A stretch of DNA of 64,000 nucleotides from Bacteroidales bacterium (GTDB taxonomy: Bacteria; Bacteroidota; Bacteroidia; Bacteroidales; UBA932): positions 79,782-143,781 of the forward strand of contig JAGBVR010000015.1 of NCBI GenBank assembly GCA_017630215.1. The letters are read 5' to 3'. Made by a program: the position numbers and the translations under genes. This document shows positions 1 through 64,000 of this stretch, one piece after another. Below the pieces are notes generated by a model. It was not told the DNA's origin and searched no databases. It saw only the letters and a program-made list of their open reading frames with translations. The first letter of the stretch is position 1; each line of letters begins with the position of its first letter.

Positions 1-55
1 TTTCAGGTAACTTTGCTTCAACAAAACGACAGTTTAGCAAATAGATAAAGTGAAT

Positions 56-307
56 ATGAGCAAGAATCTGTTAAAAGTATTTTGTTATGGGAGTTCCCGG
101 CAGATTAGACTTGAGGTTGCAGCCGAATGTACAGACAAAGCAAGCGCTGAAGCAATCTGCAGGATGCTTGAGGCAAACGATATCAAGGCAATGGTCGTAG
201 AGAAAAACAGCCCGGTGTATGCCGAAAATGCCAGTATTATCGCACCGGTGCAAGTTCAGGTAGCTCATAAGGATTTAAAGAAAGCTGAAAAACTGATTAA
301 CGAATAA
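56..307 (+). CDS. DUF2007-family small protein
   Basis: A soluble 83-residue protein with one small alpha/beta domain. The segment from about residue 18 (EVAAECTDKASAEAICRMLE) to the lysine-rich end matches the DUF2007 'putative signal transducing protein' pattern, in which a short strand is followed by a helix that scans an adjacent chain and a final LKKAEKLI-type helix. The biochemical role of the family is unknown. A GTG at 50 is in frame, but ATG 56 follows an AAAG stretch at better spacing and is preferred. A possible -7 element (TAACTTTG) lies at bases 8-15, with its -33 partner outside the window. The next gene starts 3 bases after the stop, so the two are probably co-transcribed. Confidence 0.75.
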   Translation: MSKNLLKVFCYGSSRQIRLEVAAECTDKASAEAICRMLEANDIKAMVVEKNSPVYAENASIIAPVQVQVAHKDLKKAEKLINE

Positions 308-310
308 AAT

Positions 311-1798
311 ATGAAACGGACATTATTAACGATAGGCATAGCTATCATAAGCATGTGTACTTGTTTTGGCCAGAAGATGCCGAAACTGCATAATGAGATA
401 ATCGAAGCCTCGAAAGAGTATCAGATGGGTAACGCATTCCAGAAGGATCTGCTGCTGTATGTGGATATGCTTGGAAAAACTCATCCTTATTACGCAGACA
501 GGAAGAATCTCAGAAAACTTGACAGGGATGCAAGGAAATGGTATAAGGAGTGTGGAAAACTGACTGATACATCCGATTTTCGGGTATTCCTTGAAACAAT
601 GGTATCTTCTCTAAATGATGGCCATACCGCAGTCAGATATTGGGATTCATTTGAAAAGCTATTCCCCTTCAGTATAATTGTAGATGGCGACTCCCCGGCC
701 ATCATCAACGTGACTTCCGAAGAACAGAAGGAATATCTCGGTAAAAGTGTAAAAAGCATAAACGGCAGATCAGTCCAAGATATTCTGAAGGCAGCAAGGC
801 CATATATAAGCGCGGATAACCAGATAAATTATGAAACTCTCATATCTCAGTTCTTTGCTTTCGCTGATTTCTGGAAATTGCTGGGAATGAGCTCAGAGAC
901 ACTGACAGTCACTACCGAAGACGAAGCTGTAATTGAAATCCCTGCAATCACAAGAAATGAAGCGAAGTTGGCCTATTTGAAGGAGACTGTCCAGAAAAAG
1001 CAGACAGCCGGCCGAAGGGTTCTTTTTGAATACGAAATCTTTGAGAACGAGAGCATTTGTTATCTTCAGTTCAACAAGTTTGCAGACAGAATTACCCATA
1101 GGAATAATCCGCAACTGCCACGCTTTGATTATGTGGTCCGCGATATGATGGCGGAGATGCAGGATAAGAATATTGAGACACTTGTGATAGATCTTCAATA
1201 CAATGGTGGCGGAAATAGCGTATTGGGAACTACTCTTCTTTCGTGGCTTCATCCACATCATGAAACGAAGGGGCCAGGCGTTCAAGTCAGAATGTCCGAA
1301 TTGCTATTTGAGCACCAGCCGTTCTTCAAGGCAGTGACTGTGGAAGGCGAAAATCCCGAAATCGGGAAAATGTATGACTTATATGAGTTCGATCAGACAA
1401 GACCACAGCCGATTCCGGAAGGCTATATCCAAGATACGGTGCAGCACGTCATAAACCTTGATAAGGATAAGATATACAAAGGTAATATAGTCTTCATTCA
1501 GGGACGTGATTCATATAGCAGCTCAGAGTTGCTGATGACACAGGCTCGTGATAATGGTGTGGGAATCATTGTAGGTGAAATATCAGGAGCAAAGCCGTGT
1601 CACTTTGGAGATGTACTTTATTCTGTCCTCCCGAACACCGGCACCATTACAATGACCAGCTGCAGGTATTTTACAAGAGCGGATATGACAAAGGTACATG
1701 AGGAGTACCTTGTACCTGATGTGATCATTGATCTGGATGACCCCGAGAAAGATCTTGTTTGGGAATGGATCCTGAAAAATTATGGAAAGCAACGTTAA
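311..1798 (+). CDS. S41-family peptidase (C-terminal processing protease type), secreted
   Basis: The N-terminus (MKRTLLTIGIAIISMCTCFG) is a cleavable signal peptide, so the 495-residue protein should act in the periplasm or at the envelope. The C-terminal half carries the S41 fold: a conserved core near residues 294-303 (DLQYNGGGNS) and the serine-containing GRDSYSSSE near 397-404, followed by GVGIIVGEISG. The serine in the SSS cluster is the likely nucleophile. The classical Ser-Lys spacing is not obvious, as in many Bacteroidota S41 proteins, so the general base is uncertain. No clear PDZ domain is visible between the signal and the protease part. It lies 3 bases after the DUF2007 gene. 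The substrate is unknown. Confidence 0.85.
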   Translation: MKRTLLTIGIAIISMCTCFGQKMPKLHNEIIEASKEYQMGNAFQKDLLLYVDMLGKTHPYYADRKNLRKLDRDARKWYKECGKLTDTSDFRVFLETMVSSLNDGHTAVRYWDSFEKLFPFSIIVDGDSPAIINVTSEEQKEYLGKSVKSINGRSVQDILKAARPYISADNQINYETLISQFFAFADFWKLLGMSSETLTVTTEDEAVIEIPAITRNEAKLAYLKETVQKKQTAGRRVLFEYEIFENESICYLQFNKFADRITHRNNPQLPRFDYVVRDMMAEMQDKNIETLVIDLQYNGGGNSVLGTTLLSWLHPHHETKGPGVQVRMSELLFEHQPFFKAVTVEGENPEIGKMYDLYEFDQTRPQPIPEGYIQDTVQHVINLDKDKIYKGNIVFIQGRDSYSSSELLMTQARDNGVGIIVGEISGAKPCHFGDVLYSVLPNTGTITMTSCRYFTRADMTKVHEEYLVPDVIIDLDDPEKDLVWEWILKNYGKQR

Positions 1799-1808
1799 AA
1801 TCATTGAT

Positions 1809-2081
1809 ATGAAAGACACTATCTCAAAAGTCCTGTACAGTAAGACTGCGTTCATGTGCTTTTGTGGCATTGCAACAGCAATGATAGGATTCATCGTGTA
1901 TTATGCAATCACCGGTGAATGGTCCGGATATTCTCTGCTTGAGAATTTACCTCTATATTGCATGTTAGCGGTCTATTTCCTTGAATTCAGGAAATATCGT
2001 AAAACTGGCAACGCATCTTCAATCCTGATTATTGCTCAGCTTTGCTGTTTGATAATTACAGCATATAACATCTTTGCATAA
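1809..2081 (+). CDS. Small membrane protein, unknown function
   Basis: About 90 residues with three hydrophobic stretches, roughly residues 9-31, 41-56 and 67-88, so probably a three-helix inner-membrane protein. An upstream in-frame ATG at 1782 overlaps the end of the S41 gene. ATG 1809, 10 bases after that stop, gives a more typical N-terminus (MKDTISKV). The position suggests co-transcription with the protease. I recognise no family. Confidence 0.55.
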   Translation: MKDTISKVLYSKTAFMCFCGIATAMIGFIVYYAITGEWSGYSLLENLPLYCMLAVYFLEFRKYRKTGNASSILIIAQLCCLIITAYNIFA

Positions 2082-2197
2082 TTCGTTTGACATACATATT
2101 TTTCTGAGAAAAAGTTATTATATTGTGTTGCACAAGGCTATGTTTAGGCTTTAAAATATACATTATATAGCGTTTGCTAAGTTATTCGGAAGAACCT

Positions 2198-2297
2198 GAA
2201 ACCTGATAAATTTCAAGAAATTCGTACCCGGATAAGTTCAGTAAATGCCTTCGCTTCGCGTGGGCTGGACTTGTCAGTACGAATGGGTTTTCTCAGG
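2198..2297. other. Long imperfect hairpin in the 2082-2403 intergenic region
   Basis: ATTCGTAC at 2220-2227 pairs exactly with GTACGAAT at 2277-2284. Inner segments AAGTtCAG and CTGgACTT extend the stem, and the outer CCTG-AACC and GGTT-CAGG segments can pair with bulges. There is no T-tract, so it is not a standard intrinsic terminator. The rest of this 320-base gap is AT-rich, with no coding potential that I can see. It could be a structured untranslated leader, a small RNA or a worn repeat. Confidence 0.4.
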
Positions 2298-2403
2298 ACC
2301 TCAGGCTGGATAAGAACAATCCACGCTTTTTATATGCATATTGCTGGAAATCAGAACAATTTTGTCTAAATTTATAGCGTATAGAACACTAACACAGATA
2401 GCC

Positions 2404-2793
2404 ATGAAAAAGATCCTCTCCCCTATCATCGCTCTGGCAGTTTTTTTTCTGCTCTTCCTGTGGTTGTTCTCAACAAGAGAAACAACTATGGACATAACCT
2501 TGTTCGGTGCCGGATATGTCACATTGCTTCTTGCAATATACCTGGGAATCATCAGCATCGGCAATCCTGATTATCAAAAAATGTGGTGGGTAATCCCTGA
2601 TGATGTCACACCGAAACAGCGTTGGGGATTCTCGGTTGGAAACTTCCTTCTATGCATGACCGTATGCTGGGCATCTCTGGATCTGCCGCGCGAGTCTCTT
2701 TCTGACATCTCTGTAGTACTTTATGCCAGTCTTCCCGTCTTTATAGCGGTAGTGGCATTCTTTGTCCGCAGATTAATCGTTAAAAGGAAATAG
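2404..2793 (+). CDS. Membrane protein, unknown function
   Basis: About 129 residues, starting at ATG 2404 (MKKILSPIIALAV). The frame is open upstream to a TTG at 2341, but that extension is not hydrophobic and is unlikely to be translated. Hydrophobic segments lie near residues 4-23, 31-52, 75-93 and 99-121, giving four probable transmembrane helices, with a Trp-rich loop (KMWWVIPDD) between the second and third. It is followed 20 bases later by the DUF3810 gene and opens a run of four membrane-protein genes. No family recognised. Confidence 0.6.
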   Translation: MKKILSPIIALAVFFLLFLWLFSTRETTMDITLFGAGYVTLLLAIYLGIISIGNPDYQKMWWVIPDDVTPKQRWGFSVGNFLLCMTVCWASLDLPRESLSDISVVLYASLPVFIAVVAFFVRRLIVKRK

Positions 2794-2813
2794 CTTAGTC
2801 TTATTATAGAAAC

Positions 2814-3842
2814 ATGATCAAGGTAAGACACATACTTCTTGCTTTTCTTGTAGCATTCATTGTTGCTGCAAGGATAAATGTGTCTATAGGTGAATGGTAC
2901 GCTACGCAGGTCTACCCGTTTCTTTCTGCCGCATTATCATTCCTGGTGTCCTGGATTCCTTTTTCCATGACGGAGGTTCTGATTATCTGTGCCATCGGAC
3001 TGATAATATTCATATTGACCAAGGGCATATTGAATAAAAACAAGGTTTGGAAAATCGCCTTGAGAGAAACAGAACTGATTGCCTGGATAGTCATCTGGCT
3101 ATATCTTGGATGGGGTATGAACTATTTCAGGGTAAGCATATATTCAAGAGCAAATATCGAACGACAGGCATATGACGAGGAAGTATTCAAAAAATTTATA
3201 TCTGATTACGCTGACAGCTTGAACTCAGCCTATACACAGGACACTGTAGCCCTGGCTATATTCGAGGATGATATAAAGTCCATCTACTCATCAGTTCCCG
3301 AAGATTTAGGGCTATCTATGCCTAAGAGTTGGCAGCACCCGAAACAACTTCTATTCAATAGACTATACACTTCAGTAGGAGTTGGTGGATATATCGGGCC
3401 ATTTTTCTGTGAAACCCATATAAACGCAGATCTGCTTCCAGCCCAGCGTCCATTCAGCTATGCGCATGAACTTTCGCATCTTCTGGGAGTAAGCAATGAA
3501 GATGAAGCGAACTTCTGGGCATATGAAATATGTCGAAGATCAGACATTCCAGCCGTAAGATACAGTGGATACTATTCTCTGCTCCCATATGTACTTTCTA
3601 ATGCTGCAAAGCTATTGACAGAGGAAGAATATAAGACTTTTGTCGGTACGATTAAGACTGAAATCCTGGAGCAGCTCGTTGACCAGAAGAGCTTCTGGAA
3701 ATCAAAATACAACAAGATTTTAGGAAAGATACAGTCTGCCGTATATGATTCAATGCTGAAGGCTAACAAGATATCATCAGGCACTAAGAATTATATGCAA
3801 GTGATAGATCTGATAATCGCTTTTGAATATCACAGAGAGTAA
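2814..3842 (+). CDS. DUF3810-family membrane protein with HExxH motif
   Basis: A 342-residue protein with an N-terminal membrane region (hydrophobic stretches near residues 5-20, 35-48, 55-71 and 83-99) followed by a large soluble domain. The domain contains HELSH at about residues 219-223 with acidic residues following (NEDEANFWAYE), the signature of the DUF3810 family. HExxH plus a downstream Glu is typical of zinc metallopeptidases, so peptidase activity is plausible but unproven. It overlaps no neighbour and is followed 5 bases later by another membrane-protein gene, consistent with an operon. Confidence 0.8.
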   Translation: MIKVRHILLAFLVAFIVAARINVSIGEWYATQVYPFLSAALSFLVSWIPFSMTEVLIICAIGLIIFILTKGILNKNKVWKIALRETELIAWIVIWLYLGWGMNYFRVSIYSRANIERQAYDEEVFKKFISDYADSLNSAYTQDTVALAIFEDDIKSIYSSVPEDLGLSMPKSWQHPKQLLFNRLYTSVGVGGYIGPFFCETHINADLLPAQRPFSYAHELSHLLGVSNEDEANFWAYEICRRSDIPAVRYSGYYSLLPYVLSNAAKLLTEEEYKTFVGTIKTEILEQLVDQKSFWKSKYNKILGKIQSAVYDSMLKANKISSGTKNYMQVIDLIIAFEYHRE

Positions 3843-3847
3843 CAACT

Positions 3848-4237
3848 ATGAAAACACTTAAACTTGCTCGTCTTTTATCCATGATTGCAGGACTTGCCTG
3901 CTTCATGATTTATTGCCTGCCTGAAACTAATGGAGGAGCCGGATATGATTGGGCTATGATCGCAGTACTTATCTTGTTTCTAGTAGTAGGTCCGGCAAGC
4001 CTGATCGGCAACATCAAGAGAGAGGAACATCCTCAAACATTGACCGAATATAAGAAAGGCTATGTCATCATGTGCGTAATCTTGTTTGTGATTGTACTGA
4101 GCTTATGTGCGACAGGTCTCATAGCTGGATTAGGTTCACTTTGGATGAACCTTGCATTCACATTCGCCACATTGAACCACTTATTTAACGCAATCATTCT
4201 TTATAAAGCAAAGAAGACTTATGACAGCAAAAACTAA
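3848..4237 (+). CDS. Membrane protein, unknown function
   Basis: A 129-residue protein with four predicted helices, near residues 8-23, 34-52, 74-96 and 98-118, and a short charged tail. It starts 5 bases after the DUF3810 gene. Its end overlaps the start of the next gene by 17 bases, indicating translational coupling. No family recognised. Confidence 0.6.
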   Translation: MKTLKLARLLSMIAGLACFMIYCLPETNGGAGYDWAMIAVLILFLVVGPASLIGNIKREEHPQTLTEYKKGYVIMCVILFVIVLSLCATGLIAGLGSLWMNLAFTFATLNHLFNAIILYKAKKTYDSKN

Positions 4238-4682
4238 AACTATCCTCAAGAAGATTCTCGCATACGCCCTGATGAGCATCGTACTGCTGCTGGTATATTT
4301 TGCGGCCTCATTCCTGTTCGACTGGCTCTTTGCTTTGATCGGAGAGGAAAAAGTGAGCTGGATAAGCATGGTTGTCGCATGCACATTCACTACAGCCGCA
4401 ATCATAGTGGTTGACATTATAAACAGTCGTAAGAAGGGAGTAGACAGAAGCGATGATATCATCAAAATCTGCCGTCGAATATTGGCAACAACTACTATCA
4501 TGTTCTGTGGATCTCTGGTGATTGAATGGCTGATCCAGAAATTCTCTGACAAGGACTTCTCTCTCGGACTGGTTCATTGGCTCTCATTTGCTCTTGCCGT
4601 AGCACTTTTTGATGAGCTTGTAAAGAAGTATAAGGAGAAGAAGAGACAAGGCGGTGAGAAAGCACAAGATATTACTAAATAA
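4221..4682 (+). CDS. Membrane protein, unknown function
   Basis: 153 residues. The start lies inside the 3' end of the preceding gene. There are hydrophobic segments near residues 12-36, 45-65, 88-104 and 115-131, with a lysine-rich cytoplasmic tail (KKYKEKKRQGG). It is the last of the four-gene membrane cluster; the next gene begins 76 bases later, after a T-rich stretch. No family recognised. Confidence 0.6.
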   Translation: MTAKTKTILKKILAYALMSIVLLLVYFAASFLFDWLFALIGEEKVSWISMVVACTFTTAAIIVVDIINSRKKGVDRSDDIIKICRRILATTTIMFCGSLVIEWLIQKFSDKDFSLGLVHWLSFALAVALFDELVKKYKEKKRQGGEKAQDITK

Positions 4683-4758
4683 AGATTTTTCACTTTTTCT
4701 GTAGTTTTTTGACCGATCCGTTGTTTAATGGTCAGAAACATTTCAGAAAACCCTAGAT

Positions 4759-5232
4759 ATGGACAACAAAGAAAGAGAATTTGCGCAAATCGTTCTGGAG
4801 AACAAAAGGCGGATCTATACGGTCTGCTATATGTTTTCCAAGGATGCGGATGAGGTGAACGATCTGTTTCAGGAGATACTTGTCAATCTTTGGAAAGGCT
4901 TGCAGTCTTACGAGGGAGACAAGTTCATCAGCACCTGGGTATGGAGAGTGAGCCTTAACACCTGCATCAACTATTCCAAGAAACAGAAACGAGCTCTGGA
5001 GAAGGTTCCGCTCGATGTCAACATCAACCTCTTCGAGGATATGGATGATGACTCTATGCAGATCCGTCAGCTCTACGACCGCATCAACAAGCTCGGCTAT
5101 ATAGACCGAAGCATAATCCTGATGTGGCTGGAGAATCTGAGCTATGACGAGATCGGATCAATTCTCGGAATCACGGCAAACAATGTCTCGGTGAAGCTTG
5201 TCCGTATCAGGGAGAAACTGAAATCAATGTAG
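4759..5232 (+). CDS. ECF-type RNA polymerase sigma factor
   Basis: 157 residues with both regions typical of group 4 (ECF) sigma factors. Region 2 spans about residues 10-75 (ADEVNDLFQEILVNLW, then the Trp-rich FISTWVWRVSLNTCINY that contacts the -10 element). Region 4 lies near residues 105-156 (a helix-turn-helix in LSYDEIGSILGITANNVSVK that reads the -35 element). It directs core RNA polymerase to a dedicated set of promoters. The next gene, 21 bases downstream, is a membrane protein that could hold the sigma factor inactive. A short inverted GACC/GGTC lies upstream, but no self-promoter can be assigned with confidence. Confidence 0.9.
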   Translation: MDNKEREFAQIVLENKRRIYTVCYMFSKDADEVNDLFQEILVNLWKGLQSYEGDKFISTWVWRVSLNTCINYSKKQKRALEKVPLDVNINLFEDMDDDSMQIRQLYDRINKLGYIDRSIILMWLENLSYDEIGSILGITANNVSVKLVRIREKLKSM

Positions 5233-5253
5233 AACCGTCAAAAAGCGAAAGAA

Positions 5254-5844
5254 ATGGAAATAGATAATTTTGAGATTTCACAGGAACTGGAGCAGATGCG
5301 CGAGCAATTCAAGGTTCTCACTGACAAGGTCGAGAAGCAGAAGATCGTCAATGAAAGGCTGCTTGAGTCGTCTGTCAAAAGCAAGGTTGAGAAATATACC
5401 GGAGGTAAGAAAGGCTGGATTTCGATCATCATAATAGCCTATATCGTATATATCGATATAGAGTATTGCATCAAATACAACCTGCCGTTATGGTGCACCA
5501 TATTTGTCGGAGTAGGATTCAGTGCAATGGTACTTATATCCATATTCAACAAGGTGAAATGGCAGAAAGACCTTGATTTTAAAGGCGACGTCAGCGAATT
5601 TGCCGTCAAAGTAAGGTCCGTCAAGAAACTCGACATCATCACATCGATTGTGTCCAGACTTATCGGATATTCAGTGTTGGCAGTCTTCTTCTACCAGTTC
5701 ATCACCGTTCAGTCTAACAACGTACGCGAAGACAGCGTCCTGTTCATATCTTTATTTCTGCTGATCATGCTCGTCCTCGTAGCTATAAGGGACATCCACA
5801 GATTCCGTCTCCTGGACGACATACTTAAAGACATAGAAGAATAA
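5254..5844 (+). CDS. Membrane protein, possible partner of the ECF sigma factor
   Basis: A 196-residue protein. Residues 3-38 form a charged helix with heptad character (ISQELEQMREQFKVLTDKVE), probably a coiled coil. Four hydrophobic stretches follow, near residues 53-70, 79-99, 130-149 and 160-177. Its position directly after an ECF sigma gene suggests an anti-sigma or sensor role. It has no zinc-binding HxxxCxxC motif and I recognise no anti-sigma family, so this rests on context only. It ends 1 base before the next start. Confidence 0.6.
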   Translation: MEIDNFEISQELEQMREQFKVLTDKVEKQKIVNERLLESSVKSKVEKYTGGKKGWISIIIIAYIVYIDIEYCIKYNLPLWCTIFVGVGFSAMVLISIFNKVKWQKDLDFKGDVSEFAVKVRSVKKLDIITSIVSRLIGYSVLAVFFYQFITVQSNNVREDSVLFISLFLLIMLVLVAIRDIHRFRLLDDILKDIEE

Positions 5845-5845
5845 A

Positions 5846-6715
5846 ATGAAACGAATCTTGACAATCCTGGCACTCTCCCTTCTGTGCCTTACTTCCAACG
5901 CGCAGCTCGTGTGGAAGATCAGCGGAAACGGCATAAAGAAGCCGTCGTACATTCTTGGTACCCATCACGGATGCCCTTTCAACTATTGCGACAGCATCCC
6001 TGGCTTGATGAAAGCTTTTGACAAGGTTGATAATATCATCGGCGAGATCAATATGATTGAATTTTCCGAGATGAGCCCGGAGCGGATGCAGAAGATGCAG
6101 GCAATGATGATGATGCCGGCCGACACTTCACTGCTCTCGCTTTTCAATGAAGAGGAAACTGCAAAAGTCAACGCATGGCTGAAGGATGAAATGGGAGCAA
6201 GTCTTGAAATGCTTTCTGTGATGAAGCCTATGACGATAATGGTGACTGTCCAGAACAAGATCCTAACGGAAATGATGCCTGAGCTTGCCACCATGACCTC
6301 GATTGACAAATATATGCAGACTCTTGGTCAGTCAAAGGGAAAAAGTATCAGTGAGCTGGAAAGTGCAGATTATCAGATGGAACTCCTATACGGAAACTCT
6401 CTTGAGGAACAGGCAGACGCCCTACTGGAGATGATTGTTCATGGAGATAGTAAGAAGTTGATGCAGCAATTGACAGATGCATACAAGTCACAGAATCTTG
6501 ACACGCTTTGGGAGATCTTCCAGGAGCAGATGAGCGGTTATGAATATGACGCCATCGTCAAGGTCAGAAATCTCAACTGGGAGAAACAGATGAAGGAACT
6601 CCTCCCGAAACAGAGCACTCTCTTTGTGGTCGGTGCGGGTCATCTGCCAGGAGAATCCGGAATGATCAATCTGCTTCGTGAGGCTGGATTTAAGGTTAAA
6701 CCTGTGAAGAAGTAA
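5846..6715 (+). CDS. TraB/GumN family protein, secreted
   Basis: 289 residues with a signal peptide (MKRILTILALSLLCLTSNA) and the two family hallmarks: an early GTHH motif (YILGTHHG, about residue 37) and a late GAGHLPGE motif (about 260), which together form the presumed metal site. The family, called GumN or TraB/PrgY-like, is thought to have metalloprotease-type activity, but its bacterial substrates are unknown. A methionine-rich segment lies near residues 70-95. It sits 1 base after the sigma-partner gene and 5 bases before the CPBP gene, so it may belong to the output of the sigma cassette. Confidence 0.85.
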   Translation: MKRILTILALSLLCLTSNAQLVWKISGNGIKKPSYILGTHHGCPFNYCDSIPGLMKAFDKVDNIIGEINMIEFSEMSPERMQKMQAMMMMPADTSLLSLFNEEETAKVNAWLKDEMGASLEMLSVMKPMTIMVTVQNKILTEMMPELATMTSIDKYMQTLGQSKGKSISELESADYQMELLYGNSLEEQADALLEMIVHGDSKKLMQQLTDAYKSQNLDTLWEIFQEQMSGYEYDAIVKVRNLNWEKQMKELLPKQSTLFVVGAGHLPGESGMINLLREAGFKVKPVKK

Positions 6716-6720
6716 TAACG

Positions 6721-7542
6721 ATGAACACACCTATACATACCCCGAAATTTTCATTTGGTAAATGGTGCTTCCTTTTTATCGGCGGTATTATTCTCTTTAC
6801 GATTGCATATGCATTCGCGACAATACCTGAGCTTTATATCGGTAACAACTGGATTTCCGGAACCATCAGCTTCATATGTGGAGTATTGTTACTACTGATG
6901 TACAGATGGCTTGTCAGAAGTTATGAGGAACGTAAGATAGTAGAGCTATCTATGCAAAAGTGCCTTAAGCATACATGTATCGGCTTTCTTTGGGGTATGC
7001 TGATGATGGCTGCAATAATTGGAGTTTTTGCTATTTGCGGATGGTATAGAATTACAGGATGTAGTTTTGATATAGCGGCCATCTACAGATTTCTGATGAC
7101 ATATTTTGTCGTCGCAGTCGGCGAGGAAATCGTATTCAGAGGCATCATGTTCCGCCTGCTTGACAGCCAGTTCAACCTTTGGGTAGCACTGATCTTTTCT
7201 GCGTTTCTTTTTGGTGCCGCCCATATCATTAATCCTAATGCTACCATAATCAGCACAATAGGAATTTCATTGGCAGCGGGTGTGCTTTTCGGTCTGCTGT
7301 TCAAGTACTACAGGACGCTGTGGGTACCTATCGGCATACATTGGTCATGGAATTTCGTTCAGGGAACTGTGGCAGGATGCCCTGTTTCCGGGGGCGTCCC
7401 GGACTATAGTATACTTGAATCTTTCACCTCCGGTCCTGAACTGTTCACTGGAGGGCTTTTCGGGCCTGAAGCATCTGTGATCACAATGGCAATCGGCTTT
7501 GTGATGTGCGTATGGATAGGTATTAAATTATTTAAAAGATAA
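6721..7542 (+). CDS. CPBP-family intramembrane metalloprotease (CAAX-protease type)
   Basis: A 273-residue integral membrane protein with about seven or eight hydrophobic helices. The catalytic motifs are in order: EEIVFRG (about residues 136-142), FGAAH (near 163) and HWSWNF (near 207), matching the glutamate/histidine site of the CPBP (formerly Abi or CAAX) family. These enzymes cleave within membranes or process prenylated or secreted peptides; the target here is unknown. It is the last gene of the sigma-factor cassette. Its 3' end overlaps the convergent amidase remnant by 15 bases. Confidence 0.88.
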   Translation: MNTPIHTPKFSFGKWCFLFIGGIILFTIAYAFATIPELYIGNNWISGTISFICGVLLLLMYRWLVRSYEERKIVELSMQKCLKHTCIGFLWGMLMMAAIIGVFAICGWYRITGCSFDIAAIYRFLMTYFVVAVGEEIVFRGIMFRLLDSQFNLWVALIFSAFLFGAAHIINPNATIISTIGISLAAGVLFGLLFKYYRTLWVPIGIHWSWNFVQGTVAGCPVSGGVPDYSILESFTSGPELFTGGLFGPEASVITMAIGFVMCVWIGIKLFKR

Positions 7543-7890
7543 ATATACCAAGGTGAGCACACACATTTCGATGCCGTCGATGATGGTTTCGAGAATGTCT
7601 CGTCTGCCTTCTTGTGAGAGGAGGTAGGCGAGATCCTTTTTATTATCCATGAAGAAGTTTTCGATGAGGACGGCGGGACAGTGGGTGTGGCGGAGGATGT
7701 AGAAGTTTTCTTCCCCGTCGGGGTCGCCGTCTCTTGCGTAGTCGGTGCGGATGGTTTTGCCTTTGCTCTGAAGGGTTGCGAGGATTTGGTTGGCGAGGTC
7801 GCGGGTGTAGGCGTATTCGAGGAGGGTGCCGTCTGGGGAGCGTTTTCCGGGGGTGTTGTGGCCGTGGGCGGGGTCTAGGAGGATGAGCAT
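7528..7890 (-). pseudogene. N-acetylmuramoyl-L-alanine amidase with internal deletion
   Basis: The 120-residue product begins like an Amidase_3-type peptidoglycan amidase or endolysin (LILLDPAHGHNTPGKRSPDG). After only about 45 residues it jumps to the family's C-terminal part (RTDYARDGDP, FYILRHTHCPAVLIENFF, then GRRDILETIIDGIE). Full members of this type have roughly 70-75 further residues between these parts, including the middle zinc-ligand histidine region (SIHCNAA-type). The join is in frame but removes the core of the active site, so the product is very probably inactive. ATG 7890 directly precedes the conserved start. A longer frame to 7944 adds non-homologous residues. Its base composition is richer in G/C than its neighbours. 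It overlaps the convergent CPBP gene. Confidence 0.75.
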
Positions 7891-8039
7891 GGCGTTGAGG
7901 CGACAGCTCGGGGATTCCGGGGGCAAAGGTAATAAAAAAACCAAACCCGATAGCTTGACGAATCAGAGGCTACCGGGAATAAACATTGCAAATATATGCT
8001 GTTTTTAAATAACAAACAAACGTTTGCCATTATTTTTCA

Positions 8040-8735
8040 TTATTTTAACAACGCATCTATTTGATTACAAGCGTTGTCTACATGTCCTAGTCCATACAAA
8101 AGTGATGCCCCGTCTATATCCATCCACCTGAATAGTTCCATGATTCTATTGTATCTATTCTGTACATAAGACGTATCAACACAAACAGGCTTTCCAAAAC
8201 AGATGGGCTCGTGATGAGCGATTCTGTTTCTCAGATTATTAATGTAGTCCAATTCTCCAAAGACATAGGTATTATCATAGCGCTGCTGTTTTGACGATTT
8301 AGGTTTGTTCGGAAAAACCCTCAACAAAACCTGACCGGTAAGGAAGAACTGAACATTGTTGTACATGTATTTCCATACGCCGAATTCCATTTCAGAAAGG
8401 AGTTGCGAGTGAGAGTATGTTCTACTGCGCATCAAGCCATTATATGCTTGCTCAATGATCTTCCTTGTTTTTTCACACCTCTTGTCATAATATAATGCTC
8501 CACCAGGGAGAATCAGGTCTCTGAGCCAGTCGTTGCCAAGATGTGCGGTCATCACGGCATCGATTCTGTTTCTCAGAGCCACCTCAAAACAACTTACTAC
8601 GACAAACATTTCTTGCGACAGGCGGAGATTATGACGATATAATGTCATTGCCTTCGCCTTATTCCCTCCACACGCGACATTGTATTTCCTCATTCGCTCC
8701 GGAGATATGATACTTTCAAATTCTGTGTATTTCAT
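8040..8735 (-). CDS. Abi_2-like (AbiD/AbiF type) protein with HEPN motif
   Basis: A 231-residue protein resembling the Abi_2 abortive-infection family: an N-terminal RKYNVACGGNKAKAMTLYRH region, a helical core with FEVALRNRIDAV, and near residue 167 LRNRIAHHEPI. The last contains RNxxxH, the active-site signature of HEPN ribonucleases. Family members in other bacteria act as phage-defence toxins that degrade RNA. No antitoxin-like partner gene is adjacent. It lies in the eroded segment beside the tRNA-Lys cluster, suggesting arrival with a mobile island. A start at 8735 gives the expected MKYTEFESIISPERM beginning. Confidence 0.75.
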   Translation of the reverse strand: MKYTEFESIISPERMRKYNVACGGNKAKAMTLYRHNLRLSQEMFVVVSCFEVALRNRIDAVMTAHLGNDWLRDLILPGGALYYDKRCEKTRKIIEQAYNGLMRSRTYSHSQLLSEMEFGVWKYMYNNVQFFLTGQVLLRVFPNKPKSSKQQRYDNTYVFGELDYINNLRNRIAHHEPICFGKPVCVDTSYVQNRYNRIMELFRWMDIDGASLLYGLGHVDNACNQIDALLK

Positions 8736-8780
8736 ATCTTTTCGTTTTTACAGGTTGCAAATATAATTGTTTACAATGAT

Positions 8781-9008
8781 TTAAGCATTCTTGTCTTCAA
8801 GATATTGAATCAGCCAGTCAGCGAGGTCGATATGGGCTGCTCGATCGGCTGGGGTGGCGTGTTTTTCGAGGTCTGCAGGCGGACTCACTTCAATGAAATT
8901 GTGACCTGGATTGGAGCTTCTCCATTCCGGTCTATCTTCTTGGATAAATAGTAATGTACTGCCATCGGTATTTAAATGTTGGTAAGCACTATTGGTGCTA
9001 ATAAATAC
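8781..9008 (-). pseudogene. Startless coding remnant, unknown family
   Basis: Reading the minus strand, about 75 codons stay open from a stop just before 9008 to the TAA at 8781, with no ATG. The translation looks protein-like, for example STLLFIQEDRPEWRSSNPGH and, near the end, AAHIDLADWLIQYLEDKNA. It lies upstream of the Abi gene and beside the repeat cluster. I read it as the 3' end of a lost gene. The family is not recognised, and the frame could be chance. Confidence 0.35.
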
Positions 9009-9210
9009 TTAAATGGTTGATTTTTAATGGATTGATTCGTATTTTGTTGGTAAATTTTGTCGGCTTTTGCAGGTATTTGTTGGTAAGCTCGACAGGGTGG
9101 ATTCGATGTTGTTTTTCTATAGGCTCTCCAGTTTTTAATAGTTCAATTTAGGGGACTAAAAAATGTTGGTAAAACCGCATTCCGACCGGTTTACCAACAA
9201 ATTTACCAAC
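8977..9210. repeat. Cluster of six TGTTGGTAA-type 9-mers
   Basis: TGTTGGTAA occurs at 8977-8985, 9045-9053, 9078-9086 and 9164-9172. The inverted form TTACCAACA is at 9191-9199, with a shorter TTACCAAC at 9203-9210. The fourth and fifth copies form a near-palindrome around the sequence before GGTTTACC. Short direct repeats like these near the 3' end of tRNA genes resemble integrase arm-binding sites of integrated elements. No integrase gene is present. The rest of 9009-9285 shows no gene. Confidence 0.5.
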
Positions 9211-9285
9211 CATTTTTGGTTTTTCCTAATGAACTCTCCTATACCCCACTTTAGGCTAAAGTGCTCATTTTCAGGCATATAACAG

Positions 9286-9313
9286 AAAAAGGAGTTCATT
9301 TCTGAACTCCTTT
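9286..9313 (-). terminator. Intrinsic terminator of the tRNA-Lys cluster
   Basis: On the minus strand, AGGAGTTCA pairs with TGAACTCCT across a short loop (GAAA) and is followed by TTTTTC. It begins a few bases past the 3' end of the last tRNA and should end the tRNA transcript. Confidence 0.75.
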
Positions 9314-9315
9314 CG

Positions 9316-9389
9316 TGCTCCCCCAGGGGCTCGAACCCTGGACCCCAACATTAAGAGTGTCGTGCTCTACCAACTGAGCTAGGGAAGCA
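9316..9389 (-). tRNA. tRNA-Lys (CTT anticodon), copy 2
   Basis: A 74-base cloverleaf: 7-bp acceptor TGCTTCC/GGGAGCA, D arm AGCTCAGTTGGTAGAGC, anticodon loop CTCTTAA (anticodon CTT), T arm CAGGG-TTCGAGC-CCCTG. It has the same sequence as the copy at 9422-9495. CCA is not encoded. Confidence 0.95.
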
Positions 9390-9421
9390 TTGCTTCAATA
9401 TGTATTCAGACTTTTGTCTGG

Positions 9422-9495
9422 TGCTCCCCCAGGGGCTCGAACCCTGGACCCCAACATTAAGAGTGTCGTGCTCTACCAACTGAGCTAGGGAAGCA
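9422..9495 (-). tRNA. tRNA-Lys (CTT anticodon), copy 1
   Basis: The same 74-base sequence as the copy at 9316-9389, separated from it by 32 bases. The anticodon is CTT, and the stems and T loop (TTCGAGC) are intact. Two adjacent identical copies suggest recent tandem duplication. Confidence 0.95.
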
Positions 9496-9513
9496 GTAAT
9501 TTAAGAACTTTGT

Positions 9514-9585
9514 GATTCGTTTGGGGCTCGAACCCAAGACCCCAACATTAAAAGTGTTGTGCTCTACCTACTGAGCTAACGAATC
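9514..9585 (-). tRNA. tRNA-Lys (TTT anticodon)
   Basis: A 72-base cloverleaf with acceptor GATTCGT/ACGAATC, anticodon loop CTTTTAA (anticodon TTT) and T loop TTCGAGC. It is the first gene of the three-tRNA transcript and reads AAA/AAG lysine codons. Confidence 0.95.
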
Positions 9586-9637
9586 AATCCGTGGCCGTTT
9601 CTCGGGTCTCAAGTGAGTTCCTTTCGAATTGGGATTG

Positions 9638-9667
9638 CAAAGGTACACTTTTTTTCTTAGGATGCAA
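9638..9667 (-). promoter_or_regulatory. Promoter of the tRNA-Lys cluster
   Basis: On the minus strand, TACCTTTG (9645-9638) matches the Bacteroidota -7 consensus TAnnTTTG. TTG at 9667-9665 lies 19 bases upstream, the expected -33 spacing. It reads into the TTT tRNA about 50 bases later. Confidence 0.65.
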
Positions 9668-9690
9668 AACTTTTTTGAGTTTTTTGACAA

Positions 9691-9776
9691 AAAAAGAACC
9701 TTTACACCCAATCATGTTCCTGCGACTGCCTTCAGGAGACACTTTTGCCGATAGGGCGCGGCACTGGATGTAAAGG
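9691..9776 (-). terminator. Possible terminator after the beta-barrel gene
   Basis: On the minus strand, CCTTTACATCCA pairs with TGGGTGTAAAGG, with one mismatch and a long loop, and is followed by TTCTTTTTTT. The long loop makes the call tentative, but its position just past the stop of the 9795-10406 gene fits. Confidence 0.4.
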
Positions 9777-9794
9777 TGTCATTGACTAGATCTG

Positions 9795-10406
9795 TCAGAA
9801 TGCTATACCGAGCTTGAATCCGACATTATTGAGTCCTTTTATATCATAGCTCCTGTTCTGATTCGTCGCGTAACTATAGTATGCGGCAATCTGGAATCCG
9901 AAATCAGTGGCCGGGAACGGAAAGAATGTCAATCCGATCTCCGGAGAGACGTAAAAGCCCCAGTTGTCGCTACGGCTGACAAAAGTGGACATATATGTGC
10001 TCTGGACAGAGTATTCTGTACCGATTTTGGCTGCTACATACGGTTGAAATTCGGTTCTGAGGAATCTGTATCGCATCGTCATGCCGAAAGGAACCTGATA
10101 TAGAGATCTGTCGAGATCTGTAGTGAGAGCGGAATTATCGCTGAACGTATATGTCTGCTTAGGGACATATTGATTGTTCGTATTGAAACTTGCGAATCCC
10201 CCGACCGCAAACATCGGTGTCACATAGTATCCGCCTTCTATATAGGCTCCGTAGCCATTTCCAGCTTCGACGAAATTATTGGCTATCGAACCGTTGTACT
10301 GCCATCCGCCGTTGATGTACTCTCTTTTACCCATCTGGGCACTGGCCTCTCCCGCTGTGAAAACGAGGACAGCGACTGCCAGTATCATACCTGCTATCTT
10401 TTTCAT
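9795..10406 (-). CDS. Outer-membrane beta-barrel protein (porin-like)
   Basis: About 203 residues. ATG 10406 gives a classical signal peptide ending GEASA-Q; an upstream in-frame ATG at 10418 is less likely. The mature part alternates aromatic and polar residues in strands (YGAYIEGGYYVTPMFAVGGF, FGMTMRYRFL) and ends in a hydrophobic strand with terminal Phe (FKLGIAF), the usual signature for outer-membrane barrel insertion. It is similar in size to 8-stranded OmpW/OmpX-like barrels. It is probably co-transcribed with the DUF4136 and DUF4251 genes just upstream. The specific function is unknown. Confidence 0.75.
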   Translation of the reverse strand: MKKIAGMILAVAVLVFTAGEASAQMGKREYINGGWQYNGSIANNFVEAGNGYGAYIEGGYYVTPMFAVGGFASFNTNNQYVPKQTYTFSDNSALTTDLDRSLYQVPFGMTMRYRFLRTEFQPYVAAKIGTEYSVQSTYMSTFVSRSDNWGFYVSPEIGLTFFPFPATDFGFQIAAYYSYATNQNRSYDIKGLNNVGFKLGIAF

Positions 10407-10429
10407 AATATCATTCAATAATCTATGTT

Positions 10430-11071
10430 TTACTTTGTCTGCGTGCTGGTGATGTACGGAGACTGTACGAAAGCCTGATCTACCGCAGCTTCCATTCTCT
10501 TTATATCACTCTGGATGCTTGATCCGGCTGCACCGCCTATATATGAAGTCCAGAGAATTTCCAATGGTTTTCCATCTTCTTCTGTTGTAAGATTCACGAT
10601 ATCTGTCAGAAGAGCATTGGTTGTGTAGGTATAGGTCACGGGACGCGGATAGTAGAAGCCGGTCCAGTTGCCCCAATAACCAGAAGGCCAATATCCCGGA
10701 TAATCGAGCCACCAGTAAGGGTCGTCATAGTATTGCACAAATCTTTCAGTCTTGATGACATAAGTCAATTGTATTCCAAGATCTGCATCCGGATTGGAAG
10801 GGGTATAGATGAATCCCCTCTTCTCCATGTTGACCCTAAAGGCTTGGATAAGGGCAAGCGCATTATTGGACTGCGAGTACATAGGCTTGTCGCTCTGGCC
10901 GATGACGAGCAGACTGTCTGCAATGTCAAAGGTCTGGTATTGTGAGAAATCCACATTCTTACCGGGGGAAGTATATACAAGGTATTCATTATCGCTATCC
11001 TGCGGATAAGGTTCCTTATGACAGGCAGCCAGAAGCATTACCGCTGCCGAGATGAGTAAAATCTTTTTCAT
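10430..11071 (-). CDS. DUF4136 lipoprotein
   Basis: 213 residues. The signal has lipobox LLAAC (Cys 17), so it is a lipoprotein. The mature domain matches DUF4136: it begins NVDFSQYQTFDI, continues with a segment like ALIQAFRVNMEKRGFIY, and has the aromatic-rich insert typical of many members (WWLDYPGYWPSGYWGNW). The family's role is unknown; it is usually found in the envelope. The gene lies between the beta-barrel and DUF4251 genes with gaps of about 20 bases, so the three form one minus-strand operon. Confidence 0.8.
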   Translation of the reverse strand: MKKILLISAAVMLLAACHKEPYPQDSDNEYLVYTSPGKNVDFSQYQTFDIADSLLVIGQSDKPMYSQSNNALALIQAFRVNMEKRGFIYTPSNPDADLGIQLTYVIKTERFVQYYDDPYWWLDYPGYWPSGYWGNWTGFYYPRPVTYTYTTNALLTDIVNLTTEEDGKPLEILWTSYIGGAAGSSIQSDIKRMEAAVDQAFVQSPYITSTQTK

Positions 11072-11091
11072 AATCCATTCATATTAATTGT

Positions 11092-11721
11092 TTACAGTGA
11101 GCTTCCTTCGAATACGTTAGCATTTTCGTATGGTACGATGTTACCTTCAAGCCATATTGTGTTGGAGTTGAAGTTCGGATAGACAGTGGCCGAGGCACGG
11201 TTGGTTCCCGGGAACATATAAATTTCGATCTCCGCATTTATGCCAATGCCGTTGACATTCATGGAAAGAGTCGTCCGGCCTTTACTATCGGTCCTTACCT
11301 CAAGTCCCGAAACGGTTCCATCCACAGTGACACCTCCTACTCCGTTAGGACCAGAAGCAAAGTTGCTTGGGGAAATCTGCACCACTGCCCTGTCACCCTT
11401 CAGAGAAATGAAATTAGTAGTGGAATTGACAAATACTGTCTGTCCGTTTCGAAACTGCACATTATCTGCCTCGAAGACGAAGTCCTGATTGCGAAGAGCA
11501 GCCCGTGCCTGTACCGAAGCCAGAGAGTCGGCCAGATTCTGAAGCTGGCGTTCCTGCGCTGAGCGGGCTCTGAACTCGGCCATGTCCTTATGCCATTGGT
11601 CCATAAGCTGCTGCCTCCGCGTAGCACCGGTATTGCGATTATCTGTCTGAGCAGATACGTCGGGGGCAATCGTCGAAAGCCCTGCGACAACGACCATTAA
11701 GGTCAGCAAGATTCGTTTCAT
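11092..11721 (-). CDS. DUF4251 secreted protein
   Basis: 209 residues with a signal peptide (MKRILLTLMVVVAGLSTIA). A charged linker covers about residues 25-70. A DUF4251 domain follows from FVFEADNVQFRNG to the C-terminus, with the conserved ISLKGDRAVVQ and a GTVSGLEV strand pattern. The family is widespread in Bacteroidota and its role is unknown. It is the first gene of the three-gene minus-strand envelope operon. Confidence 0.8.
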   Translation of the reverse strand: MKRILLTLMVVVAGLSTIAPDVSAQTDNRNTGATRRQQLMDQWHKDMAEFRARSAQERQLQNLADSLASVQARAALRNQDFVFEADNVQFRNGQTVFVNSTTNFISLKGDRAVVQISPSNFASGPNGVGGVTVDGTVSGLEVRTDSKGRTTLSMNVNGIGINAEIEIYMFPGTNRASATVYPNFNSNTIWLEGNIVPYENANVFEGSSL

Positions 11722-11819
11722 ATACTTTAATTTTTAACTTTTCAATACACCGCAAAGCAAAGTGCAGGCCATTTCAAAAAAAACAGCAGTAAAAGGTGAA
11801 TACATTACATTTAAATTAC

Positions 11820-11860
11820 TATATTTGCCACTGATTTTAGACCACAGCACACCACACTAG
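11820..11860 (+). promoter_or_regulatory. Promoter and putative GntR operator of the DUF4623 gene
   Basis: TATATTTG at 11820-11827 matches the -7 consensus. Thirteen bases further, 11841-11860 holds a CCACAGCACACCACAC element. On the other strand this reads as two offset copies of a TGTGGT-type repeat (GTGTGGTGTG then CTGTGGTCTA). Near-identical sequence occurs at 14161-14176 and 34803-34822. It would overlap the early transcript, suited to repression. The -33 box is weak. Confidence 0.5.
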
Positions 11861-11905
11861 ACTAAAAACATCAATTAAATAATTAACAATCAAACATTTA
11901 AAAGA

Positions 11906-14083
11906 ATGAAAAAGGTAATTTTCGCGCTCTTTATGGGTCTTGCAGCACTCGCTTGTACTCCTGCTGAGTATGACGACACTGCTATTCAGGAGCAGATCAA
12001 GGATCTTGACGATCGTCTTTCCAAGGTAGAAGAGGATCTGGCTACACTCGAGCTTAACGTAGAGGCTATGAAGACTCTCGCCAATGCTCTTAAGGAAGGT
12101 AAGTATATCGAGTCGGTAGTGGCTCTCGAGGATGGTACCGGCTATACCATAACTTTCTCAGACGAGACTTCTATCGTTATCAAGAACGGAGAAAAGGGTG
12201 ACAAGGGTGAGACAGGAGACAAGGGTGAAACAGGAGCGGCCGGAGATGCTGGTCAGGACGGAGTCACTCCAACCATTACAGTAAAGGAGATCGACGGTGT
12301 ACTCTACTGGTTCATCAACGACCAGCAGGGTCCGGCAGTATATGAGGAGGCCCCTGAATTCACAAGCATTGACGGCAACCTTTATGTAACTTTCCCAGGT
12401 GAGGAGCCACAGTTCATCGGAGCCCTTACCGGCAAGTCTATCTTTGACTATGTAGTGGTAAACGAGGAGGAAGGAACAGTTACATTCTACTTCATAGGCG
12501 AGAATGGCGAGAGCGGCGATTCATTCGTTCTTCCGCTTGCTGAGAAGTTTGCCCTAGAAATCGCCACTGAAATCGGTCTTGCAGAAGGCGCTGATTCTGT
12601 CAACATACCTTATACTGTAAAAGGTGCAAACGAAACTACAGTAGTGGATGTTCTCGCTGTAGCTTGCGAGGCTATTGTTGAGGCAGAGGTAATCAAGGTT
12701 ACAAATATCGCCGCAGGTGCTCAGATGCTTGTATTTGCTGATAACGGTCAGGGCAAGACTTCAATCAAGAAGGTTGTGTTCAAAACTGAGACTTACAGCG
12801 TTGAAACTGTGGATAAGGTCATCCCTGCTGAGGGTGGTTCTGTAGTGGTGAAAGGTGTTTCAAATGTTCCTTTCGAAGTGGTTATCCCTACTGAGGCCTC
12901 ATGGCTTACACAGGTTGCGACAAAATCCGCTTTCGAGCTGACTTTCACAGCAGAGGCCAATACAACCGGAGCCGCACGCGAGGCGGCAGTTTCATTCGTA
13001 CGCCAGGGTACCAAGGAAGTTCTTATGACTGTCACTATCGCTCAGGCAGGTGCAGAGGTTGAAAAGGAGTTTGCGACTCTTGTATGGGATGCAGCTGTTC
13101 CATTTGGTGGCGGACAGGACAGAAATATGACAATGGACAGTGAGTATGTATATGTTGCTCAGGCTGCTGGTGGAAATGGTGCAATCAAGGCAATCAGCAT
13201 CACTGACCCAGCTAAGACAAAGGATGTAAAAGTCAAGACTTATACTCCTTCTGGCCTTGACAACGGTACTCACGCGATTTCTTGCGTAAGAATGCTTCCT
13301 AATACTGACCCTGCTGTAAACAGTGGAAAGGATGTCCTCGTGGCTTCTAACCTTACACTTGGTGATGGCACTGAGAAGCTTACCGTTTATGTATGGTCAA
13401 ACGGTATTGATGCAGATCCGAACTATTTTGTAATTGACTCAGGTGTACGTCGTCTTGGCGACAAGTTCACTGTAAGAGGAACATATCAGAAGGGAGAGCT
13501 TCTTTTCTTCGATTTCAACGATGGAAATACTGTAATCCGCGTCAACATGGAGAATGGCGTGGCAGGTCTCTGGGGTACGCCTGAGCTCGCCTATGCAACA
13601 GGACGTTACGCAATGCCTGTAGCTGGTGCAAGCAATATCGGTGAGTGCACAATCCATCCTGACACTGCTTTTGATGGTGACGGTAATCCGACTTCAGCTC
13701 TCCTTACAACAAACGCGGTAAACGGTTTCTTTACTCAAAGCGAAGGAAACGCATATGCGGCTTCTGCATGGGGGACCGATCCTAAGCTCACTCAGACATT
13801 CGGATACAACTTCTTCGAGCACAACGGCAAGAAATACATCGCTTATGTAAAAGTAGGCGGTGACAGGAATTCTGCAGCTCTCAACATCATTGAAGATGTA
13901 AACGGCGCCGCTGACTTCAAGGGCACCCTTGAGGCGCAGACAGGTCTTTTCACTGCTCCGGTAAACGGCAGCGGTAATGCGGGTCACGGTCTTGGCGACT
14001 GTGCTACTGCTGTAGTAAACGGTGTAAGATACATCGCTGTGATGGGTCAGAATATCGGCGTTTCACTCTACAGACTCAATTAA
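11906..14083 (+). CDS. Surface lipoprotein: coiled coil, collagen-like segment, BACON-type and DUF4623-like domains
   Basis: 725 residues; lipobox LAAC followed by acidic residues, suggesting export to the cell surface. Residues 23-65 form a strong coiled coil (IQEQIKDLDDRLSKVEEDLA). Residues about 95-119 carry G-x-y collagen-like triplets (GEKGDKGETGDKGE), as in DUF4988-type proteins. A BACON-like Ig domain lies near 305-383. The last 335 residues (from FGGGQDRNMTMDSEYVYVAQ) are homologous to the C-terminus of the lipoprotein at 22027-24036 and match DUF4623, probably a repeat-strand glycan-binding or sensor fold. It stands alone between an operator-bearing promoter and a terminator. A role in binding glycan at the surface, with the SusCD system, is inferred. 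Confidence 0.75.
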   Translation: MKKVIFALFMGLAALACTPAEYDDTAIQEQIKDLDDRLSKVEEDLATLELNVEAMKTLANALKEGKYIESVVALEDGTGYTITFSDETSIVIKNGEKGDKGETGDKGETGAAGDAGQDGVTPTITVKEIDGVLYWFINDQQGPAVYEEAPEFTSIDGNLYVTFPGEEPQFIGALTGKSIFDYVVVNEEEGTVTFYFIGENGESGDSFVLPLAEKFALEIATEIGLAEGADSVNIPYTVKGANETTVVDVLAVACEAIVEAEVIKVTNIAAGAQMLVFADNGQGKTSIKKVVFKTETYSVETVDKVIPAEGGSVVVKGVSNVPFEVVIPTEASWLTQVATKSAFELTFTAEANTTGAAREAAVSFVRQGTKEVLMTVTIAQAGAEVEKEFATLVWDAAVPFGGGQDRNMTMDSEYVYVAQAAGGNGAIKAISITDPAKTKDVKVKTYTPSGLDNGTHAISCVRMLPNTDPAVNSGKDVLVASNLTLGDGTEKLTVYVWSNGIDADPNYFVIDSGVRRLGDKFTVRGTYQKGELLFFDFNDGNTVIRVNMENGVAGLWGTPELAYATGRYAMPVAGASNIGECTIHPDTAFDGDGNPTSALLTTNAVNGFFTQSEGNAYAASAWGTDPKLTQTFGYNFFEHNGKKYIAYVKVGGDRNSAALNIIEDVNGAADFKGTLEAQTGLFTAPVNGSGNAGHGLGDCATAVVNGVRYIAVMGQNIGVSLYRLN

Positions 14084-14116
14084 AAAGCAACGTCTGATAC
14101 ATTAAATATAGATTTT

Positions 14117-14149
14117 GCGGCGGTTCCTTCCGGAACCGTCGCTTTTTTC
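14117..14149 (+). terminator. Intrinsic terminator after the DUF4623 gene
   Basis: GCGGCGGTTCC pairs with GGAACCGTCGC (one G-T pair) across a 4-base loop and is followed by six T residues. Confidence 0.85.
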
Positions 14150-14160
14150 TATCACAACAG

Positions 14161-14192
14161 TGCTGTGGTGTGGTGTTTTTTACCTATCTTTG
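14161..14192 (+). promoter_or_regulatory. Promoter and putative GntR operator of the GH20-GntR operon
   Basis: TATCTTTG at 14185-14192 is the -7 element. The region where the -33 box would lie is occupied by TGCTGTGGTGTGGTGT (14161-14176), which resembles the elements at 11841 and 34803. Since the operon encodes a GntR-type regulator, this looks like an autoregulatory site. Confidence 0.55.
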
Positions 14193-14225
14193 CAAACTTT
14201 CAACACAAATAAGACTTCTAGACAT

Positions 14226-15794
14226 ATGATTCGTAAAATTTTACTCTCCACAGCAGCATCACTAACTGCAATATGTTCTATTTCAGCCTATTCCGGCCCA
14301 GAAAAACTGATTCCAGAACCTGTAGAATACACTACGGAAGAAGGAGTCTACACATTGAAGCCCAATGGTGCTGACATCAAAGTGTACCTGAACACCGCAC
14401 CATTCAATGCCAAAGTTGCCGATCTTCCCGACTTTGCCAGAGAAGAAGCATATGAACTGACAATCGGCAAGAAGGGAGTAAAGATCTACGCTTGCACAGA
14501 AGAAGGAGCATTCAGAGGACGGCAGACATTGGAAATGCTCCGACTGCTCGATCCGGCAGGCTGTGTTCGACATTGCACTATATTCGATTACCCGCGCTTC
14601 CAGCACCGCGGAATCATGCTGGACGAGTCGCGCAGTTTCAAGGGCAAGGAGTTCGTAAAGAAGCAGATCGATGCTCTTGCACTCCTGAAAATGAATGTGA
14701 TGCACCTTCATCTTACAGATGCCGCCGGCTGGAGATTGCAGATAGATGCTTACCCAAACCTCACAGACCACGTCGCCTGGCGCATAGGAGAGACCTACCA
14801 CGAGTGGGAAGGTCTCGGATATCCTTTCACAAATGCAGAAGATCCAAAGGCATATGGTGGATTCTATACCAAAGATGACATCCGCGAGATAGTATCATAT
14901 GCAGCTGAGCGTCATATTGACATCATTCCAGAAATAGAGATGCCGGGGCATAGCATGGAAGTGAACAGGGCATATCCGGAAATAGCATGTGTAGGAGAAG
15001 ATGGCAAACCCAGACCTTTCTCATGGGATCTTTGTGTCGGCAATGACGGTACATTCAGATTTCTTGAGACAGTCCTGGAGGAAGTTATCGAGCTTTTCCC
15101 CTATAAATATATCCATATAGGAGGTGACGAGGCTGTGAAGAAAGACTGGGAGGTATGCATTAACTGCCAGAAGAGAATGCAAGAGGAAGGAATGCATCAC
15201 AAGAACGAACTTCAAGGCTACCTTGTCCGCCATATCGAGGCTTTCCTACGTGAAAGAGGCAGAACTGTGATAGGCTGGGATGAAATCGTAGAGACCGGAC
15301 TTCCTGAGCAGGCTGTGGTTATGTCATGGAGAGGTACTCCGGGAGGAATCAAGGCCTCGGCTGAGGGCCACGATGTGATAATGTCCCCTAACAGCTATGT
15401 ATATCTCGATTATTATCAAGACCTTATCCGCAAGGAGCCTAAGGCGGTAGGTCACATGCAGTCTCTACGTCATGTATACAAATACGATCCGCTCGAAGGA
15501 ATTGCTCCGGAATTCCACCATCATATCCTCGGTCTTCAGGGCAATCTCTGGTGCGAACTGATACCATACGCGGCTCATGCTGAATACATGCTGTATCCCC
15601 GTGCTTTTGCCATAGCTGAAATCGGGTGGACACCTCAGGAAAAAAGGGAATTCTTCCATTTCCGCGAACGTTGCCTGACAATGATAACGATCTTCCGAGC
15701 AATGGGATACAACACATTCGATCTTTTCAACGAAAGTCTCCGCGCCCAGACCGGAAGGCTCCGTTTCGACGACCCTACATTTAAACTCCTTTAA
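14226..15794 (+). CDS. GH20 beta-N-acetylhexosaminidase, secreted
   Basis: 522 residues from ATG 14226; the frame is open further upstream, but that part overlaps the terminator and promoter. Signal peptide MIRKILLSTAASLTAICSIS. Residues 30-110 match the GH20 N-terminal domain, and the TIM barrel starts at FDYPRFQHRGIMLDESRSF. Hallmarks are HLHLTDAAGWRLQI and the catalytic pair in IGGDEAVKKDW (Asp301-Glu302). In GH20 the Asp positions the substrate N-acetyl group as nucleophile and the Glu is the acid/base. It removes terminal beta-GlcNAc or GalNAc. The stop is 3 bases before the GntR gene, so the two share a transcript. Confidence 0.95.
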   Translation: MIRKILLSTAASLTAICSISAYSGPEKLIPEPVEYTTEEGVYTLKPNGADIKVYLNTAPFNAKVADLPDFAREEAYELTIGKKGVKIYACTEEGAFRGRQTLEMLRLLDPAGCVRHCTIFDYPRFQHRGIMLDESRSFKGKEFVKKQIDALALLKMNVMHLHLTDAAGWRLQIDAYPNLTDHVAWRIGETYHEWEGLGYPFTNAEDPKAYGGFYTKDDIREIVSYAAERHIDIIPEIEMPGHSMEVNRAYPEIACVGEDGKPRPFSWDLCVGNDGTFRFLETVLEEVIELFPYKYIHIGGDEAVKKDWEVCINCQKRMQEEGMHHKNELQGYLVRHIEAFLRERGRTVIGWDEIVETGLPEQAVVMSWRGTPGGIKASAEGHDVIMSPNSYVYLDYYQDLIRKEPKAVGHMQSLRHVYKYDPLEGIAPEFHHHILGLQGNLWCELIPYAAHAEYMLYPRAFAIAEIGWTPQEKREFFHFRERCLTMITIFRAMGYNTFDLFNESLRAQTGRLRFDDPTFKLL

Positions 15795-15797
15795 ATC

Positions 15798-16829
15798 ATG
15801 AGCATAAACATAACACTTGAAACCGGAAGCAAAGCTCCTATATACAAGCAGCTTGTAGAAAAATTCGAAGATGCCATACGCTCTGGAAAACTGAAGCCTG
15901 GCGAACAGATTCCGTCAATGAACGACTTTGCCGCCCAGCTTGACATTTCGAAGGAAACCGTCAAGAAAACATACGGAATACTACGTGAAAAGGGACTTCT
16001 CATTCCACAGCAGGGCAAAGGTTTCTATGTAGCGGAAGCATCGGACAGTTCTAAGCCAAAGGTATTGGTACTTTTTGACAAACTGAGCATTTACAAAGAG
16101 GTCCTATTCAATTCTCTCGCCGAAGAGCTTGGAGAAAAGGCCGACCTTACAATCCTTACGCACAATCAGGATCTGGAACTCTTCACATATTATCTGGACT
16201 CATCATTGGACAAATATGATTATTACGTGATAAGCCCCCATTTCCCTCTTGACGCAAAGTCCCAAGCACTGGCGACAAAACTCATAGCACGAGTGCCGAA
16301 CCGCAAGCTTATCATGGTAGACCACTGGCTCCAGAGCTACACGGGCAATTATGGAGCTGTATATCAGGATTTTGAGAACGATGTCTACGACGGCCTTAAG
16401 CAAGGTCAGGACAAACTGATGAACACTGCAGGCCTTAAGGTAATCACAATGGCATCCAGTCTTTACGGACCTATGATCTGCAAGGGAGTGGACCGGTTCT
16501 GCCTGGAGCATAATATTCCAGTAGAATTTATGACCTCAGCACCTGAGTCCATCAGTCCGAATGAAACTTATCTTGTAATCAATTCCCAGCTGGACTCAGG
16601 ACTGGCCGCCCTTGCGCGCAGCATCAAGGCTCAGAATCTTGAAGTCGGAAAGGACGTATTCATCATATCATACAATGAATTCGACCTCAACGAGGTGGTA
16701 CTCAACGGTCTTTCTACCATTTCGACCGATTTCAAGCAGATGGGACGCACAGCCGCGATGATGATATTGAACCGAAAGAGCTGGAAGGTACACTGCGACT
16801 TCAAGATGACTCGACGCGGTTCGTTCTAG
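15798..16829 (+). CDS. GntR-family transcriptional regulator with LacI-type sensor domain
   Basis: 343 residues. The N-terminal winged helix-turn-helix (about 8-75: PIYKQLVEKFEDAIRSGKLK, then DISKETVKKTYGILREKG) is GntR-type. From residue 80 the protein resembles a periplasmic-binding-protein-like sugar sensor, with KPKVLVLFDKL at the start and segments such as VFIISYNEFDLNEVVLNGL. This hybrid is common in Bacteroidota sugar loci, where a mono- or disaccharide or phosphosugar relieves repression. It is probably the local regulator of GTGTGGTG-type sites at 11841, 14161 and 34803. It ends just before a strong bidirectional hairpin. Confidence 0.88.
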   Translation: MSINITLETGSKAPIYKQLVEKFEDAIRSGKLKPGEQIPSMNDFAAQLDISKETVKKTYGILREKGLLIPQQGKGFYVAEASDSSKPKVLVLFDKLSIYKEVLFNSLAEELGEKADLTILTHNQDLELFTYYLDSSLDKYDYYVISPHFPLDAKSQALATKLIARVPNRKLIMVDHWLQSYTGNYGAVYQDFENDVYDGLKQGQDKLMNTAGLKVITMASSLYGPMICKGVDRFCLEHNIPVEFMTSAPESISPNETYLVINSQLDSGLAALARSIKAQNLEVGKDVFIISYNEFDLNEVVLNGLSTISTDFKQMGRTAAMMILNRKSWKVHCDFKMTRRGSF

Positions 16830-16860
16830 TACAGATTCAACAGATTGACTATCAACACAA

Positions 16861-16904
16861 TACAATGCCTGCGTGCTCCCTATGGGGAGCACGCAGGCAT
16901 TGTA
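16861..16904. terminator. Bidirectional hairpin between convergent genes
   Basis: A perfect 20-bp stem (16861-16880 with 16885-16904) and 4-base loop TATG, rich in G/C. It separates the GntR gene from the end of the minus-strand operon. T-tracts are lacking on both sides, so termination may need Rho, or the hairpin may protect 3' ends. Confidence 0.6.
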
Positions 16905-16938
16905 ACTCATTGTCCAACAGGGAAATAAATCCTTCTTG

Positions 16939-19083
16939 TTACTTTTCAAAAATCAGCACTGTGATTCCGTTCTGTCCAAGGGTCAGCTTAGAACCGTCTG
17001 CACGGACACGTACATCGCCGATCGACTCGCATTCCACGAAACGATATCCCGGCGCGGAGATTTTTCCGGATGCTCCATCAGCCTGAAGGGTGGTAGCGAC
17101 AATTGCAAGACGGTCGCCGTTCGCATATCCGCGGGCAATGATATCATCCGATGAGCAGGTGAATCCATCCATATGAACGAATCGGCCTGCTCCAAGGAGA
17201 AGTTCCGGATATTTATGACGGATGGCATTGATTCTTGCAAGATAACCCTGATAATGCGGAGTCTCATCTATAAGACCACGGCAACGGAAAATCTCGATAT
17301 CATTGACCAGTCCCTTGAGCAATGTATTGTTCGCTCTGCGCTCGACATCAGTATCATCACGAAGGCAACGGTCAGACCAGATCACCTCAGGGAAGGTATA
17401 TTTGAACCATTCAGGGAAGCTGTAAGGTTCTGCTGTAAACTCCACTATATGAACGAAGTCGCAGAACTGGGAAGTGCAGTCGCTGAGCCATTCTGTTCCA
17501 AGGCAGAACTCAGGGTCGATCGCCTTTATATGGTCACGGATTTCCTTCAGGGCCTCTGCCTTATAACGGCCAGTATATATATCCTGAACAGGGAATTCTC
17601 CGGTGATATCCCAATTAGGGAACTCCTCAGCCACACCAAGCTGGTCATAGAACACGGCATCAGCTCCGTAGGACATTGCCCTATCCGCCCACTCCAGAAG
17701 CATGTCACGCCACTCGCGGTTGGCCATATTGGCGATCGAGAATGTGCGGGTATCGTAATATCCGAGTGTGGTTCCTTCGCCTGTGAATTTGTAATGCTCG
17801 GCGAATTCTGCACCTGTATTGTCCCTGTTCACGGCTTTCTTGCCGTTTCCTTTCATATACCAGTCGCTCTCACGGTCCACCAGACGGCCGTTGTAGTAGA
17901 GCACCAGACGGTTTCCGTCGGCACGGTAGTCAGCTATAGCCTTCTTCCAGGCCTCTTCACCACCCTGAGTTTCGTCGATATAGTAGTTAGGATAGCCATT
18001 GTCCATTCCATCGCTCCACCAACCGAATGCCAGGACAGTATTACATCCGACGCTCTTTCCACAGTCATTGATACGTCCCGGAAGGTCGGTGTATCTGCGA
18101 AGATATTCGCCATACTGATGTTTGAAGATGATACGTTGCCATCCTGTCATTTCCTTCACCCACTGCGGTACATCCTTCTTGTCCCACCAAGTGCTGATCC
18201 ACTCGCGGTATATATGAGACGTCTCGGTCCATGATCCCATATAAGGTTTCAGAATGCTGGTATTATTGGTCCAGGTATCACCGCACATTGCATTTGGATA
18301 GCGATAAAAACCAGCCTCGAGGCGATCGAATACACCAGGAGCGGAAGGATATGCACGGAGTCCGTGCCAAGTCTGCTGAAGGCTCTGGTCATGGCTTCCG
18401 AAATAAAGGCCGTCTTCCTCACCGACAAATGCATAACAGTTCGAAGCGGCATGACGCGGATACTGAAGGTCGTACTGACGGAAGTACTGGTCCGGCTTCA
18501 TATAGAGGGTTTTAGGATTGACATTGACGATAAGGTCAATAGCATCGTCGTGGATCTGTCCACCTGTGTGGGTGGTGAGAAGTTTATGACCTTCAGGGAG
18601 GGACATATCCCCTACAAGAGGGTACTGAAGTTCGCGGATGATGGTATGAGGCTCATTATTTGATATAATACAGCCAAAGCGCACTCCACCGTCTTCAAGC
18701 GCGACTGTAAGAGTCAAGTCCATATTCAGAGACTTTTCTCTGTGACACAGGCCCTTATAAGCAATGGTGATGACATCCCCATCCTGCGACACCACGGGAA
18801 TATTCTCAGACGGTTCAATCTGCATTTCCTTTTCCTCGTGAGTGTTGTAGAACATTCTCCAGAGACTCGATCCACCTGCATAATTGTGTCCGGTCTTTTT
18901 ATTTCTGAAGACCAGAAGTTTTCCGTCCTCCCCTATCTTGACCTCGGCAAGGTCGTCGCTGAGGGTAAAGCCCGGTGCTGAAGAAAGAGCGTCATCTGAA
19001 GATAGTACGGTCTTCTCGGTCTTTGAACCGCTACATCCGATGAGTAGGATGATTGCAGTGGCAAGGGTTAAAATTCTTTTCAT
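16939..19083 (-). CDS. DUF6259-type glycoside-hydrolase-like lipoprotein
   Basis: 714 residues with lipobox LLIGC. A beta-sandwich N-terminal half (about 30-290, aldose-epimerase-like strands) precedes a TIM-barrel half resembling the GH36/GH31/GH101 superfamily: LAFGWWSDGMDNGYPNYYID near 370 and YGADAVFYDQLG near 490, whose Asp sits where a nucleophile would be. I assign it to DUF6259, a family without a settled activity. Acidic residues after the lipid Cys are few. It is the last gene of the ten-gene operon, 145 bases after the preceding gene across a tandem-repeat spacer. An alpha-linked sugar substrate is plausible by fold. Confidence 0.7.
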   Translation of the reverse strand: MKRILTLATAIILLIGCSGSKTEKTVLSSDDALSSAPGFTLSDDLAEVKIGEDGKLLVFRNKKTGHNYAGGSSLWRMFYNTHEEKEMQIEPSENIPVVSQDGDVITIAYKGLCHREKSLNMDLTLTVALEDGGVRFGCIISNNEPHTIIRELQYPLVGDMSLPEGHKLLTTHTGGQIHDDAIDLIVNVNPKTLYMKPDQYFRQYDLQYPRHAASNCYAFVGEEDGLYFGSHDQSLQQTWHGLRAYPSAPGVFDRLEAGFYRYPNAMCGDTWTNNTSILKPYMGSWTETSHIYREWISTWWDKKDVPQWVKEMTGWQRIIFKHQYGEYLRRYTDLPGRINDCGKSVGCNTVLAFGWWSDGMDNGYPNYYIDETQGGEEAWKKAIADYRADGNRLVLYYNGRLVDRESDWYMKGNGKKAVNRDNTGAEFAEHYKFTGEGTTLGYYDTRTFSIANMANREWRDMLLEWADRAMSYGADAVFYDQLGVAEEFPNWDITGEFPVQDIYTGRYKAEALKEIRDHIKAIDPEFCLGTEWLSDCTSQFCDFVHIVEFTAEPYSFPEWFKYTFPEVIWSDRCLRDDTDVERRANNTLLKGLVNDIEIFRCRGLIDETPHYQGYLARINAIRHKYPELLLGAGRFVHMDGFTCSSDDIIARGYANGDRLAIVATTLQADGASGKISAPGYRFVECESIGDVRVRADGSKLTLGQNGITVLIFEK

Positions 19084-19107
19084 AATAGTATTTAATTCTT
19101 ATAATAG

Positions 19108-19228
19108 ATTCTCACGTCGCTACGCTCCTCAGAATGACAATGGGAACTTCGAGCTCCTTAGAATGACAATGGAAACTTAGAGCTCCTTAGAATGACAATG
19201 GAAACTTAGAGCTCCTCAGAATGACAGG
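19108..19228. repeat. Tandem REP-like repeat (AGAATGACAATGG units)
   Basis: Four units of about 30 bases, each containing GAGCTCCTTAGAATGACAAT or a close variant, fill the spacer between two operon genes. On the minus strand the core reads TGTCATTCTGAGGAGC, the widespread 'GTCATTCTGAGC' intergenic element. Related copies are at 20793-20815 and 41298-41387. Confidence 0.75.
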
Positions 19229-20779
19229 CTATTGGCGCAACGGATTTTCAACAATGAAACGACAATACTCGAGATACATTTCCTGATCTTTCGAATCCGG
19301 CGATGTGGCAAGTTCGTACATAGCATTGGTTCCGGAATATGTGGCTATACGAGCCTTTCCGTAATAACCGGCTTCTTTAAACCTGGTCATATAGTCACGC
19401 AGCAGCTGCTTGTTGCGGGCGGCCTGCGGATTAGGTTTTCCTTTAGGCGTACCCTGAGCATCATTGTTTGTGCGGACAGTCTCAAGAACAGATGAACTTG
19501 TACGAGGCACTCCTTCTTCCCATTGGCTCCAGCCTGGCTCACCGTGCGAGCCTTCGAACTCGATTTCCATTCCGTGACTGTAGGAAGCCATCGAATTGAA
19601 TACCCAGCTCCATGATTTCTTCTGCTTTTTCTCCGGATAGTCCCAATATTTATTCGGTTGCAGCCAGGTGTAATCGATGCCCAGCTGAACGGTCATATCA
19701 TAACCGTCTGCCTGATAATACGGAATCCAATACATACCGTACTTCATTTCATGGAGATAATCGGAAACCGCAGGAAGTATCTTGTCCCATCTCTTGTACT
19801 TGTAGTTCCATCCCGAAGGCTTGGCTACCAGAACCTCTGAAAGTATATAGAAACCAGCAAGCTCAATATGCTGAGGGGCAGCCTTTTCCCAAAGTTCACG
19901 CACATAATCGATATACCATTTGTACGCAAGCACCTGGTCCGAAGCATTACTGAAATCCAGCCTGCGCCCGTACGCCTCACCCCAATATGTAGTGGAAGAT
20001 GCCTTGTCAGAAAAATACTCCAGCATGATCGGATCGGGCATCGTAATGACTACCTTATGCCTGAATGTAGGATGTCCGATACGGGCAATAGCATTTCCGA
20101 TGGTTCGGTCCATGACATCAATGACTCTTCCTTCACCAAGCCACCACTTAGCAAAATCCTCCCAGGAATCCTTTCCGGCCGACTTACCGTTTCCGTCGGC
20201 TATGCAAAGAGTGGTGCCACGGCTGTCATCCACGCCACCTATGAAGAGAAATGCTTCGTGAAGCCATTTCTCCCGTCCGTCCGAATCTTGAAAGGTCACA
20301 TGAGGTTTCAACCTGTTTTCATCCCAATCCTTAGGTGTCTTATTGGACACCCCGCCAGGTATGAGATCCAGATCCGAAAATGTCGGTATCTCCGTCCGGG
20401 AAGCCTCCCAGGAATAGAGCGAAGGAGTGGTCACGGTAAAGGAGACAATCTCGCCATAAACAGTTCCAAGCACCCCGACGCCGTAAATATTGTAATCCGT
20501 TTCCTTTTCAAGTCCTCCGATGAACAGTCGCCGTCCGTCAGCCTGGACTCCGTTCTTCACAACAAATTCCGCTGTCGGCTCTGGTTCTCCGACTTTAAGC
20601 GCCAAAGCATAGACAGCATCGGTGTTGATGCTGCGGATATCCATCAAGACTCCGTCTTGATAGAAACTGTTGAAGTTCATCTCGATCACCGGAGTCCGGA
20701 CATATTCAGGGGTCTTTTCTCTGCAAGAGATGACAAAGACGGGCAGAAGCAAGAATATACAGTATTTAAATCGTCTCAT
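19229..20779 (-). CDS. DUF4855 lipoprotein
   Basis: 516 residues, lipobox VISC. An Ig/Fn3-like domain occupies about 35-120; the rest is DUF4855, from IPTFSDLDLIPGGVSNKTP through KVVITMPDPIMLEYFSD, GMYWIPYYQADGYD and MEIEFEGSHGEPGW. The last part is nearly identical to the C-terminus of the protein at 35031-37340. DUF4855 appears to be a TIM-barrel-like domain of unknown activity; the acid-rich EIEFEGSHGE motif could be part of an active site. It lies in the SusCD operon between a second DUF4855 gene and the DUF6259 gene. The shared context suggests glycan binding or cleavage at the surface. Confidence 0.8.
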   Translation of the reverse strand: MRRFKYCIFLLLPVFVISCREKTPEYVRTPVIEMNFNSFYQDGVLMDIRSINTDAVYALALKVGEPEPTAEFVVKNGVQADGRRLFIGGLEKETDYNIYGVGVLGTVYGEIVSFTVTTPSLYSWEASRTEIPTFSDLDLIPGGVSNKTPKDWDENRLKPHVTFQDSDGREKWLHEAFLFIGGVDDSRGTTLCIADGNGKSAGKDSWEDFAKWWLGEGRVIDVMDRTIGNAIARIGHPTFRHKVVITMPDPIMLEYFSDKASSTTYWGEAYGRRLDFSNASDQVLAYKWYIDYVRELWEKAAPQHIELAGFYILSEVLVAKPSGWNYKYKRWDKILPAVSDYLHEMKYGMYWIPYYQADGYDMTVQLGIDYTWLQPNKYWDYPEKKQKKSWSWVFNSMASYSHGMEIEFEGSHGEPGWSQWEEGVPRTSSSVLETVRTNNDAQGTPKGKPNPQAARNKQLLRDYMTRFKEAGYYGKARIATYSGTNAMYELATSPDSKDQEMYLEYCRFIVENPLRQ

Positions 20780-20792
20780 GGTATGGTTTACA

Positions 20793-20815
20793 GATCCTTC
20801 GCAAAGCTCAGAATG
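20793..20815. repeat. Single REP-like unit at a gene junction
   Basis: CCTTCGCAAAGCTCAGAATGACA resembles the units at 19108-19228. It overlaps the last codons of the upstream DUF4855 gene, so the repeat seems to have contributed to the C-terminus of that protein. Confidence 0.5.
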
Positions 20816-22022
20816 ACAGTGGCTGGTTCTTCAATGGGTTTCCAACTACGAATTTACACAGTTTGTGGTAAATTTCCTTATCTTTTTCGTCTTGCGAAAC
20901 AGCAAGTTCATAAAGTCCGTTGGTTCCTGCATAGAGTACAAACGGCACCTGACCATAGAGTCCGCGGGAGCGGGCATTGTCCAGATATTCCTGAAAACGG
21001 GCTTTGTTGCGCTCCGAATAAGGATTAGGACGTCCATCCTTGAGGTTACTGAGAATGGAAGAGGTCAATGGCTCACCGTGCGTGCCTTCGAACTCAAGTT
21101 CCATTCCAAGACCGAAATCACGAATCTTCTTCTCGATCTGGTCCCATGTCCACTTGGCATCAGTCCAATAATAGTTCGGTTGCATGACCACAAGATCGAA
21201 TCCGAAATCCTGGCTGTTTTCTATACCTGGAGCCATTGCATAAGGCACCCAATAGAAGCCTTCGTTCATACTGTGGCAATAATCTGCCACTGCCTTTATC
21301 GTGACATCGTGCTCCTTGTACTCGTAACGGAAACTTCCAGGCACGGAAAGTTCTTCTGAAAGCACATAGAATCCGATGAGTTCTATATGTCTGTAACCAG
21401 CCTGCGCGAACTTTGTACGCACAGCATCGACAAGCCAAAGATACGCTTGGATGCGGTCCTGCGACTTCGAGAAGTCCATTGCCACAGCACCGATCTCTCC
21501 CCAATATACAGTATTCCTGTTCTCCCCTTTCATCGCATTTGTATAATGCTCGAAATAAACAGGGTCAGGAAGAGAGAAGATGATTCCGCGCTTCGAAGGA
21601 GGATTACCGATCCTCTTTGCCGCGGCATCTATGCATCGGTCAAGTGCGGCAAAGCCGTTTTCTTCGTCAAACCAATAATCAAGCTGCCTGAGCCAATGTT
21701 CCTTTCGTGAAGAATAACGGCCGTCATTAGCAATCGAGAATGTGACTGCATAGTCGTCATCCCAAAGCTCCATCATAATCATATTGTCAAACAGCCAATG
21801 CTCCTGACCGTTTTCGTCTTTGTAAAGAACTGTCTTTTCAAAACGCTCCTCAGTCCAAAGATAAGGGTCGCGTGCACTGTGACCGCCATAGCAGATCGCG
21901 GCATCGGCTAAAGGACGGATTTCGTCCTTTTCCCATCTGTAAAGATTTTTAGGGGTCCCGCAGGAACTAAATATCATTGCAGTGGAAACCACTGCAATGA
22001 TATTGGATAAAATATGTTTCAT
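20808..22022 (-). CDS. DUF4855 lipoprotein, short paralogue
   Basis: 404 residues from ATG 22022 (MKHILSNIIAVVS), lipobox FSSC. The frame extends to a TTG at 22049, inside the upstream gene, which is unlikely to be used. Unlike its two paralogues it lacks an Ig-like N-terminal domain: DUF4855 starts almost directly after the lipid anchor (ADAAICYGGHSARDPYLWTE). Conserved blocks include IIFSLPDPVYFEHY, MELEFEGTHGEP and a closing YELAVSQDEKDKEIY. A perfect 16-bp hairpin lies within the signal-peptide codons. The gene overlaps the 3'-end region of the preceding lipoprotein gene only by close spacing (4 bases). Activity unknown. Confidence 0.78.
   Translation of the reverse strand: MKHILSNIIAVVSTAMIFSSCGTPKNLYRWEKDEIRPLADAAICYGGHSARDPYLWTEERFEKTVLYKDENGQEHWLFDNMIMMELWDDDYAVTFSIANDGRYSSRKEHWLRQLDYWFDEENGFAALDRCIDAAAKRIGNPPSKRGIIFSLPDPVYFEHYTNAMKGENRNTVYWGEIGAVAMDFSKSQDRIQAYLWLVDAVRTKFAQAGYRHIELIGFYVLSEELSVPGSFRYEYKEHDVTIKAVADYCHSMNEGFYWVPYAMAPGIENSQDFGFDLVVMQPNYYWTDAKWTWDQIEKKIRDFGLGMELEFEGTHGEPLTSSILSNLKDGRPNPYSERNKARFQEYLDNARSRGLYGQVPFVLYAGTNGLYELAVSQDEKDKEIYHKLCKFVVGNPLKNQPLSF
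21970..22004. other. Perfect 16-bp hairpin inside signal-peptide codons
   Basis: AATATCATTGCAGTGG (21970-21985) pairs perfectly with 21989-22004 across loop AAA. On the minus-strand mRNA it begins about 18 bases after the start codon of the short DUF4855 gene and encodes IIAVVSTAMI of the signal peptide. It could slow translation initiation, or cause partial termination within the operon. Confidence 0.7.
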
Positions 22023-22026
22023 ATTG

Positions 22027-24036
22027 TTATTCAGCAATGAAACCTGCATTAAGTTTGAATACTGAGATACCTACATTCTGAATCATCACAGCCATATAGG
22101 TCTCACCGTTGATTTCACGCACCACGCAGTCACCGGTAGAGTGAGTTGCCGGGCAAGGTGAAACCACTGATGTATCCATACCGTCCTGGATAGGCGCCTC
22201 GAATACCATCTTCTGATTCTGTAGTACGCCAAGGAAGCCCTCCGGTGTGCCGTTGAAGTCAGAGATCACCTTTACAGCGCCCTTATCCTGAGCCGCTTCG
22301 AGACCTATGTAAGCGACGTACTTAAGTCCTGTCTTGGCATCCTGGAAGAAGCTGTAACCGTGAGTGAGAGGCATATTCAGATCAGCGGTCGAAGCGTACA
22401 AATTACCAGACACATTACCGAGGTAGTGAGCGCTGGCTGTAGACGACACAAGGAATCCTGCCGGAATATCCGAGCCAGCCTTAGGAGTTCCCGGATATAC
22501 ATATGCCGATCCGATGCAACCTGCCGCATCAAGAACTGAAGCATTGTAATCAAAACGTCCACGGGCATAAGCCAGACCATCAGCACCCGGCCACTCTCCT
22601 ATACGGCCATCTACCATTGCATAACGGATAATATTACCTGTATTGTAGTCCTTCAGGTAAATCTCTCCATTGTTCCAGCTGCCGAGCACGATATACTTGT
22701 CACCGAGACGACGGCCGGAATCCTCTACCATGCTGAGTGTAGGAGCGCTGTCAATACCGTTGAGCCATACATAGAAATGCAGATGCGAACCGTCACCTAC
22801 AGAGAGGCAGCATGCAGAAAGGATATCTTCGCCTGAGTTCACTGCTGGATCTTCATTAGGAATCATCCTTACGCAAGAGAGAGTGTGTGTACCTCCTGCA
22901 ATACCCTCCACATTTACATTCTTCACCTGTGCAGGATCAGTGATGCTTACTGCCTTGAGTACCGCGTCTCCTCCTGCCGACTGAGGAATGTAGATATACT
23001 GATCATCCATAGTGATATTACGAGCGTCAGAAAGGCCGAATATCGCCTGCCATGGAGTGGTCGATGATGTCGCATAGATACCCCACTGACGAGTGAAGAG
23101 CTGCGGCGGAATAGGTTCAAGTCCCTTCACGACAACATATGTAAGACCATTGTCTATCTTCACTCCGTCCACTGACATTCCGGAAACCTTGAGAGGGACT
23201 ACATATCCATCCCAGTCTCTCTTGATGAGATTTGTTTCAGGATCTGTAAGAACTGCAGTATTGACAGTCACAGGATAAAGAACATATCCCTCGCCGGCCT
23301 TGATTACAGGATCAGGACCTACAGTAACAAGTCCTTCAGGAGCGGTAACATAGTTTGTACCGTTCGCTTCATTATAAGCGGCTACAAGAGCATTATCCAC
23401 TTCGAAATCGACTGTAAGATCGATTCCAGGGATAGCCTTGTCGATACGGACTGTGATGTCCATTGTCTCTGAAGACGGTTCTGATTCCCACTCGTATGTA
23501 CGGCTGAGAAGAGTCTGCTCAGCTGTCACAGTAGAAGTAACAAGGTTGAGGATAAAGATCTGACGGCCGTCATTCACCTCAAGTCCCTCAGAACGGAGAG
23601 CCACAGGAATACAGTACTGATTCTGAGGTTCCTGCTCCATAAATGCAGCCACCTTAGCGATATCCCATGACACTGTTACCGGCTTGGTCACATCATCGAT
23701 GCCGAAAGACAGGCTCTCGGAGCTGAATGAGTAAAGATCCTGATCGTCAGGAAGCGGGAAGTACTCCACGCCATACTCTTCATTGTAATTCTTGAGGTCA
23801 AAGTTTGAAGTAGTGATGTTTACCACGCCTTCATTCATTCCCTTGCCGCTCTTGATCACGTCGATTTCATATGAACCGCCATATAGAGGGAGGGTCAGCA
23901 CATTCTCACCGGCCTTGTTGTTGAAGCCGAAAGAGTCATCAGGCAGAAAGTTGTTTCTGTCATCAGCACAAGACGCTACGGCTGTAATCGTCAGTGCAGA
24001 AAGCAAGATATTTCTGAAAATCTTCTTCATATTCAT
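22027..24036 (-). CDS. SusE/F-position lipoprotein: two DUF1735-type domains and DUF4623-like domain
   Basis: 669 residues, lipobox VASC followed by ADDRN (surface-export type). The start could equally be ATG 24030. Residues about 35-170 and 175-310 are two DUF1735-like Ig domains (VDFEVDNALVAAYNEANGTN is the characteristic repeat). Residues 320-669 match DUF4623 and align with the C-terminus of the protein at 11906 (NITMDDQYIYIPQSAGGDAV, then ITDPAQVKNVNVEG). It directly follows SusD, the place of SusE/F-type surface glycan-binding proteins, so it probably binds the target glycan. Spacing to SusD is 5 bases. Confidence 0.8.
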   Translation of the reverse strand: MNMKKIFRNILLSALTITAVASCADDRNNFLPDDSFGFNNKAGENVLTLPLYGGSYEIDVIKSGKGMNEGVVNITTSNFDLKNYNEEYGVEYFPLPDDQDLYSFSSESLSFGIDDVTKPVTVSWDIAKVAAFMEQEPQNQYCIPVALRSEGLEVNDGRQIFILNLVTSTVTAEQTLLSRTYEWESEPSSETMDITVRIDKAIPGIDLTVDFEVDNALVAAYNEANGTNYVTAPEGLVTVGPDPVIKAGEGYVLYPVTVNTAVLTDPETNLIKRDWDGYVVPLKVSGMSVDGVKIDNGLTYVVVKGLEPIPPQLFTRQWGIYATSSTTPWQAIFGLSDARNITMDDQYIYIPQSAGGDAVLKAVSITDPAQVKNVNVEGIAGGTHTLSCVRMIPNEDPAVNSGEDILSACCLSVGDGSHLHFYVWLNGIDSAPTLSMVEDSGRRLGDKYIVLGSWNNGEIYLKDYNTGNIIRYAMVDGRIGEWPGADGLAYARGRFDYNASVLDAAGCIGSAYVYPGTPKAGSDIPAGFLVSSTASAHYLGNVSGNLYASTADLNMPLTHGYSFFQDAKTGLKYVAYIGLEAAQDKGAVKVISDFNGTPEGFLGVLQNQKMVFEAPIQDGMDTSVVSPCPATHSTGDCVVREINGETYMAVMIQNVGISVFKLNAGFIAE

Positions 24037-24041
24037 TCTGA

Positions 24042-26027
24042 TTAGAATCCGTAGTTCTGTGTAAGGTTGGTCATCTCGGCAAGCTGATCCGAGTCAAATG
24101 GGAAGAGGTAGTCTCTCTTGGTGAACTTAGCATGCTTAGCAAGCGGGAAGTCTTCGCTTGAACGAACCCAAGAATCGTGATAATCCACAGGATCATTAAG
24201 ATTGAGGGTCCAGTTCAATGTCGGGAAGTTCTGCTCTGCAGTCATCCAACGGGTATTGTCATAGAAGTGCATAGGGCCCTCTATAGCGAACTCGATCATC
24301 TTTTCCTGCTTGAAACACCATCTGAGAAGCTGCGGATCTGATGCGATGCCCGGATAAGCCTCTTCGAGATTATTGAGGCCGGAACGGTTACGAATCTTAT
24401 TGAGATACTGGATGGCTTCATTGTAATCACCTGTCTCGATACAGCACTCAGCATAGTTGAAATAGATTTCCGCAAGACGGAAAGCTGGATACACGTAGTG
24501 AATCTGCTGATAATCAGATCCCACATCCAAAGGATTGTCAGCCTTGTAGAGACGTCTCCATGCATAACCGAAATAGTTGTTGGTCGAAGTCTGGTCCCAA
24601 CGCTGGCAGAGTGCACCGGAACCTCTCCAGAAATGACATCTCATATCTTCAGCTGTCCAGGTTGTAGACGATGTCTTAGGATTTGTCATAGTCTTGAGGC
24701 TAGGGTCGCAAGGCCAATAATATCCGTTCGGTACGAGTGAGGCATAGTAGCGTGGTTCACGTCCGAGCGTAGAATTATGCGCCTCGAACTCACCTGCCCA
24801 CTCTGCTTCGAACTGAGTAGTCATGCTGAAACCTTCTGCCATGTAGCCGGCCTGTTCGTCGATGACAGGCTTCGAGTAATCATCCATTCCGGTGGTTCTG
24901 TCATAGCCTGTCACAGGGTAACGGCCAGATTCATACATAGCATAAGCATCCACGAGCTTGAATGAAGGAGTGAGTGACTGCCATCCCTCGACTGTGATGT
25001 TACGAGGAGCGCAAGCACCTACAAATCCTCCTGAACGGCCGAGCCAGTCATCGTAGAAGTTCATCCACCATCCCCAGATAGTCTCTTCGTTCCACTGCTT
25101 GAAGAAGATATTCTGATATGCGCGGATACCGTCAACGAACTTGTCGCCGGTTGCCTCTGTACCTGCCTGGACAAGGCTGTAATAGTTAAGGTCGATAAGA
25201 TCCTTGGCAGCTTTTTTCGCCGCCTCCCATTTGGTGGCGTCATAGTTCTGGGGGAAGATCTCATTGCCGTAATAGTTGGTCATGCCGGCATAGAGCTTGT
25301 TGCCGTTATACAGTGGAGATGCCACATAAAGGAGCACTCGTGACTTGAGAGCCATAGCGGCGCCCTTGGTAGCGCGTCCCATATCTGAACCTTCCTGAAG
25401 ACCGACCTCTGTAATGCTCATAGGGAGCACCTCGATACACTTGTCGAGCTCGCTTACGATGAAGTCGACATTCTCCTCAAGAGTATTTCTGTCAAGCTGA
25501 GCACCCATTACATCAGAAGGAGCCGCCTGGTCACCCCATACGATTACAGGACCGTATGTACGGAAAAGGCAGAAATAGTAGAATGCACGCATGAAACGGG
25601 CTTCTGCCTTCATATATTCACGTACTGACTCGTTATCCTCCATATTAAGGTGAATATTGTCGATGACAAGTGTACAGTGAGCGATCGCCTTGTAATAGTT
25701 CTCCCAAAGGTTGTATCCTGTAATGGAAGCCGGGCTGTAGTCACCTACACGAAGGTCGAAGACATTGTTCGCATAAGCGGATGCATTGACCTGTCGTGCA
25801 TCAGTACGGCCTGAGAATCCTCCTTCTGTGGTAGCATCCACCGGATTTTCTTCCTTAGGAAGGTAGGCGTACATATGTGCCGCAAGCTGACGAGCTGTTC
25901 CTCTCTTGCTGAACATCTCCTCTATGGTCGCCTGGTCCTGAAGCTCCACATCGAAGTAAGAGTCGCAAGACACCGCGCCAAGCGCAAGCACAACGAATGC
26001 TGAAATTGTATATAATGCTTTTTTCAT
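24042..26027 (-). CDS. susD-like: SusD/RagB-family outer-membrane lipoprotein
   Basis: 661 residues, lipobox AVSC. It shows the SusD plan: an N-terminal TPR-like helical region (MKAEARFMRAFYYFCLFRTY is the signature helix) and the C-terminal family domain with RLAEIYFNYAECCIETGDYN and IQYLNKIRNRSGL. SusD lids bind the oligosaccharide over the SusC barrel. At the upper end of the family's length range. It lies 64 bases downstream of SusC and is co-transcribed with it. The sequence does not reveal ligand specificity. Confidence 0.95.
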   Translation of the reverse strand: MKKALYTISAFVVLALGAVSCDSYFDVELQDQATIEEMFSKRGTARQLAAHMYAYLPKEENPVDATTEGGFSGRTDARQVNASAYANNVFDLRVGDYSPASITGYNLWENYYKAIAHCTLVIDNIHLNMEDNESVREYMKAEARFMRAFYYFCLFRTYGPVIVWGDQAAPSDVMGAQLDRNTLEENVDFIVSELDKCIEVLPMSITEVGLQEGSDMGRATKGAAMALKSRVLLYVASPLYNGNKLYAGMTNYYGNEIFPQNYDATKWEAAKKAAKDLIDLNYYSLVQAGTEATGDKFVDGIRAYQNIFFKQWNEETIWGWWMNFYDDWLGRSGGFVGACAPRNITVEGWQSLTPSFKLVDAYAMYESGRYPVTGYDRTTGMDDYSKPVIDEQAGYMAEGFSMTTQFEAEWAGEFEAHNSTLGREPRYYASLVPNGYYWPCDPSLKTMTNPKTSSTTWTAEDMRCHFWRGSGALCQRWDQTSTNNYFGYAWRRLYKADNPLDVGSDYQQIHYVYPAFRLAEIYFNYAECCIETGDYNEAIQYLNKIRNRSGLNNLEEAYPGIASDPQLLRWCFKQEKMIEFAIEGPMHFYDNTRWMTAEQNFPTLNWTLNLNDPVDYHDSWVRSSEDFPLAKHAKFTKRDYLFPFDSDQLAEMTNLTQNYGF

Positions 26028-26091
26028 TTTTCTATTTAATTATTTTTTGTCCCTGACCGGGACGGCTTCGAAAACTGAAGTTTTCTCGCTG

Positions 26092-29000
26092 TTAGAAGTT
26101 GATGTTCAATCCAAGACTTACGTTACGAGTGATAGGATATCTTGCACCTGTAGCAGTTTCAAGCTCAGGATCCCAAAGTTTGAACTCCGAGAATGTAAGG
26201 AGGTTGGTACCTGCCACATACAGTCGCAGAGCCTGGATGCCGGCTTTCTTTGTCCACTTCTTAGGGAATGTATATCCAATCTCGGCATTCTTGAGACGGA
26301 GGAAGCTCATGTCGCGTGTCCAGTAATCAGATGTCTGGACATTGTTGTTCGAACGGGTTGTTCCAAGTCTAGGATATGGAGCATTGACATTCTGGTTGTC
26401 TATAGTCCAGTGATTCTGCGCTACATCCTTGAAAACCTGTCCGGTGAGCTGAGGTGAAGATGACGCACCGTAGAGGTTCGATCCTCCAATCTGACGTGTC
26501 ACATTGTCCACACCGCTGAAGAACACCGAAGCATCGAATCCCTTGTAACCGATGCTGAGACCGAAACCGTAGTTGATCTCTGGTATGGCTGTGTATCCGA
26601 TGGCCACCATATCATACTGATCGACCTGACCGTCTCCGTTGATATCCTTGTACTTGATATCACCAGGCTGAACGTCACCGAATGTCTGCACCGGCCAGTT
26701 GTCGATATCCTCCTGATCCTTGAAGAGACCGCAAGAGATAAGACCCTTTCTCTGGTTGTATGCGAATCCCACATTGCTGAGATACTCCTCCACCGGTGTT
26801 GGCTGGTCATCATAGATGAGGCGGTTACGGTTGAATGTGAAGTTACCTCTTGCAGAAAGTGAAAGACCGTTAGCGAATGTATGGTCATATACCACCGACA
26901 TATCGAAACCTCTGTTGAGCATCTCTCCGATGTTCACATACTGGTCCTTCTGAAGACCGATGGCTGATGGGGTCGACTGACGCATGAGGAAGATACCGTC
27001 ACGATAGTCGCGGAAAAGGTCAGCCTGGATGGTGAGGTCATTGAAGAGGCCGAGCTCGACTCCGACATTGCCCTTTGTAGCCTGCTCCCACTCTACCTCA
27101 GAGTTACCCATCTCGGCAGTTGTGATACCGCCCACTGTGGTGTAACCTGTTGCAGACGAGTTAGGAACTGTACCCCACGCCGCACCTGTTGCTCCTGTAT
27201 TGATGGTAGTATTGTAAGCGAAACGACGGCTTCCTCCGATCTGGTCGTTACCTACCGCACCATAAGATGCCTTGAATTTGAGAAGATTTACTACGTCTGA
27301 GATACTCTCCCACCAAGGCTCGTTGCTGATCATGTAACCCACGGCGACTGCAGGGAAGAAACCGAAACGGTGGCCTGGAGCGAAGTTCTCGGATCCGTTG
27401 TAACCCATATTGAACTCGAAGAAGTAACGATCCTTGTATGAATAGGTTGCGCGTGATGCAACACCCATTGACTTATATGGGAAGGCCGCGATATATGAGC
27501 TTGGATGAGTATGTGAGAGCGAACGCATGCTGTACAGTACCATTGCACTTACACGGTGGGCATAAGCGAACTGACGCTCATAATTCACAGATCCCTCGAA
27601 GTTGATGTAGCGTGTACCGCTGTGTGAGGTGCCGAGTGTGATGTAACCTGCATAGTCATCGATCACCTCGAACTGAAGCGGTCCGAGAGGGTTATCTTCT
27701 GTAGGCTCGCCTCTGCCGATAGCTCTGTACGTCTTTGGCAGGATGCTGCGGTTCAAAGTATTGTTGTTTGTAGCATCGAAAGAGAATGCTATACGGGCTG
27801 TAAGGCCTTCTGTGACAAAATCCGAGAAGTCCTGAGTAAGGGATACTGTAGACTGAGCCACATTACTGCTTGAATTCGAATAACCACGCTCGTTCAAGAG
27901 GTTGTAAGGGTTAGGAGTTCCCTTGATGGAAGCGAGGGTTCCGTCAGAATACTTGAGCGGAATCGCCGTAGGGGTCATCGTCATGGTCTGAGTAAGGAGA
28001 GCATCAAGACCTGCCGCTGGAGAGTTCTTCACTGTGAACTGTGTCGACACATTCATTCCGAGCACTGTCGAAGATGTAAGGTTGATATCCACGTTTGTAC
28101 GGAAGTTGAATCTCTGGTAGCTCATCTGTGCGTCATAACGGTCATTAGCGGCTGTATTGAGGATACCATCTTCCAGATAGTATGAACCACCCACATAGTA
28201 ACGAACGCTCTTTGTACCGCCGGACACACCGATGTTTGCCTTGGTAGTCATCGCCTGGTTCTTGAAGGTCTCGTTCACCCAGTCCACAGCTGGATAAAGG
28301 TCAGGATCGGCTCCAGGAAGTCCCATTTCGGTAGCGAGATATTGTTCTTTCTGATAGGGATTGAAGATCGCAGTCTGGCCGCTGTTAACATACATATTGT
28401 TAAGGAAGTCGATGAACTCGCCTGTGCTTGCCATTTCCGGAAGCTTCACTGGAGAAGTCACACCTGTCTCCACCTTTACAGAAAGCTGAGGCTTTGACTC
28501 AGAACCGCGACGTGTAGTGATGAGAACGATACCGTTCGCACCACGCACACCATAAAGTGCTGTTGCAGAGGCATCTTTAAGAATAGAAAGTGAAGCGATG
28601 TCCTCTGTATCCACCATATCCATGCTACGCTCTACACCATCGACGAGTATAAGAGGTGTGGAATTGGCACCGAAGGTACTCACACCACGGATCCAGAAAT
28701 CAGCGGATGCACCTGGCTCACCGGTCTTCTGGATAGCCACCACACCGGCAAGCTTACCGGCAAGGCTTGTAGAAAGATTACCCTGGCTCTGAGCGAGGGT
28801 TCCCATATCGACGGTACTGATGGATCCGATCACGGAAGCCTTTCTCTGAGTACCGTATGCCACCTTCACGACTCCATCGAGTTCGTTGGCGGCAGGAACA
28901 AGTTTGATTGTAAGCTTAGTCTGGTCACCGACTTTCACCTCCTCGTCAAGATATCCGAGGAATGAAGCCACGAGCACGTCAGAAGGAGATACAGAGATAT

Positions 29001-29205
29001 TGAATCGTCCCTGGTCGTCTGTCATAGCACCACGGGTCTCTCCTTTCACTACAACGTATGCTCCGGCGATTCCTGTATCAGTTTCATCCAGGATGACACC
29101 GGTGACATTTCTGTCCTGCGCAAAGGCGGAAAGCATTGCACAAGCGGACACAAGGCAGAGTGCGAACACTTTCCTGAGTCCATTAATACGTTTTGTCAGC
29201 ATCAT
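26092..29205 (-). CDS. susC-like: SusC/RagA-family TonB-linked outer-membrane transporter
   Basis: 1037 residues. Signal peptide to about residue 29, then a CarboxypepD-regulatory-like domain (VTGVILDETDTGIAGAYVVV, about 33-110), a TonB plug (ASVIGSISTVDMG and GVRGANGIVLITTRRG, about 125-235) and a 22-strand barrel ending in NVSLGLNINF with a terminal Phe. With SusD it imports oligosaccharides into the periplasm using TonB energy. No N-terminal STN domain is present, so it is not the sensor type that signals to anti-sigma factors. Two adjacent ATGs at 29205 and 29202 are possible starts. Confidence 0.96.
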   Translation of the reverse strand: MMLTKRINGLRKVFALCLVSACAMLSAFAQDRNVTGVILDETDTGIAGAYVVVKGETRGAMTDDQGRFNISVSPSDVLVASFLGYLDEEVKVGDQTKLTIKLVPAANELDGVVKVAYGTQRKASVIGSISTVDMGTLAQSQGNLSTSLAGKLAGVVAIQKTGEPGASADFWIRGVSTFGANSTPLILVDGVERSMDMVDTEDIASLSILKDASATALYGVRGANGIVLITTRRGSESKPQLSVKVETGVTSPVKLPEMASTGEFIDFLNNMYVNSGQTAIFNPYQKEQYLATEMGLPGADPDLYPAVDWVNETFKNQAMTTKANIGVSGGTKSVRYYVGGSYYLEDGILNTAANDRYDAQMSYQRFNFRTNVDINLTSSTVLGMNVSTQFTVKNSPAAGLDALLTQTMTMTPTAIPLKYSDGTLASIKGTPNPYNLLNERGYSNSSSNVAQSTVSLTQDFSDFVTEGLTARIAFSFDATNNNTLNRSILPKTYRAIGRGEPTEDNPLGPLQFEVIDDYAGYITLGTSHSGTRYINFEGSVNYERQFAYAHRVSAMVLYSMRSLSHTHPSSYIAAFPYKSMGVASRATYSYKDRYFFEFNMGYNGSENFAPGHRFGFFPAVAVGYMISNEPWWESISDVVNLLKFKASYGAVGNDQIGGSRRFAYNTTINTGATGAAWGTVPNSSATGYTTVGGITTAEMGNSEVEWEQATKGNVGVELGLFNDLTIQADLFRDYRDGIFLMRQSTPSAIGLQKDQYVNIGEMLNRGFDMSVVYDHTFANGLSLSARGNFTFNRNRLIYDDQPTPVEEYLSNVGFAYNQRKGLISCGLFKDQEDIDNWPVQTFGDVQPGDIKYKDINGDGQVDQYDMVAIGYTAIPEINYGFGLSIGYKGFDASVFFSGVDNVTRQIGGSNLYGASSSPQLTGQVFKDVAQNHWTIDNQNVNAPYPRLGTTRSNNNVQTSDYWTRDMSFLRLKNAEIGYTFPKKWTKKAGIQALRLYVAGTNLLTFSEFKLWDPELETATGARYPITRNVSLGLNINF

Positions 29206-29239
29206 AATAAGGTTAGTTAATATTTTGTTTTTAATTTAT

Positions 29240-30118
29240 TTACAACGAAGTGACTCCTACCAGTACAGTACCCTGGATATCATCCAAAACAGAAATCTGC
29301 ACCTTTTCCGGAAGGCCCTTTCTTATCTCCTCTTCCATAAGGTCGAACGATCTGGCGATCTGTCCGGCGAAAAAGAGATGCCTGACTCCCAAGTTCTCCA
29401 GGGTCTGGCGTGCACCGCAGACATAATGTCGGGCGGCTGTCCGGAAAGCTTCCTGAGCCTTCATGTCGCCTGTCCTTGCCTTTGCGGCGATTTCCTTCAC
29501 ATCTTCTCCTGGCTGAAGAACACCGCCCATCTGGTCATAGAAGCGCAGAATCGCTCTTCTGGAAACGAAATCTTCCAGAATACCTCCTTCATACGGAGCA
29601 TTCCAGAGATTCACTGCCGGAGATCCTGTCGGGGATTTCTGAATAACGCCGTCCACTGCGTATGCGAAGCCAAGTCCTGTTCCGAATGTAGAAATGGCCA
29701 CATTGCCTTTTCTGAATGATTCATCCGCTGTCAGAGCACCCAGAAGGGCTCCATTCACATCGTGCACGAATGCAAGGCGGACCTGCGGACCGATGACATC
29801 GCCGAGAATTTCACGGAAGGAACGTCCGTAGACCGAAGCGAACTTATGCTTCATCATAAAGACACCTTGAGCATAGTCAAAGGGGCCTGGCAATGCGGCA
29901 CACACAGCTTCGACCGTGTGTCCGGCCTCTTGCGCACGCCTCACCTGCAGGGACACCGCTTCCTTGAAAGAAGCTTCAATCTCCTGTGCAGTTCCACCGG
30001 ACAATATCGGAATGGTCTCGAAAGTCCCCTCGACAGCGCCTTGCCCGGCGATGCCAAGGGACGACTTGACAAATGTGCCTCCGACATCCAGAAGGACTAT
30101 GCGTGCATTACTTCTCAT
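29240..30118 (-). CDS. ROK-family sugar kinase-like protein
   Basis: 292 residues from ATG 30118; the upstream open frame lies inside the preceding gene. It has the ROK phosphate loop (IVLLDVGGTFVKSSLG) and FGTGLGFAYAVDG. The usual zinc motif (GHxxxxxxxxCxCGxxGC) is missing; the corresponding region reads NAPYEGGILEDFVSRRAI, without cysteines. The expected END-type catalytic Asp is probably that in FVHDVNGALLG. It has no N-terminal helix-turn-helix, so it is more likely a kinase than a repressor. The start overlaps the upstream ManA-like gene by 11 bases. It would phosphorylate a sugar released by this system; which one is unknown. Confidence 0.8.
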   Translation of the reverse strand: MRSNARIVLLDVGGTFVKSSLGIAGQGAVEGTFETIPILSGGTAQEIEASFKEAVSLQVRRAQEAGHTVEAVCAALPGPFDYAQGVFMMKHKFASVYGRSFREILGDVIGPQVRLAFVHDVNGALLGALTADESFRKGNVAISTFGTGLGFAYAVDGVIQKSPTGSPAVNLWNAPYEGGILEDFVSRRAILRFYDQMGGVLQPGEDVKEIAAKARTGDMKAQEAFRTAARHYVCGARQTLENLGVRHLFFAGQIARSFDLMEEEIRKGLPEKVQISVLDDIQGTVLVGVTSL

Positions 30119-31979
30119 CGTTTTCAAATCCCTCGCGAAGTGTAGTCTTGTGGATGCTGATAGGCTCCTTGCCAAGGTTCTCCACAACATATCTGCCCAT
30201 ATCGGCAGGAACACATACGATATCCATGAAATCCATATCATAATAGCGTTCAGGATACTCTACACTGCGGACGCGCGCTCTGTCACCGTCCACAAGGGTA
30301 AGCACATGGAACTTCTCGTTCCTGGTATCCTGCTCGCACATTTTCTCGAACTCGAGGCGACGGAGCGAGATATACATCTGAGGGTTCTCACCGAGGATAT
30401 ACTCCTTCCAGCCCTCGCCCTCTGCGTCAAGACGCGGCTTCTGGACGATGTAGTCCTTGTTTTCAGGGTCGTGGATAGCCGAGTATCTTCTCTCCTGGTT
30501 TACAACCTCCTCGCCGAGCTTTGTGTGGATAGGACGCTGCTTGCCATCGAAATCCAGACGAAGGTAGTCGTACATCTTGTAGGTATACGAACCTATGGTA
30601 AGCGAACCGATCTCAAGAATCACCTGGTTTCGACCGCTTGAGTGGATTGTTCCAGCAGGAAGCATCACCTGAAGACCAGGTACAGATGGTTCGTAGCTTA
30701 CATACTTCTCATAGTCGCACGGGATCTTCTTTGTATCAGCATCTTCGATCTCCTTGAAGAACTGAGGAATGTCGGCGTCATCTCGGAATCCGATGTATGT
30801 CTTCGCATCCTGACCGGTCACAACCACATAGTAGCTTTCGTCCTGACGACCGAACTCGTTGTAGTTCTCGACATTGTACTTTCCGCCTGAGTGACACTGG
30901 ATGGACATGTTACCGGTCGAGTGGTATGAGTCATCCCAGTTGAAACGGATAGGGAAATATCCCTGGTATTTTGCTACAGCCTTCTCTCCCATGAGATTGA
31001 CACCCTCCTTATGTACGAATGAGCAGTAATTGATGTCGAGCATCTCCTTTCCTGCCTCCACGAGGACACTGACCTCCATCGGAATGAAGTCGAACACCCA
31101 AGCGGCATTCTTCATCTGCTCAGGAAGATTGCGGTATTTCTTCATATATGAGCCGCCCCATACACCCTCAAGGTAGCAAGGCTTTGCACGGAACGGATAC
31201 TTGACAAGCTCTGAGCAGATGTCTGCAAATGATTCGAAAGGCATCATCTGAAGCTTTTTCGGATCATTGTCAAGGAAGTAGAAGTCCGGAACATTGTTCT
31301 TCCAGAGGTCCTTTCTGAGCTGGACCGCGCACTCGAAGTCGCAGTAGTAGCAACGACGGATGATACGGTTTATGATACCCGGACGATCCTTGCCGATATT
31401 GGCATATTCTCCGCCTCTGATACGGAGCATCGTCTTCATCGGAGTGATATCGAACCAGCACTTTATGTCATACATATCACGGAATTCCGGAATCATACTG
31501 CCGTATCCGGCTACGACAACGAGCTTGCCGGGAGTCTTCATCGAAGGTACGCTCTTCTGGAAATCAGCCACCTTAGCCTCGTCAAAAAGACCGATATAGC
31601 CACCGTGGTAAAGCTTTCCGAAAAGAAGTGTAGGGTCGATCTTAGTATCCCATATAAGAAGAGGGTCGATCATTTCGTCGATTTCCTTGCCCGGCTTGAG
31701 AACAGCCTTGAGGGAATCCACCACCTCGAATTCGACACCGTTGATGACGCATTCGCGCGCAAGAAGGTTTAGGAAAAGATTCCAGTCTGCTGTCGTATAT
31801 CCGTCGATTCCGACGATTACACCTTCAGACTTTATTCTGTCTGCGAGGTTTGCTACAAATTTCTTTGCGACATTAGGAGTTCCTCCTGTCACGATTGACT
31901 CGATTGTCTTTTCTGAAAGTTTCGGTCTGTTGATCGGCTTCGGATCATCAAACGGAAACGGGTTGTACATAAAACTCAT
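30108..31979 (-). CDS. ManA-like (class I mannose-6-phosphate isomerase-type) protein with extra N-terminal domain
   Basis: 623 residues, about twice the length of a usual ManA. The C-terminal half has cupin features of class I phosphomannose isomerases: MSIQCHSGGKYN (a QxH metal motif), GRQDESYYVV and LPAGTIHSSGRNQVILEIG. The first 270 residues form a separate alpha/beta domain (GVIVGIDGYTTADWNLFLNL, LVVVAGYGSMIPEF) reminiscent of a nucleotide-kinase fold, but without a clear P-loop. It probably interconverts aldose and ketose sugars or their phosphates in the cytoplasm. It sits between an isomerase-like gene and the ROK gene and overlaps the latter by 11 bases. Confidence 0.7.
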   Translation of the reverse strand: MSFMYNPFPFDDPKPINRPKLSEKTIESIVTGGTPNVAKKFVANLADRIKSEGVIVGIDGYTTADWNLFLNLLARECVINGVEFEVVDSLKAVLKPGKEIDEMIDPLLIWDTKIDPTLLFGKLYHGGYIGLFDEAKVADFQKSVPSMKTPGKLVVVAGYGSMIPEFRDMYDIKCWFDITPMKTMLRIRGGEYANIGKDRPGIINRIIRRCYYCDFECAVQLRKDLWKNNVPDFYFLDNDPKKLQMMPFESFADICSELVKYPFRAKPCYLEGVWGGSYMKKYRNLPEQMKNAAWVFDFIPMEVSVLVEAGKEMLDINYCSFVHKEGVNLMGEKAVAKYQGYFPIRFNWDDSYHSTGNMSIQCHSGGKYNVENYNEFGRQDESYYVVVTGQDAKTYIGFRDDADIPQFFKEIEDADTKKIPCDYEKYVSYEPSVPGLQVMLPAGTIHSSGRNQVILEIGSLTIGSYTYKMYDYLRLDFDGKQRPIHTKLGEEVVNQERRYSAIHDPENKDYIVQKPRLDAEGEGWKEYILGENPQMYISLRRLEFEKMCEQDTRNEKFHVLTLVDGDRARVRSVEYPERYYDMDFMDIVCVPADMGRYVVENLGKEPISIHKTTLREGFENDEK

Positions 31980-32033
31980 TATCTTATACCTTTAAATTTT
32001 CAATTCAATATTGTCTCAGCTTGGAATGTTCCC

Positions 32034-33497
32034 TTATTTGATATTATAAAATTCAAAACCCATGATCTCGGCGAAGTCTTCCAGCTCCTTACGCCAGTCG
32101 CCATCGACGATGGCGTAATGCTGTGTAGCCCCGATGCGCAGAACCTGTTCCCAGAGCTGCTTCACAGGCACTACCGGCTTGAAGATGGTATGGCTGTAAG
32201 TAGCAAGGAGATGCTTCTTGTCGCTCTGTGGTGTATCCTGTTCTGAAAGGCTCTCGGCAAGGAAAGTGATCAGCTTATATTTGCCGTTCTCCTCATAAAG
32301 GCCTGCGACAGTCTTCATTCCCGGGCTGAAACGATACCATGCGAAAGGAGCTCCGGCATACTTCCAATGCGTCTTTGCAAAACGTACATCACGTGAAATG
32401 ATGACATTCTCCTGCCACTGAGGATCATTGTGGTCGTTAGGACCGGCATGACCGCCTGCGAATGTACCGAAATCGTCCTCGATGTGGAACGGCTCCACGA
32501 AATTGACATTCCTGCCTGTCATAAGCTTGAGGACATATGTGATGATTCCTGCTCCGATATCTGCCTCAGGTACAAGAACGCTTACATTTTCATTGAACCA
32601 CTGCGGATAGAAACCTGCCCTGCATCCGGCCGTCTTGAAAGTAGCCTGGTCGATGTCGTTATAAACATAACAGTCGATGTCATTCTTTTCAGCAAGCTTC
32701 TTGATACCGAGGGTAGCTTTCACGCATCCTATGAACTTGTCATATTCCACATCCTCCATCATCTTATACTTGGCGGTAAGCTCGTCCGCATAGGCCTTCA
32801 CTTCCTCATCCGTCAGGTTATCGATCTCGATGCCGTAGTCGCTGTAAGGGAGGTAGTGAACCTCCGGACCTATCTTTGTGAAGAGGTCGTAATTGTCAAT
32901 GTAGGTGCTCCACATTGCCTCGTTCATATTGGCCATAAGGCCGACATTTGATTTGCGGAGGATAGCACGGGTCCTTGCGGCATTGGCATAGATGCGGAGC
33001 TTCTCAGTCACCTGCTCACGTGTGCCCATGATGGTCTTGACGTTCTTGCGAGGAACTCTCCTCACACTGCCGGATGCCTCAAGCGAACCGACAAGCGTAC
33101 CTGCACAGAGATAATCCACGAAGTCGTCCTCATCAAGAGTGGTTTCGAATGTCATCTTCGGCTTGGCTGCGTTACAGAAAATGATAGGAATTTCAGGGCA
33201 ATCACGGAGGAATCTGATCCATGTGAAATCCTCGCTCCATGACAGAAATTCGGCATAGATGAAGTCTACCTTCTCTGCATAGAAAAGGTCCATCGCCTTC
33301 TGGGCATCCTCTCTTTCGTAGGTTATGCCGGGATATACAACATCAAGGAAGTCCATAGTACCCAGGATTTCCTTGACAGCTTTCTCTTTTCTTTCTCCGT
33401 ATGTTCCGCGCTGCGGACCAGACAGGTTCTTGAATCTTGGTGAAGCTATAAGCAGTACACCTGCTTTCGGCTTCCTTGCTTTTAATTCAGGTTTCAT
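32034..33497 (-). CDS. L-fucose/L-arabinose isomerase-family protein
   Basis: 487 residues with no signal peptide, so cytoplasmic. The fold pattern matches the FucI/AraA superfamily: an N-terminal Rossmann-like part (GVLLIASPRFKNL), a middle region with CYVYNDIDQATFK, and a C-terminal part with VNFVEPFHIEDDFGTFAGGH and LRIGATQHYAIVDGD, where Glu, Asp and His would bind the metal. It does not look like canonical FucI or AraA in detail, so the true substrate is open. The gene is second in the operon, between an MFS permease and the ManA-like gene, indicating that an imported monosaccharide is isomerised. Confidence 0.8.
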   Translation of the reverse strand: MKPELKARKPKAGVLLIASPRFKNLSGPQRGTYGERKEKAVKEILGTMDFLDVVYPGITYEREDAQKAMDLFYAEKVDFIYAEFLSWSEDFTWIRFLRDCPEIPIIFCNAAKPKMTFETTLDEDDFVDYLCAGTLVGSLEASGSVRRVPRKNVKTIMGTREQVTEKLRIYANAARTRAILRKSNVGLMANMNEAMWSTYIDNYDLFTKIGPEVHYLPYSDYGIEIDNLTDEEVKAYADELTAKYKMMEDVEYDKFIGCVKATLGIKKLAEKNDIDCYVYNDIDQATFKTAGCRAGFYPQWFNENVSVLVPEADIGAGIITYVLKLMTGRNVNFVEPFHIEDDFGTFAGGHAGPNDHNDPQWQENVIISRDVRFAKTHWKYAGAPFAWYRFSPGMKTVAGLYEENGKYKLITFLAESLSEQDTPQSDKKHLLATYSHTIFKPVVPVKQLWEQVLRIGATQHYAIVDGDWRKELEDFAEIMGFEFYNIK

Positions 33498-33502
33498 TAT
33501 AG

Positions 33503-34774
33503 TTACTTTTTGATCTTGTCATAATCCTTCTGATAACTGGTCTTGCTTACGATCAGCATCAGGATACCGCAGAGAACCCATACGGCTCCAAGCACAGGGA
33601 AAGTAGCCGAAAGGCTTCCCATACTGTCCTTCATCGCACCGAGGATAACAGGAGCAAGCGCTCCGACAGCAAAGCCGGTAGTGATGAGCGCACTCGAGCA
33701 GGAAGCATGAAGTCTTGCGGGGGTCACATCATATAATACTGTATAAATGTTCGCATCAAAGAACGCTCTGAAGAAGCCCCAGCCGGCAAAGCAGAAGTAA
33801 ACAGCCCAGAGAGCCATGTCACCGTTCACGAAGAAGAGGAATGCGGCGCCAAGGATGAGGCCTATACCCTGAATCACCATACGTACCTTACGGTCACGTA
33901 CTGCGATCTTATCAGAAAGAGTACCTGCGAGAAGGACTCCGGCAAATGCGGCCGCATATGTCCAGAACATTGAATTGAATCCTGCGACAGCCTGCGTCTG
34001 ACCGAACTCCTCCTGAAGGAATGCCGGAACCCAGGTCATGTAACCGGTGATCACGAAGATGAATCCGCTGAAGCCGACAGTGAGCACCAGGGCTGTAGGA
34101 GTGGTGAAGACGGTCTTGAATCCATCAAAGATGCCTGGCTTAGACTGCTCGACTTCGCTTGAAATCACAGCACTGCCTTCATTTCCAGCCTGACCGGCAG
34201 CCTCCTTCTTGTCCTTCAGACGGATGGCCATGACGATGCCCCAGATGATACCCGCGGCACCGAATATGATGAATGAATACTGCCAGCCAAGCTTGTCAGC
34301 GATATAACCCGCCAGCCAGCCGGCCAGAATAACACCTACATAATAAGAAGTCTGATGGATCGACATCGCCCGAGCTCTTGTATCGGTATGATATTGTCCC
34401 AGAAGCGAATAATTGGCCGGACCGAAGAAGGCCTCTCCTCCTCCGGTAGCAACGCTTCGCATAAGAATGAGCATTACCACTCCGGTAGCAAGTCCGGTGA
34501 ACATCGTAGCGACGCTCCAGAAAATAATGGCAATCGTAGTTACCCACTTGCGACTGAGACGGTCGCCTGCCATTCCTCCCAGAGGCACCATACAAGCATA
34601 GCAGAGGTTGAAGATAGTCGCGATCAGACCGACAGAGGTGTCTGTAAGATGGAGAGAATCGCGGATTGCCGGAAGGACTGTATTGAAGACCTGACGGTCT
34701 GCCTGATTGAGAAGATAAGCCATCCAGAGCAAGCCCAGAACCTCCCATTTGTAATACTTGTGCAGTGCTTTCAT
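33503..34774 (-). CDS. MFS transporter (sugar or sugar-acid type)
   Basis: 423 residues with about 12 transmembrane helices and the MFS signature between helices 2 and 3 (GGMAGDRLSRKWV). The N-terminal NQADRQVFNTVLPAI resembles the sugar-phosphate/hexuronate (ACS) branch. It probably carries the final monosaccharide across the inner membrane. It is the first gene of the ten-gene minus-strand operon, 5 bases before the isomerase gene, and is driven by a promoter at 34821-34850 with an operator-like element at its start. Confidence 0.88.
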   Translation of the reverse strand: MKALHKYYKWEVLGLLWMAYLLNQADRQVFNTVLPAIRDSLHLTDTSVGLIATIFNLCYACMVPLGGMAGDRLSRKWVTTIAIIFWSVATMFTGLATGVVMLILMRSVATGGGEAFFGPANYSLLGQYHTDTRARAMSIHQTSYYVGVILAGWLAGYIADKLGWQYSFIIFGAAGIIWGIVMAIRLKDKKEAAGQAGNEGSAVISSEVEQSKPGIFDGFKTVFTTPTALVLTVGFSGFIFVITGYMTWVPAFLQEEFGQTQAVAGFNSMFWTYAAAFAGVLLAGTLSDKIAVRDRKVRMVIQGIGLILGAAFLFFVNGDMALWAVYFCFAGWGFFRAFFDANIYTVLYDVTPARLHASCSSALITTGFAVGALAPVILGAMKDSMGSLSATFPVLGAVWVLCGILMLIVSKTSYQKDYDKIKK

Positions 34775-34802
34775 ATGTCGAAAAATGAGGATTTTAAATT
34801 AT

Positions 34803-34869
34803 GTGTGGTGTAGTGTGGTGCAAAAGTACGGAAATTCTTGCAAATTCCAATACAATTTTAGTATTTTTG
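34803..34869. promoter_or_regulatory. Divergent promoters with putative GntR operator
   Basis: Minus strand: -7 TACTTTTG (34828-34821) and -33 TTG (34850-34848), spacing 19. Plus strand: -33 TTG (34838-34840) and -7 TATTTTTG (34862-34869), spacing 21. An exact-phase 10-base direct repeat, GTGTGGTGTA-GTGTGGTGCA (34803-34822), abuts the minus-strand -7 box. It resembles the elements at 11841 and 14161, and so probably binds the GntR-family protein. Confidence 0.65.
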
Positions 34870-34889
34870 CCCCGTAAAATAAGTTTGCA

Positions 34890-35012
34890 ATGAAAATATA
34901 CCAGACTCCAATCATAGAAATCATTGAAATCCTCTCAGAAGGCCGCATACTCTCCGGAAGTACAGGAGAATCCTACAACGATCAGGAAGACTTCGGAGGT
35001 ATATGGTCATGA
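34890..35012 (+). CDS. 40-residue YxTP/EG/GIW peptide, family member 1
   Basis: The peptide starts MKIYQTPIIEIIEI, has a central SEGRILSGS and ends GGIWS. It shares YQTPxI, the EG turn, a following Ser and a near-terminal Trp with peptides at 49442 and 58465. No signal peptide or membrane segment is visible; the C-terminal half is acidic and Gly-rich. A promoter with good -33/-7 boxes lies 21 bases upstream. The next gene, a fimbrillin-like plus DUF4855 lipoprotein, starts 18 bases downstream. I recognise no named family. It could be a leader, a secreted signal, a modified-peptide precursor or a small partner of the lipoprotein. Confidence 0.65.
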   Translation: MKIYQTPIIEIIEILSEGRILSGSTGESYNDQEDFGGIWS

Positions 35013-35030
35013 AGATTAAAATCTGAAGAA

Positions 35031-37340
35031 ATGAAGAACACTATATTCTTATCAGCGATGCTCTTATGCCTGATTTCATGCACCGGAGCAGAAGAAGAGT
35101 TCAGCACTCTACGCACCAAAGAGTTTACCTGCCTGCTGGAAAACTCAGACTCCCCTGCCACAAGGACAGCTCTCGGACCCGGAAACGCCATCCTCTGGGA
35201 CAACAATGATTATATAAAGGTTTATTCGGCCAATAACACCGCCGGTACAGTTTTCACCGACATCACGCTTGAAAACCAGGGGCGCAAAGCCACCTTCAAA
35301 GGTATGACGGAATCCGCCGATTCGTATTTCGCGGTATACCCGGCCTCTTCCGGCTCGGGATTTGACCCGCAGAACAATACAATTTCAGTGAGGATACCGA
35401 CACAGCAGAAGGCCACAGCAGGTTCATTTGCAGACAATGCCAACACCTCTGTCGCGAAGACTGCAGAGGACGATCTGTACTTCAAGAACATAGGTGCAGT
35501 ACTGGCAATCAAATGTCCGACAGCCTATGCTTCATCCCTCATACTGAGAAGTTCCGACAAAGGCATCGCGATGTCAGGAGAGTCTGAAATCGACTATTCA
35601 GACGGAGAACCGACAGTGGAAGAAATCACAGACGGTGTGAACTACATCAATCTTACAGACCTGGGAAGTTCTTCATATGGAAAGACTTACTATCTGACTG
35701 CATACCCCGGAGATTATAAGGGATTCGACATCATCATCACCAATACCGCAAAGACACACAGGTCGGTCATCAGCAGCGGCAAGGTACTGAAACTGGAAAG
35801 AAATGACAATATCCTCCTGTACGACGGTTCATTTGCCGGATGGAACGCTCCGACAGAGCCATACTCGGTAAACGCTTCTTTGGAAGCTGACTTCACCCTT
35901 ACAGTCAGCTGGAACTGCGATTCAGATAAAAGTCTGTGCAAGGGATTCAGGATATATGCACGCAAAAGCGCAGATATACAGACGCAGACAATGGTGGGAC
36001 AGACCAATGCCGATGTAATGAGTCTTAACATCAGGGATCTGGAAGAGAATCAGACATACGACATAGGCGTCCAGTCGATCGGTTCCCAGTCAAGATACGA
36101 CTCCGACATAATATGGAAAAAGAATGTGAGAATTCCTGACAGCGGTATGTATGAGTGGGAAAAGTCGCGTGAAGGAATTCTTGATTTCGCCGACCTCGAC
36201 CTGCTTGCAGGCGGATTGACGAGCAAGACTCCTGACACTTGGAACGAGACACGTCTTAAGCCGCACGTCACTTTCATTGATGAAAACGGGAAGGAGCAAT
36301 GGCTTCATGAGGCATTCCTTTTCTTTGGCAGCGAAGATTCCAGGTCAAATTCAACATTCGTCATTTCTGCTGACGGGCAAAAATCAGGAGATCAGGAGGC
36401 TTGGAAGAGATTTGCCGATTACTGGATATCCCCCGAGGGTGTCATAAAAACTCTCGACAAGACAATATCCGATGCTATGTCACGCATCGGTCAGCCCGGA
36501 TTCAAACATAAGGTCATCATCACAATGCCTGATCCTATCATGCTGGAATATTTCACTGACAAAAAGTCATCCACCACTTACTGGGGAAAGGTGGACGGAC
36601 GACAGCTGGACTTCAAAAAAACCGCTGATCAGGTTCTTGCCTACCAGTGGTACATCGATTACATCAGGGCGGCATGGTACAAGGCGGGGCCGCAGAATAT
36701 TGAACTTGCAGGTTTCTACATTCTGTCAGAGGAGTTGGTAAGCGAAGAAAGCGGATGGAATTATAACTATAAGAGATGGGACAAGATACTCCCATATGTA
36801 TCCGAATACCTTCACGCGAGAAAGTACGGAATGTACTGGATACCTTATTATCAGGCTGCAGGTTACAATAAAACCTCCAAGCTTGGAATCGACTACACCT
36901 GGCTGCAGCCTAATAAATATTGGGACTATCCGGAGAAGAAGCAGAAGAAATCCTGGACCTGGGTGTTCAATACAATGAACACATACGGACACGGAATGGA
37001 GATAGAGTTCGAGGGTTCTCACGGAGAATCTGGCTGGAGCCAATACGAAGAAGGAGTTGCTCGTACAAGTTCTTCAATTCTGGAGACTGTGCGCACGAAT
37101 AATGATGCTCAGGGAACACCGAAAGGCCAGCCTAACCCTCAGGCAGCAAGAAACAAGCAGCTTCTCCGTGATTACATGACACAATTCAAGGAGAACGGAT
37201 ATTATGGTAAGGCACGCATCGCCACATATTCAGGCACTGATGCCATGTACGAACTGGCCGCTTCGCCGGACCGGAAAGATAAAGAGATGTATCTCGAATA
37301 CTGCCGTTTCATTGTAGAGAACCCAAAGAGAAAGCAGTAA
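35031..37340 (+). CDS. Lipoprotein: fimbrillin-like module, Fn3 domain and DUF4855
   Basis: 769 residues, lipobox LISC followed by TGAEEEF (surface-export type). Residues about 25-265 form a fimbrillin-like module with the signature TRTALGPGNAILWDNNDYIK, also seen in the proteins at 49557, 58622 and 62170. Residues about 272-355 are Fn3-like. Residues 375-769 are DUF4855, nearly identical over long stretches to the protein at 19229 (DQVLAYQWYIDYIRAAW, YTWLQPNKYWDYPEKKQKKS). It combines a pilus- or adhesin-type anchor with a presumed glycan-active domain. It follows a small peptide gene at 18 bases and shares the divergent operator region. Confidence 0.78.
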   Translation: MKNTIFLSAMLLCLISCTGAEEEFSTLRTKEFTCLLENSDSPATRTALGPGNAILWDNNDYIKVYSANNTAGTVFTDITLENQGRKATFKGMTESADSYFAVYPASSGSGFDPQNNTISVRIPTQQKATAGSFADNANTSVAKTAEDDLYFKNIGAVLAIKCPTAYASSLILRSSDKGIAMSGESEIDYSDGEPTVEEITDGVNYINLTDLGSSSYGKTYYLTAYPGDYKGFDIIITNTAKTHRSVISSGKVLKLERNDNILLYDGSFAGWNAPTEPYSVNASLEADFTLTVSWNCDSDKSLCKGFRIYARKSADIQTQTMVGQTNADVMSLNIRDLEENQTYDIGVQSIGSQSRYDSDIIWKKNVRIPDSGMYEWEKSREGILDFADLDLLAGGLTSKTPDTWNETRLKPHVTFIDENGKEQWLHEAFLFFGSEDSRSNSTFVISADGQKSGDQEAWKRFADYWISPEGVIKTLDKTISDAMSRIGQPGFKHKVIITMPDPIMLEYFTDKKSSTTYWGKVDGRQLDFKKTADQVLAYQWYIDYIRAAWYKAGPQNIELAGFYILSEELVSEESGWNYNYKRWDKILPYVSEYLHARKYGMYWIPYYQAAGYNKTSKLGIDYTWLQPNKYWDYPEKKQKKSWTWVFNTMNTYGHGMEIEFEGSHGESGWSQYEEGVARTSSSILETVRTNNDAQGTPKGQPNPQAARNKQLLRDYMTQFKENGYYGKARIATYSGTDAMYELAASPDRKDKEMYLEYCRFIVENPKRKQ

Positions 37341-37381
37341 GAGCCGGCGTATAAATCCATAGAAGAAAAAAAACATTACAT

Positions 37382-39274
37382 ATGAAGAATATATCATTGA
37401 TATTGGCAATGGCCACGGCGATTGCTTGCACTGAAAAACCTCAGACAGCAACAACGGCGGCACTGGCTGACCCTGACTGTCTGCAGACCGAACAGGTCGA
37501 CCTGACCACAATACGCCTCAGCTGGAATGACCGGGCTGATGGTGAGACCGGATACAGAGTGTTCCGGCGCGCAGAAGGAGGGTACTCCAATGTCTCCCCT
37601 TTGACCACGCTCGAGGCAGGCGCAACGTCTTTCAGCTTCGAAGGACTGATTGGCGGATCCGTTTATGACTTCGGTGTACAGGCCATTTCAGATGATATGA
37701 CAAAGCACTCCAAGACCGTATGGATCAATGACTGCAAGGTTCTGACGTTTTCAGAACTAGCAGAACAGGAGAGCGCGGGAAAACTCTCAGCGCCTTCCGA
37801 TCTGAAAGCAGTTCAGACAGACAACCACAGCGTAAAGCTTTTATGGAAGGACAACACATCAGGCGAGATCGGATACAACATCTTCTATGATGAGGGAACA
37901 GGCCTCACCTTCGACCAGCCCGAATCCACCAGTACAGCCGACAGTGAGGAATGCATACTCTCAGGACTGGAGCCTGGAAAGACATATACATTCGGTGTGC
38001 AAGCGGCAGGAACTTCCATCGTGAATAACTCCCGTATCACCACCTGCGAACTTTCTTTGATTGACCTCGAAAAGCGTCCGGAAGTAACTTCTGTCAAGAC
38101 AAGCTATGCCTACATAGCAGTCACATACAAAGTTCAGAAAATATCTGCTTCAAACCCAGAACACGGTATCTGCTTCAGCGAGTCCGGCAAACCTTCCGTG
38201 AACGACATAAAGGTTACCGGACCGGAACTCAGGGCCTCAGCAGAAATCCTCCAGATAGTGCCGAATGCATATCTCGAAGACGGAAAGGGATACAATATGA
38301 GCGTTTTCATCAAGGACGGCGAGACATATCATTACAGCGAGCCTCAGACGGTCAGACTCGAGGCACAGCCTTCCGCACCGGAGCTCATCTGGGAAAAACA
38401 GGACTATGGTCTGGAAGGAGTCGAGGTATTCAAGACCACCTCGCAACTTAACGGACGCAACTTCAATGCGTGGTACGCAATTGCAGATCCGGCGCAGGTG
38501 GATTTCAGAGTACTGTATCCGGAAACTGTAGGTTCGAAGAAGACCGTGGCATCCCAGGCAGAAGAGGCCGGAGACTGCCTCGCACTCATAAACGGAGCCA
38601 TCTACGGTAACTACAACATAGGCGTGATCATAACTGAAGGCCAGATGACCCAGCAGTGGCATGGAGAAATCGAAGGATGCTACTGGGCTACTGACAATCA
38701 GCTTTATCAGATCACCCGTCCTGTCATCGGAGTGGACCAGAACGGTAAAGCGGGAGCGTATTGGGTGGGAGTACCTCAGCAGGGTACTTTCTACTACTAC
38801 GACAGACCTCAGCCAAGCGTGACAGGACAGGCTAAATACGGCAAGGTAAGTGCCTCATCTCCAGTTCCAGCCGTTGACTGGAATCCTTATTACGCCATCA
38901 GCTGCGGCCCTATGGTCCTCTATGACGGAAAGGTCTGTGCGGACAACTCAATGGTGGACGACACCCATTATTATACCAACTTCGAGTGCTGGAACGAGTC
39001 GAGTGTTTACTCCGCTCACCCTGACAGAACAGCTGTGGGTGTGACTGAGGACGGCAGGATTGTCCTCTTCATATGCGACGGACGTATAGATGCCAGCCAG
39101 GGAGCATACATAAAGGAGCTAGGTCCGATAATGAAGAGCATCGGATGCGTACACGCTATGAACCTCGACGGCGGAGGATCCACAGGAATGTGGATAGATG
39201 GCTCAGGAATGATCAACCATAAGGATGACAGCTGGCGTGCAGTCAAGTCAACTATAGGATTCTTCAAGAAATAA
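37382..39274 (+). CDS. Phosphodiester glycosidase (NAGPA-type) domain lipoprotein with Fn3 domains
   Basis: 630 residues, lipobox AIAC. Two Fn3-like domains lie near 28-118 and 138-225, each with the ETGYRVFRR / EIGYNIFYD core and a closing YxFGVQA strand. A linker region to about 325 follows, then a domain matching the phosphodiester glycosidase (NAGPA) family, with WYAIADPAQVDFRVLYPE, ALINGAIYGNYNIGV and the signature MNLDGGGSTGMWIDG near residue 595. In animals NAGPA removes GlcNAc from a phosphodiester on mannose. Bacterial members hydrolyse various sugar phosphodiesters. Here it may act on phosphate-linked glycans. It follows the DUF4855 gene and precedes the GH127 gene by 3 bases. Confidence 0.82.
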   Translation: MKNISLILAMATAIACTEKPQTATTAALADPDCLQTEQVDLTTIRLSWNDRADGETGYRVFRRAEGGYSNVSPLTTLEAGATSFSFEGLIGGSVYDFGVQAISDDMTKHSKTVWINDCKVLTFSELAEQESAGKLSAPSDLKAVQTDNHSVKLLWKDNTSGEIGYNIFYDEGTGLTFDQPESTSTADSEECILSGLEPGKTYTFGVQAAGTSIVNNSRITTCELSLIDLEKRPEVTSVKTSYAYIAVTYKVQKISASNPEHGICFSESGKPSVNDIKVTGPELRASAEILQIVPNAYLEDGKGYNMSVFIKDGETYHYSEPQTVRLEAQPSAPELIWEKQDYGLEGVEVFKTTSQLNGRNFNAWYAIADPAQVDFRVLYPETVGSKKTVASQAEEAGDCLALINGAIYGNYNIGVIITEGQMTQQWHGEIEGCYWATDNQLYQITRPVIGVDQNGKAGAYWVGVPQQGTFYYYDRPQPSVTGQAKYGKVSASSPVPAVDWNPYYAISCGPMVLYDGKVCADNSMVDDTHYYTNFECWNESSVYSAHPDRTAVGVTEDGRIVLFICDGRIDASQGAYIKELGPIMKSIGCVHAMNLDGGGSTGMWIDGSGMINHKDDSWRAVKSTIGFFKK

Positions 39275-39277
39275 GAC

Positions 39278-41293
39278 ATGAAAAAAGCATTGATTATCAT
39301 AGTATCTGCGGCATTGGCTGTAAGCGCCTCCGCGCAGGAATATATATTCAACAGGCATCCTCTTATGCCGACATCATTCACAGAACTTCCTATCGGAGCG
39401 ATCAAGGCGGAAGGATGGCTTCACGACCAGCTTGTAAAGCAGAAAGACGGAATGACCGGTCATCTGGACGAACTGTACAGCGAAGTCGTAGGAGCCGACA
39501 ATGCCTGGATCGGAGGCGAGGGAGACACCTGGGAACGTGGTCCTTACTGGCTTGACGGTCTTCTGCCATTGGCCTACATCCTCGGTGATGAAGAACTCAT
39601 CGCCAAGTCAAGGGTATGGACGGAATCCATGCTCACAATGGTATACGACGACGGTTATTTCGGCAATAGGATTTCCCGCAAATATATCGAAGGATTCCAG
39701 AGGGGTAAAGCAGAGGACTGGTGGCCTAAGATGGTAGCTCTCAAGATATTAAAGCAATACTACATGGCAACGGGAGACCAGCGCGTGATCGACGTGATGA
39801 CAGGATATTTCAAATACCAGCTGGCCAATCTTCCCCAAAAGCCTCTTGACCACTGGACATTCTGGGGCGAATGGAGAGGTGGAGACAATCTCGATATGGT
39901 ATATTGGCTGTACAATATCACAGGAGAGGAATTCCTTCTCGAACTGGGAGATCTGATCCACAGCCAGACAACTCCTTGGACAGCGATGTTCTGGGGTGAG
40001 ACCAATGAACTGAGAACCCAGAACTCGATGCATACTGTAAATCTTGCACACGGTTTCAAGGAACCGATCATATGGTGGCAGAGATCACACGACCCTAAGG
40101 ACCTGAATGCTCCTGAAAACGCATTGAAGATCATACGACATACATTCGGGCTTCCTACCGGACTCTGGGCCGGTGACGAACAGGTTCATTTCGGAGACCC
40201 GACCCGCGGATCTGAGCTCTGCACCGCAGTCGAGATGATGTATTCACTGGAGGAAATGCTTCAGGCAACAGGTGACCTCCAATGGGCTGACCACCTCGAA
40301 AGAGTCGCCTTCAATGCTCTTCCGACACAGGCTACCGACGCATATGACGGACGTCAATATTATCAGCAGACCAACCAGATAGCATGCTCACGCGAGTGGC
40401 GCAACTTCGTCACCCAGCACGAGGATAATGACAATGTATTCGGCGTACTTAACGGATACCCTTGCTGCTCGTGCAATATGCATCAGGGCTGGCCTAAATT
40501 CACTCAGAACCTCTGGTATGCCAGCAAGGATGGCGGTCTGGCGGCATTCATCTATGCTCCATCTACTGTAACCGCAAAAGTGGGTGAAGGAACTGAAGTA
40601 TCGCTTAAACAGGAGACATTCTATCCTTTCGACGAAACCGTGAAAGTAACCGTGGATTTCACTGGAAAGAAGGTTAAGGACGCATATTTCCCTCTTTATT
40701 TCAGAATTCCCGAGTGGTGTTCTAATGCAAGAGTACTTGTAAACGGCGAAGAAGGCTGCAGTTCTCCAATGGCAGGTGAAACCGTCCGACTGAGCAGAAG
40801 ATGGGCAAAGGGAGATGTGGTGACATTGGAATTCCCGATGGAGGTGAGCATCAGTCATTGGTACGACGGGGCCACAGTAGTGGAAAGAGGACCGCTGATA
40901 TATTCTCTGAAGATGGACGAGAAGTGGGAGAAGCACGAATTCGAGGCTTCATACGAAGGCAAATACGGCCCTTACTATTATACCTGTGTGTCAGATACTC
41001 CATGGAACTATGGATTCAGGCTTCAGGATATGACTCCGGAAAAGATGTCTGAGAACTTCAAGGTGGAAATACGTCCTGATGAGGGAACTTATCCCTGGAA
41101 TCTTGAGAACGCACCTGTAAGCATCAAGGCCAAAGCTGTGATAATCAAGCCATGGAAGGAATACAACGGCTCTACTGGACAGATCGCATATTACCGCGAG
41201 GACGGAGATGACACAGGTGAGGAAGTATGGATAGAACTCATCCCTTACGGCTGCACCACCCTCCGCGTAACCGAATTCCCGACAAGATTATAA
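39278..41293 (+). CDS. GH127/DUF1680-family glycoside hydrolase, secreted
   Basis: 671 residues with a signal peptide (MKKALIIIVSAALAVSASA). It is an (alpha/alpha)6-barrel enzyme of the DUF1680 superfamily. GRGPYWLDGLLPL-type sequence occurs early (ERGPYWLDGLLPL). The zinc/cysteine site of GH127 beta-L-arabinofuranosidases is matched by ELC in GSELCTAVEMMYS and by CCSCNMHQGWPKF near residue 395. In GH127 a cysteine is the nucleophile. The exact sugar, beta-L-Ara or another, is not predictable because the superfamily includes GH121, GH127, GH137, GH142 and GH146 relatives. It is the third gene of the plus-strand operon. Confidence 0.82.
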   Translation: MKKALIIIVSAALAVSASAQEYIFNRHPLMPTSFTELPIGAIKAEGWLHDQLVKQKDGMTGHLDELYSEVVGADNAWIGGEGDTWERGPYWLDGLLPLAYILGDEELIAKSRVWTESMLTMVYDDGYFGNRISRKYIEGFQRGKAEDWWPKMVALKILKQYYMATGDQRVIDVMTGYFKYQLANLPQKPLDHWTFWGEWRGGDNLDMVYWLYNITGEEFLLELGDLIHSQTTPWTAMFWGETNELRTQNSMHTVNLAHGFKEPIIWWQRSHDPKDLNAPENALKIIRHTFGLPTGLWAGDEQVHFGDPTRGSELCTAVEMMYSLEEMLQATGDLQWADHLERVAFNALPTQATDAYDGRQYYQQTNQIACSREWRNFVTQHEDNDNVFGVLNGYPCCSCNMHQGWPKFTQNLWYASKDGGLAAFIYAPSTVTAKVGEGTEVSLKQETFYPFDETVKVTVDFTGKKVKDAYFPLYFRIPEWCSNARVLVNGEEGCSSPMAGETVRLSRRWAKGDVVTLEFPMEVSISHWYDGATVVERGPLIYSLKMDEKWEKHEFEASYEGKYGPYYYTCVSDTPWNYGFRLQDMTPEKMSENFKVEIRPDEGTYPWNLENAPVSIKAKAVIIKPWKEYNGSTGQIAYYREDGDDTGEEVWIELIPYGCTTLRVTEFPTRL

Positions 41294-41297
41294 CCCC

Positions 41298-41387
41298 TGT
41301 CATTCCGAGATTATTTATTGTCATTCCGAGCTTATTTATTGTCATTCCGAGCTTGTTTATTGTCATTCCGAGCTTGTCGAGGAATCT
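41298..41387. repeat. Four-copy TGTCATTCCGAGCTT repeat
   Basis: TGTCATTCCGAG occurs four times at about 21-22-base spacing, the last continuing into CTTGTCGAGGAATCT. It is the same REP-like family as at 19108-19228, in opposite orientation. The final GAGGAAT lies 8 bases before ATG 41394 and may serve as its ribosome-binding site. Confidence 0.75.
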
Positions 41388-41393
41388 ACACCC

Positions 41394-42284
41394 ATGATAA
41401 CAATTTCAAACAACACCCTGACAATATCCCTCCACACCCCAGACAGTGTGAACGGGTATTACCGTGGCACCCGCTTCGACCATGCAGGGGTCTTCGAAAG
41501 CATAATCTGCCACGGATGCAACTACTGCGAACCATGGTTCGAATCATACTCCCCCCTCATGCACGACGCCGTCTGCGGTCCTGCGGAAGAATTCAGCCCG
41601 ATAGGACTGGAAGGGACAAAAGCGGGAGATCCATTCCTTAAAATCGGTGTAGGCATATTGGAACGATTGGACAATGAACCTTACGATAGATTCCGCCTGC
41701 ACAGGATTCTGGATGAAGGCGAAAGACTGACTGAAACCGGTAACAACTACGTAAGGTTTACTCATCGGATCGCTTCTGAAATTGGCTATGGTTATGATTA
41801 TGTTAAAGAAATCGCCATTACTTCCGACTGTGGCTTTACGATCAGGCACAGCCTCAGAAACACAGGAAGAAAGACATTGGAAGGAGATGTATACAACCAT
41901 AACTTCTTCACTCTAGGGCTCTTGCAGACAAGTCCTTCAAGGACGATTGACTTTCCTTTCCATCCGGAAGGAGACTGGCGCGCAGAATATTCAGAGGTAG
42001 GATTCACCGTCAGCGGAATTCGGTTCAGCAGAGTCTTGCAAAAGGGAGAATCTGTCTTTACAGGAAACCTCCACCAGAGCGGCCGCGGACTGACCGGAAG
42101 TCCGAATGCATTCATCCTTTCTGAAGAACAGACCGGACGCAGAGTGCAGATGCACTGCAAGATTCCGATGACCAAGACCGTATTCTGGTCAAACCATAGG
42201 ATCGCCTGCATCGAACCGTACATCGATTTCAAGATCAAACCGGGAGAAAGTCTGGATTTTGACATCGATTATTCTCTCAGATAA
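41394..42284 (+). CDS. Aldose-1-epimerase-like (galactose mutarotase superfamily) protein
   Basis: 296 residues, all beta, with no signal peptide. The opening (TLTISLHTPDSVNGYYRGTRFD) and the central YNHNFFTLG resemble the mutarotase superfamily, where histidines and a Glu carry out ring opening; His in NHNFF is a candidate. The last strand region (IACIEPYIDFKIKPGESLDF) fits the carbohydrate-binding superfold. It could interconvert anomers of a sugar handled by the operon, or be a related non-catalytic sugar-binding protein. It is separated from the GH127 gene by the repeat array. Confidence 0.65.
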   Translation: MITISNNTLTISLHTPDSVNGYYRGTRFDHAGVFESIICHGCNYCEPWFESYSPLMHDAVCGPAEEFSPIGLEGTKAGDPFLKIGVGILERLDNEPYDRFRLHRILDEGERLTETGNNYVRFTHRIASEIGYGYDYVKEIAITSDCGFTIRHSLRNTGRKTLEGDVYNHNFFTLGLLQTSPSRTIDFPFHPEGDWRAEYSEVGFTVSGIRFSRVLQKGESVFTGNLHQSGRGLTGSPNAFILSEEQTGRRVQMHCKIPMTKTVFWSNHRIACIEPYIDFKIKPGESLDFDIDYSLR

Positions 42285-42315
42285 CATACAACAGATAACA
42301 CATTAATTATCAAAT

Positions 42316-42363
42316 AAGTAGACGGACCACCCGCTCTGTTTAGAGTGGGTGGTCCGTCTACTT
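42316..42363. terminator. 22-bp hairpin after the epimerase-like gene
   Basis: AAGTAGACGGACCACCCGCT begins a 22-bp arm at 42316-42337, complementary to 42342-42363 with one G-T pair and a GTTT loop. No T-tract follows. It ends the operon from 34890 and sits just ahead of the GH3 promoter. A transcript end or 3'-stabiliser is likely. Confidence 0.6.
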
Positions 42364-42366
42364 GAC

Positions 42367-42396
42367 TTGCGTTGTGCGGAAGTTTTACTATATTTG
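42367..42396 (+). promoter_or_regulatory. Promoter of the GH3 gene
   Basis: TTG at 42367-42369 and TATATTTG at 42389-42396 with 19 bases between match the Bacteroidota -33/-7 pattern. The start codon is 44 bases beyond the -7 box. No GTGTGGTG element is present, so this gene may be outside the GntR regulon. Confidence 0.65.
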
Positions 42397-42439
42397 TGAA
42401 TTGTACCATAAAATGCCCAATAACAACTAATACTACAAT

Positions 42440-44677
42440 ATGAAGAAATCAATTATCCTTTCAGCAGCGGCGCTTGTCCTGGCGTCATGCTGCTCACAGC
42501 CGAAATTCGACGGCCCGACTTATCTCAACCCTAACGCTCCCGTAGAGGAAAGAGTTGAGGATGCCCTCGCAAGAATGACTCTCGAGGAGAAGGTCGGAAT
42601 GACTACAGCACAGTCCAAGTTCAGCTCACGTGGAGTTCCACGCCTTGGTATTCCTGAAGTATGGCACACCGACGGACCTCACGGAATCCGTCCTGAAGTA
42701 CTTTGGGATGAGTGGGATCAGGCCGGCTGGACAAACGACTCTTGTACTGCATTCCCTGCACTTATCAACCTTGCTGCTACATGGGACAAGGAAATGTCAA
42801 TGCTTTATGGTACCAGCATCGGAGAAGAGGCACGCTACCGCAAGAAGGACATCCTTCTCGGACCTGGCGTGAATATCTGCCGTACACCTTACAACGGACG
42901 TAACTTCGAGTATATGGGTGAGGATCCGTTCCTTTCAGGAAAGATGGTGGTTCCTTACGTACAGGGAGTTCAGAAGAACGGTGTGGCTGCCTGCGTAAAG
43001 CACTATGCAGTTAACAACCAGGAGTTCCAGCGCACTCAGTCCAACTCTGTCGTGGATGACAGAACCCTCCATGAAATCTACCTTCCAGCCTTCAAGGCTG
43101 CAGTTCAGGAAGGTAACGCATGGGCGATCATGGGCTCATACAACCTTTACAACGGCCAGTACAACTGCCACAACAAGAAGCTTCTCGTAGACATCCTCAA
43201 GAATGACTGGGGATTTGACGGTGTAGTAGTAAGTGACTGGGGCGGATGCCGCGACAGCGAGGAGGCAATTCTCAACGGTCTCGACATCGAAATGGGTACC
43301 TGGACTAACGGTCTTACAGGTGCTGCAAGCGACAGCTACAGAAACTATCACATGGCAGATCCTTACCTCAAAGGGCTCAGAGAGGGCAAATATACCACAA
43401 AGGAGCTTGATGACAAGGCACGCCGTATCCTTCGTACAATCTTCCGCACAAGCATGCGTCCTGAGCCTAACTACGGCCGTTTCGTATGTCCTGAGCACTA
43501 TCAGGCTGCAAGAGAAATAGCTGCTGCTGGTGTGGTTCTCCTTAAGAACGACAACAATACCCTTCCACTCAATGTACCGGAAGGTGGCAAGATCCTCCTC
43601 GTGGGAGAGAACGCCGTGAAGAAGATGGTTGTGGGCGGTGGTAGCTCAAACCTCAAGACTGCATACGAGGTGAACCCTCTCGAGGGTATCCAGAATGCAT
43701 TCGCCGGCAAGGCTGACGTGAAGTGGGTACGCGGATATGTAGGTGACACTTCGACTTCATACAATAAAGTGGACACAGGTCAGGATCTTACAGACAACCG
43801 TACACCTGAGGTTCTCATAGCTGAGGCTGTAGAGGCTGCCAAGGACGCAGACTATGTTATCTTCGTAGGAGGTCTCAACAAGAGCGACCATCAGGACAGC
43901 GAGGGCGCAGACCGCCTCCAGCTCGACCTTCCATATCATCAGGAGGATGTAATCAGAGCTCTTGCTCCTGTAGCAAAGAATCTCGTGGTGGTAAACATTT
44001 CAGGCTCACCTGTATCAATGCCTTGGGCTGACGTGGCAGGAGCTATCGTCCAGGGATGGTACGGCGGTACCGAGTCAGGTAATGCCCTTGCAGATGTTCT
44101 TACCGGCAAGGTGAATCCTTCAGGAAGAATGCCTTTCACTGTTCCTTTCAAGTATGAGGATGGTCCTATCAAGACAGAGCGTCAGTATCCTGGTATCAAG
44201 GAGGCGAACGACGAGTACTGGCAGACTCACTACGACGAGGGAATCTATGTAGGTTACAGATGGTATGAGGCTAAAGAAATCCCTGTACAGTGGCCGTTCG
44301 GACATGGTCTGAGCTACACTACTTTCGAATATGGTCAGGCAAAGGCTGGCAAGGCTTCAATGACTGCTGACGGCAAGATGACTGTGACAGTAGACGTGAA
44401 GAACACCGGTGACCGCGAGGGTGCAGAAGTAGTTCAGCTTTATGTTGCTGACCCTGTTGCAAGCATCGACCGTCCGGTGAAGGAGCTTAAGGGCTTCGAG
44501 AAGATCACTCTCAAGCCAGGCGAGACCAAGACCGTTACATTCACTCTTGATGCAGACGACCTCAGCTTCTACAGCATCGAGAAGAATGGCTGGGTAGCAG
44601 AGGCTGGTGAATTCCAGGCACTTATCGGCCCTTCATCAGAGGATATCAGAACGACTGCAGCTTTCGAGCTTAAGTAA
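42440..44677 (+). CDS. GH3-family beta-glycosidase, lipoprotein
   Basis: 745 residues, lipobox LASC (followed by two more Cys residues). GH3 N-terminal barrel about 35-330, with IPEVWHTDGPHGIRPE, KHYAVNNQE and the nucleophile Asp266 in VVVSDWGG. The C-terminal sandwich spans about 350-580 and an Fn3-like domain runs from 635 to the end (VKNTGDREGAEVVQLYVADP). GH3 enzymes remove beta-glucose, xylose or GlcNAc from non-reducing ends; beta-glucosidase-type architecture is most likely here. The gene is monocistronic, with its own promoter and a strong terminator. Confidence 0.93.
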   Translation: MKKSIILSAAALVLASCCSQPKFDGPTYLNPNAPVEERVEDALARMTLEEKVGMTTAQSKFSSRGVPRLGIPEVWHTDGPHGIRPEVLWDEWDQAGWTNDSCTAFPALINLAATWDKEMSMLYGTSIGEEARYRKKDILLGPGVNICRTPYNGRNFEYMGEDPFLSGKMVVPYVQGVQKNGVAACVKHYAVNNQEFQRTQSNSVVDDRTLHEIYLPAFKAAVQEGNAWAIMGSYNLYNGQYNCHNKKLLVDILKNDWGFDGVVVSDWGGCRDSEEAILNGLDIEMGTWTNGLTGAASDSYRNYHMADPYLKGLREGKYTTKELDDKARRILRTIFRTSMRPEPNYGRFVCPEHYQAAREIAAAGVVLLKNDNNTLPLNVPEGGKILLVGENAVKKMVVGGGSSNLKTAYEVNPLEGIQNAFAGKADVKWVRGYVGDTSTSYNKVDTGQDLTDNRTPEVLIAEAVEAAKDADYVIFVGGLNKSDHQDSEGADRLQLDLPYHQEDVIRALAPVAKNLVVVNISGSPVSMPWADVAGAIVQGWYGGTESGNALADVLTGKVNPSGRMPFTVPFKYEDGPIKTERQYPGIKEANDEYWQTHYDEGIYVGYRWYEAKEIPVQWPFGHGLSYTTFEYGQAKAGKASMTADGKMTVTVDVKNTGDREGAEVVQLYVADPVASIDRPVKELKGFEKITLKPGETKTVTFTLDADDLSFYSIEKNGWVAEAGEFQALIGPSSEDIRTTAAFELK

Positions 44678-44687
44678 GAGTCAATAG

Positions 44688-44785
44688 AAAAAATACTGAC
44701 CGATATACCGGTGACCCCCGCCTCCCGCTGGGAGGCCCCCCTAGCCGGGGATAGCTTGTCACCTATATATCGGTCAGTATTTTTT
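44688..44785. terminator. Bidirectional terminator between GH3 and GH89 genes
   Basis: A 20-bp perfect outer stem (44688-44707 with 44766-44785) has a run of six A at one end and six T at the other. Inside, GGTGAC/GTCACC and a small GCCTCCC/GGGAGGC hairpin extend it. The A and T runs make it a terminator in both directions, for the convergent genes. Confidence 0.88.
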
Positions 44786-44818
44786 ATTATATTCTGTTAA
44801 ATCGGCAATCAGTTCGGT

Positions 44819-46972
44819 CTATAGTCCGTATTTATCGATTGCTGCAAGAGAAAGGTTCTTGAAGTCACCCGGAGTACGATAATCAATGGATTGTTCCTCA
44901 GCAGCCCAGGCATTTTCGAAGGCTTCCAGCTTTTGGAAGAATGCTTCCTGATCGTATTCTCGTCCTTCGCGGATACATGCGGTTATTTCATTGATGAACA
45001 TTTCCCATCTAGGCTTGCAGTATGAGTCGACAAGTCCGCTCCAGAGTCTGGAAGCATAGTCGCGGATAGACGTCTGAGTGCCCCATACTGTTATGATTGT
45101 ACGGGCATTACGTGTATAGTACGGCACTTCTTCAAGTGATGAAGCACAAGCCGCCGCATCATCAAGCCATCTGTCCAGTCGCAGCTGTGGCTCACAGGCC
45201 GCCAAGGCATCGATATCGTCGATAAGTTGCAGCATCGATGCACCGACACGCTCAGCCTCCTCTAGATCATGGGAACGGTATGCGGCAGTAAACTGGTCAC
45301 GAAGTTCCGCAAAATGATTACCAAGAGCCTGAGTACCGAAATTGACAATATCGAAGCGGTATGTATCGCGGTCCGAATCCAGTGCCAGAAGTTTCTTCCA
45401 TGCACGGATCAAAGTCTTATTGTCGTACCTTATATTGTGGATTGCTGTCCAATGCCAGAAGCCTTCAAGGCAGGGACGGGCGCACATCAGAGGTGTCTGA
45501 CTGGAGTATGATCCGCCGATATATACGCTGTCAGTCAAGGCTTTCCATACATTCCTTGCGGCTGGAGATTCATACCCTAGCCTTCTGTCAGCCAAGGTCT
45601 GCACCCATCTGTCATCATCCAGATCCGACTCCCATGCCTTATCCAGAACATATTCAAACATGAACTGGTTTACTCCGAATCCTTCCAATGTGGAGCCGAT
45701 ACCGTAAAGATTCCCGCCACCGTGGGCAAATGCATCTTCGATACGCTCCGAGGTCTGTCGGAAATGTCCGGCCAGTCTTGTATTGCCTCCGAAATTACCC
45801 AGATAACAGAGAATGTATGGCTGTCCGTAGAAACTTTCGGTAAGTTTCCAGACAGGGGTGTTCTCCAGATAATAATCCAGAATGATCACCTTATCCTGCG
45901 GTACGGCTCTCAGATATGCCTCCACATTTTCTTTAGTCCAATGCTTCTGGTCGTAGTAGAACATCCATCCCATCTGAAGCCAGAGTGCATCCGGATCCAC
46001 ATCAGCCATTGAGTCATAAGCACCCTTAGACATGGCGGCTAGCGTAGCAGGATCCCATGAAGGAGCCTCCACCTCATTGAATAGATCCATGCCGTAGACA
46101 TGATCGGTACCGAAGATCTTCACTTGTTCCTCCATGAACTCCTTCTGTATCACAGCATAAAGCGTATCAAGCGGAGAAAGGAAATGACAGAGATATTCCT
46201 CCTCGAATCCTCCCCATCCTTTGATATCGGTAATAAGAGCGGACGGGTATATTTCCTTTAATTGTTCAGGTACGTGCCCATTGAATGCAGGGAGCACTGG
46301 ACGCATATTGAGAGAACGCTCCCGCTCCAATATTTTTTTCTGCAGCTCTACCTGGGAATCTATCCAACCCTGAGGAAGCGGACCGTCAAACTTATCGATA
46401 TTGTTCATTCTGTGCCATGCCAGATGTGCCGGACCGGTAAAATACGCCCTGATCTGCTCATCTGTCAGTCCGTGCCTGCGCCACACCCTCTGCCACACGG
46501 CTTCCTGACCGGTATTGGCCAATGGCATTGTCACTCCATTGAGTGCCATCCAATCGATAAATCTCTCCCAATCCTCCCATTTCCACCACGGCATCGTATA
46601 TCCGAAAGTACAGTAATTGAGAAAGAAACGCTCTTTTGTGCGGGCTTCAATCCTGACAGGTTCCGTTACAGGCGGCATATGCGAAGGACATTGGATCGGA
46701 TCATATGCAAACCACGAAACCGTAACATCACAGTAATTCTTCAGATAGTGGTTAAGTCCGACAGCCATTGAATTGGCATTATTACCCTTTATAACCAACT
46801 CCTCTCCAATCATCTGAATTTCAAAGACATCCAACGTATCGTCAGTCTGAACGAATTTGATATCATAGTCAGGTACAATACGATCCGCCAGAGCCTGCGC
46901 ACTTCTTTCATCTGGAGTAGAACAGGAAAGAGCTATAAAAAATGCGGCTAAAAACAAAAACAGATTCTTCAT
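44819..46972 (-). CDS. GH89 alpha-N-acetylglucosaminidase, lipoprotein
   Basis: 717 residues, lipobox ALSC. The sequence is clearly of the NAGLU/GH89 type: YCTFGYTMPWWKWEDWERF, LNGVTMPLANTGQEAVWQRV, then LFNEVEAPSWDP and STLEGFGVNQFMFEY. The last two hold the probable acid/base and nucleophile Glu residues of this retaining family. GH89 enzymes release terminal alpha-GlcNAc, found in gastric-type mucin O-glycans and heparan sulfate. A -7-like element (TATCTTTG on the minus strand, 46988-46981) lies just before the start. It is divergent from the alpha/beta-hydrolase gene. Confidence 0.94.
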   Translation of the reverse strand: MKNLFLFLAAFFIALSCSTPDERSAQALADRIVPDYDIKFVQTDDTLDVFEIQMIGEELVIKGNNANSMAVGLNHYLKNYCDVTVSWFAYDPIQCPSHMPPVTEPVRIEARTKERFFLNYCTFGYTMPWWKWEDWERFIDWMALNGVTMPLANTGQEAVWQRVWRRHGLTDEQIRAYFTGPAHLAWHRMNNIDKFDGPLPQGWIDSQVELQKKILERERSLNMRPVLPAFNGHVPEQLKEIYPSALITDIKGWGGFEEEYLCHFLSPLDTLYAVIQKEFMEEQVKIFGTDHVYGMDLFNEVEAPSWDPATLAAMSKGAYDSMADVDPDALWLQMGWMFYYDQKHWTKENVEAYLRAVPQDKVIILDYYLENTPVWKLTESFYGQPYILCYLGNFGGNTRLAGHFRQTSERIEDAFAHGGGNLYGIGSTLEGFGVNQFMFEYVLDKAWESDLDDDRWVQTLADRRLGYESPAARNVWKALTDSVYIGGSYSSQTPLMCARPCLEGFWHWTAIHNIRYDNKTLIRAWKKLLALDSDRDTYRFDIVNFGTQALGNHFAELRDQFTAAYRSHDLEEAERVGASMLQLIDDIDALAACEPQLRLDRWLDDAAACASSLEEVPYYTRNARTIITVWGTQTSIRDYASRLWSGLVDSYCKPRWEMFINEITACIREGREYDQEAFFQKLEAFENAWAAEEQSIDYRTPGDFKNLSLAAIDKYGL

Positions 46973-47077
46973 AACGCGTACAAAGATAAATATTTTGAGT
47001 ATCTTTATCGAATTATCCGTATCAAATTAGGGATAACACAATATTTACGAATCCGTAAAACCTTAAGCCACTTAATC

Positions 47078-47980
47078 ATGAAAAGTTATTTTTCATTTAT
47101 TCTCGCAGCTGCTCTGCTCTCAGGATGCGCGTCAGGACCGGTAGCACCGGAAACAGTTCAATCAAAGATTGTTGAAGATGGCGGAACAGGTCCATACAAG
47201 GCCATCATGTTCGAGGCCCCGGCATTTGAAGCCCACACAGTCTTTGCTCCTCAGGATCTCTCTGCATTCGGAAAGAAGAATCTTCTGCCGGTGTTGGTAT
47301 GGGGAAACGGCGCATGCTCTAACTCTCCCTGGGAACATTATAAGTTCCTCAACGAAATCGCTTCTCACGGATTTCTCGTGATCGCCACCGGCCATATACC
47401 TATGGAAGAGGTACCTTACAACGGTCCCAGATCGACATCCGAGCAGCAGATACAGTCAGTAGACTGGGCCATTGCTCAGAATGCAGAAAAGGAAAGCCCG
47501 TTCTACGGAAGGATAGATGTAAATGCAATAGCTGCTGCCGGTATGTCCTGCGGAGGCTTGCAGACTTTGGACAATTCGGCAGACCCCCGTTTCAAAACTC
47601 TTATGATCATGAACAGCGGCCTTTTCACAAACCCGGCCGGAGCTATGCCCGGAATGCCTATGCCGGAGAAGGAAAAACTTCAAGATATCAAGGTGCCGAT
47701 AATCTATATCCTTGGAGGTGAAGAAGATATAGCATACGGAAATGGCATGGACGACTTCTTCCGGATTAAGAATGTCCCAGCAGTAGCAGCCAATCTCCCC
47801 GTAGGACACGGAGGTACATACCGTCAGCCTCACGGCGGAGAATTCACAGTACCCGCCCTCGCTTGGCTTCAATGGCAGCTTCAAGGCAATGAGGAAGCAG
47901 CCAGAATGTTCATAGGTTCCCCTTGCGGTCTGGCTCAGCGAGAGGGATGGACAGTAGATAAGAACGAGATGATAGACTAA
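47078..47980 (+). CDS. Alpha/beta-hydrolase lipoprotein
   Basis: 300 residues, lipobox LLSGC. The alpha/beta-hydrolase elements are present: an oxyanion-region strand LPVLVWGNGACSNSPW, the nucleophile elbow GMSCGG near residue 155 (Ser of GxSxG), an acid region at ILGGEEDIAYGN and a His in PVGHGGTYRQPHGG. It resembles dienelactone-hydrolase and chlorophyllase-like esterases. With a GH29 gene starting 8 bases after its stop, it may remove ester groups such as acetyls from a glycan before exo-glycosidase action; this is inferred. Confidence 0.8.
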   Translation: MKSYFSFILAAALLSGCASGPVAPETVQSKIVEDGGTGPYKAIMFEAPAFEAHTVFAPQDLSAFGKKNLLPVLVWGNGACSNSPWEHYKFLNEIASHGFLVIATGHIPMEEVPYNGPRSTSEQQIQSVDWAIAQNAEKESPFYGRIDVNAIAAAGMSCGGLQTLDNSADPRFKTLMIMNSGLFTNPAGAMPGMPMPEKEKLQDIKVPIIYILGGEEDIAYGNGMDDFFRIKNVPAVAANLPVGHGGTYRQPHGGEFTVPALAWLQWQLQGNEEAARMFIGSPCGLAQREGWTVDKNEMID

Positions 47981-47988
47981 AGAACAAT

Positions 47989-49434
47989 ATGAAAATCAAA
48001 TGCTATAGAACAATTGCTGTATCAATGATTGCAGCTATGATGATCTCATGCCACGAGCCCTCTCACACCCAGTCTCTTAGATTTGCAGAGGGAGCCACAG
48101 CAGAAGATAAAGTAGAACTGGCCGCGACGGTAGTGCCTTCACAGAAGCAGCTCAGATGGCAGTCACTTGAGCTGACCGCTTTCCTGCATTTCGGTATGAA
48201 CACGTTCACGGGAAATGAATGGGGAGACGGAACGGATTCACCCGAGCTGTTTCTTCCTGCGGACCTGGATTGCCGTCAATGGGTCAGGACACTGAAAGAT
48301 GCCGGTTTCAAGATGGCGATACTGACAGCCAAGCATCATGACGGATTCTGTCTGTGGCAGACAGAGACTACAGAATATTCGGTGAAGAACTCGCCATGGA
48401 AAGAGGGCAAGGGTGACGTGGTAAAAGAGCTCAGCGATGCATGCCGGGAATATGGTCTGGAATTCGGAGTTTACCTTTCCCCTTGGGATAGGAATGCAGA
48501 ATGCTACGGAGACTCTCCCGCATACAACGCACTTTATATCAGCCAATTAACAGAACTTCTGACTAATTACGGCAGAGTCAGCGAAGTATGGTTCGACGGA
48601 GCAAACGGAGAAGGCCCGAACGGAAAGAAACAGATTTATGACTGGGAAAAGATATTGAGCACCATACGGGCTCTGCAGCCGGATGCTGTTACAGCCATCA
48701 TGGGCGAAGATGTCCGCTGGGTCGGAAATGAAGGAGGCGTAGGACGCGAGACCGAATGGAGCGTGACAGCCTTGACCCCGGAATCTTACGAGAGATCGGA
48801 AAAGCAGAATGGAGACCTGAAAATTGACGGCATGTCAAAGGATCTGGGCAGCAGGGAACTTATAGCCGGGGCAAAAGAAATTTTCTGGTATCCATCCGAA
48901 GTGGATGTATCCATCCGTCCGGGATGGTTCTATCATCCGGAGCAGGATTCCCAGGTCAGGTCTCTGGAGAATCTGGTGAATATATACTACCAGTCCGTAG
49001 GAAGGAATTCCGTATTGCTGCTGAATATCCCGCCAGACAGACGCGGACGTATTCACGAGACAGATTCACTGAGAATCAAGGAATTAAAGGAATACATAGA
49101 CGAGACATTCAAGGTCAATCTTCTGGAAGGACCGAATAAAGTATGGGAGGCTTCCCCTCAAGAGAGCATGGAGTTTGACGTAAAGGAAAATGCGGTATTC
49201 AACACATTACTCATACAGGAAGACATCTCCAAAGGTCAGCGGGTAGAAAGTTTCATTCTGGAAATCCAGCGCAAAGGAAAATGGGAAACCATAGCTGAAG
49301 GAACTACCATAGGTTACAAGCGCCTGCTGAAATTCCCGGACACAAGCGCTGAAAAAATCAGGATAAGTATTACTGGTGCAAGAAGTACAGCGATCATCTC
49401 TGAAACAGGCTTATACCATGCACCAAAGCTCTAA
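47989..49434 (+). CDS. GH29-family alpha-L-fucosidase, lipoprotein
   Basis: 481 residues, lipobox MISC. GH29 barrel with LTAFLHFGMNTFTGNEWGDG, AILTAKHHDGFCLWQTETTE and the nucleophile Asp203 in EVWFDGANGEG. A C-terminal sandwich domain from about residue 365 is like those of bacterial fucosidases. The GANGEG version after the nucleophile is typical of the branch that cuts alpha-1,3/1,4-fucose rather than broad-specificity enzymes, but this is a weak clue. It forms an operon with the upstream esterase-like gene and the downstream small peptide and giant lipoprotein. Confidence 0.92.
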   Translation: MKIKCYRTIAVSMIAAMMISCHEPSHTQSLRFAEGATAEDKVELAATVVPSQKQLRWQSLELTAFLHFGMNTFTGNEWGDGTDSPELFLPADLDCRQWVRTLKDAGFKMAILTAKHHDGFCLWQTETTEYSVKNSPWKEGKGDVVKELSDACREYGLEFGVYLSPWDRNAECYGDSPAYNALYISQLTELLTNYGRVSEVWFDGANGEGPNGKKQIYDWEKILSTIRALQPDAVTAIMGEDVRWVGNEGGVGRETEWSVTALTPESYERSEKQNGDLKIDGMSKDLGSRELIAGAKEIFWYPSEVDVSIRPGWFYHPEQDSQVRSLENLVNIYYQSVGRNSVLLLNIPPDRRGRIHETDSLRIKELKEYIDETFKVNLLEGPNKVWEASPQESMEFDVKENAVFNTLLIQEDISKGQRVESFILEIQRKGKWETIAEGTTIGYKRLLKFPDTSAEKIRISITGARSTAIISETGLYHAPKL

Positions 49435-49441
49435 TAAGAAT

Positions 49442-49555
49442 ATGGACACCATCAAATACGAAACACCAGCTATCTCTCTGGTCTATCTGACAACAGAGGG
49501 AGTACTATGCCAAAGCGGAACAGAAGATATCGAAATCGATAATGGAGAGTGGTAA
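49442..49555 (+). CDS. 37-residue YxTP/EG/GEW peptide, family member 2
   Basis: The sequence begins MDTIKYETPAISLVYL, has TEGVLCQSG and ends DNGEW. The YETPxI, EGxLC and terminal Trp features are shared with the peptides at 34890 and 58465. It starts 7 bases after the GH29 stop and ends 1 base before the ATG of the giant lipoprotein, an arrangement typical of translational coupling. It has no signal peptide. The single Cys is shared with the 58465 peptide. The second half is acidic (TEDIEIDNGE). Function unknown. Confidence 0.7.
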   Translation: MDTIKYETPAISLVYLTTEGVLCQSGTEDIEIDNGEW

Positions 49556-49556
49556 T

Positions 49557-52500
49557 ATGAGACTGAAGTCGCTTTTATATTCATTTGCATGCTTTCTGAG
49601 TGTAGCTTGCATTCAGGAAGAAAGATTTGAGGGAAACATCAATGAAACCCCGGACAAGGTCTATGCGCTCATAGCGGAAGACACAGAATCAAAGACATAT
49701 CTGGGAGACGGGATCAAAGTCCTGTGGAGCAGGAACGATGCTATCACGACATACCTTGGAAGCACCAAAAGAGGAAGGTATATCATCGAGTCAGAATGTG
49801 CAGGAAGTACAGAAGGGTCATTTATACAGGACACTGAGTACAAACATATCGGATCGGGAAGCGGGATTGGAAACAATATTGCGTTCTACCCTTTCTGCGA
49901 GCCATCATGCAAAGCCATCGAGGACGGATACACCTTGACCGGTGTCACCCTGCCTGCCGTGCAGTCATATGCTCATGAGAGCTTCGGTGAAGGTGCATTC
50001 CCGATGATTGCCGTTACAAGGCACACTGAAGACTATGAGTTCCATTTCAAGAATCTTTGCGGAGCACTGAAGCTGCAGCTGACAGGATCAGTCGTGGTCA
50101 AGGAAGTGAAATTGGTCGGAAATGCGGCAGAGAAGCTATCCGGCAAAGCCATTGCATATGGTTTCAAGGACAATATGTCGCCACAGATCGAGATGCAAGA
50201 CGATGCTTCAGAGTCTGTGACCCTTGACTGCGGCAGCGGAGTCCAGCTCAATGAAGCATCACCGACTGCATTCATATTGGCTTTGCCTCCTGTAGAGTTT
50301 GAAAAGGGCTTTACAGTAACAATTACCACTGCTGATGGCAAGACCGGCACACTGAGCACTGAAAAGAAGAATCCTGTCGTCCGTTCGCATATGCTCCAGA
50401 TGCCAGTGATAAAGTTCGAGACTGCCGGACCTGTAATTTCAGACGGCGACTACTATGATGAGTTTGGCATCAACCACGGTCCGGGTACTGAAATCGACGG
50501 AGTGATCTGGGCACCTGTGAACTGCGGATACCACGAAACCGATTACCCTTGGGGCAAGCTCTACCAGTGGGGACGCCGCTTGGGATTCGGATATAACGAC
50601 AGCAACGAATATACAGATGCAACCTGGCCATCAGAAAAGATGCCTGGAGTCCTGTTCACAGACGAAGCCCAATCCCAATATTATGCAGACATCTATTTCA
50701 CTGGTGGTAACAATCTGCTAGGAGTACATACCTGGAGTTATGTGCCAATCAACTTTTGGACATACTCCCCTTGCCCGGAGGGTTGGCAGCTTCCGGCAAG
50801 CGAGGATTTCTCTGCTCTTGCAAAGAACAGCTCGCAATGGACTATCCACAATGGAGTGACGGGATATTGGTACAGCGGATCGACCGGATACTCAGAAAGC
50901 GTCCCTAGAGTATTCCTGCCTTCATCAGGAAAAATCGACGCTGCCGGCACTGCCGGTGAAAGATGTGAGAACGGTTATTATTGGATCAGAAGCAGCGAGG
51001 CCGGAATAGCAGAGTCCTTTGCCACTTCTACCGGATCTATCCCGTGGAACCAGCACTTGAATGCGTTCTCTGTACGTTGCGTAAGATACCCGTCACAGAC
51101 TTACGAATACACTACGGAAATCACTCTGGAGAAAACAGAACTGTCGCTGGAAAACCACGAGACCGTAAAACTTTCCGCCACTGTGACCAAATCATCCGGA
51201 AACACAAGCAAATCAGTTTTCTGGGACAGCGACAGACCTGAAATAGCACGAGTCAGTCAAAAAGGAGAGATTACTGCCATATCCGAAGGAAAGGCACGAA
51301 TCAGCGCCACATCCGGCAATATTACCGTATACTGCTCTGTAAATGTCACTCCAAGAAAGAAGCACGAAGGCGATTACATCGACGAATACGGCATCAACCA
51401 CGGTCCTGGTACTCTCATCAGCGGAGTTACTTGGGCACCAGTAAACTGTGGCCACCACGACGAATATGCGGCAGGAGGTAAATATTATCAATGGGGAAGA
51501 AGATTCGGTCAATATAGTTTTGACAGCAGAATATCGGGCCCGGTGGATCTGGTAGAATATCAGAGCGAGGAATACGCTGACAATTATATCAACGAAGGTC
51601 TTAGCATCTGGCGTGATGATCTATGGACTGATGAATATAAAAGCGAATACGACCCTTGCCCTGAAGGATGGACAATACCTGATCCATACACTTATCGTAA
51701 TCTTGTCACAAATATCGCAGAAGTGACAAGATTCGGTCAGACTTACCTTTGGGCGAGCGGTGCTGTACCATCCGAGTTAGGAGGGCCAAGTATCGGTCTG
51801 AAGAGGGAGAATAACTTCTGGACAAATCAGAGCGAGGAGCAAAATAAGGCAGTAGGATTCACTATGTACGAAACCTCATTATATCCTTTCCATAAAGGCC
51901 AGGCTATTCTGATTCGCTGCATCAAGGGTGGAAGCACCACACCGGTAACCGGAATCTATATCAACAAATCTTCATTGTCTCTCACCGTAAGGGAAAGTGC
52001 CAGACTGCAGGCCGCTGTAAGTCCTTCCGCACCATCCCACAAATATATTGACTGGAGTTCTGACTCCCCTACTGTGGCAAGTGTCGATGCTGACGGAACA
52101 GTAACGGCAAAGTCTGCAGGAAAGGCCGTGATCAGAGCAATGTCTGGTTTAAAAACGGATGAATGCGTCGTAACGGTTTCAAGTTCCCCATATGCGGTGA
52201 AATACATTGATGAAAATGGCATTGACTATGGAGAAGGCATCGATATCGACGGAGTAGTCTGGGCACCCGTGAACTGCGGATACCACGAAACTGATTTCCC
52301 TTGGGGTAAGCTTTACCAGTGGGGCCGTATGTACGGCCAGGGTTACTCTGATTCAGAATATTCTGACGCCGTCATACCACAGCTGGACGATAATGGATTC
52401 TCCGGCATAAACAGCGACAATAACGTAGACAAATTTTTCACCGGTACATACTATTACCCGGACCAGAGCCAATGGAATGCAGGAACTGCCTCATCTCCTG

Positions 52501-54455
52501 TCAAAGGTGAATATGATCCGTGTCCTGAGGGATGGAGGGTGCCGACTTCAGCTGAAATCGGGACATTGCTGACTAATCGTTCAGGAAGACTGGAAAAGAA
52601 CATCCTGGAACAGGACGGAATATGGGCCAGCGGTTCAAGACCGTGCACGGACAGAGAAATGAGGATATTTCTGCCATTGGCCGGAAACAGAAGTTCCAGC
52701 GGTACTGCAAGCGATAGAGGAAAATTCGGTCAATACTGGACAACTGATTATTATTCAACTTACTATGGCACCTTCAGTTCTTATTGGATAAATGGAGGAT
52801 TTGGCGGAAGCTATTATAGTGTGGAAACGATTGGAGCTGAGCCCGAATCCGGATACTCTGTCCGATGCGTACAGGAAGACCCTGACGCCGTCATGATCCA
52901 AGCGACAGGATTGAATATCGGTGCTCAGGAACTGACTCTTGAGCCTTCTCAGACACACACATTCTCTTCTGTCATAACTCCATCGAATGCCACCACCAGA
53001 ACTATCCGATGGAGCAGTTCTGACAAATTCGTGGCATCGATAGATAACGGCAGACTTACAGCAGTTTCTGCAGGTACGGCCGTAATCACCGCAAAGGTAG
53101 GAACTGTAACCGCCATATGCACTGTAACCGTAGCTCCAAGATATCAGGAGGGATATTATATCGACGAATATGGAGTCAATCACGGAGAAGGCATCAATAT
53201 CGACGGAAAGATATGGGCTCCGGTCAACTGCGGATACGACCCGACACACGCCACTAACGGTAAATTCTATCAGTGGGGAAGAAAATACGGACAAATATAC
53301 TCATACGGCAGCAGCATGAACTGCGAGTATGAAGAGGGTCCTGTGAGCATCGAATCAGGCGAATCATCGCAGAACAGGAACACTTTCTACACGGCTGCAA
53401 ACAGCCCGTACAACTGGTTTGAACCGTTTGATGCCGCACTCTGGAACTCCGGTTCAGAAGAACATCCTGTCAAAACTGAATATGATCCTTGTCCTGAAGG
53501 ATGGAGAGTACCTACCAAGACTGAGATGAATGCCCTTCAGGCCAATGCATCGCCTGAAGTGATTGTATCGTCCAGTAAGGGAAAATATTTCAGTGGTTCG
53601 AACACATATTCAGACAAGGGACAGCGCCTCTTCCTAGCCTATACGCGCAAGATGTTCGGGTCCAACGGTAATATCACCAGTATGTATGATGCTGAATGCT
53701 ATCAGACTTCTGCTCCACAGCAGACCTGGAATGCCGACGGATATTCACTTCGCTGCATAAAAGACACAGATCAATTGGCAGAGATCCCGGTAATGAATCT
53801 TGAAATAGAGTCTTCATTAAAGATATTGAAAGATCATTCCAAAGACTTGAATATCGTGATATATCCTGCAAACGCCACCTCCAGCGAATTGATTATCCGC
53901 TCATCTGACACATCCGTTGCGACAGTAGACAAGGATGGAGTCGTCACTGGAGTATCAGCTGGCAATGCTGTGATCACTGTAAAGTGCGGAAATAAATCCG
54001 CAGAGTGCACCGTCCAGATATGGGAGATGAGCGACTACATATCACACGATAATAAAAACTGTGGCAAAGGCGTATACATCAATGACCTGGCATGGGCACC
54101 GGTAAACGAATATGATTATTTCAGTTATTGGTCAGACTTTAGCACCGTCTGTCCTTCGGGATGGAGATTGCCAACTGAAAACGAGCTGAGAGACCTTATG
54201 AGAAACGGCAAGGACTTTCATTTCACAGGAACAACCCCATACTCAGAAGAGGCGACAAGCATCTATCTGCCGCCTAAGGGCCGGTATAACATAGACAAGG
54301 AAAGGTATCAGTTTGAAGGGGAAAACGCATACTTATGGACGTCGACCACCTATTCAGGATGGAGGACATTTGTTTATGGAACCAATCGCGGCATAGGGTA
54401 TTATGACAGCGACAACGGATTATTAAAAATGTCGGTCCGCTGCGTTCAGGAATAA
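49557..54455 (+). CDS. Giant surface lipoprotein: fimbrillin-like module and five Fibrobacter-paralogous/C-lectin-like domains with four Ig-like linkers
   Basis: 1632 residues from ATG 49557; an ATG at 49542 overlaps the peptide gene. Lipobox SVAC with IQEERFEG after the Cys suggests surface display. Residues 25-290: fimbrillin-like module (KTYLGDGIKVLWSRNDAITT). Then five repeats of a domain opening YIDEYGINHGPG and containing IWAPVNCGYH, KLYQWGRR and EYDPCPEGWRVPT, near 294-511, 605-789, 881-1106, 1199-1401 and 1493-1632. This matches the 'Fibrobacter succinogenes major paralogous domain', a lectin-like fold. Big_2-type Ig domains lie between them (about 521-599, 796-876, 1114-1193, 1411-1488). 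The last repeat is shorter and lacks the KLYQWGR block. Adhesion or glycan binding is likely. Confidence 0.85.
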   Translation: MRLKSLLYSFACFLSVACIQEERFEGNINETPDKVYALIAEDTESKTYLGDGIKVLWSRNDAITTYLGSTKRGRYIIESECAGSTEGSFIQDTEYKHIGSGSGIGNNIAFYPFCEPSCKAIEDGYTLTGVTLPAVQSYAHESFGEGAFPMIAVTRHTEDYEFHFKNLCGALKLQLTGSVVVKEVKLVGNAAEKLSGKAIAYGFKDNMSPQIEMQDDASESVTLDCGSGVQLNEASPTAFILALPPVEFEKGFTVTITTADGKTGTLSTEKKNPVVRSHMLQMPVIKFETAGPVISDGDYYDEFGINHGPGTEIDGVIWAPVNCGYHETDYPWGKLYQWGRRLGFGYNDSNEYTDATWPSEKMPGVLFTDEAQSQYYADIYFTGGNNLLGVHTWSYVPINFWTYSPCPEGWQLPASEDFSALAKNSSQWTIHNGVTGYWYSGSTGYSESVPRVFLPSSGKIDAAGTAGERCENGYYWIRSSEAGIAESFATSTGSIPWNQHLNAFSVRCVRYPSQTYEYTTEITLEKTELSLENHETVKLSATVTKSSGNTSKSVFWDSDRPEIARVSQKGEITAISEGKARISATSGNITVYCSVNVTPRKKHEGDYIDEYGINHGPGTLISGVTWAPVNCGHHDEYAAGGKYYQWGRRFGQYSFDSRISGPVDLVEYQSEEYADNYINEGLSIWRDDLWTDEYKSEYDPCPEGWTIPDPYTYRNLVTNIAEVTRFGQTYLWASGAVPSELGGPSIGLKRENNFWTNQSEEQNKAVGFTMYETSLYPFHKGQAILIRCIKGGSTTPVTGIYINKSSLSLTVRESARLQAAVSPSAPSHKYIDWSSDSPTVASVDADGTVTAKSAGKAVIRAMSGLKTDECVVTVSSSPYAVKYIDENGIDYGEGIDIDGVVWAPVNCGYHETDFPWGKLYQWGRMYGQGYSDSEYSDAVIPQLDDNGFSGINSDNNVDKFFTGTYYYPDQSQWNAGTASSPVKGEYDPCPEGWRVPTSAEIGTLLTNRSGRLEKNILEQDGIWASGSRPCTDREMRIFLPLAGNRSSSGTASDRGKFGQYWTTDYYSTYYGTFSSYWINGGFGGSYYSVETIGAEPESGYSVRCVQEDPDAVMIQATGLNIGAQELTLEPSQTHTFSSVITPSNATTRTIRWSSSDKFVASIDNGRLTAVSAGTAVITAKVGTVTAICTVTVAPRYQEGYYIDEYGVNHGEGINIDGKIWAPVNCGYDPTHATNGKFYQWGRKYGQIYSYGSSMNCEYEEGPVSIESGESSQNRNTFYTAANSPYNWFEPFDAALWNSGSEEHPVKTEYDPCPEGWRVPTKTEMNALQANASPEVIVSSSKGKYFSGSNTYSDKGQRLFLAYTRKMFGSNGNITSMYDAECYQTSAPQQTWNADGYSLRCIKDTDQLAEIPVMNLEIESSLKILKDHSKDLNIVIYPANATSSELIIRSSDTSVATVDKDGVVTGVSAGNAVITVKCGNKSAECTVQIWEMSDYISHDNKNCGKGVYINDLAWAPVNEYDYFSYWSDFSTVCPSGWRLPTENELRDLMRNGKDFHFTGTTPYSEEATSIYLPPKGRYNIDKERYQFEGENAYLWTSTTYSGWRTFVYGTNRGIGYYDSDNGLLKMSVRCVQE

Positions 54456-55600
54456 TTCTTACCGAATCTCCATCCTATACCAAACAGGAGATTATGCGAG
54501 TACAATACAGAGCTCAGACGGTAACTGACATTGAAGAAAAGCCTCCGGGTCATAAAAGTTTTCAATGAAAATATGCCATAAAGAGCTTTCATGTCTGAAG
54601 ATCGGGTACGGTTTGCCAATGGAAGGCCGTACCCGATTCCTATATTGACAGCAAAGACAGGCATCTTGAGCTCGGCTCTTGCTGAAAGACCGGCTGAGGT
54701 CTGCTGAAGGAATGAGGGATATCCCAATATGCTCCCCTCAGAAACAAGCAGATCCGCACTATGGTCATACATCAGGTCCAACGAAGGTCCTGCTGCAAAA
54801 TAACCATTGAAAGAATAAAGAGGATTGAAACTTATAGATGCTATGGGAAAAGCCTTGTTGAAGATGTGCAGGCCGTCCTTATCAATGGTACGGTCAGCTC
54901 TCCACCCTCCCATAGCGGTCAGGTCATAGGATAATCTATCCTCGATTCCCTTCCTATCAGCAGCCGCAGAAAAAACATTCTCCGTGATGATGGCTTGAGC
55001 AGGTTTGAAACTCCTTCTTATGCCAACACGGAGGTTGAGAGTATTGGTCCCTCCATTGGGAAATTTCGTATCTCCATTGGAAAAATGAGTGAATTCCGGC
55101 CCGAAAGTCATGTCCCAATATCCGTCGAACCTCCAGGTGAGTAATGCCGCGATACTGATATACACATTAAATGGTGAGACTGTGACCACTCCATTGTCTT
55201 TCCACCCGTATGACAATCCCAGATTCCACTCATAACCTAATGCCAGAGATTCGGCAAAAGACACTAGCGGGGCACCCTGAAAGACATACAGTGTCGCAGG
55301 ATTACCTATCGATTCCGGTTCAAAGAAAGTGTGGGCAGCAAGGCCCACGCCTTGATAAGCCCCTCTCTCCCCTGGGCGCACTCCAAGCTGCATGTCAAAT
55401 GTATTCCCTTTACGGATAGGGCTCCCGGAAGGATTCCATCCGTTATAGAATCCATGGGTAGGCATGACATATGAAGGACGAACATTCACCCCCAAGAAAA
55501 TATCCTTATCCGCATGAGTCTGGGCATAAAGAACTTGCTTGTTGCCCAAAAGACAACAAAGAAGCATTATCAGAATGCACATTTTACAGGAGGAATTCAT
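54446..55600 (-). CDS. PagL-like acyloxyacyl hydrolase / outer-membrane beta-barrel
   Basis: 384 residues from ATG 55600; the frame opens at a TTG (55618) overlapping the upstream gene. Signal peptide region MCILIMLLCCLLGNKQVLYA. The barrel carries FTHFSNGDTKFPNGGTN near residue 170, the His-x-Ser-Asn ... PN-x-G-x-N pattern of PagL lipid A 3-O-deacylases, in which His and Ser are catalytic. The protein is longer than PagL itself, like many Bacteroidota members. It may trim outer-membrane lipid A. It overlaps the convergent giant-lipoprotein gene by 10 bases and lies downstream of the CotH-kinase gene. Confidence 0.75.
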   Translation of the reverse strand: MNSSCKMCILIMLLCCLLGNKQVLYAQTHADKDIFLGVNVRPSYVMPTHGFYNGWNPSGSPIRKGNTFDMQLGVRPGERGAYQGVGLAAHTFFEPESIGNPATLYVFQGAPLVSFAESLALGYEWNLGLSYGWKDNGVVTVSPFNVYISIAALLTWRFDGYWDMTFGPEFTHFSNGDTKFPNGGTNTLNLRVGIRRSFKPAQAIITENVFSAAADRKGIEDRLSYDLTAMGGWRADRTIDKDGLHIFNKAFPIASISFNPLYSFNGYFAAGPSLDLMYDHSADLLVSEGSILGYPSFLQQTSAGLSARAELKMPVFAVNIGIGYGLPLANRTRSSDMKALYGIFSLKTFMTRRLFFNVSYRLSSVLYSHNLLFGIGWRFGKNYS

Positions 55601-55614
55601 CTTAGGACATGAAG

Positions 55615-56964
<1,350 letters not shown>

Positions 56965-57660
56965 TTATTAATAAGATTACAATTATACGATATAGCACCC
57001 TGCCATTGCCACCGACCCTGGCATATGCTTCATAAATTTCATTCATTTGATTGCAAAGATACGCATATTTTGGTATTGGCCCTCAATCTACCATCAGCAT
57101 CTTCCAATTCCGGACTTACAGAAATGCAAGCCGATCTGGAACTCCGACCAGAAACAGCAGATTTGAAAGGATCAGGTACAAAAGTATGTGTATAGACATA
57201 TATAGAGAGGATAATCCTGAAGCAAATTTCGTTTGTCCTTTTTACTTACTCTGTGTCTCTAAAAGGAGCGTGGGTACATGTATCTGCTGAAACTAGTACC
57301 GACGGTATTGGAAATGAGTGAAAATGCGGGAAAGCATGAGCGTGGGTGCTTCGTCAAACGATTGTCCGGTAATATCGCTCGGTCGAGTTTTGCCTCAAAC
57401 ACGGCCAAGCGGTATTGAAAATCATCAAATTTATACAGTTTGGATGACCGCTCGGTCGAGTTTTGGCCATTTCAGGCCCGAGCTGTCGGTAAAGCATTAC
57501 TTGGCAAGGTGACAGGACAAGGACTGAACATGAGACCGAAGTGCTTCATACTGCACTTCAGACGTACGCGAAAAATCTATGCTGAGACGCATACGTTTGC
57601 ACATGATCCATTTTAAACTTGCCCGGAAAAACATATATTTGCACTTCTAACAAGGATTGA
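56965..57660. other. Gene-free region with a duplicated 17-base motif
   Basis: No convincing gene here. Two promoters are visible: a minus-strand one for the CotH gene (57054-57086) and, for the next plus-strand gene, TATATTTG at 57634-57641. CGCTCGGTCGAGTTTTG occurs near 57378 and again near 57453, each preceded or followed by related CGGTATTG-AAAT segments, suggesting an old duplication of about 75-115 bases. The region may be remains of a lost gene or an intergenic element. Confidence 0.4.
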
Positions 57661-58266
57661 ATGAATAGAAAAAGACGAAACTATGTACCGGGCAGGTATT
57701 ACGACATCAGACTGGTATTGATGTATGTATGCCTGCTTGCCTTTTACATTGGATTGAATTGTATCATCAGCATGACGCTGCATACTCCCGTCATAGCTGA
57801 ATGGATAGAGGTCCGACCCGGGTTCTGGAATCTCTCCAACGAAATTAAAGGACTTTTAAGTCTCCGGACAAGTCTATGTTTCTTCGAGCTGAATTTCGGA
57901 TGCCTCATAGCTGCTTTGTTATGCGGCGGAAAGGAAGAAACAGAAGGAAACCCTATATTCTGGTGGGTATTCTTCTTTTTTGGACTCCCCGTTATCGTCA
58001 ATTTCGTATCCGACTTGTGGATCTGGATCACATATACCCTCGGAATGATTCTATCAGGATGGCTGATCGGAAAGAAAACAGGATTTGTCCTTCCCATTGG
58101 CAAAGAAATCTGGACAAATTTCAAGGAAGAAATAAATGGTCTCGTAGTGGTTTCACGTAAACTAGGAAGACTCCACTTCCGTGGCAATTCGGCAATAATC
58201 ATAATCGTAGCCGCACTGCTCATTCCTTTAGCCTTTGCAATCTATTATTATGCAGGCTCCTTTTAG
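57661..58266 (+). CDS. Membrane protein, unknown function
   Basis: 201 residues, Lys/Arg-rich at the N-terminus, with hydrophobic helices near 19-40, 78-91, 98-115, 120-138 and 178-197. AAGGATTG just before ATG 57661 is a fair ribosome-binding site. No domain recognised. It stands alone between two surface-protein operons, with its own -7 box. Confidence 0.55.
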   Translation: MNRKRRNYVPGRYYDIRLVLMYVCLLAFYIGLNCIISMTLHTPVIAEWIEVRPGFWNLSNEIKGLLSLRTSLCFFELNFGCLIAALLCGGKEETEGNPIFWWVFFFFGLPVIVNFVSDLWIWITYTLGMILSGWLIGKKTGFVLPIGKEIWTNFKEEINGLVVVSRKLGRLHFRGNSAIIIIVAALLIPLAFAIYYYAGSF

Positions 58267-58377
58267 CAGTCTGACCAGGATACACGACAGGAAATCCACA
58301 TAAAGTGTATTTTTATAAAAGATGGCAAAGCACCTAGGCTTTGATTATATATCCGACATATAGTATCTCTGCAAATC

Positions 58378-58408
58378 TTGTCCATATATATAAGGTTGCC
58401 TATATTTG
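58378..58408 (+). promoter_or_regulatory. Promoter of the third peptide-lipoprotein pair
   Basis: TTG at 58378-58380 and TATATTTG at 58401-58408 with 20 bases between. It drives the small peptide at 58465 and the lipoprotein behind it. Confidence 0.7.
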
Positions 58409-58464
58409 CAACACCATTCAGCGGTTAGTATATTAAATAAGTGTACATATAATTAATTCGATCT

Positions 58465-58599
58465 ATGAATAAAAGAGAAATTACAGACAAGCGATATGAA
58501 ACGCCTTCTATATCGCTAATTGAATTGTATAACGAGGGAATCTTGTGCGGCAGTGAGAATGCAAATGAAACGCTTGAAGAAAACGAAGGTATCTGGTAG
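58465..58599 (+). CDS. 44-residue YxTP/EG/GIW peptide, family member 3
   Basis: The sequence starts MNKREITDKRYETPSISLIE, has NEGILCGS in the middle and ends NEGIW. YETPxIxL, EGxLCxS and the terminal Trp coincide with the peptide at 49442, and more loosely with that at 34890, although the rest differs. Such selective conservation indicates that it is translated. There is no signal peptide. It has its own promoter, and the lipoprotein gene starts 22 bases after the stop. Function unknown. Confidence 0.7.
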   Translation: MNKREITDKRYETPSISLIELYNEGILCGSENANETLEENEGIW

Positions 58600-58621
58600 T
58601 AATCTATTGAAGCGAAAACAT

Positions 58622-60493
58622 ATGAAACAATGTACATTGATCATGCTGGCAGCTGCAATGTCTTTTGCTGCGTGCCAGGAAGTGGAAGCTCCATTGGCTG
58701 AGGAAAATGTTCTTTCTGCCGTCATCGAACAGGATGAAACGACTAAGACTGTAATGGATGACAATAATAACATCCTTTGGTCGGCAAATGACCAGATCAT
58801 TGCGTTCATGAAGTCTTCATACGGTCATAAATATCAGGTAAAGTCTTCATTCATAGGCAAATCTTATGCTGATTTTTCAAGGATCTCATCAGCTGGAGGA
58901 GATGATCTGTCAGCGGGTAATGAGTGGGATCATAATGTAGTCTATTATCCATATTCATCTTCGGTCGAGTGCCTTAAATCAGGCGCGAACTATACCCTCG
59001 ACGTGGTCCTCCCATCCGAGCAGACCTACGCTGCTGAAAGCTTCGGCAATGGTTCAATGGCGATGGTAGCCGTGAGCGAGGACAATGACATCGTCTTCCG
59101 CAATGTTCTCGGTGGCATGAAACTCCAGCTCCTTGGAACCCAGAAGGTCAAGTCAATCAAGCTTGAGGGAAAGAACACTGAAAAACTTTCGGGTGCAGCC
59201 ATTGTTACAGCCTATACGGATGAGACAAAACCAGCCATTACAATGGCTTCTTCTGCCTCGACATCAGTGACCCTAAACTGCGGTTCTGGCGTTCAGCTCA
59301 ATGAAAGTAAGGCTACTGAGTTCATCATCGCCCTTCCTCCAGTGCTTTTCAGCAAGGGATTCACTGTAACTGTTACCGACGCAGAAAGCAAGACATATAC
59401 AGTCGAGACAGACAAGGCTAATACTGTCCTTCGTTCGTCATTATTGAATATGCCTGTAGTGGTGCTTAAAGAAGAAGGTATAGGTGAAGATGAAAATCCA
59501 GACTCAGATGGAACTTTGGTCGAGGCTGTTAGTCTGAATAGAACCTCCCTGACTCTTCCCCCTGGAATATCATATACTTTGACCGCAAAGGTGGTTCCTA
59601 CAGATGCAACAGACAAGACTCTGACCTGGTCATCTGATAGAGCGGCGATTGCTATGGTAGATCAGAATGGAGTAGTTTCCGCAGTCAGCGACGGTTCTGC
59701 AGTCATCACTGTAGTCGCTCGGGGAGGCGTATCGAAATCTTGCACTGTGACCGTTGTCACACCTCCGACTTCTCAGGCCACAGTTGATTATGTTGATGAA
59801 TACGGAGTGAACCATGGTAAAGGTGTCTCTATTGGAGCTACTGTCTGGGCACCTGTCAATTGCGGTTACAAAGCTGCATCAGCCACTGATAATGGGTATC
59901 CGTATGGTAAATTATATCAGTGGGGTAGAAAATACGGTCAGGGGTACTCTGATTCATATGATGCGGATGAGCCGACAATAGAGGAAGGACCGGTCTCCCT
60001 AAAATATGGTCAGGCCGAGAGCAATTCGAATGTGTTCTTTACCAGTTTTTCGGATTTTCATTATGACTGGTTGTCATCACAAGATGACAATTTATGGAAC
60101 AGAGGCTCTGACTCTGCTCCCGTCAAGACAGAATATGACCCATGCCCGAAAGGTTGGCGTGTACCGACATATTCGGAATTGAGGCTTCTTTCAAGTGCAA
60201 AATCTTCTTGGACTACGAATGACGGTCAGAAAGGTTATTGGTTTAGTGGAGCGTCAGATATAAAATATGATGTTCGTATAGATGAAGATGCTAAGGTATT
60301 CTTCCCTGCTGCCGGCTACCGCAACAGCTCCGGCAGTGCCAGCACTCGAGGTAATAACGGCGACTATTGGTCTTCAAAGACGTATCACAATAATGCCCAT
60401 GACGCTCGTCACATCTACTTTGGCAGCAACTATGTCTATATTGGCGGCAATGATCGCGCGAGTGGGCACTCTGTCCGCTGCGTCCAGGAATAA
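58622..60493 (+). CDS. Surface lipoprotein: fimbrillin-like module, Ig-like domain and C-terminal lectin-like domain with DGR-type variable end
   Basis: 623 residues from ATG 58622 (MKQCTLIMLAAAMSFAAC); the frame extends upstream through the peptide gene in another phase. Lipobox FAAC then QEVEAP suggests surface display. Residues 25-285: fimbrillin-like module (TKTVMDDNNNILWSANDQII, LPSEQTYAAESFGNGSMAMV, LNCGSGVQLNE). Residues about 302-379: Big_2-type Ig domain. Residues 389-623: lectin-like domain as in the giant protein (YVDEYGVNHGKG, TVWAPVNCGY, EYDPCPKGWRVPTYSELR). From about residue 562 (AAGYRNSSGSAS) to SVRCVQE the sequence has the form of variable regions made by diversity-generating retroelements. 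It is probably an adhesin. Confidence 0.85.
   Translation: MKQCTLIMLAAAMSFAACQEVEAPLAEENVLSAVIEQDETTKTVMDDNNNILWSANDQIIAFMKSSYGHKYQVKSSFIGKSYADFSRISSAGGDDLSAGNEWDHNVVYYPYSSSVECLKSGANYTLDVVLPSEQTYAAESFGNGSMAMVAVSEDNDIVFRNVLGGMKLQLLGTQKVKSIKLEGKNTEKLSGAAIVTAYTDETKPAITMASSASTSVTLNCGSGVQLNESKATEFIIALPPVLFSKGFTVTVTDAESKTYTVETDKANTVLRSSLLNMPVVVLKEEGIGEDENPDSDGTLVEAVSLNRTSLTLPPGISYTLTAKVVPTDATDKTLTWSSDRAAIAMVDQNGVVSAVSDGSAVITVVARGGVSKSCTVTVVTPPTSQATVDYVDEYGVNHGKGVSIGATVWAPVNCGYKAASATDNGYPYGKLYQWGRKYGQGYSDSYDADEPTIEEGPVSLKYGQAESNSNVFFTSFSDFHYDWLSSQDDNLWNRGSDSAPVKTEYDPCPKGWRVPTYSELRLLSSAKSSWTTNDGQKGYWFSGASDIKYDVRIDEDAKVFFPAAGYRNSSGSASTRGNNGDYWSSKTYHNNAHDARHIYFGSNYVYIGGNDRASGHSVRCVQE
60306..60490 (+). 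other. Candidate DGR variable region (C-terminal 60 codons)
   Basis: The end of the lipoprotein gene follows the layout of retroelement-diversified lectin ends: GYRNSSGSAS, then GNNGDYWSS, a hypervariable stretch and G-x-SVRCV. At positions where template repeats typically carry AAC codons, this gene has CAC, TAC, GGC, AAC, TAT, GGC, GAT and CAC, all reachable by adenine-only change. G/C content rises abruptly here relative to the preceding codons. No template repeat or reverse transcriptase is in the window. Confidence 0.5.
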
Positions 60494-60527
60494 CAAGTCC
60501 TTGCGAGATTTTACATACCATAACATT

Positions 60528-60552
60528 AAACCACTCTTCGGAGTGGTTTTTT
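60528..60552 (+). terminator. Intrinsic terminator after the lipoprotein gene
   Basis: AAACCACTC pairs with GAGTGGTTT across a TTCG tetraloop, followed by TTT. It lies 35 bases past the stop. A hairpin at this place is also what a DGR target often has just downstream of its variable region. Confidence 0.85.
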
Positions 60553-61073
60553 AATGAACAACATACAATATTACACTGAAAAATCCCATACGAATCCTGT
60601 TATCCGTATCTGCGTTCGGTTTTCTCAAGCTAGCATAACAACGTCGTGAAAACCTTCAGACACATAATCTTTCAATATCTTTACCACATTGTACTTCTAT
60701 GTGTCCCAAGGTATATTGCGTTTTACCTTCGAGCACAAGAATCTTTCACTGGCCCTTTACAGCAACGACGACTGTGTTCCAAGGTTTATGTTTGGACAGC
60801 TATAATAGTTCAGATGATCGTTTAAGTATGTCTCACACATCTTGGGAAATGGTCAGCAAGCATATATGCCAGCGATGACGCATTAAAAGAACGACCTTCT
60901 AAACGCCTTATTGGTGCAAATGATATATCCCGCCCTTCATTCAACGAAAAAATCGTTAACGCTAATTATATATAGAAAGAAAAATAATTATTTTTTAGAT
61001 CACCCCAAAACACTTCTCGAAAAACTTCACCTTCTCTATCACACAGTATTCTTATTTCCCTGTCGGGTAATCA
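60553..61073. other. Gene-free region, probably decayed sequence
   Basis: No open frame of convincing length or composition, and stops occur in all frames. A short minus-strand stretch near 60845-60955 (for example NEGRDISFAPIRRLEGRSFN) reads like protein before stops intervene, so an eroded gene or insertion sequence is possible. AT-rich towards 61000. Confidence 0.3.
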
Positions 61074-61679
61074 TTATTTCTTGCGTAACAAAAGTACTAA
61101 AGTGATAATAAGTGCAAGATTAACAGCAAAGGAGCCAATGGACGACAGAATATCATAATACGGATAATATTGCGTAGGTACTTTGACTAGTATAACTCCC
61201 AAAAGTGAGAGTAAGACACTTGGAATGAATGGAGTGCATTTCACAAACACATTGACCTTTCTGTCAACAGGGCTTGCATTTATGAAGAGGAAAAGTCCCA
61301 CTATGGCAATAATGTTTATCAGTAACACACCATATTCCAATCCTCCTGAAAGTATTTCTGGTGAGGTCCTTTTTAGGATATGTATCAAAGCTGAAGAGAT
61401 AGGTTTCAGCATCATCAGCAATAGTCCAACCTTGTATCTCTTATCAGTGTTGTACTCTTTAATCCTAAAAAACATTATCGGCACAAAGAGGAACAATACC
61501 CAGAACATCGCTTCAATAATGTCACCATTCCTAAAGAGAAAGCGTTCCCAATAATTTGAAGGATAATTTATACTATTGGCGATATTCCAAGCATCTTGAA
61601 GAACAGGTAGTGAATAATAACACAGCAAGAGCACGGTAAATTGACGCTTTGGTTCAATGATTTTTGTTTCTTGTGTCAT
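61074..61679 (-). CDS. Membrane protein, unknown function
   Basis: 201 residues with six likely helices, near 15-33, 54-70, 84-100, 112-132, 145-163 and 177-197; short loops and a C-terminal KK. No domain recognised. It is alone on the minus strand, with no clear promoter. Its base composition is more A/T-rich than the glycan operons, so it may be of separate origin. Confidence 0.55.
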   Translation of the reverse strand: MTQETKIIEPKRQFTVLLLCYYSLPVLQDAWNIANSINYPSNYWERFLFRNGDIIEAMFWVLFLFVPIMFFRIKEYNTDKRYKVGLLLMMLKPISSALIHILKRTSPEILSGGLEYGVLLINIIAIVGLFLFINASPVDRKVNVFVKCTPFIPSVLLSLLGVILVKVPTQYYPYYDILSSIGSFAVNLALIITLVLLLRKK

Positions 61680-62169
61680 ACTATGATATGGCTTAGTTGT
61701 AATTAATTGTAAATGTATGCAAATAATCTCAAAATGCCAATAGAGTGTCTTTTTCTTATTCAGGGCAGTGAAAGCAGAATATTATGGGCAGTTTTACTAC
61801 TACGATGAGCGTTTTGGCGGTTCGCTCATTTTGGGCAAAAAGTGCCTTGGAGAGCATCAGGGCAGTGTTCGGGCAGTTTTTATACGAAAAATGACCGAGT
61901 GGATTACCCATTCGGTCATTGTAAATCATTGGTATTTAGGCTCATAACCTTTCCAAACCTACTAATACTCCTCCTCGTTGAAGAAATCTTACGCCCTTAT
62001 TACTCCTTGACAGCCAACTATATATAACGGACTATCTCGCTTGGGCAGTATTCGAGCAGTCTCTGGCTCATTGAGCAGTGCTGAAACGCATCTTCAACTG
62101 GCCTGAAAATGCCTAAAATATACTACTCTTCTTCCGTGAAAAGGAGAAAAAATCAGACCACGCCGAAAT
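61680..62169. other. Gene-free region with GGGCAGT motifs and a small inverted repeat
   Basis: GGGCAGT or close forms recur at least five times between about 61760 and 62070. AATGACCGA at 61890-61898 pairs with TCGGTCATT at 61912-61920 around a 13-base loop. No gene is apparent. It could be degenerate coding sequence or an intergenic repeat element. It separates the unknown membrane gene from the 3' end of the leucine-rich-repeat gene. Confidence 0.35.
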
Positions 62170-64000
62170 CTAAAAATTATAACCTACAATTGCATCAGCA
62201 TAATCATCCCAATAACTTGCACTTTTATACTCGCTAACCGACTCCATCGGCACATAAATCATACGATCTGAAGCGTTGTCAGAGAACATAAAACTATCTC
62301 CCGTTGGCGGTGTTGTCGGTTTGCAATATATACTTGTTAGACTGCTGCAACCATCGAATGCCCTATCTTCAATCGTAGTTACGCTATCAGGAATAGTTAC
62401 ACTTGTCAGGCTGCTGCAAACCCAGAATGCACTATGTCCAATCGTAGTTACGCTATCACCAATACTTACACTTGTCAGGTTGCTGCAACCACAGAATGCC
62501 AAACCTCCAATCGCAGTTATGCCATCACCTATAGTTACACTTGTTAGGTTGCTGCAACCGTGGAATGTATGCGCTTCAATCGTAGTTACGCTATCTGGAA
62601 TAGTTATACTTCTCAGGCTGCTGCATTCATAGAATGCATCCTCTCCAATCGTAGTTACGCTATCACCTATAGTTACACTTGTAAGGCTAGTGCACCATTG
62701 GAATGCGCGATTTCCAATCCCTGTTACGCTATCAGGAATAGTTACACTTATAAGGCTGCTGCAATTCTCGAACGCACTATCTCCAATCGAAGTTACGCTA
62801 TCACCAATAGTTACACTTGTTAGGTTCTCGCAATCATAGAATGCATCCTCTCCAATCGTAGTTACGCTATCAGGAATGGTTACACTTATAAGGCTGCTGC
62901 AATACTCGAACGCAGCATCTCCAATCGAAGTTACGCTATCATGAATAGTGTATCCTGTTATACCTGCAGGAGCAAAAGAGTTAAGCACACCCTCTATAAC
63001 TAAGCATCTGCCATCATCTGATGCAAACTTACCACTAAACTCTTGCAGGCTGTAGCAAGCCATGAATGCAGCACGTCCAACCGCAGTTACGACATCTGGA
63101 ATAGTTACACTTGTCAGGCTGCTGCAACTACCGAATGCCAAATATCCAATCGTAGTTACGACATCTGGAATAGTTACACTTGTCAGGCTGCTGCAACCAA
63201 AGAATGCCCAATCTCCAATCGTAGTCACCTCATTATCAAAGGTGATAACACCCTCGCCTGTTGCCGAGTTCCATTCGTTCGACTGATATGTTGCACCAAA
63301 TACTGTTTTGTCGTACGGCTCAACCTTCTCTGTTGCTGTATACCAAATCTTATTATTCTTAGGCAGGCGTTTTATACATACCACCTCCAATGCTGCCATA
63401 GGCTGAACAGCATTACGCTCTATAATAACCTCTTTAGTTGTAGATTTCTCGAAAATGCCACCCTCTATATCTGTAACAGTAATGGTTATACCGCTCTCAA
63501 ATGTTGTCTCGGGAATGACTATCCAAAACTCGGTTGCAGCCTCCGACGTTGTGCCAAGTGCTACGCCATCTCCACAATCAAGTGCGATGGTTGTCGTTGC
63601 ATCGTCAGCCATTGTTAATTGAGGAACTTCACCAAAGGCAATAGTTGCAGTTGCCGCGCCTGCAATCTTCTCATCACCGTTACCCTTAACCTCGATGCTC
63701 TTGATTGTTGCTCCATCTGCGTTGTAGAACTTCAACTTGAGATAGCCGCATGCATTCTTAAAGCCAAGGAATGTATCCTCCACATTCTCGGTTACTGCAA
63801 ACATAGTATTTGCGCCACGACCAAACGAGTTCTCAGCATAGGTCTGAACTGCGGGCAGAGTCAATGAGATTTTGCCATCATCTGTTATTGTTGTAGTCTC
63901 ATCGTATGGATAGACTGCGTAGATGCGGTCAAGGGCATTGCCAGTCTCCAAGTTGCCGCTTGATATATAAGAGAACGAGCCGCTATTATCTCCCGTAGCG
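62170..64000 (-). CDS. BspA-type leucine-rich-repeat surface protein with fimbrillin-like module (5' end outside the window)
   Basis: About 610 codons, open to the right edge, so the true start and any signal peptide are missing. An internal TTG at 63951 is not the start. The first 195 residues seen are the fimbrillin-like module (RIYAVYPYDETT, LTLPAVQTYAENSFGRGANT, ALDCGDGVALGTTSEAATEF) shared with the proteins at 35031, 49557 and 58622. About twelve LRR_5 repeats of 23 residues follow (SLTSVTIPDSVTTIGEDAF then C-x-x-L), with one irregular spacer (SGKFASDDGRCLVIEGVLN). A short C-terminal domain ends the protein. BspA-like proteins bind host matrix or other bacteria. Confidence 0.9.
   Translation of the reverse strand, partial: ATGDNSGSFSYISSGNLETGNALDRIYAVYPYDETTTITDDGKISLTLPAVQTYAENSFGRGANTMFAVTENVEDTFLGFKNACGYLKLKFYNADGATIKSIEVKGNGDEKIAGAATATIAFGEVPQLTMADDATTTIALDCGDGVALGTTSEAATEFWIVIPETTFESGITITVTDIEGGIFEKSTTKEVIIERNAVQPMAALEVVCIKRLPKNNKIWYTATEKVEPYDKTVFGATYQSNEWNSATGEGVITFDNEVTTIGDWAFFGCSSLTSVTIPDVVTTIGYLAFGSCSSLTSVTIPDVVTAVGRAAFMACYSLQEFSGKFASDDGRCLVIEGVLNSFAPAGITGYTIHDSVTSIGDAAFEYCSSLISVTIPDSVTTIGEDAFYDCENLTSVTIGDSVTSIGDSAFENCSSLISVTIPDSVTGIGNRAFQWCTSLTSVTIGDSVTTIGEDAFYECSSLRSITIPDSVTTIEAHTFHGCSNLTSVTIGDGITAIGGLAFCGCSNLTSVSIGDSVTTIGHSAFWVCSSLTSVTIPDSVTTIEDRAFDGCSSLTSIYCKPTTPPTGDSFMFSDNASDRMIYVPMESVSEYKSASYWDDYADAIVGYNF
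62330..63230 (-). repeat. 69-base tandem repeats of the LRR region
   Basis: About twelve 69-base units, broken once near 62945-63050. Runs such as ATAGTTACACTTGT and AATCGTAGTTACGCTATC recur almost unchanged. Differences cluster in the codons around AF-x-x-C, so the units share long identities suited to unequal recombination. Confidence 0.85.

Follow-up and report, generated by a model that had tools for sequence, protein, structure and literature searches.

The question raised by this locus is what very short genes do when they stand directly before genes for surface lipoproteins in a Bacteroidales bacterium. In the window (the whole stretch of 64,000 nucleotides analysed), three peptides of 37-44 residues had been proposed from the letters alone as one family, and all three open reading frames were recovered: peptide gene 1 at 34890-35012 (+ strand, 40 residues, YQTPII), peptide gene 2 at 49442-49555 (+ strand, 37 residues, YETPAI) and peptide gene 3, the clearest member, at 58465-58599 (+ strand, 44 residues, YETPSI). 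The answer considered probable here, with good confidence, is that these peptides are RiPP precursors of a system like that of the linear polyphosphorylated peptides (LPP), with an enzyme set acting in trans and a peptide tail that may partner a module of the adjoining lipoprotein.

Peptide genes and the lipoprotein genes that follow them

Peptide 3 carries Y11-x-x-P14, E24-G25, C28 and S30, followed by an acidic tail closing in IW. The shared motif described earlier stands with respect to Y[EQ]TPxI, the EG turn and the acidic tail, but peptide 1 is divergent and lacks the usual Cys-x-Ser. A hydrophobic N-terminal segment was not visible by eye in any of the three, in agreement with the reported absence of a signal peptide, and the three sequences gave no match against Pfam and NCBIfam. 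The lipoprotein genes begin 18, 1 and 22 nt after peptides 1, 2 and 3, respectively, that is, within the 25 bases originally given (the starts at 49557 and 58622 were picked by lipobox). The first lipoprotein (35031-37340, + strand) consists of an N-terminal module and DUF4855, the second (49557-54455, + strand) contains the N-terminal module, four Big_2 domains and four to five FISUMP stretches, and the third (58622-60493, + strand) has an SPII-type N-terminus, the N-terminal T-K-T..W module, Big_2 and a FISUMP domain. Before peptide 3, a promoter-like pair of the Bacteroidales type, CTTG-N20-TATATTTG (58377-58408, + strand), was recognized by eye according to the Bacteroidales promoter consensus. 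The promoter ascribed to this gene is retained on that basis, but no significant enrichment was obtained across the family (TAnnTTTG upstream of members in 23/60 vs 88/325, p 0.09).

The small-peptide family was confirmed as real and larger than first reported. In the own genome, a 2.26 Mb draft with a completeness of 57.8%, a search with a single peptide gave 15 matches at E <= 1, including one within a frame of 338 residues, a 14-row profile gave at least 14 members at E <= 3.6e-13 plus one match at 0.07, and a wider profile added one candidate, C40:35814 (E 2.2e-4). With a 39-row profile and a threshold of E <= 0.01, 115 of the 151 genus-sample genomes (counting the own one) were positive; the number of matches reached 26 in a single genome, and an in-frame stop was marked in a few of the matches. 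Sensitivity depends on the profile, since the 14-row profile was positive in 15/41 relatives, none of them among the 16 from other families; a 36-row profile including divergent members was positive in 15/295 genomes of the order (own included), belonging to ten families. One of these 15, G316, showed no YxxP ORF at the match and was still counted as peptide-positive in the order-level co-occurrence. Compared with known families, 39 family peptides gave isolated weak matches, two members each, and searches of open-licence papers outside the bioRxiv collection listed none that describes the peptides or reports LPP-type RiPPs from Bacteroidales. Of 15 loci from named relatives, 12 have titles that refer to cow, yak, water deer, goat, water buffalo or roe deer.

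The pairing with lipoproteins was evaluated in a context set of 41 stretches, namely the window and 40 stretches chosen for their peptides, with 61 members (L094:4428, E 0.55, one of 62, was omitted, and the weak L101:13398, L103:1322 and L114:9887 were kept). Genes were called by a simple in-house caller, and lipobox and module tests were done by using simple patterns. A downstream gene was called for 58 of the 61 members, on the same strand in 56; in 49 of the 58 it was a same-strand gene starting between -20 and +60 nt, with a lipobox in 46 of those 49, and 41 of the 54 same-strand gaps shorter than 200 nt measured 10-26 nt. The lipobox pattern was present in 49/56 same-strand downstream genes vs 75/327 other genes of the same stretches (p 1.6e-20), which supports the proposed place of the family before lipoproteins.

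With the ORF directly upstream of the lipoprotein start and gaps so narrow, translational coupling is possible in any case. The same arrangement would suit a regulatory leader, one of the roles put forward initially, in which the small ORF sets lipoprotein translation by coupling or stalling and the peptide itself is without a role. This role is not favoured and is considered very unlikely. Stalling peptides usually act at their end, but the conserved residues here lie in the middle of the peptide; the motif is that of an RRE-binding site; for some members (L120, others) the next gene downstream is not a lipoprotein gene; and neither the co-occurrence with a kinase nor the G169 peptide, which precedes the machinery with no lipoprotein between, both given below, would be expected from it.

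The pairing was also counted from the side of the lipoprotein. Genes with the N-terminal module pattern numbered three with a peptide and one without in the window (the latter a non-lipoprotein by eye), seven and two in the own-genome stretches (one of the two having a peptide at 144 nt), and 33 and six in the peptide-selected relatives, where 16 more peptides stood before lipoproteins missed by the module pattern. In 40 PqqD-centred stretches, one of which (L244) was chosen for its peptide, module lipoproteins were found two with and one without a peptide, and other lipoproteins had one in 0/45. The peptide pattern preceded 7/377 non-lipoproteins in the PqqD-centred stretches and two other lipoproteins of the window; one of these off-target matches is the G169 peptide and the others are, by eye, ends of other genes. 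Some peptide-less module genes of L089 and L094 follow another lipoprotein gene within an array. Beyond the genus the link is looser, with a lipoprotein start within 90 nt in 14 of 23 YxxP ORFs (by eye), and members without a lipoprotein directly downstream occur there too.

The domains beyond the N-terminal module vary and include FISUMP, Big_2, DUF4855, nuclease, M64 peptidase and LRR, among others. Downstream proteins resemble the fimbrillin/Mfa-like surface lipoproteins of Bacteroidales in their SPII-type N-terminus and shared N-terminal module, but Mfa_like_1 is rare among them (1/48 at E <= 0.01, 48 of 50 downstream references being aligned and two cut ones omitted; 2/16 at E <= 1), so that the label "fimbrillin-like" has thin profile support. 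No solved relative of the N-terminal module was found by profile. A peptide partner is not known from the described fimbrial systems.

Constant leader, variable acidic tail and purifying selection

The family is described by a leader Y-x-x-P-(9)-E-G-V-[LI]-C-x-S, in which YxxP is followed by x-[VTI]-E-V-[LIV]-E-[VLI]-x-x-E-G-V-[IL]-C-x-S, and then by a variable acidic tail. With Tyr as position 0, E13 was kept in 102, G14 in 90, C17 in 97 (Ala in 10) and S19 in 106 of 112 distinct genes, which were chosen by YxxP, so that the presence of YxxP itself is a selection criterion in these counts. The tails of 59 genes of the context set contain 26% Asp/Glu and 2.5% Lys/Arg, with an aromatic residue within the last three positions in 39; Trp at or next to the C-terminus, which had been taken as a family feature, holds for all three window peptides but is the final residue in only 14 of the 59. 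The conservation of C17, S19 and E13, together with the tail composition, therefore defines a constant leader followed by a variable acidic tail.

Coding constraint was estimated from 25 non-overlapping pairs picked by nucleotide identity (0.62-0.97). The dN/dS value was 0.32 in frame 0, vs 1.27 and 1.53 in frames 1 and 2, respectively, and zero stops were present in 963 codons of frame 0. The peptide frame is thus under purifying selection, and chance ORFs are ruled out by the frame test. A ratio clearly below 1 in frame 0 and lipobox neighbours close by in 46/58 members uphold the original view of a selectively conserved peptide family before module-bearing lipoproteins. An earlier estimate from 19 pairs (0.29 overall, 0.21 for the core and 0.32 for the tail) was replaced by the 25-pair set because the choice by amino-acid identity was biased.

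A PqqD, kinase, protease and exporter gene set

PF05402 (PqqD) was found in 126/151 genus genomes, mostly as a single copy. Six-frame scans were performed on 39 stretches chosen by PqqD, with profiles derived partly from these loci, and PqqD, an HprK-like kinase, a signal-peptidase-like protease and an ABC exporter were located within 6 kb in 31 of them (13/16 of the genus, 13/16 of a second set from several families and 5/7 of named genomes). Of the 39, 34 had the ABC exporter no more than 6 kb from PqqD, and 14 had an NTP transferase near it. In stretches selected by the kinase, all four genes were present in 5/10, some of the stretches being split or cut by contig ends.

The kinase has a P-loop, SG.GKSTHS, invariant in eight sequences, and weak, below-cut-off matches to named profiles (HprK_rel_A, ScmC; HprK/PEPCK in PDB). 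For the protease, four proteins were scanned and two exceeded the cut-off for Peptidase_S24, whereas signal peptidase I profiles stayed below cut-off and SEC11C/SPase matches were weak; Ser35 and His73, 38 apart, are invariant in six sequences, as is D88. In the PqqD profile (16 sequences) N35 is nearly invariant, and D73 and Y63 are invariant. MsbA was among the best matches, below the cut-off, of one exporter.

Gene set and peptide were found side by side in three genomes of other families than the genus. In G380, the peptide, a module lipoprotein, the kinase, the protease, PqqD, NTP_transf_5 and the ABC exporter form one same-strand run, the peptide of which is the sole match in that genome at threshold. 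In G169, the peptide is followed by kinase, protease, PqqD, NTP transferase and ABC exporter with no lipoprotein between, and two further peptide matches lie elsewhere, neither before a lipoprotein. In G263, peptide and lipoprotein are followed by ABC exporter, protease, PqqD and kinase. Candidate maturases, to be looked for near the peptides in relatives, are present in these three. By profile, no family member was found in the 16 genus PqqD stretches, and no peptide was seen in 9/10 kinase stretches; in L269 a peptide lies about 7 kb from PqqD. As the gene set co-occurs with the peptides and adjoins one in three genomes, a modified-peptide precursor is the best supported of the three roles first considered.

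The same enzymes could also make a bacteriocin-like peptide that is secreted and has its immunity protein or receptor in the lipoprotein, for which the exporter beside the RRE, the peptide-lipoprotein pairing and the many pairs per genome would be suitable. The C-terminal domains of the lipoproteins, where found, are diverse, unlike an immunity family, and this explanation is regarded as unlikely.

Co-occurrence was calculated at two levels. In the genus, 104 genomes had both peptide and PqqD, 11 the peptide only, 22 PqqD only and 14 neither (OR 6, p 1.4e-4); the corresponding numbers for genomes at least 90% complete were 43, 1, 12 and 4 (p 0.015), and the association was not significant in these genomes when two or more peptides were required (p 0.16), four genus genomes without printed completeness being omitted from the completeness subsets. 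At the level of the order (294 genomes, own excluded), a strong kinase match was present in 10/14 peptide-positive vs 7/280 other genomes (p 1.6e-11, uncorrected for relatedness), at a cut-off of E < 1e-36 chosen after seeing the match table; at E <= 1e-5 the numbers were 11/14 and 39/280. PqqD of any type gave no significant association at this level (12/14 vs 172/280, p 0.09), and the kinase profile was used as the marker instead. Among named peptide genomes, PqqD was present in 11/12, but three of the named genomes coincide by coordinates with genus-sample genomes.

The peptide genes might also be genuine but belong to a different pathway, their association with kinase and RRE being a coincidence of descent; this is highly improbable in our estimate. 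Exceptions in both directions would agree with such a coincidence. Peptides were found in 11/25 PqqD-negative genus genomes, including G078 (83% complete, 7 matches), G093 (80%, 5) and G112 (91%, 2; four YxxP peptides before lipoproteins in a laxer search). Conversely, no peptide reached the threshold in 22/126 PqqD-positive genus genomes. Twelve of these genomes were at least 90% complete, and in four of the twelve the laxer search recovered divergent YxxP peptides standing before lipoproteins. RRE proteins are moreover frequent in the order (184/295 genomes), and the statistics ignore relatedness. Against it stand the three side-by-side arrangements and the spread of the kinase co-occurrence over several families.

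In the own genome (58% complete draft) neither PqqD nor the kinase was found, and of the 13 kb sister locus the first 12.5 kb gave no match there either. G445, the sister genome, carries the PqqD/kinase set and shows 91-95% identity to the own genome over one compared stretch; the machinery missing from the own genome is consistent with a gap in the draft.

Relation to known peptide systems and to the lipoprotein module

No described role had been known to the sequence-only reading, and this is amended here because the PqqD/HprK/signal-peptidase/ABC set matches that of the LPP RiPPs, described in 2026 from Paenibacillus (lppAKBSDN; PMC13381572). As given there, the LPP precursor consensus is YxxPxVLxHQxIxFETxxS, and the parts are the RRE LppB, the kinase LppK, the SpI-like LppS, the NTP transferase LppN and the exporter LppD; LppK phosphorylates core Ser3, and LppS requires the RRE. 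YxxP is a recognition motif of RREs or PqqD-type elements (PMC12710340; PMC13381572). In LppB it is held by N33, D70 and Y60 (PMC13381572), and these residues align with N35, D73 and Y63 of the PqqD profile via PDB chain 9x8z_B, which we infer to be LppB because the residue spacing fits.

LPP as described in PMC13381572 has a discrete RRE, an archaeal-type signal-peptidase-like protease, an HprK-like kinase and an MsbA-like exporter, for all of which there are putative counterparts here, with an NTP transferase in part of the loci, and in both systems no macrolactam cyclase lies near the gene set (here in 38/39 PqqD stretches). Both have short precursors with a YxxP leader and variable C-termini, and the conserved Ser follows the Tyr by 18 residues in the LPP consensus and mostly by 19 here. 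S29 and H68 of LppS, 39 apart, match Ser35 and His73, but D93 of LppS has no counterpart at the same spacing in the protease examined here. Some loci here also adjoin polysaccharide-export-like genes (by eye), a further likeness. The differences are that the order is taken as Bacteroidales instead of Bacillota, that precursors lie mostly away from the gene set and are many per genome, that they are paired to a surface lipoprotein, and that the leader after YxxP is unlike VLxHQxIxFETxxS, sharing with it only a Ser at similar distance. An HprK-like kinase, as in LPP, is present according to the invariant P-loop, the named profiles being weak and below cut-off; a precursor within the cluster, as in LPP, was found in G380, G169 and G263 and not in the 16 genus stretches. 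By homology to the LPP of PMC13381572, the system would work like LPP, outside strict membership of the class in the remainder of its leader and in the location of its precursors. The [CA]-x-S motif was considered as a possible signal-peptidase -3/-1 cleavage site, and this motif-based idea was demoted because LppS, as described in PMC13381572, cuts three residues before its conserved Ser.

Two other RiPP groups were compared. Paeninodin-type lasso peptides share a discrete RRE, a kinase, a nucleotidyltransferase, an exporter and a [Y/W]xxP leader, according to PMC13381572 and PMC7533575, but an Asn-synthetase-like protein occurred within 6 kb of PqqD here in L134 alone, and a B2-like protein near PqqD in 0/39 stretches (phmmer, with one L134 query each for synthetase and B2). 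The GG-leader RiPPs of Bacteroidales with PCAT exporters, as presented in PMC10352776, likewise have small precursors and dedicated export, but the leader here is of the YxxP type, with no GG motif by eye; Peptidase_C39 gave no match in the two exporters scanned.

In the preferred reading, most precursors would come from a small gene lying immediately ahead of a gene for a surface lipoprotein, and the YxxP leader would be captured by a PqqD-type RRE encoded elsewhere in the genome. By homology, the HprK-like kinase would modify the conserved serine near the leader-tail junction, the signal-peptidase-like enzyme would remove the leader and the ABC exporter would carry the acidic tail out, where it may work with the N-terminal module of the neighbouring lipoprotein as ligand, subunit or cap. 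If so, a RiPP class that is called restricted to Bacillota in the discussion of PMC13381572 (most protease homologs being from Bacillota in its results, and no word beginning "bacteroid" standing in its main text) would extend to a dominant Gram-negative gut order. One pathway would serve many dispersed precursors, and surface lipoproteins would become a candidate partner for a peptide class for which, according to the same discussion, no biological role is known. Attention is also drawn to small, easily missed genes next to a large group of surface proteins of gut bacteria, and the question is approachable with a handful of genes. A broader and tentative idea, to which somewhat less than even belief is given, is a genome-wide surface-modification system in which a single set of enzymes would phosphorylate, trim and export a repertoire of peptides, each produced together with its own lipoprotein and delivered to the N-terminal module of the latter. 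The effector domains of the lipoproteins would then be freely exchangeable, and the peptide, once modified, would serve the lipoprotein as a structural or regulatory component instead of being a free natural product.

The least supported step is that the mature tail may act with the N-terminal module of the adjoining lipoprotein. One-to-one pairing and tails that track this module would also be expected of a small unmodified partner or assembly factor, which is scarcely probable: by eye there is no signal peptide, the leader fits recognition by an RRE, and in G380 peptide and lipoprotein share one run with RiPP-type enzymes. The partner role proposed at the outset is kept as a plausible fate of the mature product. 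Tail similarity correlated with similarity of the N-terminal module at a Pearson coefficient of 0.68 (p 0.001), compared with 0.22 for leader similarity. Linkage on the DNA could account for part of the tail-module correlation, as no other part of the lipoprotein gene lies closer to the peptide gene than the module. Among unlike modules (similarity < 0.3), the coefficient was 0.29 (p 0.001) for tail and module and 0.05 (p 0.056) for tail and the rest of the lipoprotein. Rank correlations were weak (<= 0.17), and near-identical tails are paired with unlike modules in L094; thus the signal sits in the closer pairs. Nearest neighbours by tail and by module agreed in 24/48 cases, against a shuffled mean of 1.0 and maximum of 7, and when neighbours were taken from other genomes only, the tail agreed in 17/48 and the leader in 6.

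Radical-SAM variant and export-like neighbours

A radical-SAM variant of the kinase/protease/PqqD/exporter gene set was located in genome G159 (stretch L142:4910-10967), where a radical SAM/SPASM protein and a 141-aa peptide were followed by the kinase, protease, PqqD, NTP_transf_5 and exporter. The 141-aa peptide, encoded upstream of the kinase-to-exporter genes, carried a YSSP leader. Wza/Wzc-like genes, judged polysaccharide-export-like by eye, adjoined kinase or PqqD genes in stretches L142, L267, L268, L280 and L283, resembling the capsular loci at which linear polyphosphorylated peptide genes of Bacilli are reported (PMC13381572).

Probable lasso-type locus

In stretch L134 (G013:C1:480000-497000), PqqD, a kinase-like protein and two Asn-synthetase-like proteins were encoded together, and the locus is probably a lasso-type RiPP cluster. 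A YcaO-like protein, a sulfotransferase-like protein and two small peptides with a WxTP leader were also seen there by eye.

Family members in varied surroundings

The lipoprotein array at L094:5355-15777 contained three mutually similar peptides; some of its lipoproteins with the shared N-terminal module had no peptide directly upstream. The 31-aa member at L086:8846-8971, with its tail nearly missing, is possibly a remnant; a lipoprotein gene lay directly upstream and none was called downstream. At L120:6035-6184, a peptidase-like gene (M20-type by eye) took the lipoprotein's place 11 nt downstream of the family member. The related YxxP peptides of L198, L211, L213, L219 and L220 (genomes G443 and G261), with no lipoprotein directly downstream, perhaps represent another subfamily; some had tails such as GGYRSNLWGDDED.
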